DNA from: Umboniibacter marinipuniceus
GTDB lineage: Bacteria > Pseudomonadota > Gammaproteobacteria > Pseudomonadales > DSM-25080
Reading direction: 5' to 3'
NCBI RefSeq assembly: GCF_003688415.1
Contig: NZ_REFJ01000002.1
Coordinates: 310,001-374,000, forward strand
Length of the DNA stretch: 64,000 nucleotides
Positions 1 to 64,000 of the stretch are shown here, in pieces. The stretch's first letter is position 1. Each line of letters opens with the position of its first letter. Under the pieces are notes generated by a model. It saw only the letters and a list, made by a program, of their open reading frames with translations, searched no databases and had not been told where the DNA came from. A program made the position numbers and the translations under genes.

Positions 1-101
1 CGCCACATCTAAAGCCAGACTTGGTCATGGCGGCAAGTAAGGCCAAAAGTACGGCGGAGATCGATGATCTCTTCAAGGATGTAAGGCTACCCGTTTTCTA
101 A
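1..101 (+). CDS. 3' end of an unidentified gene (partial)
   Basis: An open frame enters from the left edge (codons from base 3) and ends at a TAA at 99-101. It encodes a tail of about 32 residues ending in DDLFKDVRLPVF. It converges on pabB and overlaps that gene's 3' end by about 15 bases, as often happens with tail-to-tail neighbours. I do not recognise the family from so short a fragment. The open frame running to the edge and the plausible composition are the only support. Confidence 0.35.
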   Translation, partial: PHLKPDLVMAASKAKSTAEIDDLFKDVRLPVF

Positions 102-1487
102 CTCTTGGTCGTGCTCAAGCTCGCCACCTAGGGCGCTAACAAAGGCTCTAATCTTGTTTCGGGACTCGGCTTGTTCGGCGTTTGCGTTGGAGTCCGCAAC
201 AATGCCTCCGCCGCCCCAGATATGAAGCGCGTCTTGATCTTTAACAAGCGTACGGATAGCGACGTTAGAATCTAAGTTACCGTGACTAGAAAGGTAGAAA
301 ATTGTCCCGCAGTAAGCTGAGCGACGAGTAGACTCCAACTCCTCGATGATCTCCATGGCGCGAATCTTAGGCGCACCGGTGATACTCCCGCCTGGCAACG
401 TAGCTTCTAACAAGTCCACGGCATCATACTGCTCATCAAGCTGCGCTTTTATCGTACTGACTAGGTGGAAGACGTTAGCATACGGTTCCACATCAAAAAG
501 TTTGCTTACTTTGACACTACTTGGCTTGGCAACACGACCAATATCATTCCTCAATAGGTCAACGATCATTAGGTTCTCCGCGCGATCCTTTTCGGAATTA
601 ACCAAAGTTTCCTTGGCGGCTTGATCGGCGGCAGGATCGTCAAAGCGAGGCATCGTACCTTTTATGGGTTGAGTGGTAATCTCGCTATTCTTCAATTGGA
701 CTAGTCGTTCAGGTGAAACACTAATCACTGCTTGATCGTCAGAAACTGGAATCAGTGCATTAAAGGGAGATTGCACCGAACGTTTCACGCGTTTGTAGAT
801 CGCTAGTGCGGATTCACTGTAGGTGGCTGAGAAGCGCTGGGTGTAGTTCACTTGATAACAGTCACCCGCGTTGATGTAACCATGAATCGCTGCTATCGCC
901 TTTTGGTATTCAGCGAGAGAGGTTGAAGCAGTCCAAGTTCGTGGTTGAACGTTGTCAGAAAGCACTTCAACTGCTGAATCGCAACGTTCGCGATACTGCT
1001 GAACCAAATTCATAATCTGTTGGTGAAGTTTATGGTCTTGTACCGTTAGCCAGGCACGATGACTTCCATGGCATTGCACTACGGCCCAGTCATAGCGAGA
1101 GACAAAGGCAGTTGGAATCGTAGGGTTATGCTTGTCACCAATTGGGCAAATGGCATCGAGCACCTGGTTGACGTCGTAGCCAATATAACCAATCAGCCCA
1201 CGAGTGAATAGCCGCGCCTCGCGATCTTGCTGTGAGCTTTCGGGCTGATGAAGCTTGCGGAGTAGCTCAAAGAACTGTGCCGGACTGTGACAGCTGAGCT
1301 GATCATCTTGGGTGAGCTCTAAGCGCTCAGGCCATAAAGCTAGCGTGGCACTTGGCCCAGCAGTGATAATGTCATTGTTGGCACGCGAGTGATTTGCGCC
1401 GTCGAGTAACATCGGTTTACCTAGCGGAGACAGAATCTCAAACCAGTCGGTTGCATCGTCAAAATAAGGTAGCTCGAGGTTACTCAA
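87..1487 (-). CDS. pabB: Aminodeoxychorismate synthase component I (PabB)
   Basis: 466 residues of the chorismate-binding family. PabB works with the amidotransferase PabA to turn chorismate and glutamine into 4-amino-4-deoxychorismate for folate synthesis in the cytosol. The motif PIKGT (Lys about 276) is the PabB signature; anthranilate synthase TrpE has Ala in place of this Lys. The C-terminal half carries the family blocks ENLMIVDLLRND, PGGSITGAPK and YCGTIFYLS. Length fits full-size PabB. It lies about 30 bases downstream of ppsR on the same strand and may be co-transcribed with it. No pabA or pabC is in the window, so the pathway is completed elsewhere. Confidence 0.93.
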   Translation of the reverse strand: MSNLELPYFDDATDWFEILSPLGKPMLLDGANHSRANNDIITAGPSATLALWPERLELTQDDQLSCHSPAQFFELLRKLHQPESSQQDREARLFTRGLIGYIGYDVNQVLDAICPIGDKHNPTIPTAFVSRYDWAVVQCHGSHRAWLTVQDHKLHQQIMNLVQQYRERCDSAVEVLSDNVQPRTWTASTSLAEYQKAIAAIHGYINAGDCYQVNYTQRFSATYSESALAIYKRVKRSVQSPFNALIPVSDDQAVISVSPERLVQLKNSEITTQPIKGTMPRFDDPAADQAAKETLVNSEKDRAENLMIVDLLRNDIGRVAKPSSVKVSKLFDVEPYANVFHLVSTIKAQLDEQYDAVDLLEATLPGGSITGAPKIRAMEIIEELESTRRSAYCGTIFYLSSHGNLDSNVAIRTLVKDQDALHIWGGGGIVADSNANAEQAESRNKIRAFVSALGGELEHDQELENG

Positions 1488-1516
1488 TTAATTCTATCTC
1501 CGATAAAGCGCAACGA

Positions 1517-2338
1517 CTAAAGCATCTTCCGCTTGATCCCGACTTCGGCCAGAATCCGGGTGGAAATTTCCTCCACCGAGTGATGCGTCGTATTAATACT
1601 AGGTATACGATGCTTGCGATAGATAGCTTCCACCATCCGCACTTCGTCAGCACACTGCCGCAGACTAGAGTAGCGACTATTAGGGCGTCGTTCATGACGG
1701 ATGGCCGCTAGGCGATTAGGCGCAATAGTCAGACCGAACAGTTTGTGTCTATACGCTTGGAGAGGCCGGGGTAGATTGAAATTATCGGCATCATCTTCAG
1801 TGATGGGATAGTTAGCGGCTTTGATTCCATATTGAAGGGCCAGATACAGGCAAGTCGGCGTTTTACCGCAGCGAGAGACGCCAACTAATATGATATCCGC
1901 ATCGGCGTAGTTCTTAATTTGGGCGCCATCGTCGTTATCAAGTGAATAATGGACTGCGTCCATTCTGCTCTGATATTTTTGTTCGTTGGCAATATTATGG
2001 GTTTGCCCCATCTCATGATTTGAAAGCGCGCTAAGTTCCTTCTCGATAGGCCCCAAAAAGGCATCAAAACTATCTAGCATCAACGCGTCAGCGTTTTGAA
2101 TGATAGCCCGAATCTCGTCACTAATAATGGTTGAAACTACGATTGGCCGTTCGTCACCGCGCTTTGATTCGTTAATCATCGCAACCGCTCGATAGGCCTT
2201 CTCTGGCGTATCAACATAGGGGAGCGAGAGTTCTTCGAATTCAATGGCTGGAAACTGAGTGATCAGACTGCGCCCCACGTTTTCGGCCGTGATGCCAGTT
2301 CCATCCGAAACAAAGTATGCATAGCGTTTTGTAGTCAT
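1517..2338 (-). CDS. ppsR: Phosphoenolpyruvate synthase regulatory protein (PSR)
   Basis: 273 residues of the DUF299 kinase/pyrophosphorylase family. PSR proteins switch PEP synthase off and on by ADP-dependent phosphorylation and Pi-dependent dephosphorylation of a Thr next to its catalytic His. Visible features are the N-terminal YFVSDGTGITAE block and the P-loop GVSRCGKTPT followed by AANYPITEDD. The frame stays open 40 codons further upstream, but ATG 2338 gives the N-terminus normal for the family (MTTKRYAYFVSDGTG), so I use that start. It is transcribed divergently from ppsA, its substrate, an arrangement also seen in Pseudomonas and E. coli. Confidence 0.95.
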   Translation of the reverse strand: MTTKRYAYFVSDGTGITAENVGRSLITQFPAIEFEELSLPYVDTPEKAYRAVAMINESKRGDERPIVVSTIISDEIRAIIQNADALMLDSFDAFLGPIEKELSALSNHEMGQTHNIANEQKYQSRMDAVHYSLDNDDGAQIKNYADADIILVGVSRCGKTPTCLYLALQYGIKAANYPITEDDADNFNLPRPLQAYRHKLFGLTIAPNRLAAIRHERRPNSRYSSLRQCADEVRMVEAIYRKHRIPSINTTHHSVEEISTRILAEVGIKRKML

Positions 2339-2399
2339 GTAGTCGGTTTCCCATAAACCCGATGTATGGATTGCAGAAATGTATAGATTAGTAGCGCTA

Positions 2400-2427
2400 T
2401 TAGCAAGTGGAATAACTGCACTATAAT
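2400..2427 (+). promoter_or_regulatory. Candidate promoter of ppsA
   Basis: A perfect TATAAT at 2422-2427 has a weak -35-like TTAGCA at 2400-2405, with a 16-base spacer. Transcription would begin near 2434. That puts the upstream in-frame ATG at 2426 outside the transcript and supports the GTG start of ppsA at 2471. The -10 is convincing; the -35 matches only four of six consensus positions. Confidence 0.45.
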
Positions 2428-2470
2428 GTCCCCATACACTATAGATGACTCCACACAAAGAGGTGCTCCC

Positions 2471-4840
2471 GTGGCTGATAATGTGCTTTGGTTTAACGAA
2501 TTGAATATGTCTGACGTTGATCGCGTGGGCGGCAAAAACGCCTCACTCGGTGAGATGATCAGCAATTTAGCTAACGCTGGTGTCAACGTCCCAGGTGGCT
2601 TTGCAACCACAGCAAGTGCATACCGAAGCTTCCTGATCGATACCGGTCTTAAGGCCAAGATCGACGCGGCACTCGACGCGCTAGACGTTGAAGATGTCAA
2701 CGAGCTTGCGCGTGTCGGTAAACAAGTACGGGAATGGGTCATGGAGCAAAAGCTTCCTGACAGCTTAGAAGTGGATGTTCGTAAAGCCTATGACGAACTC
2801 GCTGTCAATGGTGTGGATGCGGTAGTAGCGGTACGTTCATCCGCCACAGCAGAAGATCTTCCCGACGCGAGCTTTGCCGGGCAGCAGGAGACTTTCCTCA
2901 ATATTCAAGGTTTCGCTAATGTTATCTCAGCGATGCGCGAAGTCTTCGCCTCGCTTTTCAATGATCGTGCCATTGCCTACCGAGTTCACAAAGGCTTTGA
3001 TCATTCTGAAGTGGCGCTATCGGCAGGCATTCAACGTATGGTTCGTAGTGAAACGGGTGCCGCAGGTGTCATGTTTACAATGGATACCGAGTCTGGCTTT
3101 AATGACGTAGTGTTCATTACCTCAAGTTACGGTCTGGGCGAAACCGTGGTTCAGGGTGCAGTAAACCCGGACGAGTTCTTCGTACACAAGCAAACCTTGG
3201 CGGCTGGGCGCCCGGCAATTATTCGCCGAACGCTTGGTTCCAAGATGATTAAGATGGTTTATGGCGCTGCAGCAGAAACTGGCCGTTCAGTTGAGACCGT
3301 AGGCGTCGATATTGCCGAACAGCAGCAATTTTCGTTGACCAATGATGAAATTGAATCGCTGGCCAAACAGGCGATGATCATTGAACAGCATTACGGCCGT
3401 CCTATGGACATTGAATGGGCCAAAGACGGTGATGATAATGGCTTGTACATTGTCCAAGCTCGCCCTGAGACGGTTAAATCTAGAGAGAATATCAACCAAC
3501 TCGAGCGCTATGTGATCAAGGAGCAGGGCACTATTGTTGCTGAGGGTCGCTCAATTGGTCAGCGAATTGGCCAGGGTAAGGTTATTAACATCACTGATCT
3601 ATCACAAATGGATCAAGTGGAGCAGGGCGACGTACTGGTCACTGATATGACGGACCCTGACTGGGAGCCCGTCATGAAGCGTGCTTCGGCGATTGTCACT
3701 AATCGTGGTGGACGAACTTGTCACGCCGCAATTATCGCGCGTGAGCTCGGCATCCCGGCTGTTGTTGGTTGTGGCGATGCAACCAAGGTCCTCAACACGG
3801 GTGATGAGGTTACCGTGTCCTGTGCTGAGGGCGATACCGGCTTCATCTATTCTGGCTTACTTCAGTTTGATATTAACCGCAGCGATTTGGCCGCGATGCC
3901 AGAGCTTCCTTTCAAGATCATGATGAACGTTGGTAATCCAGATCGCGCCTTTGACTTCCAAGGTCTTCCTAATGCTGGTGTTGGTCTGGCTCGCTTGGAA
4001 TTCATTATCAATCGAATGATCGGTGTCCACCCTAAAGCTCTGTTGAACTACGAGCTTATGGCCGCCGACGTGCGCGAATTAATTGATGATCGTATGGCTG
4101 GCTATGAATCGCCGGTTGAATTTTACGTTCAAAAGCTTGTTGAAGGTATGAGTACCCTGGCGGCATCGTTCGCTGATCAGCCAGTTATCGTTCGTATGTC
4201 AGATTTTAAGTCTAATGAATATGCTCACCTAATTGGTGGTATGGACTTCGAACCTGTTGAAGAAAACCCGATGCTTGGCTTCCGTGGCGCTAGCCGCTAC
4301 TTGGCGCCGAGTTTCCGCGACTGCTTCGATCTAGAGTGCCGAGCTCTTAAGATTGTTCGCGAAGATATGGGTTTCAAGAATGTACAGATTATGGTGCCGT
4401 TTGTTCGTACCGTCAGTGAAGCGGCCGACGTGATTGGCCTGCTGGCTGAGAATGGTCTGGAGCGTGGGAAAGACGATCTGAAAGTCATCATGATGTGTGA
4501 GTTACCCGCTAACGCGTTGTTAGCCGATCAGTTCCTGGCGTACTTCGATGGCTTCTCTATAGGTTCAAATGACCTCACGCAGTTGACGCTTGGTTTAGAT
4601 CGCGATTCAGGTTTAGTCGCGCAACTGTTCGATGAGCGTAATGATGCCGTTAAAGCGCTCCTAAGCATGGCGATTAAAGCCTGTAAGGATCAAGGTAAGT
4701 ACGTTGGTATCTGCGGGCAGGGGCCAAGTGATCACATTGATTTCGCGCGTTGGTTAATGGAGCAGGGTATTGATTCGGTTTCTTTGAATCCCGATTCCGT
4801 CCTTGAAACATGGCTTTATCTCGCAGACAAAGACGCCTAG
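2471..4840 (+). CDS. ppsA: Phosphoenolpyruvate synthase
   Basis: 789 residues from the chosen start (E. coli 792). It converts pyruvate, ATP and water to PEP, AMP and Pi, the entry to gluconeogenesis from C3 substrates. Domain order: N-terminal ATP-grasp with [11 protein letters not shown] and [17 protein letters not shown]; central swivelling domain with GGRTCHAA (phospho-carrier His about 418); C-terminal PEP/pyruvate barrel with [14 protein letters not shown] and [16 protein letters not shown]. The frame is open to an ATG at 2426, but that codon overlaps the TATAAT. GTG 2471 has AAGAGGTG just upstream at good spacing and gives [11 protein letters not shown], matching family N-termini. The neighbouring ppsR encodes its regulator. 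Confidence 0.96.
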
Positions 4841-4850
4841 TGTCACCCAA

Positions 4851-4910
4851 GTACCCACACGCTTGCTAGTTTGTGGGTACGCTATCGCTTGCATTGCCCA
4901 GAAACTGGGC
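4851..4910 (+). terminator. Two small hairpins after ppsA
   Basis: GTACCCAC (4851-4858) pairs perfectly with GTGGGTAC (4873-4880). GCCCAG (4896-4901) then pairs with CTGGGC (4905-4910) across a 3-base loop. Neither is followed by a clear run of T, so this is at best a weak terminator or an mRNA-stabilising end for ppsA. Confidence 0.35.
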
Positions 4911-4949
4911 TTATGGCATACTTCGGTGACTGCTTTTAGGATCTAATCT

Positions 4950-5891
4950 ATGAATATTTCTCGTGTCGACCTCAATCTTCTGGTGTATTTCGATGTATTG
5001 CTGGAGGAGAAGAACGTCACTCGTGCTGGGGCGGTGTTAGGCATAACCCAGCCTGCGATGAGTAACGGTTTACGTAGGTTGCGCGAGTTATTCGATGATC
5101 CGTTGCTGGTCCGCACTACTGAGGGCATGACACCCACGGAAAAAGCACTCTCTATTCAACCGCGTGTCCGCCACATTCTTACCGAAATAGAACAGGTACT
5201 TCAGCCTACTGAAGGTTTTGAGCCCGAATTTTCTAGCCGAATGTTTCGAATCATCGTGGGCGACTACGCTGAGTCTACACTCATTCCCGAGGTATTGAAG
5301 CGACTTCGCCGCGAGGCTCCGAACGTGGTGCTTGACCTACTCACACCAAGTGACGCCTCAATCAGTGACTTGGAGCAGGGCAAAGTTGATTTGGCCATTA
5401 ATCGTTTTGACGAATTACCGCAGAGCTTCCATTCTGTGGTTGTCTGGCGTGATAGTTTTTCCTGCTTAATGAGTGCTAATAATCCTTTGTCGGAAAACCT
5501 CAATTTGGACAGCTATCTTGACGCCCAGCATATTTGGGTAAGTAAGACAGGTGTTGGTAGGGGTACGGGTATCAATGTTGAGAATTACAACAAGTTGGGT
5601 TGGGTAGATAGAGCCGTTGAGAAGGCGCGACCGGGTAGTCGGCGTAAGATTGCCATTTTCACTCGTCATTATCAGATGCCAGGAGTGCTAATAGCCCGTG
5701 ATGATTTAGTGGCTACACTGCCAACGCGCGTTGCGAAACGTCACCACAATGATGGTAGTTTCTTTGTCTCTGAGCCACCGTTTTCCATTCCACCCATTGA
5801 ACTGAACATGGCATGGTCACCGTTACTACAACATAATCCTGCCCACCGTTGGCTTCGTAGATTGATTATGGATGTCGCGAGTACCCTTTAG
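4950..5891 (+). CDS. LysR-family transcriptional regulator
   Basis: 313 residues. An N-terminal winged helix-turn-helix (about 1-65: DLNLLVYFDVLLEEKNVTRA, then ITQPAMSNGLRRLRELFDDP) is followed by a periplasmic-binding-like effector domain from about 95. AGGA lies about 9 bases before ATG 4950. The N-terminus resembles the NodD/NahR/LeuO type of LysR regulator. The effector is not predictable. LysR proteins usually control a divergent neighbour, but here the upstream gene is ppsA on the same strand and the gene converges on the GNAT gene (3-base gap), so no target is evident. Confidence 0.88.
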   Translation: MNISRVDLNLLVYFDVLLEEKNVTRAGAVLGITQPAMSNGLRRLRELFDDPLLVRTTEGMTPTEKALSIQPRVRHILTEIEQVLQPTEGFEPEFSSRMFRIIVGDYAESTLIPEVLKRLRREAPNVVLDLLTPSDASISDLEQGKVDLAINRFDELPQSFHSVVVWRDSFSCLMSANNPLSENLNLDSYLDAQHIWVSKTGVGRGTGINVENYNKLGWVDRAVEKARPGSRRKIAIFTRHYQMPGVLIARDDLVATLPTRVAKRHHNDGSFFVSEPPFSIPPIELNMAWSPLLQHNPAHRWLRRLIMDVASTL

Positions 5892-5894
5892 CGC

Positions 5895-6774
5895 TTAGAT
5901 CATTAACCTACGAAAACGTTTGTCGGTTTCACTTCGCTGCCAGACCCGTTTGTAAGCCTGTAGTTGAGTTTCAAGCGCCGGTGAAGCTGCAGGTGCCATA
6001 GCCAGACCCTTGCTGTGTTTACCCTGCACCGCGAATCCAGTGCTCAGCCACATGGCGCCAAGTTCACTTGCGTCCGCTTCGGTGGCTACCCGGTAGTGTA
6101 CACGCGAGTTAAGACGTTGCAGCCAGGTGAAAAACTCCGGACACCTTTCAATCAAAGCTGTCGAGTTTAGCGAGAGTACGAAGATTTCGCTACGAGGGTT
6201 GTTTCGTAGTAACGTCGTCATGGCTGACATCATGTCCGCCAATTCACTTACTATAAGGCTAAAGTCAGGCTCAAAGACGTATATTTCACGTCGGGCGCAC
6301 TGAATAATGGTTAAACGGTTGCTAGCGAAGGCTGAGGGCGTAATGGCGCTATCCCTGGGGGGAAGTGATAGCCTCATAGTAACGTGCTCTATCCCCGCCT
6401 CTTGATAGCTTTCTCCGTCAACGTTAAAGCCCAATTTGGCATAAAAACCGGCAGCTTGAGCTTGCGCGTGGAGGTAAAGAGAAAGGAAGCCAGCGTGGTG
6501 GCCAACCTCCACCAGCGCTTTAAGGAGGAGGGCGCCTATACCAAGTCCTCGCGATGCCTTAAGCACCGCCATTCTGCCAATCTTTCCGTTCGGCATAAGA
6601 CGACCTGTTCCAACCAATTCATTATGGTGGTATGCCAAAACATGAACACACTTCGCATCTTGGCCGTCCCATTCAATCCTTTCGTCTACACCCTGTTCCT
6701 TAACAAAGACTTGATGCCGAATAGCGTGGAGCTTGGCTTCGTCCTCGGGCCACATGGCGCGAACCACACGAATA

Positions 6775-6782
<8 letters not shown>
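5895..6782 (-). CDS. GNAT N-acetyltransferase with an extra C-terminal domain
   Basis: 295 residues. Residues 1 to about 138 are a complete GNAT fold of the ElaA/YjcF type: RHQVFVKEQGVD at the start, the acetyl-CoA loop region ASRGLGIGALLLKALVE, then FYAKLGF. Residues of about 150-295 form a second domain I cannot name. It contains IYVFEPDFSLIVSELADMM, FVLSLNSTALIERCPEF and VHYRVATEADA, and its tail is rich in basic and aromatic residues. The start overlaps the end of roxA by 8 bases, so they are translationally coupled. The acyl acceptor is unknown. From memory, a GNAT gene beside roxA and purB also occurs in Pseudomonas. Confidence 0.8.
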
Positions 6783-9304
<2,522 letters not shown>

Positions 9305-9392
9305 TTATCCTAATGAAATGAATGTTGGGGCCATTTTAGCTGAATCTTAAACCCTTCGCATGATCATTTCAGTGTGAATAGCACCAAGAGGA

Positions 9393-10004
9393 TCAGTCTG
9401 CTGCGTCTAGCCACGCTTCAAGTTGGCGATTGATTTTACCCCGTTGAAAAAGCAACTGATATCGGCGGCCATTTAGGTTGCGCCAGAGCATTGCTGCGCG
9501 GATCCCAGCAAAGAGGAGTGCGCGAATACGACTTGCCACTCTATCTTGGGTTAACCAATTAGCGTCACCAACGATTTGAACTCGATGGCTCAAGGTGGAG
9601 AAAGTAGCTTGATACAAGTTGCTAAGCGAGCCGCTAACCGAGTCATGTTCGTAGCCGTAAAGCTCCACCTGACGACTACTCAGTGCTAGGCCATCGTCAA
9701 TCTTTGCCATGAAGTCCTCTCGTGAACGCATCTGCTTTTCTAACTGGATCATCCCCATGACATAGATCATTAGGTTCTGATAGTTGGCCTTCTGTTGCTT
9801 GGCGATGTCCACGCAAACCTTTGCACCGTAGCGAAGGTTGTTCACATTGGTGTAGATTTCTTCGACGTCATTAGCCCGGTTACTAAAAACGCTTTTGATT
9901 ACCGATGAGTAAGCTTCCTCGTCACAGCGACCGTGACGTGCTAGTTCACCAATGAGGTCAGCGCATTGAAACATAGCTGCTACGGCGAGCGTACGCGATT
10001 CCAT
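9393..10004 (-). CDS. hflD: High frequency lysogenization protein HflD homolog
   Basis: 203 residues, mostly helical. HflD is a membrane-associated protein that in E. coli binds lambda CII; its housekeeping role is unclear. The N-terminal ESRTLAVAAMFQCADLIGELARHG and the later RIRALLFAGIRAAMLWRNLNGRRYQLLFQR match the family. ATG 10004 overlaps the mnmA stop (TAATG) and has GAGG 7 bases upstream; a TTG two codons earlier is less likely. The order mnmA-hflD-purB is conserved with E. coli. Confidence 0.93.
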   Translation of the reverse strand: MESRTLAVAAMFQCADLIGELARHGRCDEEAYSSVIKSVFSNRANDVEEIYTNVNNLRYGAKVCVDIAKQQKANYQNLMIYVMGMIQLEKQMRSREDFMAKIDDGLALSSRQVELYGYEHDSVSGSLSNLYQATFSTLSHRVQIVGDANWLTQDRVASRIRALLFAGIRAAMLWRNLNGRRYQLLFQRGKINRQLEAWLDAAD

Positions 10005-11095
10005 TAGCAATCCTCGTTGTAGAAACGATTAATCACGGCACCGCCGAGACACTGGTCGCCTTGATAGAAGACAACACTTTGACCGGGCGTGATGGCACGC
10101 TGAGGTTCATCGAAGCGAACAATCAAACCGCCCTCGGAGGCTTCAACGCGGCAGCGTTGATCCGGTTGTCGATAACGCGTCTTTGCCATGAGGGGCTTAG
10201 AGAGGTCCACGGAGGTGTTAATCCAAGTAACTTGATTAGCTTCCAGTGTGGTGTGAAATAACGCCGGATGATTTGTCCCCTGAACAACCACGAGTTCATT
10301 TGTCTCGAGGCGTTTCTGGGCAACGAACCATGGCTCATCAGACGCACCCGCCATACCACCTATTCCTAAACCTTGGCGCTGTCCGTAGGTGTAGTACATC
10401 AGGCCAACATGTTCGCCAATTTTACTTCCGTCTAGGGTAATAATATCGCCCGATTGATGAGGTAGGTAAGTGTTTAAAAAGTCACTAAAACGTCGCTCGC
10501 CAATGAAGCAGATGCCAGTGCTGTCTTTCTTTTTTGCGGTGACCAGCTCGTATTTCTCCGCCAGTGCGCGAACATCTGACTTGTCCATCTCGCCAATTGG
10601 GAAATAGCTGCGGGCAAACTCTTTGTTGGTGACAGCGTGGAGAAAGTAGCTCTGATCCTTATTGCCATCAAGGCCTTTCAGTAAGGTTGTTTCACCGTTT
10701 TCGTTAGTGCCTCGGCGGACGTAGTGGCCGGTAGCAATAGCCTGAGCACCCAGTGCTTCGGCATATTCAAGGAAGACCTTAAATTTAATCTCTCGGTTAC
10801 AGAGGATGTCGGGGTTTGGCGTGCGCCCAGCTTTGTATTCTTCTAGAAAATGCTCGAAGACGTTATCCCAATACTCGGCGGCGAAGTTTGCTGTGTGAAG
10901 TGTGATACCTAGTTTGTCCGCGACAGCCTGTGCGTCCGCTAGATCAGTCATTGCGGTACAATATTCACTGCCGTCATCTTCGTCCCAATTTTTCATAAAG
11001 AGACCTTCAACATGATAGCCTTGCTCTAGCAACACGGCGGCAGTGACGGATGAATCAACACCACCAGACATTCCTACAATCACTTTCTCTGTCAT
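10004..11095 (-). CDS. mnmA: tRNA-specific 2-thiouridylase MnmA
   Basis: 363 residues. It installs the 2-thio group on wobble uridine 34 of tRNA-Lys, Glu and Gln, using sulfur relayed by TusE. Visible are the PP-loop GMSGGVDSS (8-16) and the two catalytic cysteines: Cys99 in [12 protein letters not shown] and Cys196 in [12 protein letters not shown]. The block GHYVRR and the beta-barrel C-terminus are also present. It follows rluE by 8 bases and overlaps hflD by 1 base. In E. coli the Nudix gene nudJ sits between rluE and mnmA; it is absent here. Confidence 0.97.
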
Positions 11096-11103
11096 AAATT
11101 CTC

Positions 11104-11718
11104 TTAGCGCTTAGTGCGCGTTCGTCCTCTCATATTTGTTCTGTTGGTGCCGCCACGTTTAGCCTTTGCGCTAACGGGCATATTCACCGTAATCTCTTTA
11201 AATTCCCCAGGGCGCAGTGGTTCCAATTGCCACGGTCCAATGGATGCTCTAATTAAGCGGAGGGTGGGGTTACCCACAGCGGCGGTCATCCGGCGCACTT
11301 GACGGTTCCGCCCTTCGCTTAGGCTAAGCTCTATCCAGCTTGTATTCAACCTAGCATTGACCGGGGGGTGTCGGTCCCAGAGCCCAGCTGGCTTAGCAAT
11401 TCGCTTAACTTGAGCAGGGCGTGTTAAACCATCATTTAGCTGGACGCCTTTTCTCAGCAGTTGTAATGCTTCATCGGTGATGATGCCTTCAATCTCTACC
11501 TGGTAGATTTTCTTCTTGTTACTCGAAGGGTGGGCAATTTGATGCTGTAATTGTCCGTCATCGGTAAGTAACAGCAGCCCTTCACTGTCTTTATCTAAGC
11601 GACCGGCAGGGTATACGCCTGCAATCGGCACGTATGCGGCTAGTGTCTCTTCGTCCGCACTCCCAGTAAATTGTGAGAGTACGCCATAGGGTTTGTTTAA
11701 AAGGATTAGCCTAGCCAT
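11104..11718 (-). CDS. rluE: Pseudouridine synthase, RsuA/RluB/E/F family (probably RluE)
   Basis: 204 residues. The family isomerises uridine in rRNA; E. coli RluE modifies 23S U2457. The catalytic-Asp motif is [13 protein letters not shown], followed by [24 protein letters not shown] and [15 protein letters not shown]. There is no N-terminal S4 domain, which fits RluE rather than RsuA, RluB or RluF. The Arg/Lys-rich tail ([14 protein letters not shown]) would suit rRNA binding. It is divergent from icd, as in E. coli, which supports the RluE name. Confidence 0.88.
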
Positions 11719-11817
11719 TCACACCGTCTATACGCTCCCATTGAGCGGTATTCATTTTAGTTAACTCTATGATAGAGTATTTCTACTGTTAGCACTGCAC
11801 TGAGAAGCACCTATTTT

Positions 11818-13080
11818 ATGACGTTCCAGTACATATTGCCGCCCAAATCTGGTGAGCCCATTCAACATACTCAGGACAATCAAATAATTGTCCCCGATAG
11901 ACCTATTATTCCATATATAGAAGGTGATGGCATTGGTATTGATATTACTCCGGTGATGCTGGAGGTAGTGGATGCCGCTGTAGCGCAAGCTTATAAGGGA
12001 AAGAAGAGTATTGCATGGATGGAAGTCTTTTGCGGTGAAAAGGCCGCTGACATCTATGAGGGTGATTGGTTTCCTCCTGAGACGCTAGCGGCGCTTCAGA
12101 AGTACTCAGTTGCCATCAAAGGCCCGCTTACCACGCCTATTGGTGGAGGCTTCCGAAGTCTGAATGTAGCACTCCGCCAAGAGCTCGATCTCTATGTTTG
12201 TCAGCGTCCAATCCAATGGTTCAAAGGTGTTCCCTCGGTAGTGAGAAAGCCTAATGCCGTCAAAATGGTTATTTTTCGGGAAAATTCAGAGGACATTTAC
12301 GCAGGGATCGAGTGGCGTGCGGGTAGCGAAGAGGCCATCAAGGTCACGCGCTTTCTTCAAGAGGAGATGGGTGTCACAAGTCTTCGCTTTACTGAGAATT
12401 GCGGATTGGGAGTCAAACCTATCTCTGAGCAAGGCTCAAAACGGTTGGTACGAAAGGCAATTGAGTATGCCATAGCGCATGACAAGCCTTCGGTCACCAT
12501 GGTTCACAAAGGTAATATCATGAAATACACCGAGGGTGCATTTTGTGAGTGGGGCTACGAGGTAGCCTGCGAAGAATTTGGCGCTACTCACGAAGCCGAT
12601 TCGCCTTGGTTGACCATCATTAATCCGAACACTGCCGCGAAGATCGTCATAAAAGACGTTATCGCCGACGCGATGATGCAGGAAATTCTCATGTATCCGC
12701 AGGATCATTCCGTCATCGCTACTATGAATCTAAATGGCGACTACCTTTCTGATGCGCTCGCTGCGCAGGTTGGCGGAATTGGGATTGCGCCTGGCGCAAA
12801 TATTGGCGACCGCATTGCGCTCTTTGAACCTACACATGGAACCGCACCAAGACTGGCAGGGATGGACCGAGTAAATCCTTGCTCGCTGATACTCTCAGCG
12901 GAGATGATGCTAAGGCATCTAGGCTGGACGAAAGCGGCTGATTTAATGGTAAAGGGAGTGAAGTATACTATTAGTGACAGGACCGTCACTCATGATTTTC
13001 ATTCAATGATGGAGCACGCTGAACTTCTTTCAACCAGTGAGTTTGGTGCGGCTGTGATAAAGAATATGCGACGCCGGTAA
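11818..13080 (+). CDS. icd: Isocitrate dehydrogenase (cofactor preference uncertain)
   Basis: 420 residues, close to E. coli Icd along its length. It oxidatively decarboxylates isocitrate to 2-oxoglutarate in the TCA cycle. Substrate-site blocks are intact: Ser114 in [10 protein letters not shown] (E. coli Ser113, the AceK phosphorylation site), [22 protein letters not shown] and [17 protein letters not shown]. The adenine-ribose pocket differs. Positions equivalent to E. coli Lys344, Tyr345, Val351, Tyr391 and Arg395 are Arg345, Leu346, Val352, His392 and Ser396. That is neither the NADP set nor the classic NAD set (Asp/Ile/Ala...), so I do not assign the coenzyme. It is divergent from rluE and convergent with cspD. 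Confidence 0.93.
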
Positions 13081-13123
13081 GACGTCACATAGAGTGAGCT
13101 CAACGCTAAGACATTGAAGGGCT

Positions 13124-13342
13124 TTAAGCCATGGCCTCTTCAGTAACCGTAATGTTGACGGCGTGAAGACCCTTGTCACCGGGTTCAACCTCAAAGCTTA
13201 CTGGTTGGCCTGCTTTCAGTGTTTTATATCCATCCATTGAGATCGTGGAATAATGTGCGAAAAGGTCATCGATACCTTCATCAGGTAAAATAAATCCATA
13301 GCCTTTTGCGTTGTTAAACCACTTAACAGTACCGGTTGCCAT
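13124..13342 (-). CDS. cspD: Cold-shock-domain protein, CspD type
   Basis: 72 residues, a single cold-shock domain with RNP1 KGYGFI and RNP2-like LFAHYSTI. The GTVKWFNNAKGYGFI start and DGYKTLKAGQPVSFEVEPG middle follow E. coli CspD, a stationary-phase single-stranded-DNA-binding inhibitor of replication. The C-terminal tail is short and acidic (TVTEEAMA). It is divergent from clpS exactly as cspD is in E. coli and Pseudomonas, which favours CspD over a general Csp. Confidence 0.88.
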   Translation of the reverse strand: MATGTVKWFNNAKGYGFILPDEGIDDLFAHYSTISMDGYKTLKAGQPVSFEVEPGDKGLHAVNITVTEEAMA

Positions 13343-13544
13343 ATCTAACTCCCTGTTGAAACAGCATTATTATTCTTTGGTGTTCACTTCACATTAAAGT
13401 GTTGCTTAGTTAATTACTACCATTGAGTGACTGGCTGGTCAAGGGTATTTTTCGGAAACCCGTCATAAAAAAGTTACATAACACCTTCAATTTAACGCTA
13501 TTCTGCAGTTATGACTCTCATTTCTTTACGGTCAAATGATTTGG

Positions 13545-13550
13545 TAGAAT
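13545..13550 (+). promoter_or_regulatory. Possible -10 element for clpS-clpA
   Basis: TAGAAT lies about 40 bases before the clpS start in the 246-base cspD/clpS divergent spacer. No good -35 is seen at the right distance, so this is only a candidate. Apart from this AT-rich stretch the spacer shows no structure I can name. Confidence 0.25.
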
Positions 13551-13588
13551 AGAGCAATCTAAAACGAATTTACCAGAGTATATAAAGT

Positions 13589-13918
13589 ATGAGCGATGAG
13601 TTAATACATTTTGATGGCAGCACTGCAACGTTGGCCGATAAGCCGGCGCTTAAGAAGCCGCCGATGTATCAAGTTGTAATGCATAACGACGATTACACAC
13701 CAATGGACTTCGTCGTTGATGTCTTAATGCAAATATTCTTTTTGGATGAGGCAGCGGCCACATCGGTGATGATGGCAGTTCATCAGAAGGGCAAAGGCGT
13801 TGCTGGGATCTATCCAAAAGATATTGCTGAAACTAAGACCATGATTGTTAATCAGGTAGCGCAAGAGCATGAACACCCACTCAAATGTGACTGCGAAGCA
13901 CTGCCAGACGATGAATAA
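13589..13918 (+). CDS. clpS: ATP-dependent Clp protease adaptor ClpS
   Basis: 109 residues. ClpS captures proteins with bulky N-terminal residues (Leu, Phe, Tyr, Trp) and hands them to ClpAP. The core PPMYQVVMHNDDYTPMDFVVDVL carries the conserved Asn-Asp-Asp of the N-degron pocket, and VHQKGKGVAGIYPKDIAETK follows. The N-terminal ~25 residues are the flexible extension that enters the ClpA pore. It is 22 bases ahead of clpA, clearly in one operon. Confidence 0.96.
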   Translation: MSDELIHFDGSTATLADKPALKKPPMYQVVMHNDDYTPMDFVVDVLMQIFFLDEAAATSVMMAVHQKGKGVAGIYPKDIAETKTMIVNQVAQEHEHPLKCDCEALPDDE

Positions 13919-13940
13919 CTAAAACTAGCGGAGTACTCCT

Positions 13941-16208
13941 ATGCTGAGTAAAGATTTAGAACTAACGCTAAATAATGCCTTCCGAGGCGCGCGTGACCGC
14001 CGTCACGAGTTTATGACGGTGGAGCATCTGTTGTTGGCGCTGTTGGAAAATGACTCTGCGGTGGAAGTGCTGAGCGCCTGCGGAGCCTCCTTAGCCCGCC
14101 TGAGAGTTGAACTCGACGAATTCGTTAACACCACCACGCCGCTTATCCCCGAGCATGAAGAGCAGCGCGAAACGCAACCCACGCTTGGCTTTCAGCGCGT
14201 ACTTCAACGCGCCGTGTTTCACGTACAGTCTTCTGGTAAGAGCGAGGTAACAGGCGCTAACGTACTGGTCGCTATTTTTAGCGAGCAAGAGAGTCAAGCG
14301 GTTTACTACCTTAAGCAGCAATCCATTGCGCGTATTGATGTTGTAAATTACATCACCCATGGCATATCGAAGTTTTCGGACGCCAACGAGAGTTCGAGCC
14401 CAGATCAAATCGAACAGCAAGAGGCCGAAGCAGAACAGGATACCAGCAATGACCCACTCGAAGCGTACGCAACCAATCTTAACGAGGTGGCGCTCAAGGG
14501 TAAAATTGATCCGCTCATCGGTCGCGACAAAGAAGTGGAACGTGCGGTTCAGGTGCTGGTAAGGCGTAGAAAGAACAATCCACTGCTTGTAGGTGAGTCC
14601 GGTGTTGGTAAGACGGCCATAGCCGAAGGCCTAGCACTTCGCATTACTGAAAATGAAGTTCCCGAGGTGCTAAGCGATGCGGTTATCTACTCTTTGGATC
14701 TAGGCTCATTACTAGCCGGTACGAAATACCGTGGCGACTTTGAGAAGCGCTTCAAGGCACTGTTGGCAGAACTTAAGAAACGTGATGGCGCGGTGCTCTT
14801 TATTGATGAAATTCACACAATCATTGGCGCCGGTGCGGCCAGTGGCGGGGTGATGGACGCCTCTAATTTACTTAAGCCGCTGTTGAGTTCGGGCGAGCTG
14901 AAGTGTATCGGTTCAACTACCTTCCAGGAATACCGTGGCATCTTTGAGAAGGACAGGGCATTAAGCCGTAGATTCCAAAAAATCGACGTTAATGAGCCGT
15001 CCGTGGCAGAGACGTATGAGATTCTTAAAGGTCTCAAGCCTCGTTTTGAGAGCTTCTACGGGTTGGAGTATAGCGATGGTGCGTTAAGAACCGCCGCTGA
15101 ACTTGCTGGCAAGTATATCAATGAGCGCTTTCTACCGGATAAAGCCATTGACGTGATAGATGAAGCGGGTGCCTACCAGAAGATACAGAAAGAACAGGAG
15201 CGCGTTGCAGTCATCGGCACGGCCGAAATTGAACGTATTGTCGCGAAGATGGCAAGAATCCCTGAAAAGAATGTGTCTTCTAGCGATAAAGAGCTATTGC
15301 AAAAACTCAATGACTCATTACGTATGGTGGTATTCGGGCAAGATGAAGCGATTGAGACAATTAGCGACGCGATTAAACTTAGCCGTGCTGGTCTTGGTAG
15401 TCCTGAATCGCCTATAGGTAGTTTCTTGTTCGCAGGCCCTACTGGTGTTGGTAAAACTGAGGTGACCAAGCAGCTCGCGCAGGCAATGGGTGTCGAGCTC
15501 ATCCGTTTCGATATGTCGGAATACATGGAGCGACACACGGTTTCGCGCCTAATAGGAGCGCCACCCGGGTACGTGGGTTACGACCAAGGAGGCCTGCTCA
15601 CTGAGGCTGTCACTAAAGCACCGCACTCAGTAGTGCTTCTCGATGAAATCGAGAAGGCTCACCCCGATGTATTTAACCTGCTCCTTCAGGTTATGGATCA
15701 CGGGACGCTTACCGATAATAACGGTCGCTCAACAGACTTTCGCAACGTTGTGCTCATAATGACCACGAATGCGGGGGCTGAACTAATGCAGCGCTCTAGC
15801 ATGGGTTTCACCAAGCAAGACCATAGCAGCGATGGCATGGAGCAAATTAAACGTGCTTTTTCGCCAGAATTCAGAAACCGTCTAGATGCGATCATTCAGT
15901 TCTCGCCGTTGACACTACCGGTCATCAAAACTGTGGTGGACAAATTCCTTACACAGCTCCAAGCACAGCTTGATGACAAGAAGGTACATCTTGATGTGGA
16001 TGAACCTGCACGTGAGTGGCTGGCTACCAATGGCTACGACGAGGCTATGGGCGCGCGCCCTATGACACGACTCATTCAAAAGTTGCTAAAGAAGCCAATG
16101 TCAGAGGAAGTCTTGTTCGGCGCATTGTCGGAGAATGGTGGTACTGTGCATGTTTCGGCGTCTGAAGAGGGGTTAGTCTTGGAGTACGAGCCCGCAACGG
16201 AGCACTAA
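13941..16208 (+). CDS. clpA: ATP-dependent Clp protease ATPase subunit ClpA
   Basis: 755 residues, an AAA+ unfoldase with two ATPase modules. The N-domain (about 1-140) docks ClpS. D1 has Walker [10 protein letters not shown] and Walker [11 protein letters not shown]2 has GPTGVGKTE, the pore loop GYVGYDQGG and [12 protein letters not shown]. The ClpP-docking loop, IGL in E. coli, reads MGF here (621-623, in SSMGFTKQD), a conservative change in a position tolerant of Ile/Leu/Phe variants. SD GGAG lies 7 bases before ATG inside a GGAGTACTCC palindrome. Together with clpS, bpt and aat it forms an N-degron degradation module. Confidence 0.97.
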
Positions 16209-16273
16209 TCATTGTTGCCTGGGTCCGAGTGGGGCTCAGGCATGGATAAATCATGTGGTTACTAAAACATTGA

Positions 16274-16312
16274 GACATAAAAAAAGCGGACGATAGTCCG
16301 CTTTTTTATGTC
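16274..16312. terminator. Bidirectional intrinsic terminator between clpA and infA
   Basis: A near-perfect hairpin: GACAT, seven A and GCGGAC, then the loop GATA, then GTCCGC, six T and ATGTC. A GC core is flanked by A/T tracts on both sides, so it can stop transcription from both clpA and infA. It lies between the two convergent stops. Confidence 0.9.
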
Positions 16313-16321
16313 ATCACGCTA

Positions 16322-16540
16322 TTAGCGAGCGCGATAGGTGATGCGACCTTTTGTTAAGTCGTAAGGTGTTAATTCCACCTTCACCTTGTCACCCGTTAAG
16401 ATACGGATGTAATGCTTGCGCATTTTGCCTGAAATATGAGCCAAAACCTCATGGCCATTCTCCAAGCGAACGCGGAATGTGGTGTTAGGGAGGGTATCTA
16501 CTACCTCGCCTTCCATTTCAATATGGTCAGTCTTTGCCAT
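16322..16540 (-). CDS. infA: Translation initiation factor IF-1
   Basis: 72 residues, the invariant IF-1 length. It has one OB-fold: [37 protein letters not shown] and [20 protein letters not shown]-1 occupies the ribosomal A site with IF2 and IF3 during initiation. A single gene convergent with clpA and followed upstream by bpt-aat-trxB repeats the order known from Pseudomonas. The leader AGGAAGTATCCT just before the ATG is self-complementary around the ribosome binding site. Confidence 0.98.
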
Positions 16541-16627
16541 TAAGGATACTTCCTACCTGTTTAACTATTAAAAGTTGCGTGTTGCAAAACGCCGTCATTT
16601 TGCCCGAATCTCAGGTCAGTTGCAAAA

Positions 16628-17326
16628 CTATTTCGGAATGAGCTGCCATTTACCATTAATAAAGCGTTCCTGTGGGTGGTGATCCCCTTTATATTGCATC
16701 TTTTGACACTGATCAACGGCGTAGCCTAAGTAGAGATGGGGCAGCTGGAGCGTTTCAGCAAGCTCTATAAGCTTGAGTATCAGCAGTCGCCCTAACCCTA
16801 GTTCAGCACGAGTAGCGTCAAAAAAGCTATACACCGCAGATAGCCCATCCTCAAGCCGATCATAGACCATTACGCCAATCAGTTCCTTGTCATCGTAGAT
16901 CGAAAGATAGCAGTTAAACGCGAAGATTGGCCCTAGGAAAGCTTCAAAGGTTGTATAGGAGGGCGGATACATATCACCATCGGCATGGCGTTGCGTAATG
17001 TATTGTTCGTACAGTGGATAGAAAGCTTCGGCGTCAAAGTTTGATGACCACTCAATGCGTAATGGTTGGTTACGCTTCAAACAGCGTTTACTTGCGCGAT
17101 TTAATTGGTAATTTGCCACTTGGATTCGTGTTGATTCACAGGCATTGCAGTCACCACAGTGCGGTCTATAGAGGTGGTCACCGCTGCGCCTGAAACCATT
17201 CAAATTCAAATGGCTTGCCACCGAAGTATCAATAACTTCATCGGGCCAGAGCACAATATTCTGAGCTTCGTTACCCGGAATATAGGGGCATGGGTGGGGT
17301 GGCACAAGACCAAATTTATAGCTCAA
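16628..17326 (-). CDS. bpt: Aspartate/glutamate leucyltransferase (Bpt, ATE family)
   Basis: 232 residues. It transfers Leu from Leu-tRNA to proteins with N-terminal Asp or Glu, creating a primary N-degron for ClpS. The N-terminal HPCPYIPG and the Cys cluster HCGDCNACESTRI (zinc- or metal-site-like) match the bacterial ATE2/Bpt branch. The C-terminal GNAT-like fold contains YSFFDATRAELGLGRLLIL and LYLGYAV. It overlaps aat by 11 bases, the same pairing as in Vibrio and Pseudomonas. The eukaryotic homologue uses Arg; the bacterial genomic context supports Leu. Confidence 0.92.
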   Translation of the reverse strand: MSYKFGLVPPHPCPYIPGNEAQNIVLWPDEVIDTSVASHLNLNGFRRSGDHLYRPHCGDCNACESTRIQVANYQLNRASKRCLKRNQPLRIEWSSNFDAEAFYPLYEQYITQRHADGDMYPPSYTTFEAFLGPIFAFNCYLSIYDDKELIGVMVYDRLEDGLSAVYSFFDATRAELGLGRLLILKLIELAETLQLPHLYLGYAVDQCQKMQYKGDHHPQERFINGKWQLIPK

Positions 17327-18019
17327 TGATCCCCCCTTTCTGAAGCTCGAGCACTGGGCTCGTGAGCATCTCAGTATTCGTGAGTGTGTTAAACCAATCT
17401 TCTCGCGTTAACTCTTTAACACCTAGAGAGCTAAGATGGGGAGTAGGCATCTGACAGTCAATCCAGCTAAAGCCTATTCTATCCAGCATTCGACCCAGCG
17501 CATAAAAGGCATATTTGCTCGCATTTGGGCGGCGACTAAACATGGATTCTCCACAAAAGAAGGGAAAGATGGCGAGGCCGTATAGTCCACCAATGAGCTC
17601 ATTATTCTCCCAAACCTCAACACTATGACACCAACCAAGTTGGTTCAATCTCTGGTAGGCAAGCGTCATTCGATCATCAATCCAGGTGTCAGGCCTATCC
17701 GTGGCAGCTTCTCTACAATTCTGCATGACCTCAGGGAAGTTCGCGTTGATCGTTACTCGCCACTTACCGCGCCTTGCCGCTTTCAGCGTTGTGCGTGAAC
17801 AGTGTACTTGCTTAGGTGCCACCACCGCTCGGACAGGTGGACTCCACCAAAGTAACGGGTCGTCTTCATTGAACCAAGGAAAAATACCCTGACTGTAGGC
17901 ATGGAGAATTCGTTGAGGAGAGAGATCGCCTCCAACTGCCAATAGGCCATCCTCTTCCACTTCATTGGAAATGGGAGAGGGGAAGCCAATATCGTCATCG
18001 AGGAGGCGATAGATAGTCA

Positions 18020-18020
<1 letters not shown>
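17316..18020 (-). CDS. aat: Leucyl/phenylalanyl-tRNA-protein transferase
   Basis: 234 residues. It adds Leu or Phe to proteins with N-terminal Lys or Arg. Signatures: GLLAVGGDLSPQRILHAYSQ, then GIFPWFNEDDPLLWWSPPVR, WIDDRMTLAYQRL, GGLYGLAIFPFFCGESMFSR and WIDCQMPTPHLSSLG. Its start touches the end of trxB and its end overlaps bpt by 11 bases, so trxB-aat-bpt look like one transcript. Confidence 0.96.
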
Positions 18021-19230
<1,210 letters not shown>

Positions 19231-21591
19231 GTGAGTAATTCTCCAGTAAACACGTCAGGTCAGTTAGTAGAGCGTTTCACCAAAGAATCGTTAGCCATTT
19301 TGGTTATCGCCTTCGGACTGCTCTTACTCGTTGCGCTTTTTACTTGGACACCCACAGATCCAAGCTTTAGCAACTCTAATTCTGGGGCGCCGGTCCAAAA
19401 CGCTATTGGTATAATTGGGGCTCGGGTCGCCGATGCCTTGTTTAGTCTATTCGGTGTTATTACTTGGCTTTTTGCATTGCTAATTGTTTGGCGAGGCGTA
19501 CTCAGCTTCGTTGCCTACCGTCGCAACCAACTTGCCTATAGCAGTGCTACCTTAGCCATTCGTTTTCTAGCACTTCTGGCAACGTGCATCAGTGGATGCC
19601 TAATCGTCGCATTACTGTTTAACGAGGTCGCCACTGAACTTCCCTTCGGTATTGGTGGCGTGATTGGCGAATATCTATTGGCGCCAACCGTAGAGTGGCT
19701 CAATCTTTTTGGTGGGACACTTCTAGCTGGTGCAACCTTTCTGATTGGTGTGACTTTGTATGTGGAGCTGAGTTGGGTGTTACTGGTAAAACGCCTCGGC
19801 TCGTGGCTTGTAGCGTTAGTCCGCAAGCTGTTTGTCATCCTAAGAGCCGTTGCTTTAGGAACATGGCGAGCTATTAGCAAAGCCTTCACTCGAAAGGCTA
19901 AGCCCGTTGGACAGCCTAAGCGTTCCGTTAAGCTTATGGCCGAACCTATGGTGGTAAAACCGCCAAAGCCCAAGCCAAAAATAGTGCAGGCGGCGCCTCC
20001 CAAATCTAAGACAGATAGCGCGCGATTAGCCCGCGAAAAACAAGTGCCTTTATTCGAAGACGAAACCGTTGAAGGCGCATTGCCAACGTTAGATTTACTT
20101 GACCCGCCGCAAGATAACGGCAAGCCAGCTTATAGCTCAAATACGCTAGAAGCCATGTCACAGTTGCTTGAGGCTCGTCTTAAAGAGTTTAATATTGTGG
20201 CGACAGTTGAGGCCGTTTTACCCGGCCCGGTGGTAACCCGCTTCGAAATCCAACCTGCTGCCGGTATCAAAGGTGCTCGAATCACTTCGTTAGCTCGAGA
20301 TCTCGCCCGATCGTTAGCGGTGAAGAGTGTACGCGTAGTAGAAATTATTCCCGGTAAGTCATTCGTTGGCATTGAGATCCCTAATGAACACCGGCAGATG
20401 GTGATGCTACAGGAAGTTCTTAATTCAACCGTCTTTGATCAGTCGAAAAGTCCGCTGACGTTGGCGCTTGGTCACGATATTAGCGGCCAGCCCATTGTGG
20501 GTGATCTTGCGAAAATGCCGCATCTACTGGTGGCAGGCACAACCGGTTCGGGTAAGTCGGTGGGTATCAACGTAATGATTCTCAGCCTACTTTTTAAATC
20601 AACGCCCGATGAAGTTCGCTTAATTTTAATTGATCCAAAGATGCTTGAGCTCTCGGTTTACGATGAGATACCACACCTGCTAACACCCGTAATCACTGAT
20701 ATGGAAGATGCAGAGAATGGATTGCGCTGGTGTGTAGGTGAAATGGAGCGGCGCTATAAGCTCATGTCGAAGCTAGGTGTGCGAAATCTTGCTGGTTACA
20801 ATCGCATGGTTAAGGACGCCATTGCGGCAGGCGAGCCTATCGACGATCCGCTGTTCAATCCAGAAACGGTGTATGTTCCAGAGGGCGAAGCCCTTGATAT
20901 TCCGAAGTTAGAAGCGTTACCGAGTGTGGTTGTCATCATTGATGAGTTTGCAGATATGATGATGATTGTTGGGAAGAAAGTTGAACAGCTGATTGCCCGG
21001 ATTGCGCAAAAAGCCCGAGCAGCAGGTATTCACTTAATCCTGGCGACACAGCGGCCATCCGTAGATGTCATCACCGGCTTGATCAAAGCGAACGTTCCCA
21101 CGCGTATTGCGTTTCAGGTCTCCTCCAAGATCGACTCGCGAACAATCCTTGATCAAGGTGGAGCAGAGCAGCTTCTCGGTCACGGCGACATGCTTTACCT
21201 CGCACCCGGAACGTCCAATACTCAGCGTGTCCATGGCGCCTTCGTGGACGATCATGAAGTTCATGCGGTTGTGGCCAACTGGAAGAAGCGTGGCAAGCCA
21301 AATTACATCGATAGCATCCTTGAGGACCAGTCGCATATTGCCGTACCCGGCATGAAAGAGGACAAGGCGGATGCCGGTGGGAGTGGCGATGAGTCGGACC
21401 CGTTATACGATGAAGCCGTGGCGTTTGTTACCGAGAGCCGAAAGGCTTCTGTTTCGGCGGTGCAGCGACAACTCCGTGTAGGCTACAATCGCGCTGCGCG
21501 CCTTGTTGATGCCATGGAACAGGCGGGCGTGCTATCGGAAGCTGGCCATAATGGCGCTAGAAAGGTGCTTGCACCTAAACCTGTAAGGTAG
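19231..21591 (+). CDS. ftsK: DNA translocase FtsK
   Basis: 786 residues from a GTG start. FtsK couples division to chromosome dimer resolution at dif. Four membrane helices lie in about residues 18-185. A short Pro/Lys-rich linker (about 225-290) replaces the several-hundred-residue linker of E. coli FtsK. The RecA-like motor has Walker A GTTGSGKS (436-443), Walker [13 protein letters not shown] and a [13 protein letters not shown] block. The C-terminal gamma winged helix is [20 protein letters not shown], which reads KOPS and activates XerD. It heads the ftsK-lolA-rarA-crcB-serS-cysG-gor run. Confidence 0.97.
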
Positions 21592-21595
21592 AAGT

Positions 21596-22198
21596 ATGAT
21601 GTTGTTACGAATTTTATCTATGACACTATTAGTGAGTTTCTCAGTAGCTAATAGCGTTGCTGAAGACCTTAACCTGGATGAGTTACTTGCCAAACACCAA
21701 GCGTTTAGCGCTCGTTTTGAGCAGTTAAGTTTTGACGAGAATGGTGAACTGATGGCCGAATCTGCGGGCACGGCAAGTTTGGCATCGGGGCAGCGGCTGC
21801 GTTGGGAGACAACGAGTCCCTGGCCACAACTTCTTGTTGTCAATAACACCACCGTATGGCTTTACGACCCGGATCTTGAACAGGCATCATATCGAACGGT
21901 TGATACCACTAGCCCAGTCAATCCAGCGTTACTTTTTAACGCTAACACTGACGCTATCAAAGCCGTATTCGACATTAGCGAGATTGAAAATGGTTTTCGC
22001 TTCACGCCGCTAGAATCTAGTCAATTTTCGCTGATTGAGTTAATCCAAGACGGCAACCTTATTGCTGGACTGAATTATGTTGACCTGATTGGACAGCGCA
22101 CTGAAGTTAGTTTCTTTCAGCACAACTATTCGGTGCCGAGTGATGAACTGTTTGAATTTGTTCCTCCTGAGGGCGTTGAGGTTGTGACCGGTGGCTGA
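21596..22198 (+). CDS. lolA: Outer-membrane lipoprotein carrier protein LolA
   Basis: 200 residues with a Sec signal peptide (about 1-22, ending SVAEDLN). LolA is the periplasmic chaperone that carries lipoproteins from LolCDE to LolB. The family pattern is seen in FSARFEQLSFDENGE, AGTASLASGQRLRWETTSPWPQ, VNNTTVWLYDPDLEQASYR and FFQHNYSVPSDELFEFVPPEGV. It starts 4 bases after the ftsK stop and overlaps rarA by 8 bases. Confidence 0.95.
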   Translation: MMLLRILSMTLLVSFSVANSVAEDLNLDELLAKHQAFSARFEQLSFDENGELMAESAGTASLASGQRLRWETTSPWPQLLVVNNTTVWLYDPDLEQASYRTVDTTSPVNPALLFNANTDAIKAVFDISEIENGFRFTPLESSQFSLIELIQDGNLIAGLNYVDLIGQRTEVSFFQHNYSVPSDELFEFVPPEGVEVVTGG

Positions 22199-23510
22199 AG
22201 ACCTTTTCGGTGAACAAATACCCTTAGATCAGCCCCTCGCCGCAAAACTACGCCCAAAAACATTGGCGGACTATATAGGGCAATCGCATTTACTCGGTGC
22301 CGATAAAGCTCTTCGTAAACTACTTGACCGCCGTCGCCTACACTCGATGATTTTCTGGGGTCCCCCAGGGGTGGGTAAGACCTCGTTAGCACGCCTCCTA
22401 AGCCAACAGATCGACGCCGAATTTCTGGCGCTGTCCGCGGTGTTGTCTGGAACCAAGGAAATTCGAGAAGTTGTTGCCAGAATGGAACAGTATCGTGCCC
22501 ATGGTCGTAGGGTAGTGCTCTTTGTTGACGAGGTTCACCGCTTTAATAAGGCCCAACAGGACGCATTTTTGCCCTTTGTAGAAGATGGCGATCTCATCTT
22601 TATTGGTGCCACCACAGAAAACCCGTCCTTTGAAGTTAACAACGCGTTGATTTCACGAGTGAAGGTCTATCGCCTACGCTCCCATACCGCGGACGATCTT
22701 AAGCTGCTGCTAAGTCGCGCCTATCAATTACTGGCGTTACCTCAAGATTTTATGACCTCGGCGCAGCAAGATGCTTTAATCGCTGCTGCGGATGGTGACG
22801 CTCGTCGTTGCCTTAGCTTCCTGGAAATGCTTATCGATGTGGCCGATGGTCTAAGCGTTGCAGATGGCGATCTTCGCGATGTCATTTCGAGTAGTGCGGT
22901 GCGTTTCGATAAAGGCGGGGACTACTTCTACGACCAGATTTCAGCGCTGCACAAGTCGATACGAGGTAGCTCCCCCGACGGTGCCATTTACTGGCTTGCT
23001 CGAATGTTATCTGCCGGCTGTGAACCACTCTACGTAGCACGACGCTTAGTGAGAATGGCGAGCGAAGATATCGGCAATGCCGATCCGCGCGCCCTAGAAC
23101 TCTGCTTAGCAGCCTGGGAAGCTCAGCACCGCCTTGGCTCCCCGGAGGGCGAACTTGCCCTTGCGCAGGCCGCCGTTTATTTGGCCAGTGCACCAAAGAG
23201 TAATGCGGTGTATACGGCTTGGAAACAGGCGAAGCAACTCGCCGAAGCGGCCAGTTATGAAGTACCAAACCATCTTCGTAATGCGCCAACCTCGCTGATG
23301 AAAGAGGCTGGCTTTGGTGACGATTATCGCTATGCTCATGATGAACCCGAAGCGTATGCGGCTGGTGAAAGTTACCTCCCAATTGAGTTGCACGGCACGA
23401 GTCTCTATCAACCGGTTGGACGAGGTCTAGAGGCGAAGATTCGTGACAAGCTGGCACATTTATCGGCGCTGGATCAAGCGAGTCATCAACAACGCTATGA
23501 AGATGATTAG
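22191..23510 (+). CDS. rarA: Replication-associated recombination protein A (RarA/MgsA AAA+ ATPase)
   Basis: 439 residues from GTG 22191. RarA is a tetrameric clamp-loader-like ATPase acting at stalled forks. Motifs: [20 protein letters not shown], Walker [10 protein letters not shown], Walker [19 protein letters not shown], sensor 1 [12 protein letters not shown], and the C-terminal tetramerisation region with [15 protein letters not shown] and PNHLRNAPT. The start lies inside the lolA 3' end, with GAGG 9 bases upstream, indicating coupling. Confidence 0.96.
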
Positions 23511-23522
23511 AGGAACAGTTTA

Positions 23523-26606
<3,084 letters not shown>

Positions 26607-26610
<4 letters not shown>

Positions 26611-27962
26611 ATTTCGATTACGATCTCTTTGTTATTGGAGCAGGAAGCGGGGGCGTACGCTGTGCGCGTATGTCAGCTGGATTCGGGGCTAAAGTTGCAG
26701 TTTGCGAAGATAGATATATGGGCGGCACCTGTGTCAACGTAGGTTGCGTACCCAAAAAATTGTTTGTCTATGGTAGCCAGTTCAAAGAAGAATTCAGTGA
26801 TTCAGCGGCTTATGGTTGGGACGTAGAAGTTAAAGGCTTCGACTGGGCTAAGCTTCGTGACAATAAAACCCACGAAATTGATCGCTTAAATGGCATCTAT
26901 CGGAATATGTTGGGCGGCGCTGGCGTTACGGTAATTGACGGCAGGGGGCGTATTACTGGGCCTAATACCGTAGAAGTTAACGGTGAGCAGTATACGGCTG
27001 AGCGAATCCTCATTGCTACTGGCGGTTGGCCAACGCGCCCAAATATCCCTGGCGCTGAATACATGATTGATTCGAACGAAATCTTCTACCTAGAGAACTT
27101 CCCAAAGCGCTTCGTAGTGCTTGGCGGCGGCTATATTGCTACTGAGTTCGCCGGTATTTTTGCCGGGCTAGGCAGCGACGTTACACAAATTTATCGCGGC
27201 GACGAAATCCTTCGTGGTTTCGACAACGAGATTCGCAGCGAAGTCAGCCAAGAGATTGGCAAGAAGGGTGTTAACTTGGCGCTTAACTGTAATATTGTGG
27301 CGATAACCAAGCAAGGTGATGAACTTAAGGTCGAGCTGACCAATGGCGAAACTATCACCGCCGATGCCGTTTTAACGGCCATTGGACGTCACCCCAATCT
27401 CGAAAATTTAGGCGCACTTGAACACGGTGTCACCCTAAATGAGCGTGGATATATAGCTGTTGATCCAATAACTTTCGAAACGAATGCACCTAATGTTTTC
27501 GCAGTGGGTGATATTATCGGCGGTATGGAGCTAACGCCTGTGGCTCTCGCCGAAGGTATGAGCCTTGCCAATCGTCTTTATAATGACAATGCTTACGAAA
27601 TTGACTATGCCGATATTGCAACGGCTGTTTTCTGTCAGCCAAATATTGGTACGGTTGGCCTAACCGAAGAGCAAGCGCGCGAACGCTTCGCCGAGATCCG
27701 CGTTTATACCAGTAAATTCAGACCGATGAAGTTCACTGTTTCGGGACGCGAAGAGCGTAGCTTTATGAAGCTGATTGTGGATGATGCTACAGACCGTGTA
27801 GTGGGTTGCCATATGGTAGGTCCCGATGCGGGTGAGATAATCCAAGGTCTAGCCGTCGCAATGAAGGCTGGCGCCACGAAAGCTGTGTTCGATGCAACGA
27901 TTGGTATTCACCCAACGGCGGCTGAGGAATTTGTGACCATGCGTCAGCCGACACGCCGTTAG
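26607..27962 (+). CDS. gor: Glutathione-disulfide reductase
   Basis: 451 residues of the pyridine nucleotide-disulfide oxidoreductase family. The FAD motif is GAGSGGVRCARMSAGFG. The redox pair is Cys42/Cys47 in GGTCVNVGCVPKK. The NADPH site GGGYIATEFAGIFAGLG is followed by YRGDEILRGFD, where the two Arg match those that select NADPH in E. coli Gor. The C-terminal active-site block is GIHPTAAEEFVTM. It starts 4 bases inside cysG, linking thiol redox to the siroheme gene. The downstream boundary is a weak hairpin at 28304-28331. Confidence 0.94.
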
Positions 27963-28020
27963 CCGCTCATTACATCTTACCGCTCAGCGAGCATTTGATC
28001 TCATTATCTAATTGTTCGTA

Positions 28021-28253
28021 GGCAGGTTACTCATTACTGAGAGTAGCCTGCCAATCAACAGGCCGTTAGCCGTTGATTTGCCTTGCAGATCATCTAGTAG
28101 TTCATCGAGTAGTTCATCGAGTAGTTCATCGAGTAGTTCATCGAGTAGTTCATCTAGTAGCTTATCTAGTAGCTTATCTAGTAGCTTATCTAGTAGCTCA
28201 TGTCATCAATATTTGGCTGTAGGCATGCCGCTCAAGACTGAGAGTATGCTGCC
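28021..28253. repeat. 12-bp minisatellite between two related 32-bp inverted-repeat elements
   Basis: Nine 12-bp units run from 28091 to 28198: first CATCKAGTAGTT units (five), then YATCTAGTAGCT units (four), so two sub-families expanded separately. On either side is a 32-bp element of identical length: 28021-28052 (GGCAGGTTACTC...GAGTAGCCTGCC, a 12-bp stem with one G-T pair and an 8-base loop) and 28222-28253 (related sequence, sharing ACTGAGAGTA in the centre, stem partly decayed). The whole lies in the 455-base gap between gor and the minus-strand GVGE protein. One frame reads through as poly-Ser, but I do not consider it coding. Confidence 0.85.
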
Positions 28254-28303
28254 TATATATTACTGCGCATAATGTATATTATGTTAAATTGATGATCTTT
28301 TAA

Positions 28304-28331
28304 AAAGGAGCTGTGTGTAAACAGCCCCTTT
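28304..28331 (+). terminator. Weak hairpin downstream of gor
   Basis: AAAGGAGCTGT (28304-28314) pairs with ACAGCCCCTTT (28321-28331), with one mismatch and a 6-base loop. It lacks a proper T tract. It may serve as the end of the ftsK-to-gor transcript. Confidence 0.35.
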
Positions 28332-28416
28332 CGCTGTGCGCAGTCTTGCTATCTATAGCCTACTCACACTATTTCATGGTTAAGACGCTACAGGATAACT
28401 ATAGCGCCGTGGCGAC

Positions 28417-29049
28417 TTAGTTACGTGCTTCGCGAATGTTAATTTCGCCTACGCCAAGCTCTACTTCCAAGCGCGCGCTGCCATCGCCTCTCCAGGTGAT
28501 GCTCTCATTAACGAACCAACGCTCACTTTCTGTTACGCGGCCATCATCTAAGCGAAGATCGACTTCGCCAACACCTACGTCCGCATCAATGCGACTAAAG
28601 TTAGCACTATCAACTCGGACGGTAACTTCACCAACACCCACGGTACCTCGAAAGTGATCGCCGGCTGTGGCCTGGAGTTCACCAACGCCCATTTCAACCT
28701 TCGTTTTAAGGCTTCGTGGCGCTACAATCGTAAAATCGGCCACACAGTCTTGGTGATCAACTGAAAGCTCAAGTACATCGCCGCGCAGTTTCGCCTCAAC
28801 CTTTGGATCATTCTCCGTGTCGCCAGTGCAATCATCTCCTTCGATCAGCGCATTAATTGAGAGTGAGTTGTCCTCGCTGATCGAGAAATCAAGTTTGCCT
28901 ACATCAACTTGCAGCTGTAGTTCCTGTACATCCACAGTTGTTAAATCAAACGTTGAGCTAAACTCAAATTCTTGATTCGCATGAGTGAATGACGCACCCA
29001 TGGTGAGAGCGGTAACAATTACTGCCTTTAGTGTTGTGGTTCCCTTCAT
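28417..29049 (-). CDS. Secreted DUF4097-like protein with GVGE repeats
   Basis: 210 residues with a signal peptide (about 1-24, cleavage near THANQE), so periplasmic or surface-exposed. The mature part resembles the beta-solenoid 'putative adhesin' (DUF4097) fold. Four rungs carry the motif GVGE (MGVGELQA, VGVGEVTV, VGVGEVDLR, LGVGEINIR), and an earlier one reads VDVGKLDFS. A Cys pair (DDCTGD and HQDCVAD) could form a disulfide. SD GAGGG precedes the ATG. No neighbour fixes its role; it ends 136 bases before the YcjF-like gene start region on the same strand. Function unknown. Confidence 0.65.
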   Translation of the reverse strand: MKGTTTLKAVIVTALTMGASFTHANQEFEFSSTFDLTTVDVQELQLQVDVGKLDFSISEDNSLSINALIEGDDCTGDTENDPKVEAKLRGDVLELSVDHQDCVADFTIVAPRSLKTKVEMGVGELQATAGDHFRGTVGVGEVTVRVDSANFSRIDADVGVGEVDLRLDDGRVTESERWFVNESITWRGDGSARLEVELGVGEINIREARN

Positions 29050-29184
29050 ACTGATTTCCCTCTAAGTTTGTAATCAATTATATTTTTCTAGTGACAATGC
29101 CACGCTTTAGCGATTGCAGTGATGCGTTAACACTTCAGCGCGACACGATTCCCAAACCTACTGACGCGATATGTACTCCTATTA

Positions 29185-30288
29185 TTAGGACCCTTTTGCG
29201 CTAGCCTCTTTTACTTTGTTTGCGGCTAGTTTTGTTACTCCCATAGCCTGGAGCTCTTCGTTAGTTGAGCGTTGAGTGACGGCACGTACAATATCTTTAA
29301 GTTGTGGCGCGTTATCATGGAACGGAACGGGCCTTACTCCACGTAATGCCTCAAGTCCAAGCCGCGACATTAAGACGCCTGCGGCGATGCCTTGACCAAC
29401 ACGGCCGAGTAGCTGAGAGCCCATCCCAAGGCCAAGTTCAGGTAGTAGTGACTGAAGCCCTATTTCGGTAGCGCCCATTGAAAAGGTATTTCTCAGCATC
29501 TTTTGGGCGAGTTGATAACGTACTCGCCCGTTCGGTTTTAGACCATAAATCTTCGCAATACCATCAACTAGACGCAGTGAATGCCAAAATACTAGTATCA
29601 TATCGAGGGTAGCGAAAGGACTAATGCCAATGGCTAAGGCTGACTTTTTAGCAGTGTCGGCTATCAGTTTCTGAGCGCGTTGATCCTGGTCTTTCGCGAG
29701 CGCTTTATCAACCGCAAGAACGAACTCGCGGCTATCACTATAGTCACCCGCTTCGGTAGCTACCTTTGATAGCATTCGCTGCATATCTGGATTATTGAAA
29801 TGACGCCCGGCGGCACGCTGCCAAGAATTTCTCAACTTGACTGAACGTTGAACTAAGGCTTTCTCCGCTTCGATACGCAAGGCCTCGTAATTCGCGAGTT
29901 GCTTTCCCGCTTGGCGCCAGCGCCAAATACGAAATCCCGCTGCGCCAGTTAACGCTGCTAACAACGCTGTTATGGTTACACCGAAGGCACTATTGACCTC
30001 CCAAGCGAAATCGAGCAGCCGGTAGCCTTCAATTAGGACAATGGTGGCAATACCTACTGAAAACCATCGCCCCCAGAAAACGGCACGTTCCGCGATACCA
30101 GGCTGTTTGTCCGCTGATTTTGGTTCTTCACTAGCCGTTGTTGTCGGCCATTGGTCACGTTCCTTGCCCTGTGCTGACTCCGTTCCATCGAGACTACTTT
30201 CTACTATGCTACCGGTGCGACCCACGTTCTCAACGGAATCATCAGTCTCGGAGAACTCGATATGCCCCGCTCTTGGTTCATTATTCAT
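29185..30288 (-). CDS. ycjF: YcjF-family inner-membrane protein (TIGR01620/DUF697)
   Basis: 367 residues. The first ~80 residues are polar and acidic (probably disordered and cytosolic). Two membrane segments follow (about 70-92 RWFSVGIATIVLIEGYRLLDF and 98-118). The conserved C-terminal region is DYSDSREFVLAVDKALAKD, ISPFATLDMILVFWHSLRLV and FSMGATEIGLQSLLPELG. In E. coli ycjF follows ycjX at the end of the psp operon. Here the two overlap by 4 bases (ATGA), but no psp genes are nearby. Biochemical function is not established. Confidence 0.82.
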   Translation of the reverse strand: MNNEPRAGHIEFSETDDSVENVGRTGSIVESSLDGTESAQGKERDQWPTTTASEEPKSADKQPGIAERAVFWGRWFSVGIATIVLIEGYRLLDFAWEVNSAFGVTITALLAALTGAAGFRIWRWRQAGKQLANYEALRIEAEKALVQRSVKLRNSWQRAAGRHFNNPDMQRMLSKVATEAGDYSDSREFVLAVDKALAKDQDQRAQKLIADTAKKSALAIGISPFATLDMILVFWHSLRLVDGIAKIYGLKPNGRVRYQLAQKMLRNTFSMGATEIGLQSLLPELGLGMGSQLLGRVGQGIAAGVLMSRLGLEALRGVRPVPFHDNAPQLKDIVRAVTQRSTNEELQAMGVTKLAANKVKEASAKGS

Positions 30289-31724
30289 CGTAACCAGTCT
30301 CCCAAAATTTGTTCAATGGCCGTATCCATTCTTAGATGTTCTGGCACACCGTGCTTAACTCTGGGCTGTAGCGACGGTAAGGCGTACTGCTTAAAGCTTT
30401 CATAGTTAAGGGATTCCGCACCAATTAATGTGGGGTTTTGGAAGCGAACCGATTTGCCTTCACTTGTTTTTGCGCTTAAGAACTCGCCGCGATCGTCCAT
30501 TGAGTATCGTGTTGCACGCATCGCTGCAACGGCTTCAACGTGAACACTGGCGCCTTGCGTCTTGGTGTATCGTATAGCGTCCTGAGCAACCTGTTGCACC
30601 ACCTTGCGCATTTCTTCATGATCCTCAGGCAGCACCAGGTCGGCTTTGGTTGCATAGATCATAATCTTGTCAACATGTGGACTTAGCCAGTTCATCAGTG
30701 AGTGTGTTTCGGTGAACATCACTTGACCCATAATGAGAGCCAAGGCCTCGGAGACCTCCTCCTTGCGTTGCTTTCCATGGTGCAGTACCGATTGCACATC
30801 AACCAAAAGCACTTGTCGGTCGAGTCCTTTGATGTGGTTCTCGTAAAACGGCTTTACCGAGCCATTAACATAGTTCATATAGCGCTCTTCCATAAGGGAG
30901 AAGAGTGCCCTGCTCCGTTCGCCCTCCTCAACCGTAAAGAGCGGTATGGGAAAGCAGTCAACGTTATCATTGGGCACAGTTACCTGCCCAGGTGTGTAGA
31001 GTGTTCCGCCAGACTCGGAGCGTTTAGATTGAAGGTAGTGTTTATAGTTCTCAAAGGTATTCTTAAGTAGCTGTTCATCAAAGCGGGCAGAAACAGGCTC
31101 TGAAGAAGCTGATTCAAGATCTACTCCCTCATTCACTAACTGAAGGGGGGCAAGTATCTCTTTGATCTCGCCCTGCTCGTACTCGTTCCAGATTTTGCTT
31201 TGCCAACTATTCCATTCTTCGAAGTTCATTTCGAGTAGAGCGGTATCCACCAACCACTCACCCGGGAAATCGGTAATCTCGACAATCAAGGACTTCCGCT
31301 TACCTTTTCGACTCACATAGTTGATACGCACGTCGATGGCGCTCGGGCGCTCAGTTGACGGCGGAAATGATGGCGTCTCAGCAACCAATTGGGAATGATG
31401 CTTGCTGAAAGCAAATAACCCCAGCTCCTCGCGATGTTTCGCTGGCGGTAACAATTCCACCGCGCGAAGACGCCCTTCTACGTGGGCAGAAAGTGAGGTT
31501 AATGTAGCCTCATCAAAGCAGCGTAACTGGGCAATTAAGCTAGTAATGAACGTTGACTTGCCCGAGCCAGAAAGTCCAGCAACGCCAATTTTGAGGCGTT
31601 CTTGGCGTAGTCTTTCCCAGTGATGGGTTGACACACTCACACCTTGGTCCACAAGTTCATCCAGCGTTGATCCCGCTTTACTGAGCTTTCTTCGTAGTGA
31701 TTTAGTAGATAGTTTCATAGTCAT
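30285..31724 (-). CDS. ycjX: YcjX-family P-loop NTPase (DUF463)
   Basis: About 479 residues. Walker A is GLSGSGKSTFITSLI, Walker B is in VEITDFPGEWLVD, and a GTPase-like TKAD motif lies in IYATKADLVLPEDHEE. Family blocks KPFYENHIKGLDRQVLLVDV and the C-terminal ESFKQYALPSLQPR match E. coli YcjX, a dynamin-like GTP-binding protein linked to the phage-shock response. The frame is open to a GTG at 31742; ATG 31724 and ATG 31718 are both reasonable and none has a good SD, so the start is uncertain. Paired with ycjF. Confidence 0.85.
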   Translation of the reverse strand: MTMKLSTKSLRRKLSKAGSTLDELVDQGVSVSTHHWERLRQERLKIGVAGLSGSGKSTFITSLIAQLRCFDEATLTSLSAHVEGRLRAVELLPPAKHREELGLFAFSKHHSQLVAETPSFPPSTERPSAIDVRINYVSRKGKRKSLIVEITDFPGEWLVDTALLEMNFEEWNSWQSKIWNEYEQGEIKEILAPLQLVNEGVDLESASSEPVSARFDEQLLKNTFENYKHYLQSKRSESGGTLYTPGQVTVPNDNVDCFPIPLFTVEEGERSRALFSLMEERYMNYVNGSVKPFYENHIKGLDRQVLLVDVQSVLHHGKQRKEEVSEALALIMGQVMFTETHSLMNWLSPHVDKIMIYATKADLVLPEDHEEMRKVVQQVAQDAIRYTKTQGASVHVEAVAAMRATRYSMDDRGEFLSAKTSEGKSVRFQNPTLIGAESLNYESFKQYALPSLQPRVKHGVPEHLRMDTAIEQILGDWLR

Positions 31725-31742
31725 ATACTTAATTGACGTCAC

Positions 31743-32009
31743 TGCCGCGGTTTTGGATGCAGCACTAGAAATTTAGTTTCATTATTTTGTATTCATAACG
31801 ATAGCTTTCAAGACGACTTCAAGCAACGGACTTTGAGGGTTGGTGTGGAATACATGCAGCTAGCAGGCCTGAGTAGACATCGTTGAACGAAATAAGCGAT
31901 TGGGTATGCCCCCCTTAGTGTTGCAGGATAAGCTGAGGAGAATGCGGGGCGAAATTTTACGGCGGGTTTTATTAGGGTAGGCCTCAGTTCGCCCCACCCT
32001 ACTTGATTA
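31743..32009. other. Intergenic region between sbtB and ycjX
   Basis: About 270 bases. TAGGGT (31973-31978) can pair with ACCCTA (31996-32001) just after the sbtB stop, but no T run follows in either direction. It presumably holds the ycjX promoter. I see no other structure. Confidence 0.3.
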
Positions 32010-32312
32010 CTAGAATTTTTCGGGACGCAGCACGAACACTTCGTGACTGTAGGTGATCATCGCGAAATTGTCATAGTACCGCTCCTGTAGGAGATTCATC
32101 AGTTCTCGTGCGATGAGCTCACTACAAATAACTTCGATACGAATGTTGCTTTCAACATCCCAGTCACCACTGCGGAGCCCGCGGGCACCCTTACCTCGTG
32201 CATCGGTGATGGTATAACCATGAACACCAAAGTCATCAAGTTCTTTTGAGAGCTTATTTTCTAGTGATGCTTCAGTCACAATGGTAATTAACGTTTTATT
32301 ATTAGCTTGCAT
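32010..32312 (-). CDS. sbtB: PII-like signalling protein, SbtB type
   Basis: 100 residues. The ferredoxin-like PII fold is seen in LITIVTEASLENKLSKELDD, YTITDARGKGARG (T-loop base), DVESNIRIEVICSE and YYDNFAMITYSHEVFVL. Cyanobacterial SbtB binds AMP/cAMP and plugs the bicarbonate transporter SbtA. This protein stops at RPEKF and lacks the C-terminal Cys-containing R-loop (CGPxGC) of many cyanobacterial SbtBs. ATG 32312 has GGAG 6 bases upstream; a TTG four codons earlier would overlap sbtA but has no SD. It directly follows sbtA. Confidence 0.85.
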   Translation of the reverse strand: MQANNKTLITIVTEASLENKLSKELDDFGVHGYTITDARGKGARGLRSGDWDVESNIRIEVICSELIARELMNLLQERYYDNFAMITYSHEVFVLRPEKF

Positions 32313-32313
32313 G

Positions 32314-33258
32314 TTAGGCTCCAAAGTATTGGTGTGCGATCACGGCTAGTTCATAGTACAACGAGATGCCAATGAGTACATTGAACGGGAACGTAATGCC
32401 AAGGGAGGCGGTTAATGATAGCGTTGGATTCGCTTCAGGCAGTGATAAGCGCATAGCAGCAGGTACGGCAATATAGGATGCGCTGGCTGCGAGAATAGCG
32501 ATCATTGCGGTACCGCCAATAGATAGCTCCAACAGTAGCCCTACCCCGATACCGATAACCGCCGAGACTAGAGGCATGGTTATACCAAAAATCAGCAAGA
32601 AGAAGCCATATTGACGAAGCGCACCAAGCTTCGAGGCCGCGATAATTCCCATTTCCAGTAGGAATAACGCGAGTATTCCCTTAAAGAGGTCGAAGAAAAG
32701 CGGTTTGATCGAACCTAGCGCCTCTTCACCCGCTATCCAGCCGATGAATAATCCACCCAGTAGCAGCAAGATGCCTTTCCCCGTGAATATTTCGTGGGCC
32801 ACTTCGCCCCACTGCGTCTGTTTCGACAACCCCTTAGCCAAAACAATACCAACAATAATGGCGGGAATTTCCAGAATCACTAGCAATAGGGCCATGTACT
32901 CTTCAAAGTAAATGTTGTTAGTCCCCATAAAGGCGATGGCTACCGCAAAAGTACCCACACTGACTGAGCCGTAGTGTGCGGCGATAGAAGCTGCGTCAGC
33001 TCTACTAAATTTCCCCAGTAGTTTAAGCACGGGAAAGGCCAAGAGGGGAATGAGTACACCCATCAAGAAGACCGCCACAATTTGCGGAAGCAGTGATAGA
33101 AAGGGTTGTTTTGCGAGTTCTATACCACCCTTTAACCCTATGGTAATAAGTAATAACGTACTGACGAAGTCGTAAATCTGAGACGGTAGTCTTAACTCAG
33201 CTTTCATCAACCCTGCTAGCACACCAAAGATAAAGAAAAGAATGATCGGTTCGGCCAT
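32314..33258 (-). CDS. sbtA: Sodium-dependent bicarbonate transporter, SbtA family
   Basis: 314 residues with about ten membrane helices, in two inverted halves. Family-typical segments are LITIGLKGGIELAK (helix 2), AAHYGSVSVGTFAVAIAFM (first substrate motif) and ILAASASYIAVPAAMRLSLP (second motif). SbtA imports bicarbonate with Na+ in cyanobacteria. The loop between the halves is short. The partner sbtB follows immediately. There is no carboxysome, RuBisCO or carbonic anhydrase gene in the window, so the likely use is feeding carboxylases or pH control. That use is inference. Confidence 0.85.
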   Translation of the reverse strand: MAEPIILFFIFGVLAGLMKAELRLPSQIYDFVSTLLLITIGLKGGIELAKQPFLSLLPQIVAVFLMGVLIPLLAFPVLKLLGKFSRADAASIAAHYGSVSVGTFAVAIAFMGTNNIYFEEYMALLLVILEIPAIIVGIVLAKGLSKQTQWGEVAHEIFTGKGILLLLGGLFIGWIAGEEALGSIKPLFFDLFKGILALFLLEMGIIAASKLGALRQYGFFLLIFGITMPLVSAVIGIGVGLLLELSIGGTAMIAILAASASYIAVPAAMRLSLPEANPTLSLTASLGITFPFNVLIGISLYYELAVIAHQYFGA

Positions 33259-33512
33259 AGATACGCCTGCTCCTAGTTGAAAGTTTTGCTACTAGCTAAT
33301 TGGTGATTATCAATGGATTTCGTAGCGCTGTCATAGTAGAGATTACTTGCGAACTATCAACTGGGATAACAACGTAATTGACTGATAAGTCATAGTAGCT
33401 TATTGGGCTTAGTTATTCGGAGGGAAAAAATAGCGTCTTATCTCAAGTTAGGGTGACTGATCTACCCCCTAATCACCTTCTTCGCAATGCTTTTACTGCG
33501 TTACTTAAAAGA
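33259..33512. other. Intergenic region upstream of sbtA
   Basis: With the terminator that follows it, this makes a 317-base gap between sbtA and purK. It must contain the sbtA promoter. It is AT-rich with several short direct and inverted matches, none long enough to claim. I see no gene here. Confidence 0.3.
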
Positions 33513-33547
33513 GAGCTACCTTGTTAACGCGTAGCGTTGGGTAGCTC
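33513..33547 (-). terminator. Probable terminator of purEK
   Basis: GAGCTACC (33513-33520) pairs with GGTAGCTC (33540-33547). Inside it AACGC and GCGTT make a second 5-bp stem with a 3-base loop. On the minus strand the hairpin is followed by TCTTTT. It lies about 30 bases beyond the purK stop. Confidence 0.6.
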
Positions 33548-33575
33548 AATTTCGTGGATAGCACTTTAATACAGC

Positions 33576-34694
33576 TTAGTTGCGGAGTTTCTGCGCTAAC
33601 TTAGTCTCACCCACTATCAAAAGTAACTCGGCAACGTCATTCTTGAAGTCCGCTACGGTTTGATCAGAGGCTCTTACCAGCGTTACGTGGCCGACTTTGC
33701 GATTGGCTCTATCCGACTTCCCATAGGCGTGCAGTGCAGCTTCGGGAACAGCCTGCATGAGTTCGGCTTCAGGTACTGAACCAATAAGGTTTACCATAGC
33801 GACATCTGAATTGACCGCAGTGGAACCGAGTTTCTTATCGGCAATAGCTAACAGATGATTCTTGAACTGCGAGGTTTCCGCCCCTTCAATAGTCCAGTGA
33901 CCAGTGTTATGTACACGTGGGGCAAATTCGTTAGCAAGTAGTTCATCGCCCACTTGGAATAGCTCCAGCGCGATAACGCCAACGTAGTCCAACTCTTCCA
34001 TTAGACGGGTGACCATCGCTTCAGCTTTCGCTTGCATTGGGTCATCCTGTAGCGCAACAGAAAGCCGTAATATTCCTTCCCGGTGGCTATTCTCACTTAT
34101 AGGGTAGTAGGCAATTTCACCGCTAACTGAACGCGCGGCAATAACCGAGATTTCACGATCAAAAGGAACCATGGCCTCTAGGATGCACGCTACCTTGCCA
34201 ACGCTTTCCCAAGCAGTGCCTAAATCTTCTTCGGCTCGGATAACCGCTTGACCCTTTCCATCGTAACCTTCGGAACGCGTTTTTAGGATACATGGGCGCG
34301 CCAATTGCTTAAACGCTTCGCTCAGCTCCTCAAAGCTAGAAACAGCCCGAAAGTCAGCGGTGCCTACATTCTGTGAATTGAAAAGTGTCTTTTCCAACAA
34401 ACGATCGCTTGATACGGCGAGTGCTGAGGAAGATGGATGTACGGGTACCTGTGCTTCGATATTCTTCACAGCTTCGCCGGACACATTCTCAAACTCGTAA
34501 GTGACAACGTCCGCCCAGCTTGCAAGTTTATTTTGCGCCTCTAGGTCATCGTAACTGGCAACAATCAAGTCGCCGTAGGGCGCTGAGCATGAGCCAGCAT
34601 CATCACTAAGGAAACTAAAGCTGCTCTGATCTTCGCGACCCGCAATTGCCATCATTTGCGCTAGCTGTCCAGCGCCTAAGATTCCAAATTTCAT
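33576..34694 (-). CDS. purK: 5-(carboxyamino)imidazole ribonucleotide synthase (PurK)
   Basis: 372 residues, ATP-grasp. It makes N5-CAIR from AIR, ATP and bicarbonate in purine synthesis. Key blocks: FGILGAGQLAQMMAIAGRE (N-terminal), RPCILKTRSEGYDGKGQAVI (ATP-grasp), EAMVPFDREISVIAARSVSG, ANEFAPRVHNTGHWTIEGA, and VGHVTLV near the end. It lies 3 bases after purE. Bicarbonate is a substrate here, and the bicarbonate transporter genes lie next door on the same strand. This is suggestive only. Confidence 0.97.
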   Translation of the reverse strand: MKFGILGAGQLAQMMAIAGREDQSSFSFLSDDAGSCSAPYGDLIVASYDDLEAQNKLASWADVVTYEFENVSGEAVKNIEAQVPVHPSSSALAVSSDRLLEKTLFNSQNVGTADFRAVSSFEELSEAFKQLARPCILKTRSEGYDGKGQAVIRAEEDLGTAWESVGKVACILEAMVPFDREISVIAARSVSGEIAYYPISENSHREGILRLSVALQDDPMQAKAEAMVTRLMEELDYVGVIALELFQVGDELLANEFAPRVHNTGHWTIEGAETSQFKNHLLAIADKKLGSTAVNSDVAMVNLIGSVPEAELMQAVPEAALHAYGKSDRANRKVGHVTLVRASDQTVADFKNDVAELLLIVGETKLAQKLRN

Positions 34695-34697
34695 AGT

Positions 34698-35201
34698 TTA
34701 AGCTTCTCGAGGATCTGGATTACTCATTACGGTGTCCGTTTGATGAGCTCGGAATTCATTTAATGCAGTTTTAAATTCTGGATACTTATTGCCAAGAATA
34801 CTTGCTGCTAGAAGGCCTGCGTTCGTGGAACCCGCTTTACCTATTGCCAACGTAGCAACGGGGATGCCACCTGGCATTTGCACGATTGATAGCAGCGAGT
34901 CCATACCGTTTAACGCTTTTGACTGAACTGGAATTCCGAGTACTGGAAGTGAAGTCTTTGCAGCAACCATGCCCGGTAAGTGAGCCGCCCCACCCGCGCC
35001 AGCGATGATGACTTCAATGCCTCGTGATTCTGCCTGTTCAGCGTAACTGAACAACTTGTCAGGCGTGCGATGAGCCGATACCACTTCAACTTCATGTGGG
35101 ATACCAAATTGCTCTAGGATGGCCACCCCGTGACTCATTGTTTCCCAATCAGACTTCGATCCCATAATGACACCAACGAGCGGCGTGTTAGATGTGCTCA
35201 C
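34698..35201 (-). CDS. purE: N5-carboxyaminoimidazole ribonucleotide mutase (PurE)
   Basis: 167 residues, class I PurE. It moves the carboxyl of N5-CAIR to C4 to give [17 protein letters not shown] binds phosphate, [16 protein letters not shown] carries the catalytic His, and [16 protein letters not shown] and [17 protein letters not shown] are family blocks. The GTG start has GGAG 8 bases upstream. It forms a purE-purK operon. I looked for a PurR-type operator upstream and did not see one. Confidence 0.97.
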
Positions 35202-35664
35202 AACAACTTCTCCATAAAAAACAAAGTGCCAATAGCATAGACAGTACTGCGCAGTGTCAATGCAATTGGCTCATAGTTAGCAGACGATTTCCGTCTTACC
35301 AAGTCAGCAAATAATTGTTTGGCTTCTGCCATTTAACCGGCAACTAAGCCACTAGTTGCGCTCTCTCCTACGCAGCACCTAATGGGGCTAGGCGTGGGAA
35401 GCCATTCAACATAACGAATACTAAGGGCGAATAGTAACAGTTACGATGAGGATTTGAGACTCGGTCTGTAAAATTCACACTCCTGTTGGAAAATCGCTAG
35501 CCAACAAAGATTAGCGATCACCAACGGCGAATGTAGAGAATTACGCCCCTAAAACTAACGGATTACCGTAGAACTTCGGTTTATACATTGAGAGGAACGA
35601 AAACATTCATTAGGCTGTCTATATGTATAGTTAATTTAGACCGCGTCTGATTTAGGAGTACGCT
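35202..35664. other. Divergent purE/prc intergenic region with interleaved hairpins
   Basis: A 463-base gap without a gene. GCAACTA (35340-35346) pairs with TAGTTGC (35353-35359). At 35484-35518, TGTTGG pairs with CCAACA and ATCGCTA pairs with TAGCGAT in an interleaved order (see its own entry). The rest shows no repeats or recognisable binding sites. An SD TAGGAG stands just before the prc GTG start. Confidence 0.4.
35484..35518 (+). promoter_or_regulatory. Interleaved inverted repeats (possible pseudoknot) upstream of prc
   Basis: Arm A1 TGTTGG (35484-35489), arm B1 ATCGCTA (35493-35499), arm A2 CCAACA (35501-35506), arm B2 TAGCGAT (35512-35518). The A1-B1-A2-B2 order is that of an H-type pseudoknot, or of two alternative hairpins. 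It lies about 150 bases before the prc start. Whether it is transcribed is unknown, and chance pairing in a 460-base gap is possible. Confidence 0.3.
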
Positions 35665-37779
35665 GTGATAAAAGGTTCCTTCAAGCCAATTGCGCTAGCA
35701 CTGGTTGTCTCGGGTTTAAGTGTTGGCACAGCCACCGCTTACGAGCAAAATGTATTCGAATTTAGCCCTGTGGAGCAGGAAACGCTTCAAGACATTGCCG
35801 GGATGTTAGAGTCTGAACATTACTCACGTCAAACACTCAATGACGCCTATTCGGAGCGTTGGTATGAGCTTTACCTAAAATCACTAGATCCAAGTAGGCT
35901 GTTCTTCCTCCAAAGTGATATCGATGAGTTCGAACAATTCCGCTTTACCCTCGATGATCATACCCTGGAAGGATCATTGCGCCCGCTTGAGTATATCAAC
36001 GCTCGGTATAATCAGCGTACGTTTGAGCGCTACGAAGCGATTCAAGTACTTTTAGCCAACGGCGTAGAGGTGTTTGACTTCAGTCAGGACGAAGCGCTAG
36101 CGCGAGATCGTAGTGAAGCGAGTTGGCCCGAGGATATGAATGAAGCCGATGACCTTTGGCGCCGTTACCTAAAGAATGCTGCACTAAGTTTAAAGTTAGC
36201 GGGTAAAGAACCTGCGGCGGCCACTGAAACCTTGCAGAAACGTTACGACAACCAAGCAAGACGCCTATCTCAGTTAAACGCCGGTGATGCCTTTGACCAG
36301 TACGCTAACGCCTTAACCTTGGCCTATGATCCCCATTCGTCTTACCTTTCTCCACGTGCGCTGGAAAATTTCGAAATTTCAATGCGGTTACAGTTAGAAG
36401 GTATCGGCGCAGTCCTTCAACAGGATGGTGAATACACCAAAATTGTTTCACTCGTTAACAATGGCCCGGCGGACAAAGAAGGTAATCTTTCGCCAGCGGA
36501 TCGGATTGTTGGCGTTGGTCAGGGCGATAGCCCTATTGAAGATGTGATCGGCTGGCGTTTGGATGACGTGGTAGACCTTGTGCGCGGCGACTCAGGCTCA
36601 ACGGTTCGTCTTGAAGTTCTCAAACGCGGTTCCGATGATCTCTCGAGTACGGTTGAAGTGGCTATCGTTCGCGAAGCCGTTCAACTCGAAGAGTCCGCCG
36701 CATCCGGAGAGGTTCATGACGTTTGGGATGGTGAACGTATTCGCAAAGTAGGCGTTATTACCATTCCAAAATTCTACATGGATATGGAGGCCTATCGTAA
36801 TCGAGACCCTAATTTCCGTTCCACCGCTAACGACGTTTTCGATATCCTTCGTGAAATGGAAGCGGAACGAGTAGAAGGCATCGTTATCGACCTACGTAAT
36901 AACGGCGGCGGCGCGTTGATAGAGGCGGACCGCCTGACTGATTTGTTCATTGACCCGGGTGTGGTGGTACAGATTCGCTACGGTGATACCCGCGTTTCAC
37001 GCCAACATCGAGCTCGACACCCTATGATCTATAGCGGGCCTTTGGTGGTAATGACTAACCGTCTATCGGCATCGGCTTCAGAGATTTTCGCTGGCGCAAT
37101 CATGGACTACCAGCGTGGCATCGTAGTGGGTACGCCTACTTTCGGCAAAGGAACGGTGCAAAGTATCGAATCCTTTGACGGCGGCGCTCTCAAGGTTACC
37201 GAATCGATGTTCTATCGCGTTAACGGCCAAAGTACTCAGTTCGATGGTGTTGTACCACACATCCAATTCCCTCTTCAGTATGACCCGAGTGATATCGGCG
37301 AGAGCGCCTACCCGTATGCTTTGGCGTGGGAGCCGATTCATGCTGTGGACCATAATGTTTGGATCGACACGGACCGGTACGTGCCTGTGCTTACGGCTGA
37401 ACACCGTGCAAGAACAAGCGATGACGGTGATTTTAACTACCTCCGAGAGCGCTACGACTGGATGCAAACACAGGGCCTTCAATCAGAAATCACGCTCAAT
37501 TACGATCAGCGTTTGCGAGAGAAAGAAGAATTCGAGGCATCAGCGTTAGCCATTGAAAACAATCGTCGAGCGTTGAAGGGGCAAGATCTACTCACTTCTT
37601 TGGATGAACTTGATGATGCCAACGACGAGGAACTCGACGTTGATCTGGAAGTATCGGAAAGCGATGAAGAAAATTCACCACCTGACTTTATTCTGGATGA
37701 GTCCACGTATATCCTAGTCGACCTAATTAATCTTACACGTTCAGAGAACATAGGCCGCTGGGTTCAACGCGACGATTAG
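35665..37779 (+). CDS. prc: Carboxy-terminal (tail-specific) protease Prc
   Basis: 704 residues from GTG 35665 (SD TAGGAG). A signal peptide (about 1-26) sends it to the periplasm. An N-terminal helical region precedes a PDZ domain (about 235-335, with RLQLEGIGAVLQQDGEYTKI). The S41 protease core has the Ser-Lys dyad: Ser470 in SASASEIFAG, with Asp481 and Lys495 in GTPTFGKGTVQ, spaced exactly as Ser430/Asp441/Lys455 of E. coli Tsp. The C-terminal domain (DUF3340) ends in an acidic stretch. It trims FtsI and degrades murein hydrolases and ssrA-tagged periplasmic proteins in E. coli. Confidence 0.95.
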   Translation: MIKGSFKPIALALVVSGLSVGTATAYEQNVFEFSPVEQETLQDIAGMLESEHYSRQTLNDAYSERWYELYLKSLDPSRLFFLQSDIDEFEQFRFTLDDHTLEGSLRPLEYINARYNQRTFERYEAIQVLLANGVEVFDFSQDEALARDRSEASWPEDMNEADDLWRRYLKNAALSLKLAGKEPAAATETLQKRYDNQARRLSQLNAGDAFDQYANALTLAYDPHSSYLSPRALENFEISMRLQLEGIGAVLQQDGEYTKIVSLVNNGPADKEGNLSPADRIVGVGQGDSPIEDVIGWRLDDVVDLVRGDSGSTVRLEVLKRGSDDLSSTVEVAIVREAVQLEESAASGEVHDVWDGERIRKVGVITIPKFYMDMEAYRNRDPNFRSTANDVFDILREMEAERVEGIVIDLRNNGGGALIEADRLTDLFIDPGVVVQIRYGDTRVSRQHRARHPMIYSGPLVVMTNRLSASASEIFAGAIMDYQRGIVVGTPTFGKGTVQSIESFDGGALKVTESMFYRVNGQSTQFDGVVPHIQFPLQYDPSDIGESAYPYALAWEPIHAVDHNVWIDTDRYVPVLTAEHRARTSDDGDFNYLRERYDWMQTQGLQSEITLNYDQRLREKEEFEASALAIENNRRALKGQDLLTSLDELDDANDEELDVDLEVSESDEENSPPDFILDESTYILVDLINLTRSENIGRWVQRDD

Positions 37780-37790
37780 TCAACCCTGCC

Positions 37791-37817
37791 GTGACCCCTG
37801 TTCTCTTCAGGGGTCAC
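37791..37817 (+). promoter_or_regulatory. Perfect hairpin burying the xthA ribosome binding site
   Basis: GTGACCCCTG (37791-37800) is exactly complementary to CAGGGGTCAC (37808-37817), with a 7-base loop TTCTCTT. The only Shine-Dalgarno of xthA, AGGGG (37809-37813), lies wholly in the 3' arm, and the ATG begins at 37819, one base after the stem. No T tract follows, so it is not an intrinsic terminator. As RNA it should hide the start site unless it is opened. Confidence 0.75.
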
Positions 37818-37818
37818 C

Positions 37819-38628
37819 ATGCGCGTCATCAGTTTCAACATAAATAGTGTCCGAGCTCGTCTGCATCAACTTGAAGCTATTATCGCTACCCATCAACCGG
37901 ATTTTATCGGTCTACAGGAAACCAAAGTAGATGACCCACAGTTTCCATTGGCCGCAATAGAAGACTTAGGTTACCACTGTATTTTTCACGGTCAAAAGTC
38001 GCACTATGGCGTAGCGCTGTTGTCAAAGCTACCGCCCCTATCGGTGGTGAAAGGTTTTCCTACCGATACCGATGATGACCAAAAACGTTTTGTCGGCGGA
38101 AGCTTTGACATCAATGGCAAAATTGTCCATGTCTACAACGGATACTATCCTCAAGGTGATAATCTTAGTCATGCCACTAAATTCCCAGCTAAGCGGAAGT
38201 TCTATTCGGACTTAACTAAACTCATGGCGAATCATGATTTGGCCAATGAAGCCGTCCTGCTCATGGGGGATAACAATATTGCACCGCAAGACATCGATAT
38301 CGGTATTGGTGCCGATAACCAAAAGCGTTGGCTCAGAACAGGTAAAGCAAGCTTCCAGCCCATTGAACGAGACTGGCTGGCAACATTAACCGGATTAGGC
38401 TTCGTGGATAGCCACCGCCATCTCAAGCCAACATCAACTGCACTAAGTTGGTTCGACTATCGAAGCCGAGGCTTTGAACGCGACCCTCGAACGGGGCTGA
38501 GAATTGATCTTATTCTCACTTCAAGCTATCTCACGGGCGGGTTGAAGGACTCAGGCATCGACTACGATATAAGGGCGATGGAAAAACCGTCTGATCACGC
38601 ACCCTGTTGGTTAGAGCTTGAACTCTAG
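37819..38628 (+). CDS. xthA: Exodeoxyribonuclease III
   Basis: 269 residues. It is an AP endonuclease and 3'-5' exonuclease of base excision repair. Metal and catalytic motifs: SFNINSVRARLHQL, GLQETKVDD (catalytic Glu), NGYYPQGDN, GDNNIAPQDIDIGI (Asp-x-Asn), FDYRSRGFERDPRTGLRIDL and the C-terminal SDHAPCWLEL (catalytic His). It starts 39 bases after prc, and a perfect hairpin covers its ribosome binding site. Confidence 0.96.
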   Translation: MRVISFNINSVRARLHQLEAIIATHQPDFIGLQETKVDDPQFPLAAIEDLGYHCIFHGQKSHYGVALLSKLPPLSVVKGFPTDTDDDQKRFVGGSFDINGKIVHVYNGYYPQGDNLSHATKFPAKRKFYSDLTKLMANHDLANEAVLLMGDNNIAPQDIDIGIGADNQKRWLRTGKASFQPIERDWLATLTGLGFVDSHRHLKPTSTALSWFDYRSRGFERDPRTGLRIDLILTSSYLTGGLKDSGIDYDIRAMEKPSDHAPCWLELEL

Positions 38629-38717
38629 TTGCCAAGTAGCAAGATCACGGAACTTAACGGTCCTAAAGTGAAAGTTAGGCATATAATCAGTACTAAACCT
38701 AGTTATAAGAGCAACCA

Positions 38718-39491
38718 ATGACCTCTGACTACCAAGCAAAAAAGCAGTTCCTAGCCTCAATGATCAGCGTATATGGACGAAAGCCAGTGTTAGAGATGTT
38801 GGAAGACCACAGCTTGTTGATTCATAAGCTTCATCTCGCTGACAGCAATAAGCCTCAGGGAATTATCAAGGACATTATCCGTGCAGCGGAGTCTAGGGAT
38901 GTAGAGATCCTCTACCACGATCGCAAATCGCTCTCCCGTATATCTCGGAATATGAAGCAGGATCAAGGCGTGGTGGTAGATGTTCATAACCCCAAAATGA
39001 ACCTGCTGAGTAAAGCAGCACTCAAATCAACTGAGAAGACTGGCCAATGGCTTCTTCTCGATAACGTCACCAACCCACAGAACGTGGGTATGATTATCAG
39101 AAGTGTAGCGGCTGCAGGCATCAATGGACTCATAATACCGCGCCAAGCCAACGCTAGCCTTAACGCGCTGGTTGTAAAGAGCAGCGCCGGCACGCTTTTT
39201 AAGGCACCTATACTATTGTGTGACACCGTATCGGAAGCCATTGAAATTATTCAAACCCAGGGGCTCAATATTGCCGTGCTCGCGGGCGAAGCAAAGGAAG
39301 ATGTGTTTAGCTTTGCGGCAACTGATGGTGTTGGTACGGTTTATGTGATGGGTAATGAAAGCGAAGGCGTATCGAAGGAAACTCGCAAAGCCGCTACCCA
39401 TGCGCTATCAATACCCATGCATAACGAAGTAGAGTCTCTAAATGTAGCCGTTGCGGCCTCAATAGTGGCCTACGCCACGCAAATCAGCTAG
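38718..39491 (+). CDS. TrmH/SpoU-family RNA 2'-O-ribose methyltransferase
   Basis: 257 residues. A small N-terminal substrate-binding domain (about 1-95: SVYGRKPVLEMLEDHSLL, QGVVVDVHNP) precedes the SPOUT knot. All three motifs are clear: LLLDNVTNPQNVGMIIRSV, VMGNESEGVSKETRK and IPMHNEVESLNVAVAASI. The architecture is like RlmB (23S G2251) but the N-terminal domain is short, and the target (rRNA or tRNA) cannot be read from sequence. It is convergent with trmO, with a 7-base gap. Confidence 0.85.
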   Translation: MTSDYQAKKQFLASMISVYGRKPVLEMLEDHSLLIHKLHLADSNKPQGIIKDIIRAAESRDVEILYHDRKSLSRISRNMKQDQGVVVDVHNPKMNLLSKAALKSTEKTGQWLLLDNVTNPQNVGMIIRSVAAAGINGLIIPRQANASLNALVVKSSAGTLFKAPILLCDTVSEAIEIIQTQGLNIAVLAGEAKEDVFSFAATDGVGTVYVMGNESEGVSKETRKAATHALSIPMHNEVESLNVAVAASIVAYATQIS

Positions 39492-39498
39492 AGAGCAC

Positions 39499-40197
39499 CT
39501 ACGCTACGCCCTGGATAGTTACGGCGTTCTCACTAACGGTAAATTTAAATTCTATCCCCTCAAGACTTACCCCGTAAACACGGGCTTCGTCGTTATGATA
39601 AGAGGGCCTAGGGTCCTGAGCCAAAATTTGTTCAACACCCGTCATGTCCGTTAAGTTTAGCTTAGCGCTTATCAACTCAAACTCGTTCCTAGCCTGATCC
39701 GTCCAAACAACTTTCAGAGTGCGCGGTGGTTGATCTGCCATCAAGTAGGTCGCATCGGCTACGCTGTCAACGTAAGGCACATAGGGCTTAATATCTAAAA
39801 TTGGTGTGCCGCTAACAAGATCTACTCCGGAAACATGAATTTCCGTGCGCCCACCAAGGACAACCTTATCCAATTTCAGCACCGATAGACCGAGTGGGTT
39901 CGGTCGATGGGTTGAACGCGTAGCAAAGACACCAACACGCTCATTACCGCCTAATCGCGGCGGCCTAACCGTCGGCTTGTCTGAAGCGCCAACTAGATGA
40001 AAGACAAAGCTAACCCAGATATGAGTACAGCCTTCTAGGCCTAGCACAAAGTTAGGGTCTGAGTAGTCGTCGTCAAGCACGATTACCCCTCTCGCGCCCG
40101 CTGCTAAACGTGCCTGCCGAGGCACAGCAAACTTGCTATCAAAGGGTGTGTTGATGACCCCAATTCGCGATAGTAAAAAGTCTTTAGCTGTCGTCAC
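39499..40197 (-). CDS. trmO: tRNA (N6-threonylcarbamoyladenosine(37)-N6)-methyltransferase TrmO
   Basis: 232 residues, UPF0066/YaeB family. It methylates t6A37 of tRNA-Thr(GGU) to m6t6A. IGVINTPFDSKFAVPRQ, the SAM-binding block VGVFATRSTHRPNPLGLSVL and GTPILDIKPYVPYVD are diagnostic. A C-terminal domain (about 155-232) contains the region LAQDPRPSYHNDEARVYGV. It overlaps the upstream 71-codon gene by 14 bases and closes the smc-zipA-ligA operon. Confidence 0.93.
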   Translation of the reverse strand: MTTAKDFLLSRIGVINTPFDSKFAVPRQARLAAGARGVIVLDDDYSDPNFVLGLEGCTHIWVSFVFHLVGASDKPTVRPPRLGGNERVGVFATRSTHRPNPLGLSVLKLDKVVLGGRTEIHVSGVDLVSGTPILDIKPYVPYVDSVADATYLMADQPPRTLKVVWTDQARNEFELISAKLNLTDMTGVEQILAQDPRPSYHNDEARVYGVSLEGIEFKFTVSENAVTIQGVA

Positions 40198-40399
40198 GGC
40201 GTGAAGTCCACCAACGCAGAACCAAAGCTGCCAAGCTACCTAGTGCGATGACGAAGAGAAAAAAAGGTGATACTTCCTTGAACAACGCGAACATTTCACC
40301 GTAGCTTACATGGAAGGCTCGGTGAACACCCCAGAGCATGACGGCCATGGCGATGATCCCTAAGACAGGGGTTTTGAACTTACGTAAGGTCTTCTTCAT
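40184..40399 (-). CDS. Small two-helix membrane protein, unknown
   Basis: 71 residues. A basic N-terminus (MKKTLRKFK) is followed by a first membrane segment (about 10-29, TPVLGIIAMAVMLWGVHRAF), a short loop with GEMFALFKEVS, a second segment (about 44-63) and a basic tail RWWTSRRDDS, so both ends should face the cytosol. It starts directly after the previous stop (TAAATG) and overlaps trmO by 14 bases, so it is almost certainly translated. I do not recognise the family. Confidence 0.65.
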   Translation of the reverse strand: MKKTLRKFKTPVLGIIAMAVMLWGVHRAFHVSYGEMFALFKEVSPFFLFVIALGSLAALVLRWWTSRRDDS

Positions 40400-40812
40400 T
40401 TAATAACTCGTCTCGTGAAGCCATTCGCATTTAACTGACATGGCGTTACTGCCGGGCTTGTGGTGGTCACCGTCAGGTGTCCATACGAAGCTGTGTGTGC
40501 CTCTCAACTCGGTTTCTAAGTGAACGGTTGCTGAAACCCAGTACATCTTGGTTAATAGCGCTTCAAACTGCTTGATCCACTCGTCCCATTCGTACTCGAT
40601 GGCGCCGTACGAAGAGCCGAAGTGCATTACCTCGGTGATAAAGTCGCCACGTGGTTGAGAATGCTCGGGAACCGAAAACATTTCTCGGTTGAGGAATTGC
40701 CAAGCTTCGTTGGCTGGTAAATGTGCCAACGCTAAACGATTCGCGCGACGCCGTTCGACATCAAGCGCAGGACTTGTATCCGTGATGCATCCGTATACGA
40801 TTGATTCTTGCA

Positions 40813-40813
<1 letters not shown>
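40400..40813 (-). CDS. Conserved-looking hypothetical protein downstream of ligA
   Basis: 137 residues, cytosolic, no membrane segment or signal. Its start overlaps the ligA stop (TAATG). It is rich in Trp/Tyr/His, with blocks YGCITDTSPALDVERRRANR, FITEVMHFGSSYGAIEYEWD and SFVWTPDGDHHKPGSNAMSV. The pattern suggests a compact alpha/beta protein. I do not recognise it. Its fixed place between ligA and trmO suggests a link to DNA or cell-division functions, but this is inference only. Confidence 0.65.
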
Positions 40814-43763
<2,950 letters not shown>

Positions 43764-43775
43764 GTTATATCTCGT

Positions 43776-46700
43776 TTATGCCTCGGCTAGTGCCACGGCT
43801 TCATCAACATCCACAGAAACCAAGCGGGAAACGCCTGGCTCATGCATCGTGACACCCTGCAACTGCTGTGCCATTTCCATAGCAATTTTGTTGTGGGTTA
43901 TGTAAATAAATTGTACGTTCGCGCTCATTTCTTCAACCAGTTTCGCATAACGTCCTACGTTCGCGTCATCCAACGGTGCGTCAACCTCATCCAGCATACA
44001 GAATGGCGCGGGATTTAATTGGAAAATCGAGAACACCAACGCAATAGCCGTCATGGCCTTCTCACCACCAGAAAGCAGATGGATGGTGCTGTTTTTCTTA
44101 CCTGGTGGACGAGCCATAATTGAAACGCCGGTATCAAGTAGATCTTCACCGGTTAGCTCAAGCCACGCATTACCGCCCCCGAAGACTTTCGGAAAAAGCG
44201 TCTGCAAGCCTGCGTTCACTGTATCAAATGTGGCCTTAAAACGCGCACGAGTTTCGCGGTCAATCTTCTGAATGGCCGTCTCGAGCGCTTCTAAGGCCTC
44301 GTTCAGATCTGCATCATGCGCGTCCAGATAGTCCTTACGTTCCTTTTCTTGCTCATACTCATCAATCGCAGCTAGGTTGATGGCGCCTAATCGTTTGATA
44401 CGTTGTTCGAAGCGGACAAGCTCTGCTTCCCAAGTAGGCAAATCCAACTCTTCGGGCAGACTATCTAATACGGCTTTAAGGTCAATCTCGTGTTCACGCA
44501 GCTGCTCTGCTAAACCACCTAGTTTAACGTAAACCGTTTGCCGCTCGAGGCGTTGCTGCTCGAGGCGCTCACGTAACTTATCAACCATACGCTCAACATC
44601 ACCGCGTGATGATTCAAGCGTACGCAACTCATGCGCCACCTCATCCGCTCGCTGCTTGGCTGCAGTGAGGTCCGCTTCCATAACTAAGCGCTGCTCGGCC
44701 AATTCCTCTATCTGCAGCGGCAGTTCGATGTTTTCTTCGGCAATGATCTGCAGCTCTTCGCGCAGTGTTGCCTCTCGTTCAAGACGATCCTGTATTTGCT
44801 CGTCTACACGAGCAAGCGCGGACTTGGCCGCGTCAATGGTTAAGCGGTAGCGTTGTGAATCGAGAAGTAATCGCTGTCTCGTTGCTTCGCTATCTCGGTA
44901 GTTAGCGGCTAACGTCTGAAGCTTTGCGCTGGTAGCTTCCAAAGCCTGCTCAAGCTGCGCTAAGGGGTTGTAGTGGGACTCTTCGATTAGCGCCTCGAGC
45001 TGAAGCGCCAATTCTTCGCCGAGCTCTACCGCCACCAACTCACTCTCCTCAAGCTCCCCGTGGGATTCCTGAAGCGACGTGAGTTGCGCACTCAATTGGG
45101 TGTACGTGGCCTCGGCAGCACGATAATTAGCCTCCGCTTGATTATTAAGCGTTTGCTGAGCGGCAAGCTGTTGACGCTCATCCTGAAGCGCCGCATCGGC
45201 TCCGTTGAGCTCTGCTTCTACCGCCTTAAGTTGGGCTAATCCAGCTTCCTGCAAGCCGCTATTCTCATTCATTTGGCCGTCGAGCAAACGTTGCTCTTCA
45301 AGCAAGAGGAGTGGATCCACGGCAATCTGCTCGCCGATCATGGTTTGTGTATTACGGCTTAACCACTCACCGGTTTTACAAATAACACTTTGCCCCGGCG
45401 CTAGCGAATCACGAATACGCAGAGCGCTACACAGTTCGTCAGCCACTAGAATACTATTGAGGAAGTCAGGTACCTGCCCGGCTTCAACCAGTGCCCCGAG
45501 TGTGCCCGCTACGGGCTGACAGGGCGAACTAAGCACCGGCAAGTTCGGCGCTACGATTGTTTCACCGAACTCGCTCAGCTGTATGCGAGCGTCAAGCCAA
45601 CTCCCGAGTATCCAGCTAAACACCCCCTGCCACGCTTCGGGTACTTTGAGTTCGTTCATTAAGGTAGGCGCATTAGAAAGCCCATACTCTGCGACCGCTG
45701 CTTCCAACTCCGTTGACTGACGATCAGCCATAAGGATATTGATGGCCTCGTTACGCGATTCTAGCTTAACGCCGGCGTGCATTAGCTCACTCTGACGCTC
45801 CTTCAGAGCGTGGAGATCGGCTCTCAGTCGGTCGCGCAGTTGTTGCGTTTTGTTAGCTTGATCAGCTAGCGTGTTCATCACGCTAAGTGTAGTTTGGCGC
45901 TGTTCGGTGAACTCAGACAGTTTGCTTTCGTTTAGGGCACGCTCTACTTTTTGTTGTTCAGTTAGCAGTGACGCTCTTCGCTGACCAATTTGTTCAACAG
46001 TAGATTGCTGCTGGCTAATTTGCTGCTGAATATTCGCTTTCCGTTGCTCAAAGGTGGCGAGGTCTCGCTTACATTGTTGCAGTGCTTCATTAGCCTGTTC
46101 GCGTAACGCGCGTTCGTCGTCCATTAACAACTGCTGTTCAGCTAAGGATTCTTCAAGAAGTTGAAGCTCGGGTTCTAACGCGAGTAATAACGATTCAGCA
46201 CCCGTTAGCTTTTGCTGGTCGTCCTCTCGCTGGACGTCAATGGCATTACGAGCAGCGCTAGATTGCTGTAGCTCCTGCTGCAGCTTATTCGATTTGTCTG
46301 CCGAGTATTTAGCGTTTTGTTCCAATTGGGCCATCTTAGAGCCGAGTTGAAAGTAGGCTTGCTGAATTTCCTGGTAGCTAATCTGTAACGCCTCGCTTTG
46401 ACTTCGCAACAAATCAATCTTCGACTCAGCGCCCATTTTGTTTGCACGAACGTCGTCAATTTCTTCGTTAAGCTTAGCGATTAGCGCATCATACTCTACT
46501 AGCTGCTGGTCGAATTCATTCCACTGTACCGCGATAACCATTGCCTTTAACTCACGCTCTTCAGCACGAAGCTTTCGATAACGCTGCGCCTCGGAAGCTT
46601 GTCGAGCTAGGCGCTCGAGTTGACGACCCAACTCGTCCCGAAGATCAGTTAATCGTTCAAGGTTTTCTCGAGTCCGCTTAATTCGATTTTCGGTGTCACG

Positions 46701-47231
46701 CCGACGGTCTTTGTATTTAGAGATGCCAGCGGCTTCCTCAATAAACACTCTAAGTTCGTCGGGCTTAGACTCGATTAAACGGGAAATCATTCCCTGCTCA
46801 ATAATGGCGTAGCTGCGTGGGCCTAAGCCAGTTCCAAGGAAGATATCTGTAATATCGCGGCGGCGGCACTTAGTGCCATTGATATAGTAGGTATTTTGAC
46901 TCTCTCGAGTGACCTTCCGTTTAACCGCAACTTCGGCAAATTGATTCCATTCACCCTGAATGCTGTGGTCAGAATTGTCGAACACTAGTTCAATGGACGC
47001 CTGCCCTACAGGCTTACGACTACTTGAGCCATTGAAAATAACGTCCGTCATGGACTCACCACGGAGGTTCTTTGCCGACGACTCCCCCATTACCCACCTA
47101 ACGGCATCGATCACATTCGACTTGCCACAGCCATTCGGCCCCACCACTGCACTCAAATTCGAAGGAAAATGAACAGTTGTGGGATCAACGAAAGACTTAA
47201 AGCCTGCCAATTTGATCGATTTTAGGCGCAT
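43776..47231 (-). CDS. smc: Chromosome partition protein SMC
   Basis: 1151 residues. The N-terminal head has Walker A GPNGCGKSNVIDAVRW (Gly31-Ser38) and SYAIIEQGMISRL. Two long coiled coils (about 170-500 and 660-960) flank a hinge near 510-620. The C-terminal head has the signature LLSGGEKAMTAIAL, Walker B PFCMLDEVDAPLDDANVGR and the D/H-loop THNKIAME. It condenses and segregates the chromosome together with ScpA/ScpB, which are not in the window. It is a true SMC rather than MukB, fitting a Pseudomonas-like rather than enterobacterial lineage. Confidence 0.97.
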   Translation of the reverse strand: MRLKSIKLAGFKSFVDPTTVHFPSNLSAVVGPNGCGKSNVIDAVRWVMGESSAKNLRGESMTDVIFNGSSSRKPVGQASIELVFDNSDHSIQGEWNQFAEVAVKRKVTRESQNTYYINGTKCRRRDITDIFLGTGLGPRSYAIIEQGMISRLIESKPDELRVFIEEAAGISKYKDRRRDTENRIKRTRENLERLTDLRDELGRQLERLARQASEAQRYRKLRAEERELKAMVIAVQWNEFDQQLVEYDALIAKLNEEIDDVRANKMGAESKIDLLRSQSEALQISYQEIQQAYFQLGSKMAQLEQNAKYSADKSNKLQQELQQSSAARNAIDVQREDDQQKLTGAESLLLALEPELQLLEESLAEQQLLMDDERALREQANEALQQCKRDLATFEQRKANIQQQISQQQSTVEQIGQRRASLLTEQQKVERALNESKLSEFTEQRQTTLSVMNTLADQANKTQQLRDRLRADLHALKERQSELMHAGVKLESRNEAINILMADRQSTELEAAVAEYGLSNAPTLMNELKVPEAWQGVFSWILGSWLDARIQLSEFGETIVAPNLPVLSSPCQPVAGTLGALVEAGQVPDFLNSILVADELCSALRIRDSLAPGQSVICKTGEWLSRNTQTMIGEQIAVDPLLLLEEQRLLDGQMNENSGLQEAGLAQLKAVEAELNGADAALQDERQQLAAQQTLNNQAEANYRAAEATYTQLSAQLTSLQESHGELEESELVAVELGEELALQLEALIEESHYNPLAQLEQALEATSAKLQTLAANYRDSEATRQRLLLDSQRYRLTIDAAKSALARVDEQIQDRLEREATLREELQIIAEENIELPLQIEELAEQRLVMEADLTAAKQRADEVAHELRTLESSRGDVERMVDKLRERLEQQRLERQTVYVKLGGLAEQLREHEIDLKAVLDSLPEELDLPTWEAELVRFEQRIKRLGAINLAAIDEYEQEKERKDYLDAHDADLNEALEALETAIQKIDRETRARFKATFDTVNAGLQTLFPKVFGGGNAWLELTGEDLLDTGVSIMARPPGKKNSTIHLLSGGEKAMTAIALVFSIFQLNPAPFCMLDEVDAPLDDANVGRYAKLVEEMSANVQFIYITHNKIAMEMAQQLQGVTMHEPGVSRLVSVDVDEAVALAEA

Positions 47232-47302
47232 GGGGCGGAACCAATTCCTTGCAAACAGTGGGCGCGTACGGCGCTCCGATTATTATTAGCGTAGTTTCTA
47301 AT

Positions 47303-48328
47303 TTATTCGACTTGGCGGTCAATGACAATATCTAGTGTTTGAATTTCATTATTGACACTAAATGTAGAACTCTCCCAGTCACCAGCTTGCTTCCCCGCTT
47401 GGCCTGACTGACTGAGTACTGCGTAAACAATAAACTGGTCAAAATTAGCAATATTATGTCCGCTAATCATTTCATCTGCCGGAGTAAGCGCTACGGATAC
47501 TGGCAGCGATCCTGCTGGAACCCGCTTGACTGCTAAGGGTGCTCCTTCAGTGTTCGGTCTAGCCACGATAAAGACCATCGCCGAAGGAGATACTTCGATC
47601 AAGTCAGTGCCGCTCACATTGACGGTAACGGAGCGCGATAAAGTATCAATGCCAAGCTCGGCGGATACTTGAGCAACCGCCTCAACGATCATGGGACGGC
47701 TAGGACTATCCATTGGTAATACCTGGAGTAGCTGTTGCCAATAGCTTAATGCAAGCTCTGGCTGTTGGTTTTGGTAGTTATGGACTGCCAAGAGTGCCAA
47801 CACCGGCCGACTAGAAGGATCTAACTCCAATGCACGATCTAAGCGTAACTGAATTGCCGGCGTGATTATGCCGCGGTTTGCGAAATAACTGACCTGCGCG
47901 TACTCCGCCGCGACCTGGGGATCTTCCGGTGATAAACGTTGCATCTGAGCGAATCGGCTTTCCGCAGCTTGATAACGACCGGCCTGTTTATCGAGGGTTG
48001 CCGCTAAGAACAACAGGCGCTCTTGTTCAGGATCTTCCTGTAGAGCGAGATTAATTCGATCACTTAGCTGCGAAGAAATGGCTTCTGCGTCACCGCCAGC
48101 GTTAACAGCCTGAGTCCATTCAGCCGCAAGCTGATCAATTTCTACCAGGTCATAACTACCTGAAGACTGATAACCCAGGACACCAACGAGCGGCACCATC
48201 ACCACCGCTAGTGCTAGAAAGATTGACGCTGCACCCTTAGTACTAGAATTGTCCCGCTTCGCGAGCTGCCAAATAACTGCCCCACTCACTACCAAGGTAG
48301 CAAGGACCACAATCGTGAGTGACATCAT
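47303..48328 (-). CDS. ccmI: Cytochrome c-type biogenesis protein CcmI
   Basis: 341 residues. Two N-terminal membrane helices (about 4-21 and 34-52) surround a cytosolic loop. The periplasmic part contains TPR-like repeats (about 95-215: AATLDKQAGRYQAAESRFAQ, VAAEYAQVSYFANRG, LLAVHNYQNQQPELALSYWQ). A beta-rich C-terminal domain follows (FIVARPNTEGAPLAVKRVPA). CcmI presents apocytochrome c to the CcmFH haem lyase. It overlaps ccmH by 4 bases. The two are separated from ccmA-G by the tRNA array. Confidence 0.92.
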   Translation of the reverse strand: MMSLTIVVLATLVVSGAVIWQLAKRDNSSTKGAASIFLALAVVMVPLVGVLGYQSSGSYDLVEIDQLAAEWTQAVNAGGDAEAISSQLSDRINLALQEDPEQERLLFLAATLDKQAGRYQAAESRFAQMQRLSPEDPQVAAEYAQVSYFANRGIITPAIQLRLDRALELDPSSRPVLALLAVHNYQNQQPELALSYWQQLLQVLPMDSPSRPMIVEAVAQVSAELGIDTLSRSVTVNVSGTDLIEVSPSAMVFIVARPNTEGAPLAVKRVPAGSLPVSVALTPADEMISGHNIANFDQFIVYAVLSQSGQAGKQAGDWESSTFSVNNEIQTLDIVIDRQVE

Positions 48329-48741
48329 TTGTAAGACTCCTCACTATCGCTCACTTCAACGCCGTTGCGACGCACCACCACAATGGCAATGGTGACCACC
48401 AAGAACAACAGGACGAACGGACCTAACCACAACACGTAATTGACGCCAGTCATCTCCGGGCTGTAAAGCACAAATTCGCCGTAGCGTGCCACCAAGTAGT
48501 CCTTTATCTCGATATCTGACTTATCTGCCATGAGCATTTCGTAGACGATATCCTTCATATCCTGCGCGATGGGCGCGTCGGAATCGGAAATGGCCTGATT
48601 CTGGCACTTTGGGCAGCGGAGCTCAGCCGTTAAGGATTCGAAGCGAATACGATCCAATTCACTGCGAAACTCATAGAGATCAATTGATCCGTAGACACTA
48701 GAAGCTAAAAGGAACGAGATAACGGCAAATAGTTTTTTCAT
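48325..48741 (-). CDS. ccmH: Cytochrome c-type biogenesis protein CcmH
   Basis: 138 residues from ATG 48741; the frame is open 24 codons further upstream without a better start. A signal peptide (about 1-18) is followed by the redox motif LRCPKCQNQ, the three-helix fold (SDAPIAQDMKDIVYEMLMA, YLVARYGEFVLYSP) and one C-terminal membrane helix (about 100-122). CcmH reduces the apocytochrome CXXCH cysteines before haem ligation. It begins its own two-gene unit with ccmI, apart from ccmG. Confidence 0.95.
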   Translation of the reverse strand: MKKLFAVISFLLASSVYGSIDLYEFRSELDRIRFESLTAELRCPKCQNQAISDSDAPIAQDMKDIVYEMLMADKSDIEIKDYLVARYGEFVLYSPEMTGVNYVLWLGPFVLLFLVVTIAIVVVRRNGVEVSDSEESYK

Positions 48742-48922
48742 ATTAGTTTCCGTAAGAACGTTTGTACCCGCGGTATGAATGCAGTAGCGTAGCGAGCTTA
48801 TAAAGTGAATCATACCATTTGCGTTAGACTATAGGTACAGTTTGACCGCGTTTTTTAGCCGCGCTTGTAGCACCCTAAAAGACGTTAGTTTATTGATTTA
48901 TTTAGTTTTTTTAACTTTATAG

Positions 48923-48950
48923 TTGACAACTTTCTCCGTCTACGTAAAAT
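48923..48950 (+). promoter_or_regulatory. Strong promoter of the Val/Asp tRNA array
   Basis: A consensus TTGACA (48923-48928), a 16-base spacer and TAAAAT (48945-48950) are followed by a GC-rich discriminator GCGCGGC. Transcription should start near 48957, a few bases before the first tRNA. A GC-rich discriminator is typical of growth-rate and ppGpp-controlled stable RNA promoters. Confidence 0.85.
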
Positions 48951-48963
48951 GCGCGGCGTGCTT

Positions 48964-49039
48964 GGGTGATTAGCTCAGCTGGGAGAGCGGCGCCCTTACA
49001 AGGCGTAGGTCACAGGTTCGATCCCTGTATCACCCACCA
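48964..49039 (+). tRNA. tRNA-Val(UAC), copy 1
   Basis: 76 bases with encoded CCA. The acceptor is GGGTGAT, the anticodon loop is CTTACAA (anticodon UAC) and the T arm has GGTTCGATCC. It closely follows E. coli tRNA-Val. First gene of the array. Confidence 0.97.
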
Positions 49040-49058
49040 GTTTTAAAGTTTAAAATGC

Positions 49059-49135
49059 GGACCGGTAGTTCAGTTGGTTAGAATACCGGCCTGTCACGCC
49101 GGGGGTCGCGGGTTCGAGTCCCGTCCGGTCCGCCA
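49059..49135 (+). tRNA. tRNA-Asp(GUC), copy 1
   Basis: 77 bases with encoded CCA. The acceptor GGACCGG pairs with CCGGTCC, the discriminator is G, and the anticodon loop is CTGTCAC (anticodon GUC). The D and T arms match E. coli tRNA-Asp. Confidence 0.97.
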
Positions 49136-49170
49136 CTTTAAATCAGAAAAGCACAGATTATTTGTATTGC

Positions 49171-49247
49171 GGACCGGTAGTTCAGTTGGTTAGAATACCG
49201 GCCTGTCACGCCGGGGGTCGCGGGTTCGAGTCCCGTCCGGTCCGCCA
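49171..49247 (+). tRNA. tRNA-Asp(GUC), copy 2
   Basis: Identical to copy 1 across all 77 bases. It follows copy 1 directly, breaking the Val-Asp alternation. Confidence 0.97.
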
Positions 49248-49334
49248 TTACAAATGATGATCAGCAGTTTTTCCATTAAACGCTATAGTTTGTTATGGTG
49301 TTTTGTGAAAAGAATGTTGTATCCGAGATTACTC

Positions 49335-49410
49335 GGGTGATTAGCTCAGCTGGGAGAGCGGCGCCCTTACAAGGCGTAGGTCACAGGTTCGATCCCTGTA
49401 TCACCCACCA
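49335..49410 (+). tRNA. tRNA-Val(UAC), copy 2
   Basis: Identical to the first tRNA-Val. It is preceded by CCGAG-ATTA-CTCGG (49323-49336), a small hairpin that includes the first two bases of the mature tRNA. Confidence 0.97.
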
Positions 49411-49429
49411 GTTTTAAAAGTTTAAGCGC

Positions 49430-49506
49430 GGACCGGTAGTTCAGTTGGTTAGAATACCGGCCTGTCACGCCGGGGGTCGCGGGTTCGAGTCCCGTCCGGT
49501 CCGCCA
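49430..49506 (+). tRNA. tRNA-Asp(GUC), copy 3
   Basis: Identical to the other tRNA-Asp copies. It is linked to the preceding tRNA-Val by a short AT-rich spacer that is reused before copy 4. Confidence 0.97.
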
Positions 49507-49545
49507 CTTTTACTTTATGTTTTACAAGTTGTTCCGAGATTACTC

Positions 49546-49621
49546 GGGTGATTAGCTCAGCTGGGAGAGCGGCGCCCTTACAAGGCGTAGGTCACAGGTT
49601 CGATCCCTGTATCACCCACCA
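49546..49621 (+). tRNA. tRNA-Val(UAC), copy 3
   Basis: Identical to the other tRNA-Val copies. It has the same CCGAG-ATTA-CTCGG leader (49534-49547) as copy 2, showing that a Val-Asp unit with its leader was duplicated. Confidence 0.97.
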
Positions 49622-49640
49622 GTTTTAAAAGTTTAAGCGC

Positions 49641-49717
49641 GGACCGGTAGTTCAGTTGGTTAGAATACCGGCCTGTCACGCCGGGGGTCGCGGGTTCGAG
49701 TCCCGTCCGGTCCGCCA
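49641..49717 (+). tRNA. tRNA-Asp(GUC), copy 4
   Basis: Identical to the other tRNA-Asp copies. It is the last gene of the array, just before a strong terminator. Confidence 0.97.
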
Positions 49718-49723
49718 CTTATT

Positions 49724-49759
49724 CATAAAAAAACCGCTTTTTTAAGCGGTTTTTTTATG
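49724..49759. terminator. Strong bidirectional terminator after the tRNA array
   Basis: A perfect 16-bp stem: CAT, seven A and CCGCTT, a TTTT loop, then AAGCGG, seven T and ATG. A GC core is flanked by A and T tracts. It ends the tRNA transcript and, read from the other strand, would stop transcription coming out of ccmG. Confidence 0.93.
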
Positions 49760-49879
49760 CCTGCCATTTAAGCCTACTATATTTCTCGAAGGTGATCTGA
49801 GGGGGTTGAAGCTATTGGAGCCAGCGTGAGATAAAGGTTCGCTTCACATTCCATTGAGCGCGAAACAAACCCTATTCGC

Positions 49880-50398
49880 TTATTGACTAATAAGAGGCTG
49901 AAACTGCGACGACCATACACGCTGATCCAGCACGCCTTGATAACGATGCAAAATGATACCGTTTGGGTCAATTAAAAAGGTTTCCGGTGCCCCGGTAACA
50001 CCCATATCAAAGCCGAGACTACCTCGGGCGTCGAAGATAACCCGCTGATAAGGGTTTCCAAGTTCCTGCAACCAACGTTTAGCAGGTGCTAATTGATCCT
50101 TATAGTCAACGCCATAGATCATCACGCCCTCTGCCGCCAACTCAAGTAGAAACGGGTGTTCTACATGACAAGCTTGGCACCATGTCCCCCAGAAGTTGAT
50201 TAACGCGTAGTCACCTTCTAGCTCAGCTTGTGATATAAGCTTGCGCTCATCTTCCACATCAATGAGGTGAAATTCAGGTAGTGGCTTTCCTACCACAGCA
50301 GAAGGCAAATGGCTTGGATCATTCGATAGGCCAAAAACTAAGAATCCCGCAATACAGGCAAACACTGCCACAGGGATAAAGCGATACAATTTGCTCAA
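49880..50398 (-). CDS. ccmG: Thiol:disulfide interchange protein CcmG/DsbE
   Basis: 172 residues from TTG 50398, which overlaps the ccmF stop (TTGA) and has GGAGGG 6 bases upstream. The frame is open 30 codons further, inside ccmF, without need. One N-terminal anchor (about 4-22) precedes the thioredoxin fold with the active site WGTWCQACHVEHP, where many CcmG proteins have WCPxC. GVDYKDQLAPAKRWL and the cis-Pro block GVTGAPETFLIDPNG are typical. It keeps apocytochrome and CcmH thiols reduced in the periplasm. It is the last ccm gene before the tRNA array. Confidence 0.93.
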   Translation of the reverse strand: MSKLYRFIPVAVFACIAGFLVFGLSNDPSHLPSAVVGKPLPEFHLIDVEDERKLISQAELEGDYALINFWGTWCQACHVEHPFLLELAAEGVMIYGVDYKDQLAPAKRWLQELGNPYQRVIFDARGSLGFDMGVTGAPETFLIDPNGIILHRYQGVLDQRVWSSQFQPLISQ

Positions 50399-52326
50399 TT
50401 CGTACCCTCCAAGGTCTCTCGCTTGCGTAAACGACGCCCGAAAGCTGCCAGCAATGCACCTAGTGCAATAAGACCACCGCCATACCACACCCAGCGCATG
50501 AAGGGTTTAACTTGCAAGCGCATGGCCCAATCACCATTATCAAGCATTTCACCCATTGCAACGTAAATATCGCGGCTGAAGCCAGCGTCTACTGCTGCTT
50601 CCGTCATGATCTGCCCACTCGCTAAATAACGTCGTTTTTCAGCCGTTAGACGGGTGACAGAACTGCCTTCGATCACCGTCACATCTGCAGCTTCGGCCAC
50701 ATAATTGGGGCCGTCCAATCGGTAAAAGCGATCAACATTAAAACTCACATCGCCAATGTAGACAGGTTCACCAGCCGCCATTCTGACGTCGCGCTCCAAG
50801 CTCTCGAGTGAAGTCATACCAACACCCACCACACACACACCTAGTCCAGCATGCGCCAAGGTCATGCCCCAGACGGTTGCTTTGACTGACCTGAAACCAC
50901 GTAACTTCGAACGTCCATACCAAGGTACGGATGCAGACGCTAGAATAATAGCGAGACCAAGGAACCAAACTAGATAGCCCTTCCAGTCATAACCACCCAC
51001 AAAGCCAACGACTAACGCCAAAACTAACGCAGCGCAAAGCGGTACAAAGATTCTTCGATTAACGCGCGACGACGGAGTCGCTTTCCAATTTAAAAAAGGT
51101 GCCAAAGGTGCCGTTAGTACGGTGAGGGCGAAGATCGGCAGCGCTACCCAGTTGAAGTACTGGGCCCCTACTGAGATCTTCCCCCAGTTAAGGGCATCGG
51201 CAATAAGGGGCCACAGCGTACCGATGAGTACCGTAAACGTAATCACCACTAAGAAAAGATTGTTAAGCAACAGGAAAAATTCGCGCGATAACAAGCCGTA
51301 TTTTCGTTGCGCGGAGTTTGAAGGCGCTCGGAATGCAAAGGTTAAGAGTGAACCGCCGACGACTAACAATAGGATCCAGAGGATAAACATGCCGCGCTCT
51401 GGGTCCGTCGCGAAGGCGTGAACCGAAGTAATCACTCCTGAGCGGACTAAGAAGGTACCTAGTAAGCTCAGCGAAAACGCACTAATAGCAAGTAGTACGG
51501 TCCACGAACGGAAGATTCCTCGCTGGACGTTAACTGACAAAGAATGGACCAATGCAACGCTCACTAGCCACGGCATCAAGGAGGCGTTTTCAACTGGATC
51601 CCAGAACCACCATCCACCCCAACCCAGCTCGGCGTAGGCCCACCAACTTCCGATGGTAATGCCAACGGTAAGAAAAACCATTCCTACCAATGCCCAGGGC
51701 TGAGCCCATTGCGCCCACTTATCATCATTACGACATTCTATCAATGAAGCCATCGCAAAGGCGAAGGCGACAGCCGTACCTACGTATCCCACATAGAGGA
51801 GCGGCGGATGAATAATCATGCCGAAGTCTTGTAATAGCGGATTTAGATCAGAACCTTCATTGGGAGCAAAGGGCAACAAACGATCGAATGGCGATGAGGT
51901 AAAAACGATGAAGGCAATCAGCGCTAAGGTCACTAACCCAAGGATACTTAGCACCTTAGCCTTGAATGCTAACTCAATTGATTTACCACCCAGACTCAGC
52001 GCAAGTAACCAGCAGCTCAAAATCCAGACCTGAAATAGAATAGAGCCCTCATGGGAACCCCAAACTGCCGTCAACTTATAGTACCAGGGAAGTAGCGTGT
52101 TGGAATGATTCGCCACGTAGGCAACGCTAAAGTCGTCTGCCAAGAACGCGGCACCAAGTGCCGCAACACTGAGCGTCAAAAGCGCAAAAACAAGGGCGGC
52201 AAACCAATTCCCGAGCAACATTAAGCCGCCATGCTGTAACTTAACACCTACCGCTGGAAAGATAGCCAGACTGATACTGGCACCAAACGCTAACCACAGG
52301 GTCAATAATCCGATTTCGGCAGCCAT
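50395..52326 (-). CDS. ccmF: Cytochrome c haem lyase subunit CcmF
   Basis: 643 residues with about 14-15 membrane helices. The tryptophan-rich haem-handling motif is WGGWWFWDPVENASLMPW. Flanking histidines sit in FGMIIHPPLLYVGY and VTSVHAFATDPERG. A large periplasmic domain (about 500-610) precedes the last helix. It transfers haem from holo-CcmE to apocytochrome c with CcmH/CcmI. The start overlaps the ccmE stop (TAATG). Confidence 0.97.
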   Translation of the reverse strand: MAAEIGLLTLWLAFGASISLAIFPAVGVKLQHGGLMLLGNWFAALVFALLTLSVAALGAAFLADDFSVAYVANHSNTLLPWYYKLTAVWGSHEGSILFQVWILSCWLLALSLGGKSIELAFKAKVLSILGLVTLALIAFIVFTSSPFDRLLPFAPNEGSDLNPLLQDFGMIIHPPLLYVGYVGTAVAFAFAMASLIECRNDDKWAQWAQPWALVGMVFLTVGITIGSWWAYAELGWGGWWFWDPVENASLMPWLVSVALVHSLSVNVQRGIFRSWTVLLAISAFSLSLLGTFLVRSGVITSVHAFATDPERGMFILWILLLVVGGSLLTFAFRAPSNSAQRKYGLLSREFFLLLNNLFLVVITFTVLIGTLWPLIADALNWGKISVGAQYFNWVALPIFALTVLTAPLAPFLNWKATPSSRVNRRIFVPLCAALVLALVVGFVGGYDWKGYLVWFLGLAIILASASVPWYGRSKLRGFRSVKATVWGMTLAHAGLGVCVVGVGMTSLESLERDVRMAAGEPVYIGDVSFNVDRFYRLDGPNYVAEAADVTVIEGSSVTRLTAEKRRYLASGQIMTEAAVDAGFSRDIYVAMGEMLDNGDWAMRLQVKPFMRWVWYGGGLIALGALLAAFGRRLRKRETLEGTN

Positions 52327-52766
52327 TAGTCGTAACTACCCTCTTCAGCTTGCTCTCTCATTGCGTCAGCCACTTCAGGTGGGGTGTAGTTTTCATCGTG
52401 TTTCGCTAAGACTTGCGTCGCTACAAAAACACCATCAGATAGCTGACCGGTGGCAACCGCCGCTTCATCCTCGGCAAAAAGGTCAGGCAATATTCCCTCA
52501 TAGCTGACCGCGATTTCAGCTTCATTATCGTAAATAACAAAGTTAACGGCTAGTGATGACTGATCTCTTGAGACACTCCCTGGCTTAACTAAGCCGCCAA
52601 CACGGAAAGTCGTGTTCTCTGGCGCAAGCCCCGCAGCCACATCACGCGGAGGAAAGAAAAGGTTAAGATTCTGTGACATTGCAGTCACAATAGCTGCCGT
52701 TGCAACACTTACGCCCACCACCATTAACACAATCAAAAATAAACGTTTCTTACGAGCCGGATGCAT
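52326..52766 (-). CDS. ccmE: Cytochrome c-type biogenesis haem chaperone CcmE
   Basis: 146 residues. A basic N-terminus and one membrane anchor (about 8-29) precede an OB-fold (TTFRVGGLVKPGSV, VNFVIYDNEAEIAVSYEGIL, PDLFAEDEAAVATGQL). The haem-binding His is His123 in VLAKHDENYTPPEV. It carries haem covalently between CcmABCD and CcmF. AAGGA lies 8 bases before the ATG, which falls 17 bases inside ccmD. Confidence 0.96.
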   Translation of the reverse strand: MHPARKKRLFLIVLMVVGVSVATAAIVTAMSQNLNLFFPPRDVAAGLAPENTTFRVGGLVKPGSVSRDQSSLAVNFVIYDNEAEIAVSYEGILPDLFAEDEAAVATGQLSDGVFVATQVLAKHDENYTPPEVADAMREQAEEGSYD

Positions 52767-52953
52767 TTCGCTGTTCCTTTCTACGTTGCTGAATTCTTGC
52801 TTCGTTCGTTACGGCTTTGCGCAGTGCCTTGGTCTGAGCGCTAGGCTGCCAAATCAAGAATAATAAGGTCAAAAACGTAATGCCATAAGCGGCCCAAACG
52901 AACGGACCATGGCCGCCCATGCTGATAAATGCTTGCCAAGATTCAAAATACAT
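52750..52953 (-). CDS. ccmD: Haem exporter protein CcmD
   Basis: 67 residues. A short N-terminus (MYFESWQAFISMGGHGPFVW) with the characteristic GGHGxFVW block is followed by one membrane helix and a basic, Gln/Arg-rich tail (RIQQRRKEQRN). It is needed to release holo-CcmE from CcmABC. It fills the gap between ccmC and ccmE. Confidence 0.93.
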   Translation of the reverse strand: MYFESWQAFISMGGHGPFVWAAYGITFLTLLFLIWQPSAQTKALRKAVTNEARIQQRRKEQRNASGS

Positions 52954-52954
52954 C

Positions 52955-53704
52955 TCATTCTCCCAACAGGGTGTCTTTTACCCATTGTTTTTGACGTTCA
53001 GACTGCAAGGATTGTGCCCGCATATGCTTGACTAACACATAAGCATAAAACGCATAGAATCCAGCGATCATGACAAGCAGAGGAACAAACATAGACATAT
53101 CCATTGACGGTGCTGAAGTCAGCTTAATGGTGGCGGGTTGATGCAGTGAGTTCCACCAATCAACGGACTTGTAGATAATTGGAATATTAACGGTACCCAC
53201 TAATGCTAACAACGCGGCGGCTTTGTTACCGGATTCCCTGCGCTCGAATGCATCGGCCAGTGCGATCACGCCGAGGTAAAGGAAGAATAGAATCAACATT
53301 GAGGTAATTCGGGCATCCCAGACCCAGTAGGTGCCCCAGGTAGGTTTGCCCCACACTGCTCCCGTGAACAACGAGACGAAGGTTAAGGCTGCGCCAATAA
53401 CCGCGGCAGAGCGCATTGCAATGAAGGACAACTTCATCTTCCAAATCAATCCAATTGCCCCCGCGATAGCCATCATGTAGTAACCAGCTAAAGCAAGGAA
53501 CGCGGCCGGCACATGGATGAAGATTATTCGATACGAATTACCCTGCTTGGCATCTTCAGGTGCTACTGCTAACCCCCAGAAGGCTCCTACTAACAGTAAT
53601 GTAACGGCTAGGAAGCCCAACCAAGGTAACCAACGCGTGGTCTTCTCATAAAAACTTTTCGGAGAGGCCAGCTGATGAAACCACTCCCAACGTGACTTAG
53701 CCAT
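52955..53704 (-). CDS. ccmC: Haem exporter protein CcmC
   Basis: 249 residues with six membrane helices. The Trp-rich motif is GTYWVWDARITSMLILFFLY, flanked by histidines in FIHVPAAFLA and WNSLHQPATI that coordinate haem. It loads haem onto CcmE. It overlaps ccmB by 8 bases. Confidence 0.96.
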   Translation of the reverse strand: MAKSRWEWFHQLASPKSFYEKTTRWLPWLGFLAVTLLLVGAFWGLAVAPEDAKQGNSYRIIFIHVPAAFLALAGYYMMAIAGAIGLIWKMKLSFIAMRSAAVIGAALTFVSLFTGAVWGKPTWGTYWVWDARITSMLILFFLYLGVIALADAFERRESGNKAAALLALVGTVNIPIIYKSVDWWNSLHQPATIKLTSAPSMDMSMFVPLLVMIAGFYAFYAYVLVKHMRAQSLQSERQKQWVKDTLLGE

Positions 53705-54365
53705 TTTCTAAACTCATTCTTAATGAAGCGGAAATTGCGAGAGGTGCCAGGCTCACGGAGAGAACCGTTAAACCAAACACCACCATAAGTAATCCATCGG
53801 CGTTCATGCCATCGGCTGCGAACGTCACCGACGAGGCGCCAAATATTAAAATAGGTGTGTAAAGGGGCATGACGATGAGCGACAGCAACATCCCTCCTCG
53901 CTTCAATGACACCGTTAGCGCCGCCCCCACAGCCCCTACTGCAGTTAGATATAAGGTTCCAAGCGTAATGCTTACTATTAGCGTGCCATACGCTTCACTC
54001 GGCATGGATAGCATCAAGCCAAGGAGCGGGCTCAACAGGCTCAAAGGAAGCCCCACACAACACCAATATACGAGCAAGCGAACTAATACGATCAACGCTA
54101 AGGGTGTTTCGCTGAGTGCCAATTGTTCGAGACTACCGTCTTCATAGTCGTCGCGAAACAGTGAGTCCAGGCCAAGTTGCACAGATAACAATGCCACGAT
54201 CCAAATCAGTCCAACTGAAATAGGCCCAAGAATGGTTGCGTCCGGCGACACCCCCAATGGAAAGAAACTGATGGCAACCACGAAGAAAATGAGCGCATTG
54301 CTTACGTCTGACTTGTTACGCCAAAAAAGCGTGAAGTCTCGCTTCGCCAGCATACTTAGTCGCAT
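53697..54365 (-). CDS. ccmB: Haem exporter permease CcmB
   Basis: 222 residues with six membrane helices. LAKRDFTLFWRNKSDVSNAL at the N-terminus, LSVQLGLDSLFRDDYEDGSL and LIVMPLYTPILIFGASSVTF are family blocks. It is the permease partner of the ATPase CcmA. It overlaps ccmA by 10 bases and ccmC by 8 bases. Confidence 0.96.
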   Translation of the reverse strand: MRLSMLAKRDFTLFWRNKSDVSNALIFFVVAISFFPLGVSPDATILGPISVGLIWIVALLSVQLGLDSLFRDDYEDGSLEQLALSETPLALIVLVRLLVYWCCVGLPLSLLSPLLGLMLSMPSEAYGTLIVSITLGTLYLTAVGAVGAALTVSLKRGGMLLSLIVMPLYTPILIFGASSVTFAADGMNADGLLMVVFGLTVLSVSLAPLAISASLRMSLENG

Positions 54366-54994
54366 GGTACGTGCTCCAACTTAACCGTGACCAAATCGTC
54401 AATCGGCAACGATTGGTGGGTAGTAAGAATCACTAGGCGACCTCGCTCAGCTTCTTGTCGAAAGAAATCCGTGAGCGACTCCACTGCGGCCTTATCAAGC
54501 GCGGTAAGTGGTTCATCTAAAATCCAAACCGGATGTTGACTTACATAAAGCCTAGCTAACGCGACACGGCGCTTCTGACCGGCAGATAACTTGGCCGCTG
54601 GCACAAATTCGTAACCGTATAGCCCTACTCTATCTAAAGCATCCAGTAATGGTTTATCCGCAATCTGGTATTCCGTGAGCCAACGTAAGTTTTCAAGTGG
54701 TGTAAGTCCAAGCTTAATACCACCCTTATGCCCAATATAAAGAAGGTTTGCTCGGCGTTCTGCTTGCGGCAATTTAGCAGCTGATGAAGACGGCTGGGTA
54801 TTCAACCATTCAATGGTACCAGAGGTGCCTTGGAACAGGCCTGCTAGCGAGCGTAACAGCGTGGTTTTCCCCGCACCATTGTCTCCCGCTATACGGTACA
54901 CAGCACAGGGTGCAAAGTGATGAGTCAGCGGCTGAAACAGCGCTACGTCATCGTGAGAACAACTTAGCTCTTGTAGGTGAATACTGATAGACAT
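54356..54994 (-). CDS. ccmA: Haem exporter ATP-binding protein CcmA
   Basis: 212 residues, ABC ATPase. Walker A is GDNGAGKTTLLRSLAG, the signature is LSAGQKRRVALARL, Walker B is VWILDEPLTALD, and the H-loop is ILTTHQSL. CcmA hydrolyses ATP to release holo-CcmE from the CcmABCD complex. It is the first gene of ccmABCDEFG. An AGTATA on the plus strand at 55024-55029 (TATACT on the coding strand) is a possible -10 for the operon. Confidence 0.96.
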   Translation of the reverse strand: MSISIHLQELSCSHDDVALFQPLTHHFAPCAVYRIAGDNGAGKTTLLRSLAGLFQGTSGTIEWLNTQPSSSAAKLPQAERRANLLYIGHKGGIKLGLTPLENLRWLTEYQIADKPLLDALDRVGLYGYEFVPAAKLSAGQKRRVALARLYVSQHPVWILDEPLTALDKAAVESLTDFFRQEAERGRLVILTTHQSLPIDDLVTVKLEHVPCD

Positions 54995-55097
54995 TGCTGC
55001 ACTTCAACGAGGATTCAGTTAATAGTATACGGCAATGTATGCAACGATTTGAACTAATTACTTAAGTGATCTTACGCTTTTAGTTCGACCAACGAGT

Positions 55098-55295
55098 TTA
55101 GTCCGACGTCTTTGGTAAATTTCGCAGTGAAGCCGAGGTACTAAGACCGGGTTTGGAGAAAATTAGTAGACGTTTTACTAAGTCTAGCTCGGGCTGCGAT
55201 ATCTCACAGATTTCACAGATACGGGAGTCATCAACATTCTCCCCGATAAGCTCAATAGCCCTTGTGTACGGACGATTATTTGTTTGCTGTGCCAT
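55098..55295 (-). CDS. Small hypothetical protein
   Basis: 65 residues from ATG 55295, which has GAGG 5 bases upstream; the frame is open 20 codons further but without an SD. Sequence blocks: RPYTRAIELIGENVDDSRIC, EICEISQPELDLVKRLLIFS and a Ser-rich tail. Two cysteines lie three residues apart (ICEIC). No membrane segment. Not recognised. The good ribosome binding site is the main support that it is real. Confidence 0.5.
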   Translation of the reverse strand: MAQQTNNRPYTRAIELIGENVDDSRICEICEISQPELDLVKRLLIFSKPGLSTSASLRNLPKTSD

Positions 55296-55400
55296 AATTA
55301 CCTCAATATACCTCGTCGACTGACGTGCAGCCAAAATCACATGTTCTAAATGCAATTATAGCTAGGAATATCGAGGCGCAACTTTTTATTCACCCAAAAA

Positions 55401-55423
55401 TAAAAAACCCCGCAGCAGCGAGG
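55401..55423 (-). terminator. Terminator of the small basic gene
   Basis: On the minus strand CCTCGC, loop TGCT and GCGGGG form a 6-bp stem followed by TTTTTTA. In plus coordinates the arms are 55418-55423 and 55408-55413 and the T tract is 55401-55407. It lies just beyond the stop at 55437. Confidence 0.75.
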
Positions 55424-55436
55424 TCGTTTGGGCTAT

Positions 55437-55604
55437 CTAGTCATCAAAGCAATATTGAGCGACGTTGCGTTGAAGGCGCATCTCATCGAGTTTGTCCTCG
55501 ATCATACGGCGCATATTACGCTCACGTTCTGTTTTTTTGCGACGACCGCGTTTCTTAGGTTGTTTAACTGCGACTTCTTCAGCTTGAATAGCAACTGTGT
55601 CCAT
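55437..55604 (-). CDS. Small basic/acidic protein, possibly PA3496-like
   Basis: 55 residues from ATG 55604; an upstream open extension of 31 codons is less likely. It has a strongly basic middle (KQPKKRGRRKKTERERNMRR) followed by a helix RMIEDKLDEMRLQRNVAQY and an acidic end FDD. This RR-IE-LDE-RLQR pattern recalls the small PA3496-type proteins of Pseudomonas, from memory and unverified. It ends at a good terminator. Role unknown; nucleic-acid or ribosome contact is a guess from charge. Confidence 0.5.
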   Translation of the reverse strand: MDTVAIQAEEVAVKQPKKRGRRKKTERERNMRRMIEDKLDEMRLQRNVAQYCFDD

Positions 55605-55823
55605 AAGAGAACCCCGCTTTTTTGATGCCGATACTTGGCGATTTTTTTTGTTTTTATTGTGTATCTGAGCGTCTAACAATTTGCATTGAGAGCGCACCCC
55701 ATCAAGTTACCTATTTCGCCACATAAGGTCAAGTACTTATTCGAATCCGCAATGGCAACTAGCAATCGAATTTGTGGTAGGCTTGTTTGCTGTTCACCAA
55801 GCTCCCTTATTTTTGGAATGACC

Positions 55824-56963
55824 ATGCGCAAAATTGGCTACCTTGTAGCAGCTCAGCTACTGAGCTTTTCTGTTGTCACTATGATGGTAGTGGCAAGCAG
55901 TCTTATCGGACTAGCGCTCTCTCCGCTTGCAGAGCTTGCGACCTTACCGCTTAGCCTTCAAGTTGCCGCCTTTGCGGCAGCCTTAATACCCGCCACACAG
56001 TCTATGCAGCGCAACGGTCGAAGACGGGTGATGTTGTTGATGAATGGTGCGGCAGGATGCAGCTTAGTACTTGCGATGCTCGCCGTCTTGATGCACTCCT
56101 TTGCGCTGTTTTGTTTCGCATCAGCCTGCCTTGGTGCCTCACTTGCTTACATTCAGCAGCTTCGATTTGTAGCCATTGAATCGGTTTTGGAACCGCAACA
56201 GAGCAAGGCGCTAAGCTGGATCATGATGGCGGGGATTGGCGCAGCGTTCCTGGGGCCAGAACTCATCAATTTAGGAAAGCTACTGGTCGCTCGTGAGTGG
56301 ATTGGCGCCTACTGCCTCGCCCTCGCTGCCTTGGCGATAACATTCCTACTGCTATATCGCTATCTACCTGCCGCCCAGCGCTCTGTTACCGAACTAGAAC
56401 AGGTTGAGAAGTCGAGGGTCTCTCCCGCATTGATCGTAGTGCTCTGTGCCGGTGCCCTCGGCGGCGCACTCATGACACTCATTATGACCGCCACCCCTAT
56501 CACCATGCACCACCACAATGGCTTTGATCTGATCCAGACAACCACTGTTATTCAATGGCATATTGTCGCAATGTTTGCCCCGTCACTATTTACTTCAAAA
56601 CTGCTCAAGTACATCTCTATTCGCCAGATGATGGGCTTGGGCGCGCTTATTATCGCGGTGTGCGCATACATTGGCTTCTTTGCCGCCGAATACCATCAAT
56701 TTCTTCTATCGTTGGTGCTATTAGGGATTGGCTGGAACTTCCTCTTCATGGGGTCAACACTTCTCCTGCCCACCCTTAGCCCTCAGCGCGAAAAGCTCCG
56801 CTTTCAAGGCTATTTAGATGGCTCGGCAGCAACATTACAAGCAATTGGAACGCTAACGGCAGGCGCTTTGCTGCATTTCGCGGGGTGGACTTCGATTCTC
56901 GCCTTTAGCGGACTCGTAGCTATTGGCGTGGCGCTATCGCTAAGTGTGAAGCGATATCATTAA
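55824..56963 (+). CDS. Major facilitator superfamily transporter
   Basis: 379 residues from ATG 55824 (MRKIGYLVAAQLLSF), preceded by GGA at 9 bases; the frame is open 46 codons upstream but that part is not hydrophobic. About 12 membrane helices. The first cytosolic loop reads QRNGRRRVMLL, the MFS motif A region. A central loop (LPAAQRSVTELEQVEKSRVS) separates the two halves, and the second half contains TPITMHHHNGFDLIQTTTVI. This resembles the YbjJ/MhpT-like 'MFS transporter' group without a known substrate. No neighbouring gene suggests one. Confidence 0.75.
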   Translation: MRKIGYLVAAQLLSFSVVTMMVVASSLIGLALSPLAELATLPLSLQVAAFAAALIPATQSMQRNGRRRVMLLMNGAAGCSLVLAMLAVLMHSFALFCFASACLGASLAYIQQLRFVAIESVLEPQQSKALSWIMMAGIGAAFLGPELINLGKLLVAREWIGAYCLALAALAITFLLLYRYLPAAQRSVTELEQVEKSRVSPALIVVLCAGALGGALMTLIMTATPITMHHHNGFDLIQTTTVIQWHIVAMFAPSLFTSKLLKYISIRQMMGLGALIIAVCAYIGFFAAEYHQFLLSLVLLGIGWNFLFMGSTLLLPTLSPQREKLRFQGYLDGSAATLQAIGTLTAGALLHFAGWTSILAFSGLVAIGVALSLSVKRYH

Positions 56964-56972
56964 AACGAGGGA

Positions 56973-57002
56973 TTGCTAACTAGGTAGTAAGTCAATTATC
57001 AT
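56973..57002 (+). promoter_or_regulatory. Candidate promoter of tRNA-Arg
   Basis: TTGCTA (56973-56978), an 18-base spacer and TATCAT (56997-57002) are followed by the GC-rich TCGCGC. Start would be near 57009, about 20 bases before the tRNA. Confidence 0.4.
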
Positions 57003-57029
57003 TCGCGCAACATTAGTGACTTACACTTC

Positions 57030-57106
57030 CCGCCCTTAGCTCAGCTGGATAGAGCGATCCCCTCCTAAGGGATAGGCCGCAGGTTCGACTCCTGCAGGGC
57101 GGGCCA
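57030..57106 (+). tRNA. tRNA-Arg(CCU)
   Basis: 77 bases with encoded CCA. The acceptor CCGCCCT pairs with AGGGCGG, the discriminator is G, the anticodon stem is ATCCC/GGGAT, and the loop CTCCTAA gives anticodon CCU, which reads AGG. tRNA-Arg(CCU) genes are common integration sites, but I see no integrase or repeated 3' end nearby. Confidence 0.95.
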
Positions 57107-57169
57107 TATTCCACCTAATCACACCACTTCCCCGTCAGAGAGACACTACAGAACTGCTCCTTCCGGTAA

Positions 57170-58000
57170 TTAGCGATGCGCCGTTGGCGGCAGTTCTCGT
57201 ACCAATCTGAAGCCAACACTATCCACTCTGTCACTAACAGTGCGCCAATCGCGGTAACTCACCGTGAGAAACGATGGGTAGAGAAACCAAGATCCGCCAC
57301 GAACTACACGCCTGGTGCAGTCACCATCCAGCCAAACGATCCCAAATCGTGGTGCACCATGATAATTCTCGTTCCAACAGTCTGCTGTCCATTCCCAGAC
57401 ATTGCCGCTCATATCAAAGAGTCCAAAATCATTGGCTGCGAAACTACCAACAAGGGATGGCGACATTCTGCCGTTGCAAGCGAACGCTGCGAGGGTGCAA
57501 TCAATTTCGTTACCCCAACTGTACTTCGTTGTTGAACCGGCTCTTGCCGCGTATTCCCACTCCGCTTCTGATGGTAGGCGGAACCATCCCAATGATTGCC
57601 CATTGAGCCACTGAATGTAGTGCAGGACATCCTCGTAACTTACATTAACAATAGGGCTCTGAGGGTGGAGCGCAGTGCCTCCGGCTGGCGGCGCGCAGTG
57701 ACTTGCTTCAACACACTGGCGATACTGACTCCAACTAACTTCTTTTGCCTGCATGTGAAAGCTCATAATCGACACGTTATGAACAGGAACCTCTCGATCA
57801 CGACCTTGTTCCGATCCCATCATGTACTCGCCACCGGGTACCTCAACTAGCTGACCTACCAGTGCACTACTCGCTAGAGTCCGTGCAGTTTCACCCTTCG
57901 AACTGTCTGCAATCCCACCATTAGCTATCAGGACGGAAACGATGATGCCTAGCATCAATGCAGCGCGCACGGAGAGTTTTTTAGCATTGAAAATTGGCAC
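57170..58000 (-). CDS. Secreted FGE-sulfatase (SUMF1)-domain protein
   Basis: 276 residues. An N-terminal signal (about 10-30, RAALMLGIIVSVLIANGGIA) exports it. The rest is one FGE/SUMF1 domain: VEVPGGEYMMGSEQGRDREV, PIVNVSYEDVLHYIQWLNG, FRLPSEAEWEYAARAG, NVWEWTADCW and RVVRGGSWFL. Oxygen-dependent formylglycine-generating enzymes end in GFRC, whose Cys binds copper; this one reads GFRLVREL, so it probably does not make formylglycine. No sulfatase gene is nearby. The GTG start has AAGG directly against it, so the true start is uncertain. Confidence 0.8.
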   Translation of the reverse strand: MPIFNAKKLSVRAALMLGIIVSVLIANGGIADSSKGETARTLASSALVGQLVEVPGGEYMMGSEQGRDREVPVHNVSIMSFHMQAKEVSWSQYRQCVEASHCAPPAGGTALHPQSPIVNVSYEDVLHYIQWLNGQSLGWFRLPSEAEWEYAARAGSTTKYSWGNEIDCTLAAFACNGRMSPSLVGSFAANDFGLFDMSGNVWEWTADCWNENYHGAPRFGIVWLDGDCTRRVVRGGSWFLYPSFLTVSYRDWRTVSDRVDSVGFRLVRELPPTAHR

Positions 58001-58120
58001 CTTGTTATTAACCTCTAGACTGTATTAGGCAATTATCATTGGTCATTAAAGCCGAGTGTGCAAGCGCTGAGAGCATGATAAAGAATATTGTTTAGGTCTT
58101 AACAATGCTATTATTCTCGA

Positions 58121-59023
58121 ATGACAAATCAATCACCGCTACACCCAAGAAACCCCCACCGAGGGCGTTACGACCTGTTCGCTCTGGGCAAAACGCATAA
58201 GCCACTAAATGGATTTATCCAGCGCAATCCTATGGGTGGGAAGACCATAAATTTTGCCAATCCTTCTGCGGTGGTTGCACTGAATACTGCATTGCTCAAG
58301 CACTATTATGGCCTCAAGGCTTGGCATATCCCCAAGGGGTTCCTCTGCCCGCCAATTCCTGGCAGAGCGGACTATATCCATCATCTCGCAGACCTGCTTG
58401 GTGAGCCCAACTTCAACCCCACCATTCGCGTCTTAGACATCGGTACAGGTGCCAACCTAATTTACCCCATCATTGCGCAGCATAGTTACGGCTGGAAGGT
58501 GGTGGGTACCGACATAAACACCCAAGCACTTAACAACGCCCAAACACTGATCGAAGAAAATTCACTTGGCGCTAGCATTAGCCTACGCCATCAAGCAGAT
58601 CCTCGTGCCATCCTCGCTGGTATTATCAACGCCGACGACAGCTTCGATGCGGTACTTTGCAATCCGCCCTTTCACCGTTCCGCAGAGGAAGCGAACGCTG
58701 GCAGTGAACGAAAGACCCGTCAGCTCAGTCGTCACAAACGCAAAAAAATGCCCGTAGGATTAAACTTCGGAGGCAGTAACGCGGAGCTATGGTGTGAAGG
58801 AGGCGAAGTTTGGTTTGTGAGCCAAATGATAAGAGAAAGTGAGCGCTATGCGACCCAGGTTAAATGGTTTAGCTCATTGGTAGCTAAGCAGGAGGATATG
58901 CCAGCGATCATCAGGCTCCTTAAAAAAACCGCTAACTGTCAGTATCAAGTCATTGATATGGCGCAGGGAAATAAGGTTTCCCGGTTAGTAGCGTGGCGAT
59001 TTGAATCCATGAGTCAAGGCTAA
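58121..59023 (+). CDS. rlmF: 23S rRNA (adenine(1618)-N(6))-methyltransferase RlmF
   Basis: 300 residues (E. coli 308). N-terminal HPRNPHRGRYDLFAL and FANPSAVVALNTALLKHYYG precede a class I methyltransferase: SAM site VLDIGTGANLIYPII, then VGTDINTQALNNAQ and the catalytic NPPFHRSAEEA. The Lys/Arg-rich loop RKTRQLSRHKRKK should contact rRNA. An intrinsic terminator follows directly. Confidence 0.93.
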   Translation: MTNQSPLHPRNPHRGRYDLFALGKTHKPLNGFIQRNPMGGKTINFANPSAVVALNTALLKHYYGLKAWHIPKGFLCPPIPGRADYIHHLADLLGEPNFNPTIRVLDIGTGANLIYPIIAQHSYGWKVVGTDINTQALNNAQTLIEENSLGASISLRHQADPRAILAGIINADDSFDAVLCNPPFHRSAEEANAGSERKTRQLSRHKRKKMPVGLNFGGSNAELWCEGGEVWFVSQMIRESERYATQVKWFSSLVAKQEDMPAIIRLLKKTANCQYQVIDMAQGNKVSRLVAWRFESMSQG

Positions 59024-59038
59024 ACCGAACTCGACACT

Positions 59039-59060
59039 GGGGTGTTATCACCCCGCTTTT
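59039..59060 (+). terminator. Intrinsic terminator of rlmF
   Basis: GGGGTG (59039-59044), loop TTAT, CACCCC (59049-59054), then GCTTTTG. It lies 15 bases after the rlmF stop and argues against any gene reading on into the adjacent minisatellite. Confidence 0.75.
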
Positions 59061-59080
59061 GTCCTTCTATCTTTCATCCC

Positions 59081-59220
59081 ACCTTCACTCACCTTCACTC
59101 ACCTTCACTCACCTTCACTCACCTTCACTCACCTTCACTCACCTTCACTCACCTTCACTCACCTTCACTCACCTTTACTCACCTTTACTCACCTTTACTC
59201 ACCTTTACCCACCTTTTATC
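59081..59220. repeat. 10-bp minisatellite downstream of rlmF
   Basis: Nine exact ACCTTCACTC units (59081-59170) are followed by three ACCTTTACTC, one ACCTTTACCC and one degenerate copy. The C-to-T variants are all at the distal end, so the array grew by copying blocks. A 10-bp period places each unit on about the same face of the helix. Because 10 is not a multiple of 3, all three frames cycle through the same 10-residue peptide, which makes open frames here uninformative. Confidence 0.95.
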
Positions 59221-59251
59221 CAGCTCTTATGGCCCCCTACTAACTGGCGTT

Positions 59252-59560
59252 ATGCACACCGTTATGACCGCATCGGCACCAAAACAGATCAATAACCACG
59301 CTCAGTGGTTGTTTGTCTTAGATCATTTTCATCTACGCCAATATCAAAGCGATCTGCATTCAAAGTCATTCTCTGTAACCGATAGCAAAAGCTATCACTG
59401 TGAAATTCCTTTATATAACAATGATTGCCACATCACCTTTGTGACTGACTGCGCAACCACCGCTGAGGCTCTCGAATTCATCGCTCCAAGCCTACCAACG
59501 TTTTTTAGTCGCCAATCAAGATTTTATGAAAATTCTATGCGTTCGCTAACTTGGACTTAG
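59252..59560 (+). CDS. Hypothetical small protein after the minisatellite
   Basis: 102 residues if ATG 59252 is used (a second ATG lies at 59264); neither has a good SD. It is soluble and His-rich, with NNHAQWLFVLDHFHLRQYQS, YHCEIPLYNNDCHITFVTDC and EALEFIAPSLPTFFSRQSRF. Not recognised. An open frame also runs from 59042 through the repeats, but its start lies inside the rlmF terminator, so I reject that extension. Its amino-acid make-up is protein-like, which is the only support. Confidence 0.4.
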   Translation: MHTVMTASAPKQINNHAQWLFVLDHFHLRQYQSDLHSKSFSVTDSKSYHCEIPLYNNDCHITFVTDCATTAEALEFIAPSLPTFFSRQSRFYENSMRSLTWT

Positions 59561-59637
59561 CGCCATAACTGGCTAATTATTAAACAGCAGTACGTATTAA
59601 CCACAAAAAATAATCTATTCACAATGGAGTCCAAACC

Positions 59638-61392
59638 ATGAAGAAACTGCTTGCAGTAGGTGTTACTAGCTTGGCACTTGCCATTGCATCCACAACGGCT
59701 ATCGCCGCGCCAGGAGGCAACGGAAATGGGAATTCAAACGGTCCGCAAGGGGTCGCCAACGGCCACACTAAGTTTGACACCGACCGACTCATCATCACCT
59801 TCTCTGAAACTGCCTTAACCACCTTTGATCAGGGCAATGGAAGAGCTAATGGCGTCGCTAATAGAGTTCGTGGCGCTACCGGTCGCGGCGCTAACTTTGT
59901 TCGCGACACCTTCAATGGCAAAGCGGTCGTCAAGCTTGATCGAAAGCTGGACCACGCATCAATGCAGGAGCTAGCACGTTTACTCGAAGCTGAAGCTGAC
60001 ATTATCTCGGTTGAAGTGGATGAAATGATGTACCCCATGGCCACGCCAAATGATCCCCTCTATAGTGACCAATGGCACTACTTTGAGCAGACAGGTGGTT
60101 TGAACGTACCAAATGCATGGGATACTGCAACGGGTGCAGGCGTTGTTGTCTCGGTAATTGATACCGGCTATCGCCCTCATGCGGACCTCGCTGCTAACTT
60201 GGTGGCTGGCTACGACATGATTTCTGACGCCACCGTGGGCAATGACGGAAATGGCCGCGATGCCGATCCTTCTGACCCTGGTGATTGGGTCAGCGCAGGC
60301 CAATGCTACACTGGCTCGCCTGCCTCTGGAAGCTCTTGGCATGGTACCCATGTCGCGGGAACCATTGCCGCAGTCTCTAACAACAACCAAGGCGTTGCCG
60401 GTGTTGCCTACGATGCTAAAGTTATGCCGGTTCGAGCGCTCGGCACCTGCGGCGGTTACACATCAGACATCGCGGATGCAATTGTTTGGTCTGCCGGCGG
60501 CAGCGTTTCGGGTGTACCCGCTACGGCTACGCCTGCTCAGGTGATCAATTTAAGCCTAGGCGGCGGCGGTTCGTGTAATTCCTTAACACAGACTGCCATC
60601 AACACGGCGCGTGGACTTGGTGCTACCATTCTTGTTGCCGCTGGTAATTCAAATGACAACACGGCGAACTATTCGCCAGCAAGTTGTAATGGCGTAGTAA
60701 CCGTTGCGGCGACAAACCGCCAGGGCGGACGCGCATACTACTCAAACTATGGTACTGCTGTTGACGTAGCGGCTCCCGGCGGCGCGCAAAGCTTTGCTAA
60801 CGACCCCGAAGGTGTTCTCTCTACACTTAACTCAGGTTCTACCACGCCGGGTTCAGATACCTATGAGTACTATCAGGGTACCAGCATGGCTACGCCTCAT
60901 GTAGCGGGTGTGGTTGCGCTAATGTACGAGGCAAACCCAAGCATTACGCCTGATGAAGTTGAGGTAGCACTGGAGAATACCGCAAGAAGCTTCCCCGCTT
61001 CCTGCTCTCAGTGTGGCTCAGGCATTGTGGATGCTACCGCAGCGGTTGCCGCAGCAAATGGCGGTGACACCGGTGGTCCTGGTCCTGGTACGGGTGATAC
61101 AATTACCTACAACAATCTTTCCGGAGCTCGTCGCTCTTGGCAAGGAACTTCCATCGAGATTCCAGCTGGGACAACCAACTTTAGTGTTGTGATGTCTGGT
61201 GGTACTGGTGATGCCGACCTCTATGTGCGTGAGGGTAATGCGCCGGCTAAGCGTAGTTACGATTGCCGCCCATATAACTCGGGTAATGATGAAGTTTGTA
61301 CGTTCACCAACCCAGCGGCCGGTACTTGGTACTACAGCATCTACGGCTACCGCGATTACAGCGGCGTGACACTTGTGGTTAGCTACGACTAA
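59638..61392 (+). CDS. Secreted subtilisin-like serine protease (S8) with PPC domain
   Basis: 584 residues. Signal peptide about 1-23 (AIAAPGG). A Gly/Asn-rich stretch and an I9-like propeptide follow (about 45-130: TDRLIITFSETALTTF, ELARLLEAEADIISVEVDE). The protease has Asp175 in VSVIDTGYRPH, His235 in SWHGTHVAGT and Ser416 in GTSMATPHVAGV, with the oxyanion Asn in VAAGNSND. A Gly/Pro linker (GGPGPGTGD) leads to a C-terminal pre-peptidase domain (about 490-584: MSGGTGDADLYVREG, YSIYGYRDYSG), typical of proteases exported by marine gammaproteobacteria. An intrinsic terminator follows. Confidence 0.93.
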   Translation: MKKLLAVGVTSLALAIASTTAIAAPGGNGNGNSNGPQGVANGHTKFDTDRLIITFSETALTTFDQGNGRANGVANRVRGATGRGANFVRDTFNGKAVVKLDRKLDHASMQELARLLEAEADIISVEVDEMMYPMATPNDPLYSDQWHYFEQTGGLNVPNAWDTATGAGVVVSVIDTGYRPHADLAANLVAGYDMISDATVGNDGNGRDADPSDPGDWVSAGQCYTGSPASGSSWHGTHVAGTIAAVSNNNQGVAGVAYDAKVMPVRALGTCGGYTSDIADAIVWSAGGSVSGVPATATPAQVINLSLGGGGSCNSLTQTAINTARGLGATILVAAGNSNDNTANYSPASCNGVVTVAATNRQGGRAYYSNYGTAVDVAAPGGAQSFANDPEGVLSTLNSGSTTPGSDTYEYYQGTSMATPHVAGVVALMYEANPSITPDEVEVALENTARSFPASCSQCGSGIVDATAAVAAANGGDTGGPGPGTGDTITYNNLSGARRSWQGTSIEIPAGTTNFSVVMSGGTGDADLYVREGNAPAKRSYDCRPYNSGNDEVCTFTNPAAGTWYYSIYGYRDYSGVTLVVSYD

Positions 61393-61416
61393 TAGAACAA
61401 TCATCTTCAATATGAC

Positions 61417-61445
61417 AACGGCGCCAATCAGGCGCCGTTTTTTGT
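61417..61445 (+). terminator. Intrinsic terminator of the subtilase gene
   Basis: AACGGCGCC (61417-61425), loop AATCA and GGCGCCGTT (61431-61439) form a 9-bp GC-rich stem that runs into a T tract ending at G61445. Confidence 0.93.
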
Positions 61446-61607
61446 TAGGTAGAAAGTTAAGCTACTCAGTTTAACTACCATGACTAGTTTACGGTAAATG
61501 ACTCCAGTCACCTGGGTCAAGCACCACCCACCGGCCTATTGAGTAACTAGCTACACGTAAGGCGATGCTCTAGACTTAGCGTCTAACCCCCCCATAGAGG
61601 ACCTCCG

Positions 61608-62021
61608 ATGACAAGCAAGTTAAGCTACGGCGACGGTGATGCATCATTTCAAGCGGCTGGTGGTCTTGAAGGACTAGAGAAACTAAGCCTATCTTTCTAC
61701 GCTTATATGGACAGATTACCAAGTGCTGTAGTAATTAGAGCCATGCACCCAGAGGATTTAGACGAATCAGTAAGGAAACTTGCATTCTTCCTATCGGGTT
61801 GGTTGGGTGGTCCGAAGCACTATTCAGCTCATTATGGACCAATTCGTATTCCCGCCGCTCATCAGCACCTTGCCATCGGTCATGCCGAAGCCGACGCTTG
61901 GATTGAGTGCATGCAATACGCGGTAGATGAACAACCCTATGCGCCCGAGTTTAAAGTCTACCTCATCCAACAGTTACGGGTACCGGCCGAGCGGATTCGA
62001 CAGGCATGCCTGCGCAACTAA
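61608..62021 (+). CDS. Group II truncated haemoglobin
   Basis: 137 residues with the 2-on-2 globin pattern: YGDGDASFQAAGGLEGLEKL, SFYAYMDRLP, the B/E helices with LAFFLSGWLGGPKHYSAHYG, and the F-helix region IPAAHQHLAIGHAEADAWIE supplying the proximal His and the Trp at G8 diagnostic for group II. Such proteins bind O2 or NO; redox or NO-detoxifying roles are inferred for relatives. It stands alone, convergent with the RcsF-like gene (4-base overlap of stops). Confidence 0.85.
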   Translation: MTSKLSYGDGDASFQAAGGLEGLEKLSLSFYAYMDRLPSAVVIRAMHPEDLDESVRKLAFFLSGWLGGPKHYSAHYGPIRIPAAHQHLAIGHAEADAWIECMQYAVDEQPYAPEFKVYLIQQLRVPAERIRQACLRN

Positions 62022-62431
62022 CCTTCGGCCTTAGTGCGAGTATAGAGGCTGCCCACACATTGCGTACACCCCGTTCGCTCGCCACGAGGCTGGCCGTTAC
62101 AGCTCTGAAATTTCAATACATCCGCGTTTGCTCGCCCGGCTTTGATACGTAAATCCTCTCGAGCCTGGGAGTCACTCCTATCAATTAATGTAGCAACCGA
62201 TAAGGTAGGCACTTGGGCCCTATCCGTTTCGCAGCTAAGCCCTGAAATAGTGCGCATAAATTGCCAATCTGGATCAATTGATTGTTCCTCGTAGACGAGC
62301 TGGACCCCTGCTTGATCTTTAAAGTCAGGATCAATGGAGAAAATGGGGCCCGTGCCATCACTTGTGTAAGCAACTTTACAACCACTTAGTACACCTATTG
62401 CGATGACGACGAGTGCGAGATATTTGATCAT
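62018..62431 (-). CDS. RcsF-like lipoprotein
   Basis: 137 residues. The lipobox LSGC puts the lipidated Cys at about 18 after a short hydrophobic signal; the next residue is Lys, not Asp, so it should go to the outer membrane. The C-terminal part matches the RcsF fold: SGLSC, then LRIKAGRANADVLKFQSC, then GCTQCVGSLY, giving the cysteines that form the two crossed disulfides in E. coli RcsF. RcsF senses envelope stress for the Rcs phosphorelay, but no rcsB/C/D is in the window, so the name denotes fold only. Confidence 0.7.
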   Translation of the reverse strand: MIKYLALVVIAIGVLSGCKVAYTSDGTGPIFSIDPDFKDQAGVQLVYEEQSIDPDWQFMRTISGLSCETDRAQVPTLSVATLIDRSDSQAREDLRIKAGRANADVLKFQSCNGQPRGERTGCTQCVGSLYTRTKAEG

Positions 62432-62473
62432 ATTTACCGCTTCCTTGCTGAGCTAATCATGATGAATAGCAAC

Positions 62474-62956
62474 TTAGAGTGAGCGCTTAAGCGCATCAAA
62501 ACTCCGAATTCCCTGTGGGTCCACTAGTACTGATTCGTTCGGCGCTAGGTAGCCGCGGCCCGAAAACAGAAGCGCTAATGTATGACTATACTTTTTCCCA
62601 TCTTTATCAACAGTCAACAGCATACCTCGTGTTGACGATGCAGCCATCAATATAACACTGCGAGTTTCCTCAACCGCCTCGAGACGAAACTCGCCAAATT
62701 CATTGGTTATATCATACTGGATAGCCTCTTCATCTCGCAAAGTAACCCTGGCACCCGATACTGGATTGCCCGTTTCATCAATAACCCATCCTACCACTTC
62801 TGGACTCTGGGTGTAGGTTACAATGGTGGGCACGCACGCAAAGAGCTGTCCGAAAATAAGAAGGCTTAACAGTAGTTTAAGGATCCTTTGACCACCTAAA
62901 GCGCTGGACGCTCCTTTCTGGCGGTTCAATCTGCCGTGTTTTATAACGCACACCAT
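62474..62956 (-). CDS. Lipoprotein with carboxypeptidase-regulatory-like domain
   Basis: 160 residues from ATG 62956 (GAGGAG 7 bases upstream; a TTG five codons earlier is less likely). A basic N-terminal stretch of about 25 residues precedes a hydrophobic segment LLLSLLIFGQLFAC, whose Cys looks like a lipidation site. The body is a beta-sandwich: VVGWVIDETGNPVSGARVTL and DITNEFGEFRLEAVEE, the CarbopepD_reg/transthyretin-like pattern. Function unknown. The upstream neighbour on the same strand ends in the 9-bp repeat. Confidence 0.65.
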   Translation of the reverse strand: MVCVIKHGRLNRQKGASSALGGQRILKLLLSLLIFGQLFACVPTIVTYTQSPEVVGWVIDETGNPVSGARVTLRDEEAIQYDITNEFGEFRLEAVEETRSVILMAASSTRGMLLTVDKDGKKYSHTLALLFSGRGYLAPNESVLVDPQGIRSFDALKRSL

Positions 62957-63000
62957 CCTTATGCTCCTCAAATAAATTTAATATTCGCCATGACCGCCTC

Positions 63001-63057
63001 GAGCTAATCGAGCTAATCGAGCTAATCGAGCTAATCGAGCTAATCGAGCTAATCGAG
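63001..63057. repeat. 9-bp tandem repeat at a gene's 3' end
   Basis: Six exact GAGCTAATC units (63001-63054) and a partial copy. On the minus strand each unit reads CTCGATTAG, that is Leu-Asp-stop in the frame of the gene ending at 63049. The stop codon has therefore been copied in frame with each unit, and the repeat begins inside the last codons of that gene. Confidence 0.93.
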
Positions 63058-63552
63058 CCTAACAATACCTGAGCTACCCTGCCAATCCCCAACCATCCAG
63101 ATTTGCTCGAAGGGCGTATTTTCTGGAACCTGGATTTCGACTTTGGCTGAGTGAATATCCGTCGCATTCCATGCAGGATTGGCATTGCGAATTACCAGCC
63201 AAACCCGCGGCGAGTCGTAACACTTTTTTGCTTTGCCGGCGAGAATTCGGTTCAACGCGGTGACCAATCTTTCGTGCGTCTCATCCAGTAGATCAATCAC
63301 TGCCAGCTCAGCCCGCGTAGCCGAAGTTAGCTCTCTCCCCAATATCTCCATTGCTTGAGCTTCAGAACCGTATAAATGGGCAATCTCTAGGTCAAGTTTG
63401 TCATCACCAAGATAACAGCTTACATCCGGTCGGCGAGGTTCGTTATGCCAAATATGCCGCACCTCAATACCGAAACGCTGTTCGTACGCACGCATAAATA
63501 ATTTTGCCGCGTCATGCTCTAACGCGATCTTTTCCAACTTCGACTGACACAT
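63049..63552 (-). CDS. Hypothetical protein (possible nuclease-like fold)
   Basis: 167 residues from ATG 63552, with AGGGG 6 bases upstream (ATG 63555 and TTG 63558 are alternatives). Soluble. The segment RRPDVSCYLGDDKLDLEIAH has the spacing of a PD-(D/E)xK-type active site (Asp, then Asp-x-Glu), but the Lys is missing at the usual place, so I only mention the similarity. Later blocks: LLDETHERLVTALNRILAGK and SPRVWLVIRNANPAW. It ends in the 9-bp repeat, which supplies its stop. Confidence 0.55.
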   Translation of the reverse strand: MCQSKLEKIALEHDAAKLFMRAYEQRFGIEVRHIWHNEPRRPDVSCYLGDDKLDLEIAHLYGSEAQAMEILGRELTSATRAELAVIDLLDETHERLVTALNRILAGKAKKCYDSPRVWLVIRNANPAWNATDIHSAKVEIQVPENTPFEQIWMVGDWQGSSGIVRLD

Positions 63553-63635
63553 CATCAACCCCTAGACATCAATCTAGATAGTAGCCTATTCAATGATCTT
63601 TCGAAAGTCACTGTCTTACACGTTGATAACGATGC

Positions 63636-63647
63636 ATTGTCGACAAT
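63636..63647. promoter_or_regulatory. Operator-like palindrome 1 upstream of the GntR gene
   Basis: ATTGTCGACAAT, a perfect 12-bp palindrome, 52 bases (about five helical turns) before an identical copy. A likely binding site for the FadR/GntR protein encoded next to it. Confidence 0.75.
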
Positions 63648-63687
63648 ACTAGCAATTTTTATTGAATAATTAGCTTAATGCCGATAT

Positions 63688-63699
63688 ATTGTCGACAAT
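63688..63699. promoter_or_regulatory. Operator-like palindrome 2 upstream of the GntR gene
   Basis: A second exact ATTGTCGACAAT, 23 bases before the start codon, where a bound protein would cover the promoter or leader. It points to autoregulation. Confidence 0.75.
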
Positions 63700-63721
63700 T
63701 AATTCAAGAAATGATGCCAAA

Positions 63722-64000
63722 ATGACAACTGAAGCCATTACCAACGCCGATAAAACCTTCGTGCAAATTCGTAGCGACATCATTGCCGGGCGCATTGAAT
63801 CTGGGGCTAAACTTAGCGAGCCAGAATTGTCGACAAAATATGGCGTCAGCCGCGCCGTGATTCGGGAAGCTATAAACCGATTGGCCGCGTGTCATATTGT
63901 AGAGCGAAAGGCCAACGTTGGCGCCCGCGTTGTCGCGCTAAGTCCACAGGGATTAATTCAGCTCTATCAAGTACGTGAAGCATTAGAAGGTATGGCGGCA
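63722..64000 (+). CDS. GntR-family (FadR subfamily) transcriptional regulator, 5' part
   Basis: The first 93 codons are present; the gene runs off the right edge. The N-terminal winged helix is FVQIRSDIIAGRIESGAKLS, then EPELSTKYGVSRAVIREAIN and RLAACHIVERKANVGARVV. The FCD effector domain begins at LIQLYQVREALEGMAA. FadR-type regulators bind organic acids or metals. From memory, similar TTGTCGACAA operators belong to GntR regulators of propionate (methylcitrate) genes in gammaproteobacteria, so prp genes may follow beyond the window; this is untested. Confidence 0.88.
   Translation, partial: MTTEAITNADKTFVQIRSDIIAGRIESGAKLSEPELSTKYGVSRAVIREAINRLAACHIVERKANVGARVVALSPQGLIQLYQVREALEGMAA
63826..63837. 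promoter_or_regulatory. Third palindrome-like site inside the GntR coding sequence
   Basis: ATTGTCGACAAA, 11 of 12 bases like the two upstream sites, lies within the codons for ELSTK just before the recognition helix. It could be an auxiliary operator for looping or a chance match constrained by the protein sequence. Confidence 0.4.

Follow-up and report, generated by a model that had tools for sequence, protein, structure and literature searches.

In Umboniibacter marinipuniceus the Shine-Dalgarno (SD) sequence of xthA, the gene for exodeoxyribonuclease III (ExoIII), is buried in a perfect hairpin that lies between xthA and its upstream neighbour prc. We propose, with a probability of about 0.5, that this intercistronic hairpin is a built-in brake on the translation of xthA, which acts through the buried SD and leaves xthA dependent on the ribosomes of prc. 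The hairpin is real, is of a known kind and is probably functional; the braking mechanism is one that we infer. The window is the whole stretch of 64,000 nucleotides that was analysed; its genome is referred to as G000 and the genome of the same genus with which it is mainly compared as G002. The features of the junction are collected in Table 1.

Direct reading of the sequence gives the perfect 10-bp stem and 7-base loop reported in the preliminary description, with the whole SD of xthA in the 3' arm and the ATG one base past the stem, as was also stated there. The range then given (37791-37819) includes the first base of the ATG, whereas the hairpin proper stops at 37817. Arms and loop form a perfect inverted repeat, 27 bp in all. 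The spacing from AGGGG to the ATG is 5 nt, and the predicted duplex of this SD with the anti-SD (-6.0 kcal/mol) ranks 59th among 157 genes. The stem is followed directly by CATGCGCG, with no U tract, and the hairpin was missed by both terminator scans; it was therefore rejected as a canonical intrinsic terminator, in agreement with the earlier description.

For the xthA start, the matches of relatives mostly begin at residue 1 or 2. The upstream gene ends in a TAG at 37777-37779, so placed that the stem begins 11 nt and the xthA start 39 nt past the stop. It scores 591.4 against the long-form model NF008388, under the cut-off of 825, and its true start may be deeper in the frame, near 35803. 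A simple sigma-70 scan of 36500-39500 gave no match upstream of xthA and one at 38839. As no sigma-70-like site precedes xthA in the scanned stretch, the gene would be read from the transcript of prc, and the two probably share one transcript, though promoters of other types, which lie outside the scan, are possible. About 42 kb upstream lies another exonuclease III-like gene (G000:C2:304476-305228), with 33% identity to xthA.

Table 1. Features of the prc-xthA junction, with positions in the window.
Feature	Position	Strand	Basis or remark
prc, C-terminal processing peptidase, upstream neighbour	35665..37779	+	TIGR00225 prc, 272.2 bits, cut-off 218.6
AGAGAACA in the 3' end of prc, 8-bp complement of TGTTCTCT	37743..37750	+	speculative long-range pairing
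prc-xthA gap, 39 nt, equal length in G002	37780..37818	+	sequence
Hairpin, 10-bp perfect stem, 7-nt loop	37791..37817	+	sequence, folding, 9 pairs and identical loop in G002
Hairpin 5' arm, GTGACCCCTG	37791-37800	+	sequence
Overlapping frame, 18 codons, GTG at stem base, no SD seen	37791..37847	+	speculative reinitiation frame
TGTTCTCT, top of 5' arm and loop	37799-37806	+	partner of AGAGAACA
Hairpin loop, TTCTCTT	37801-37807	+	sequence
Hairpin 3' arm, CAGGGGTCAC	37808-37817	+	sequence
AGGGG, only SD-like site seen for xthA, entirely in 3' arm	37809..37813	+	sequence
Single C between stem end and xthA ATG (37819)	37818	+	sequence
xthA, exodeoxyribonuclease III	37819..38628	+	NF008733, 392.7 bits, cut-off 280

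The thermodynamic model assigns -18.6 kcal/mol to the isolated stem. The fold of 37750-37850 has a minimum free energy (MFE) of -32.6 (z of -2.67; two of 200 shuffles were as good), and over the prc-xthA junction the MFE z-scores are -4.6 in the window and -4.3 in G002. Both genomes have the start region of xthA as the most stable of 111 orthologous intergenic start regions, at -19.7 kcal/mol in G000 (mean -4.7) and -16.1 kcal/mol in G002 (mean -4.5). The cost of opening it is 18.8 kcal/mol in G000 (rank 2 of 157) and 16.2 kcal/mol in G002 (rank 1 of 157), where the start-region controls use automatically chosen start codons, some of them wrong. The SD and start of xthA thus lie in a stable predicted structure, the mark of a hairpin that masks a ribosome-binding site (RBS).

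The hairpin of G002 is identical to that of G000 at 24 of 27 bases and keeps nine of the ten stem pairs together with the entire loop. One pair is kept as G-U (A37794 is a G in G002), the outermost G-C pair has become A/G and is lost, and the compensatory stem changes sought in the preliminary description are absent between the two sequences compared. Loss of stem pairing in close relatives had been named there as an argument against control through the hairpin; in G002, the one usable close relative, the stem is retained. The genus has a third genome, G001 (87% complete), in which xthA had no match and prc matched only a paralog at 35% identity, so that it could not serve for comparison. Between G000 and G002 the amino-acid identity is 88% for prc and 85% for xthA, and fourfold sites are near saturation (64/215 identical in the aligned part of prc, 27/92 in xthA). 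Over the 28 bases before the start, a mean of 21.2 are identical in 196 ortholog pairs; at least 25 of 28 are identical in 41 of the 111 intergenic start regions, xthA included, and all 28 in 15 of them. As 41 of the 111, its own among them, are conserved to at least this degree, sequence conservation of the xthA region proves little, and retention of the most stable structure in both genomes is the stronger point. Synonymous conservation at the 3' end of prc (15/20 codons) was rejected as evidence, its last 25 codons ranking only 58th among 178 genes. Genes of this genus are far more conserved at their edges than inside: across 132 genes with at least 150 aligned codons (G000 contig C2, 150001-374000, against G002 contig C5), identity at fourfold sites reaches 63% over the first ten codons and 55% over the last ten, against 37% more than 100 codons from either end.

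The junction was compared more widely at 137 loci, 23 of which carry both genes, always on the same strand and adjoining. Two of these are duplicates, which leaves 21 distinct relatives (G002 included) and, with the window, 22 junctions; at the other 114 loci one gene is absent from the covered stretch (often 1500 bases of flank), which does not count against adjacency. The neighbours are found in Gilvimarinus, Marinimicrobium, Microbulbifer, Porticoccus and SAR86, among others, and the adjacency is old. Five of the 22 junctions have a gap of 1-26 nt and no strong hairpin between the genes. The gap is at least 35 nt in the other 17, the window and G002 included, and 15 of these have an MFE z-score of at most -2.2, the weaker folds being those of L010 (-1.8) and L149 (-0.9). 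At such gaps most relatives have a hairpin upstream of the SD, and it often takes the form of a U-tract terminator. Ten of the 17 junctions pass a gapless hairpin-plus-T test, L157 doubtfully owing to scattered Ts; the test misses four more (L082, L112, L155 and L156), whose imperfect stems can be seen by eye to be followed by a run of Ts. A terminator T run is lacking at three: the window, G002 and L034. At four loci from Microbulbifer or similar organisms (L098, L103, L110 and L166), the prc terminator stem is separated from the xthA ATG by 20 nt; this leaves little room for a promoter, so that xthA there may need terminator read-through or a promoter that overlaps the terminator.

The hairpins of Microbulbifer, Marinimicrobium and other relatives share with the present one the junction and a strong, GC-rich stem. 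They differ in that they mostly have T runs, a distance of 18-37 nt from stem to ATG (among the ten that pass the test) and a far more open SD, whereas the hairpin described here has no T run and holds the SD inside its stem. At the 20 remaining junctions, opening the xthA start costs 1.4-10.1 kcal/mol, compared with 18.8 in the window and 16.2 in G002. In this comparison the SD is 0.1% unpaired in both of the latter and 1.6%-98.8% unpaired in the other 20, where the lowest values belong to L085 (1.6%; a 1-nt gap and no real SD) and L103 (5.2%) and the rest are at least 23%. Among the 22 junctions, the SD is buried so deeply only in this genus. A search of 390 genomes of the order with a 24-nt core and up to three mismatches returned G000, G002 and a single three-mismatch match in G106, which was rejected as a true copy (about 0.6 are expected by chance, and its contig is C17, whereas the prc of G106 is on C16); no further true copies were found in these genomes.

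These comparisons suggest that a terminator-like hairpin of prc has come to act as a brake on the translation of xthA, an origin read from the position of the hairpin and not from demonstrated homology between hairpin sequences. The model keeps the SD 99.99% paired at 37 C, so that unassisted initiation on xthA would be very weak and free ribosomes would hardly be able to start there. The product of xthA would come mainly from ribosomes just off prc that scan or reinitiate over the 39 nt, and the two genes would then be translationally coupled. Scanning or reinitiation, at low efficiency, is favoured over direct unfolding because the stem begins 11 nt past the prc stop. The front of a ribosome that terminates at this stop would just reach the foot of the stem or fall slightly short of it. 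Opening by ribosomes that finish prc, as first suggested, is possible, but simple unfolding would thus be weak. Overall, xthA would be held at a constant low ratio to prc and tied to it. Against the brake count the finding of the hairpin in two genomes only, the lack of compensatory change and the outermost pair lost in G002.

A review of translational coupling, which covers both unfolding and scanning models (PMC12548453), describes coupled pairs with a structured downstream start as established. Its examples with an RBS-masking structure (Escherichia coli rpmI-rplT, phage f1 VII-IX and MS2 coat-lysis) resemble prc-xthA in having a hidden downstream start and same-strand neighbours, and the spacing of +52 nt in rpmI-rplT compares with +39 here. 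In f1 VII-IX and MS2, by the same account, upstream translation reaches the structure, whereas the prc-xthA hairpin lies wholly past the stop, beginning at 11 nt (PMC12548453). The review also reports that structure immediately after a stop correlates with weaker coupling, and that a stop placed well upstream of the hairpin abolished coupling in f1 VII-IX (PMC12548453). If the brake is right, prc-xthA would be a further example of hairpin-controlled neighbouring genes and no new class. The level of ExoIII would be linked to the expression of prc, and one intergenic position would serve as a transcription terminator in some lineages and as a translation brake in another, which lets one ask how attenuators shift from transcription to translation as gaps shrink.

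It is possible, if rather doubtful, that the hairpin serves mainly prc, as a 3'-end stabilizer or a worn-down terminator; its overlap with the SD would then be a by-product of the short gap, and xthA would be needed at a very low level. Such a role fits the hairpins, often with U tracts, between the two genes in relatives, and it fits the pair L033 and L034, two Gilvimarinus species in which the T run after a similar hairpin is present in one and absent in the other. The second xthA-like gene would also allow xthA to be partly dispensable. However, this genome does use U-tract terminators (five of 20 convergent gaps pass the test, and four look clean) and the xthA hairpin has no U tract; further, an SD held in the arm in both genomes should cost expression, yet xthA is well conserved.

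A regulated switch, in which a small RNA or an RNA-binding protein would bind the loop UUCUCUU and so open the stem or lock it, with oxidative stress as one conceivable trigger, is unlikely. The identity of the loop in two genomes near synonymous saturation speaks for it, but identical start regions are frequent in the genus, and a stem of -18.6 kcal/mol would be hard to open in trans. Nor do the scans favour a trans-acting partner: the hairpin has no second copy in the 2.69 Mb genome, either as an exact match or when arms of 8 bp and loops of 3-15 are allowed, and a dispersed repeat or regulon motif was rejected on this ground. No Rfam family matches 37600-38000 at gathering score (sub-threshold snoRNA matches only). 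A scan of IMG/VR returned no relative. The looser pattern CCCCT-loop-AGGGG-ATG is uninformative, with three forward matches against two per strand in the reversed control. The open-licence papers searched, on coupling, the prc operon, SD stem-loops and thermometers, describe no RNA switch on xthA, as had been presumed from the outset.

Chance, or an inherited coincidence without function, is about as improbable. Perfect stems of at least 10 bp with loops of 3-10 number 14 per 224 kb of this genome, compared with one to four in six Markov-1 samples, and among the 14 the xthA hairpin is the nearest to any called start (1 nt; the next is at 13 nt). Twelve of the other 13 lie outside called genes, and 11 of these 12 have a T run in or just after the 3' arm and look like terminators. 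The number of stems expected within some ten positions of 157 starts is about 0.015 at the random rate, which argues against coincidence, and about 0.1 if the observed rate is used instead, a rate that terminators inflate and that is kinder to it. The occurrence in two genomes only, the conservation that start regions show generally in this genus and the missing compensatory change all suit coincidence; the start region of xthA nonetheless stays extreme in both genomes.

The palindrome could alternatively be a DNA operator for a dimeric regulator instead of an RNA element, as a perfect 27-bp inverted repeat might suggest. This is very doubtful, given its single genomic copy, the lack of a sigma-70-like site beside it and the change A37794G in G002, which breaks the symmetry of the DNA but keeps an RNA G-U pair. 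Elsewhere in the genome, a 13-bp perfect AT-rich inverted repeat that ends 13 nt before a called start (G000:C2:202157-202186) may be an operator. In ROSE and FourU RNA thermometers the SD is paired in a hairpin near the start, and the xthA hairpin shares this arrangement. A thermometer is nevertheless excluded on the thermodynamic model, as is the opening by heat envisaged in the preliminary description: the unpaired fraction of the SD is 0.0001 at 37 C, 0.0015 at 60 C (99.85% paired) and 0.0147 at 80 C (about 98.5% paired), so that the perfect, GC-rich stem, unlike ROSE and FourU elements, does not release the SD at biologically relevant heat; it also has no four-U run opposite the SD and no Rfam thermometer match.

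Two further features lend themselves to a three-part sensor of prc translation, which we regard as a long shot: reinitiation at the GTG at the stem base would unzip the hairpin and expose the xthA SD, and pairing of AGAGAACA with the loop would lock the hairpin when prc is untranslated. In RepY-repZ and the leader-frame regulation of replication genes, a hairpin that holds the SD is opened or shaped when a short frame is translated and a loop pairs; prc-xthA would resemble them only under this speculative sensor, and its short frame overlaps the xthA start. Were the sensor true, a DNA-repair nuclease would depend on the translation activity of a periplasmic protease gene. Neither the pairing nor the short frame is evidence for the brake, and both were noticed post hoc. 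The free duplex of AGAGAACA and TGTTCTCT is predicted at -10.3 kcal/mol, and an 8-bp match arose in 9 of 3000 shuffled flanks; the pairing is also present in G002, but only because the two segments are themselves conserved. It would not be surprising for a start codon to occur by chance in a 39-nt gap, and the short frame of G002 has an ATG at the equivalent place and runs to 15 codons.
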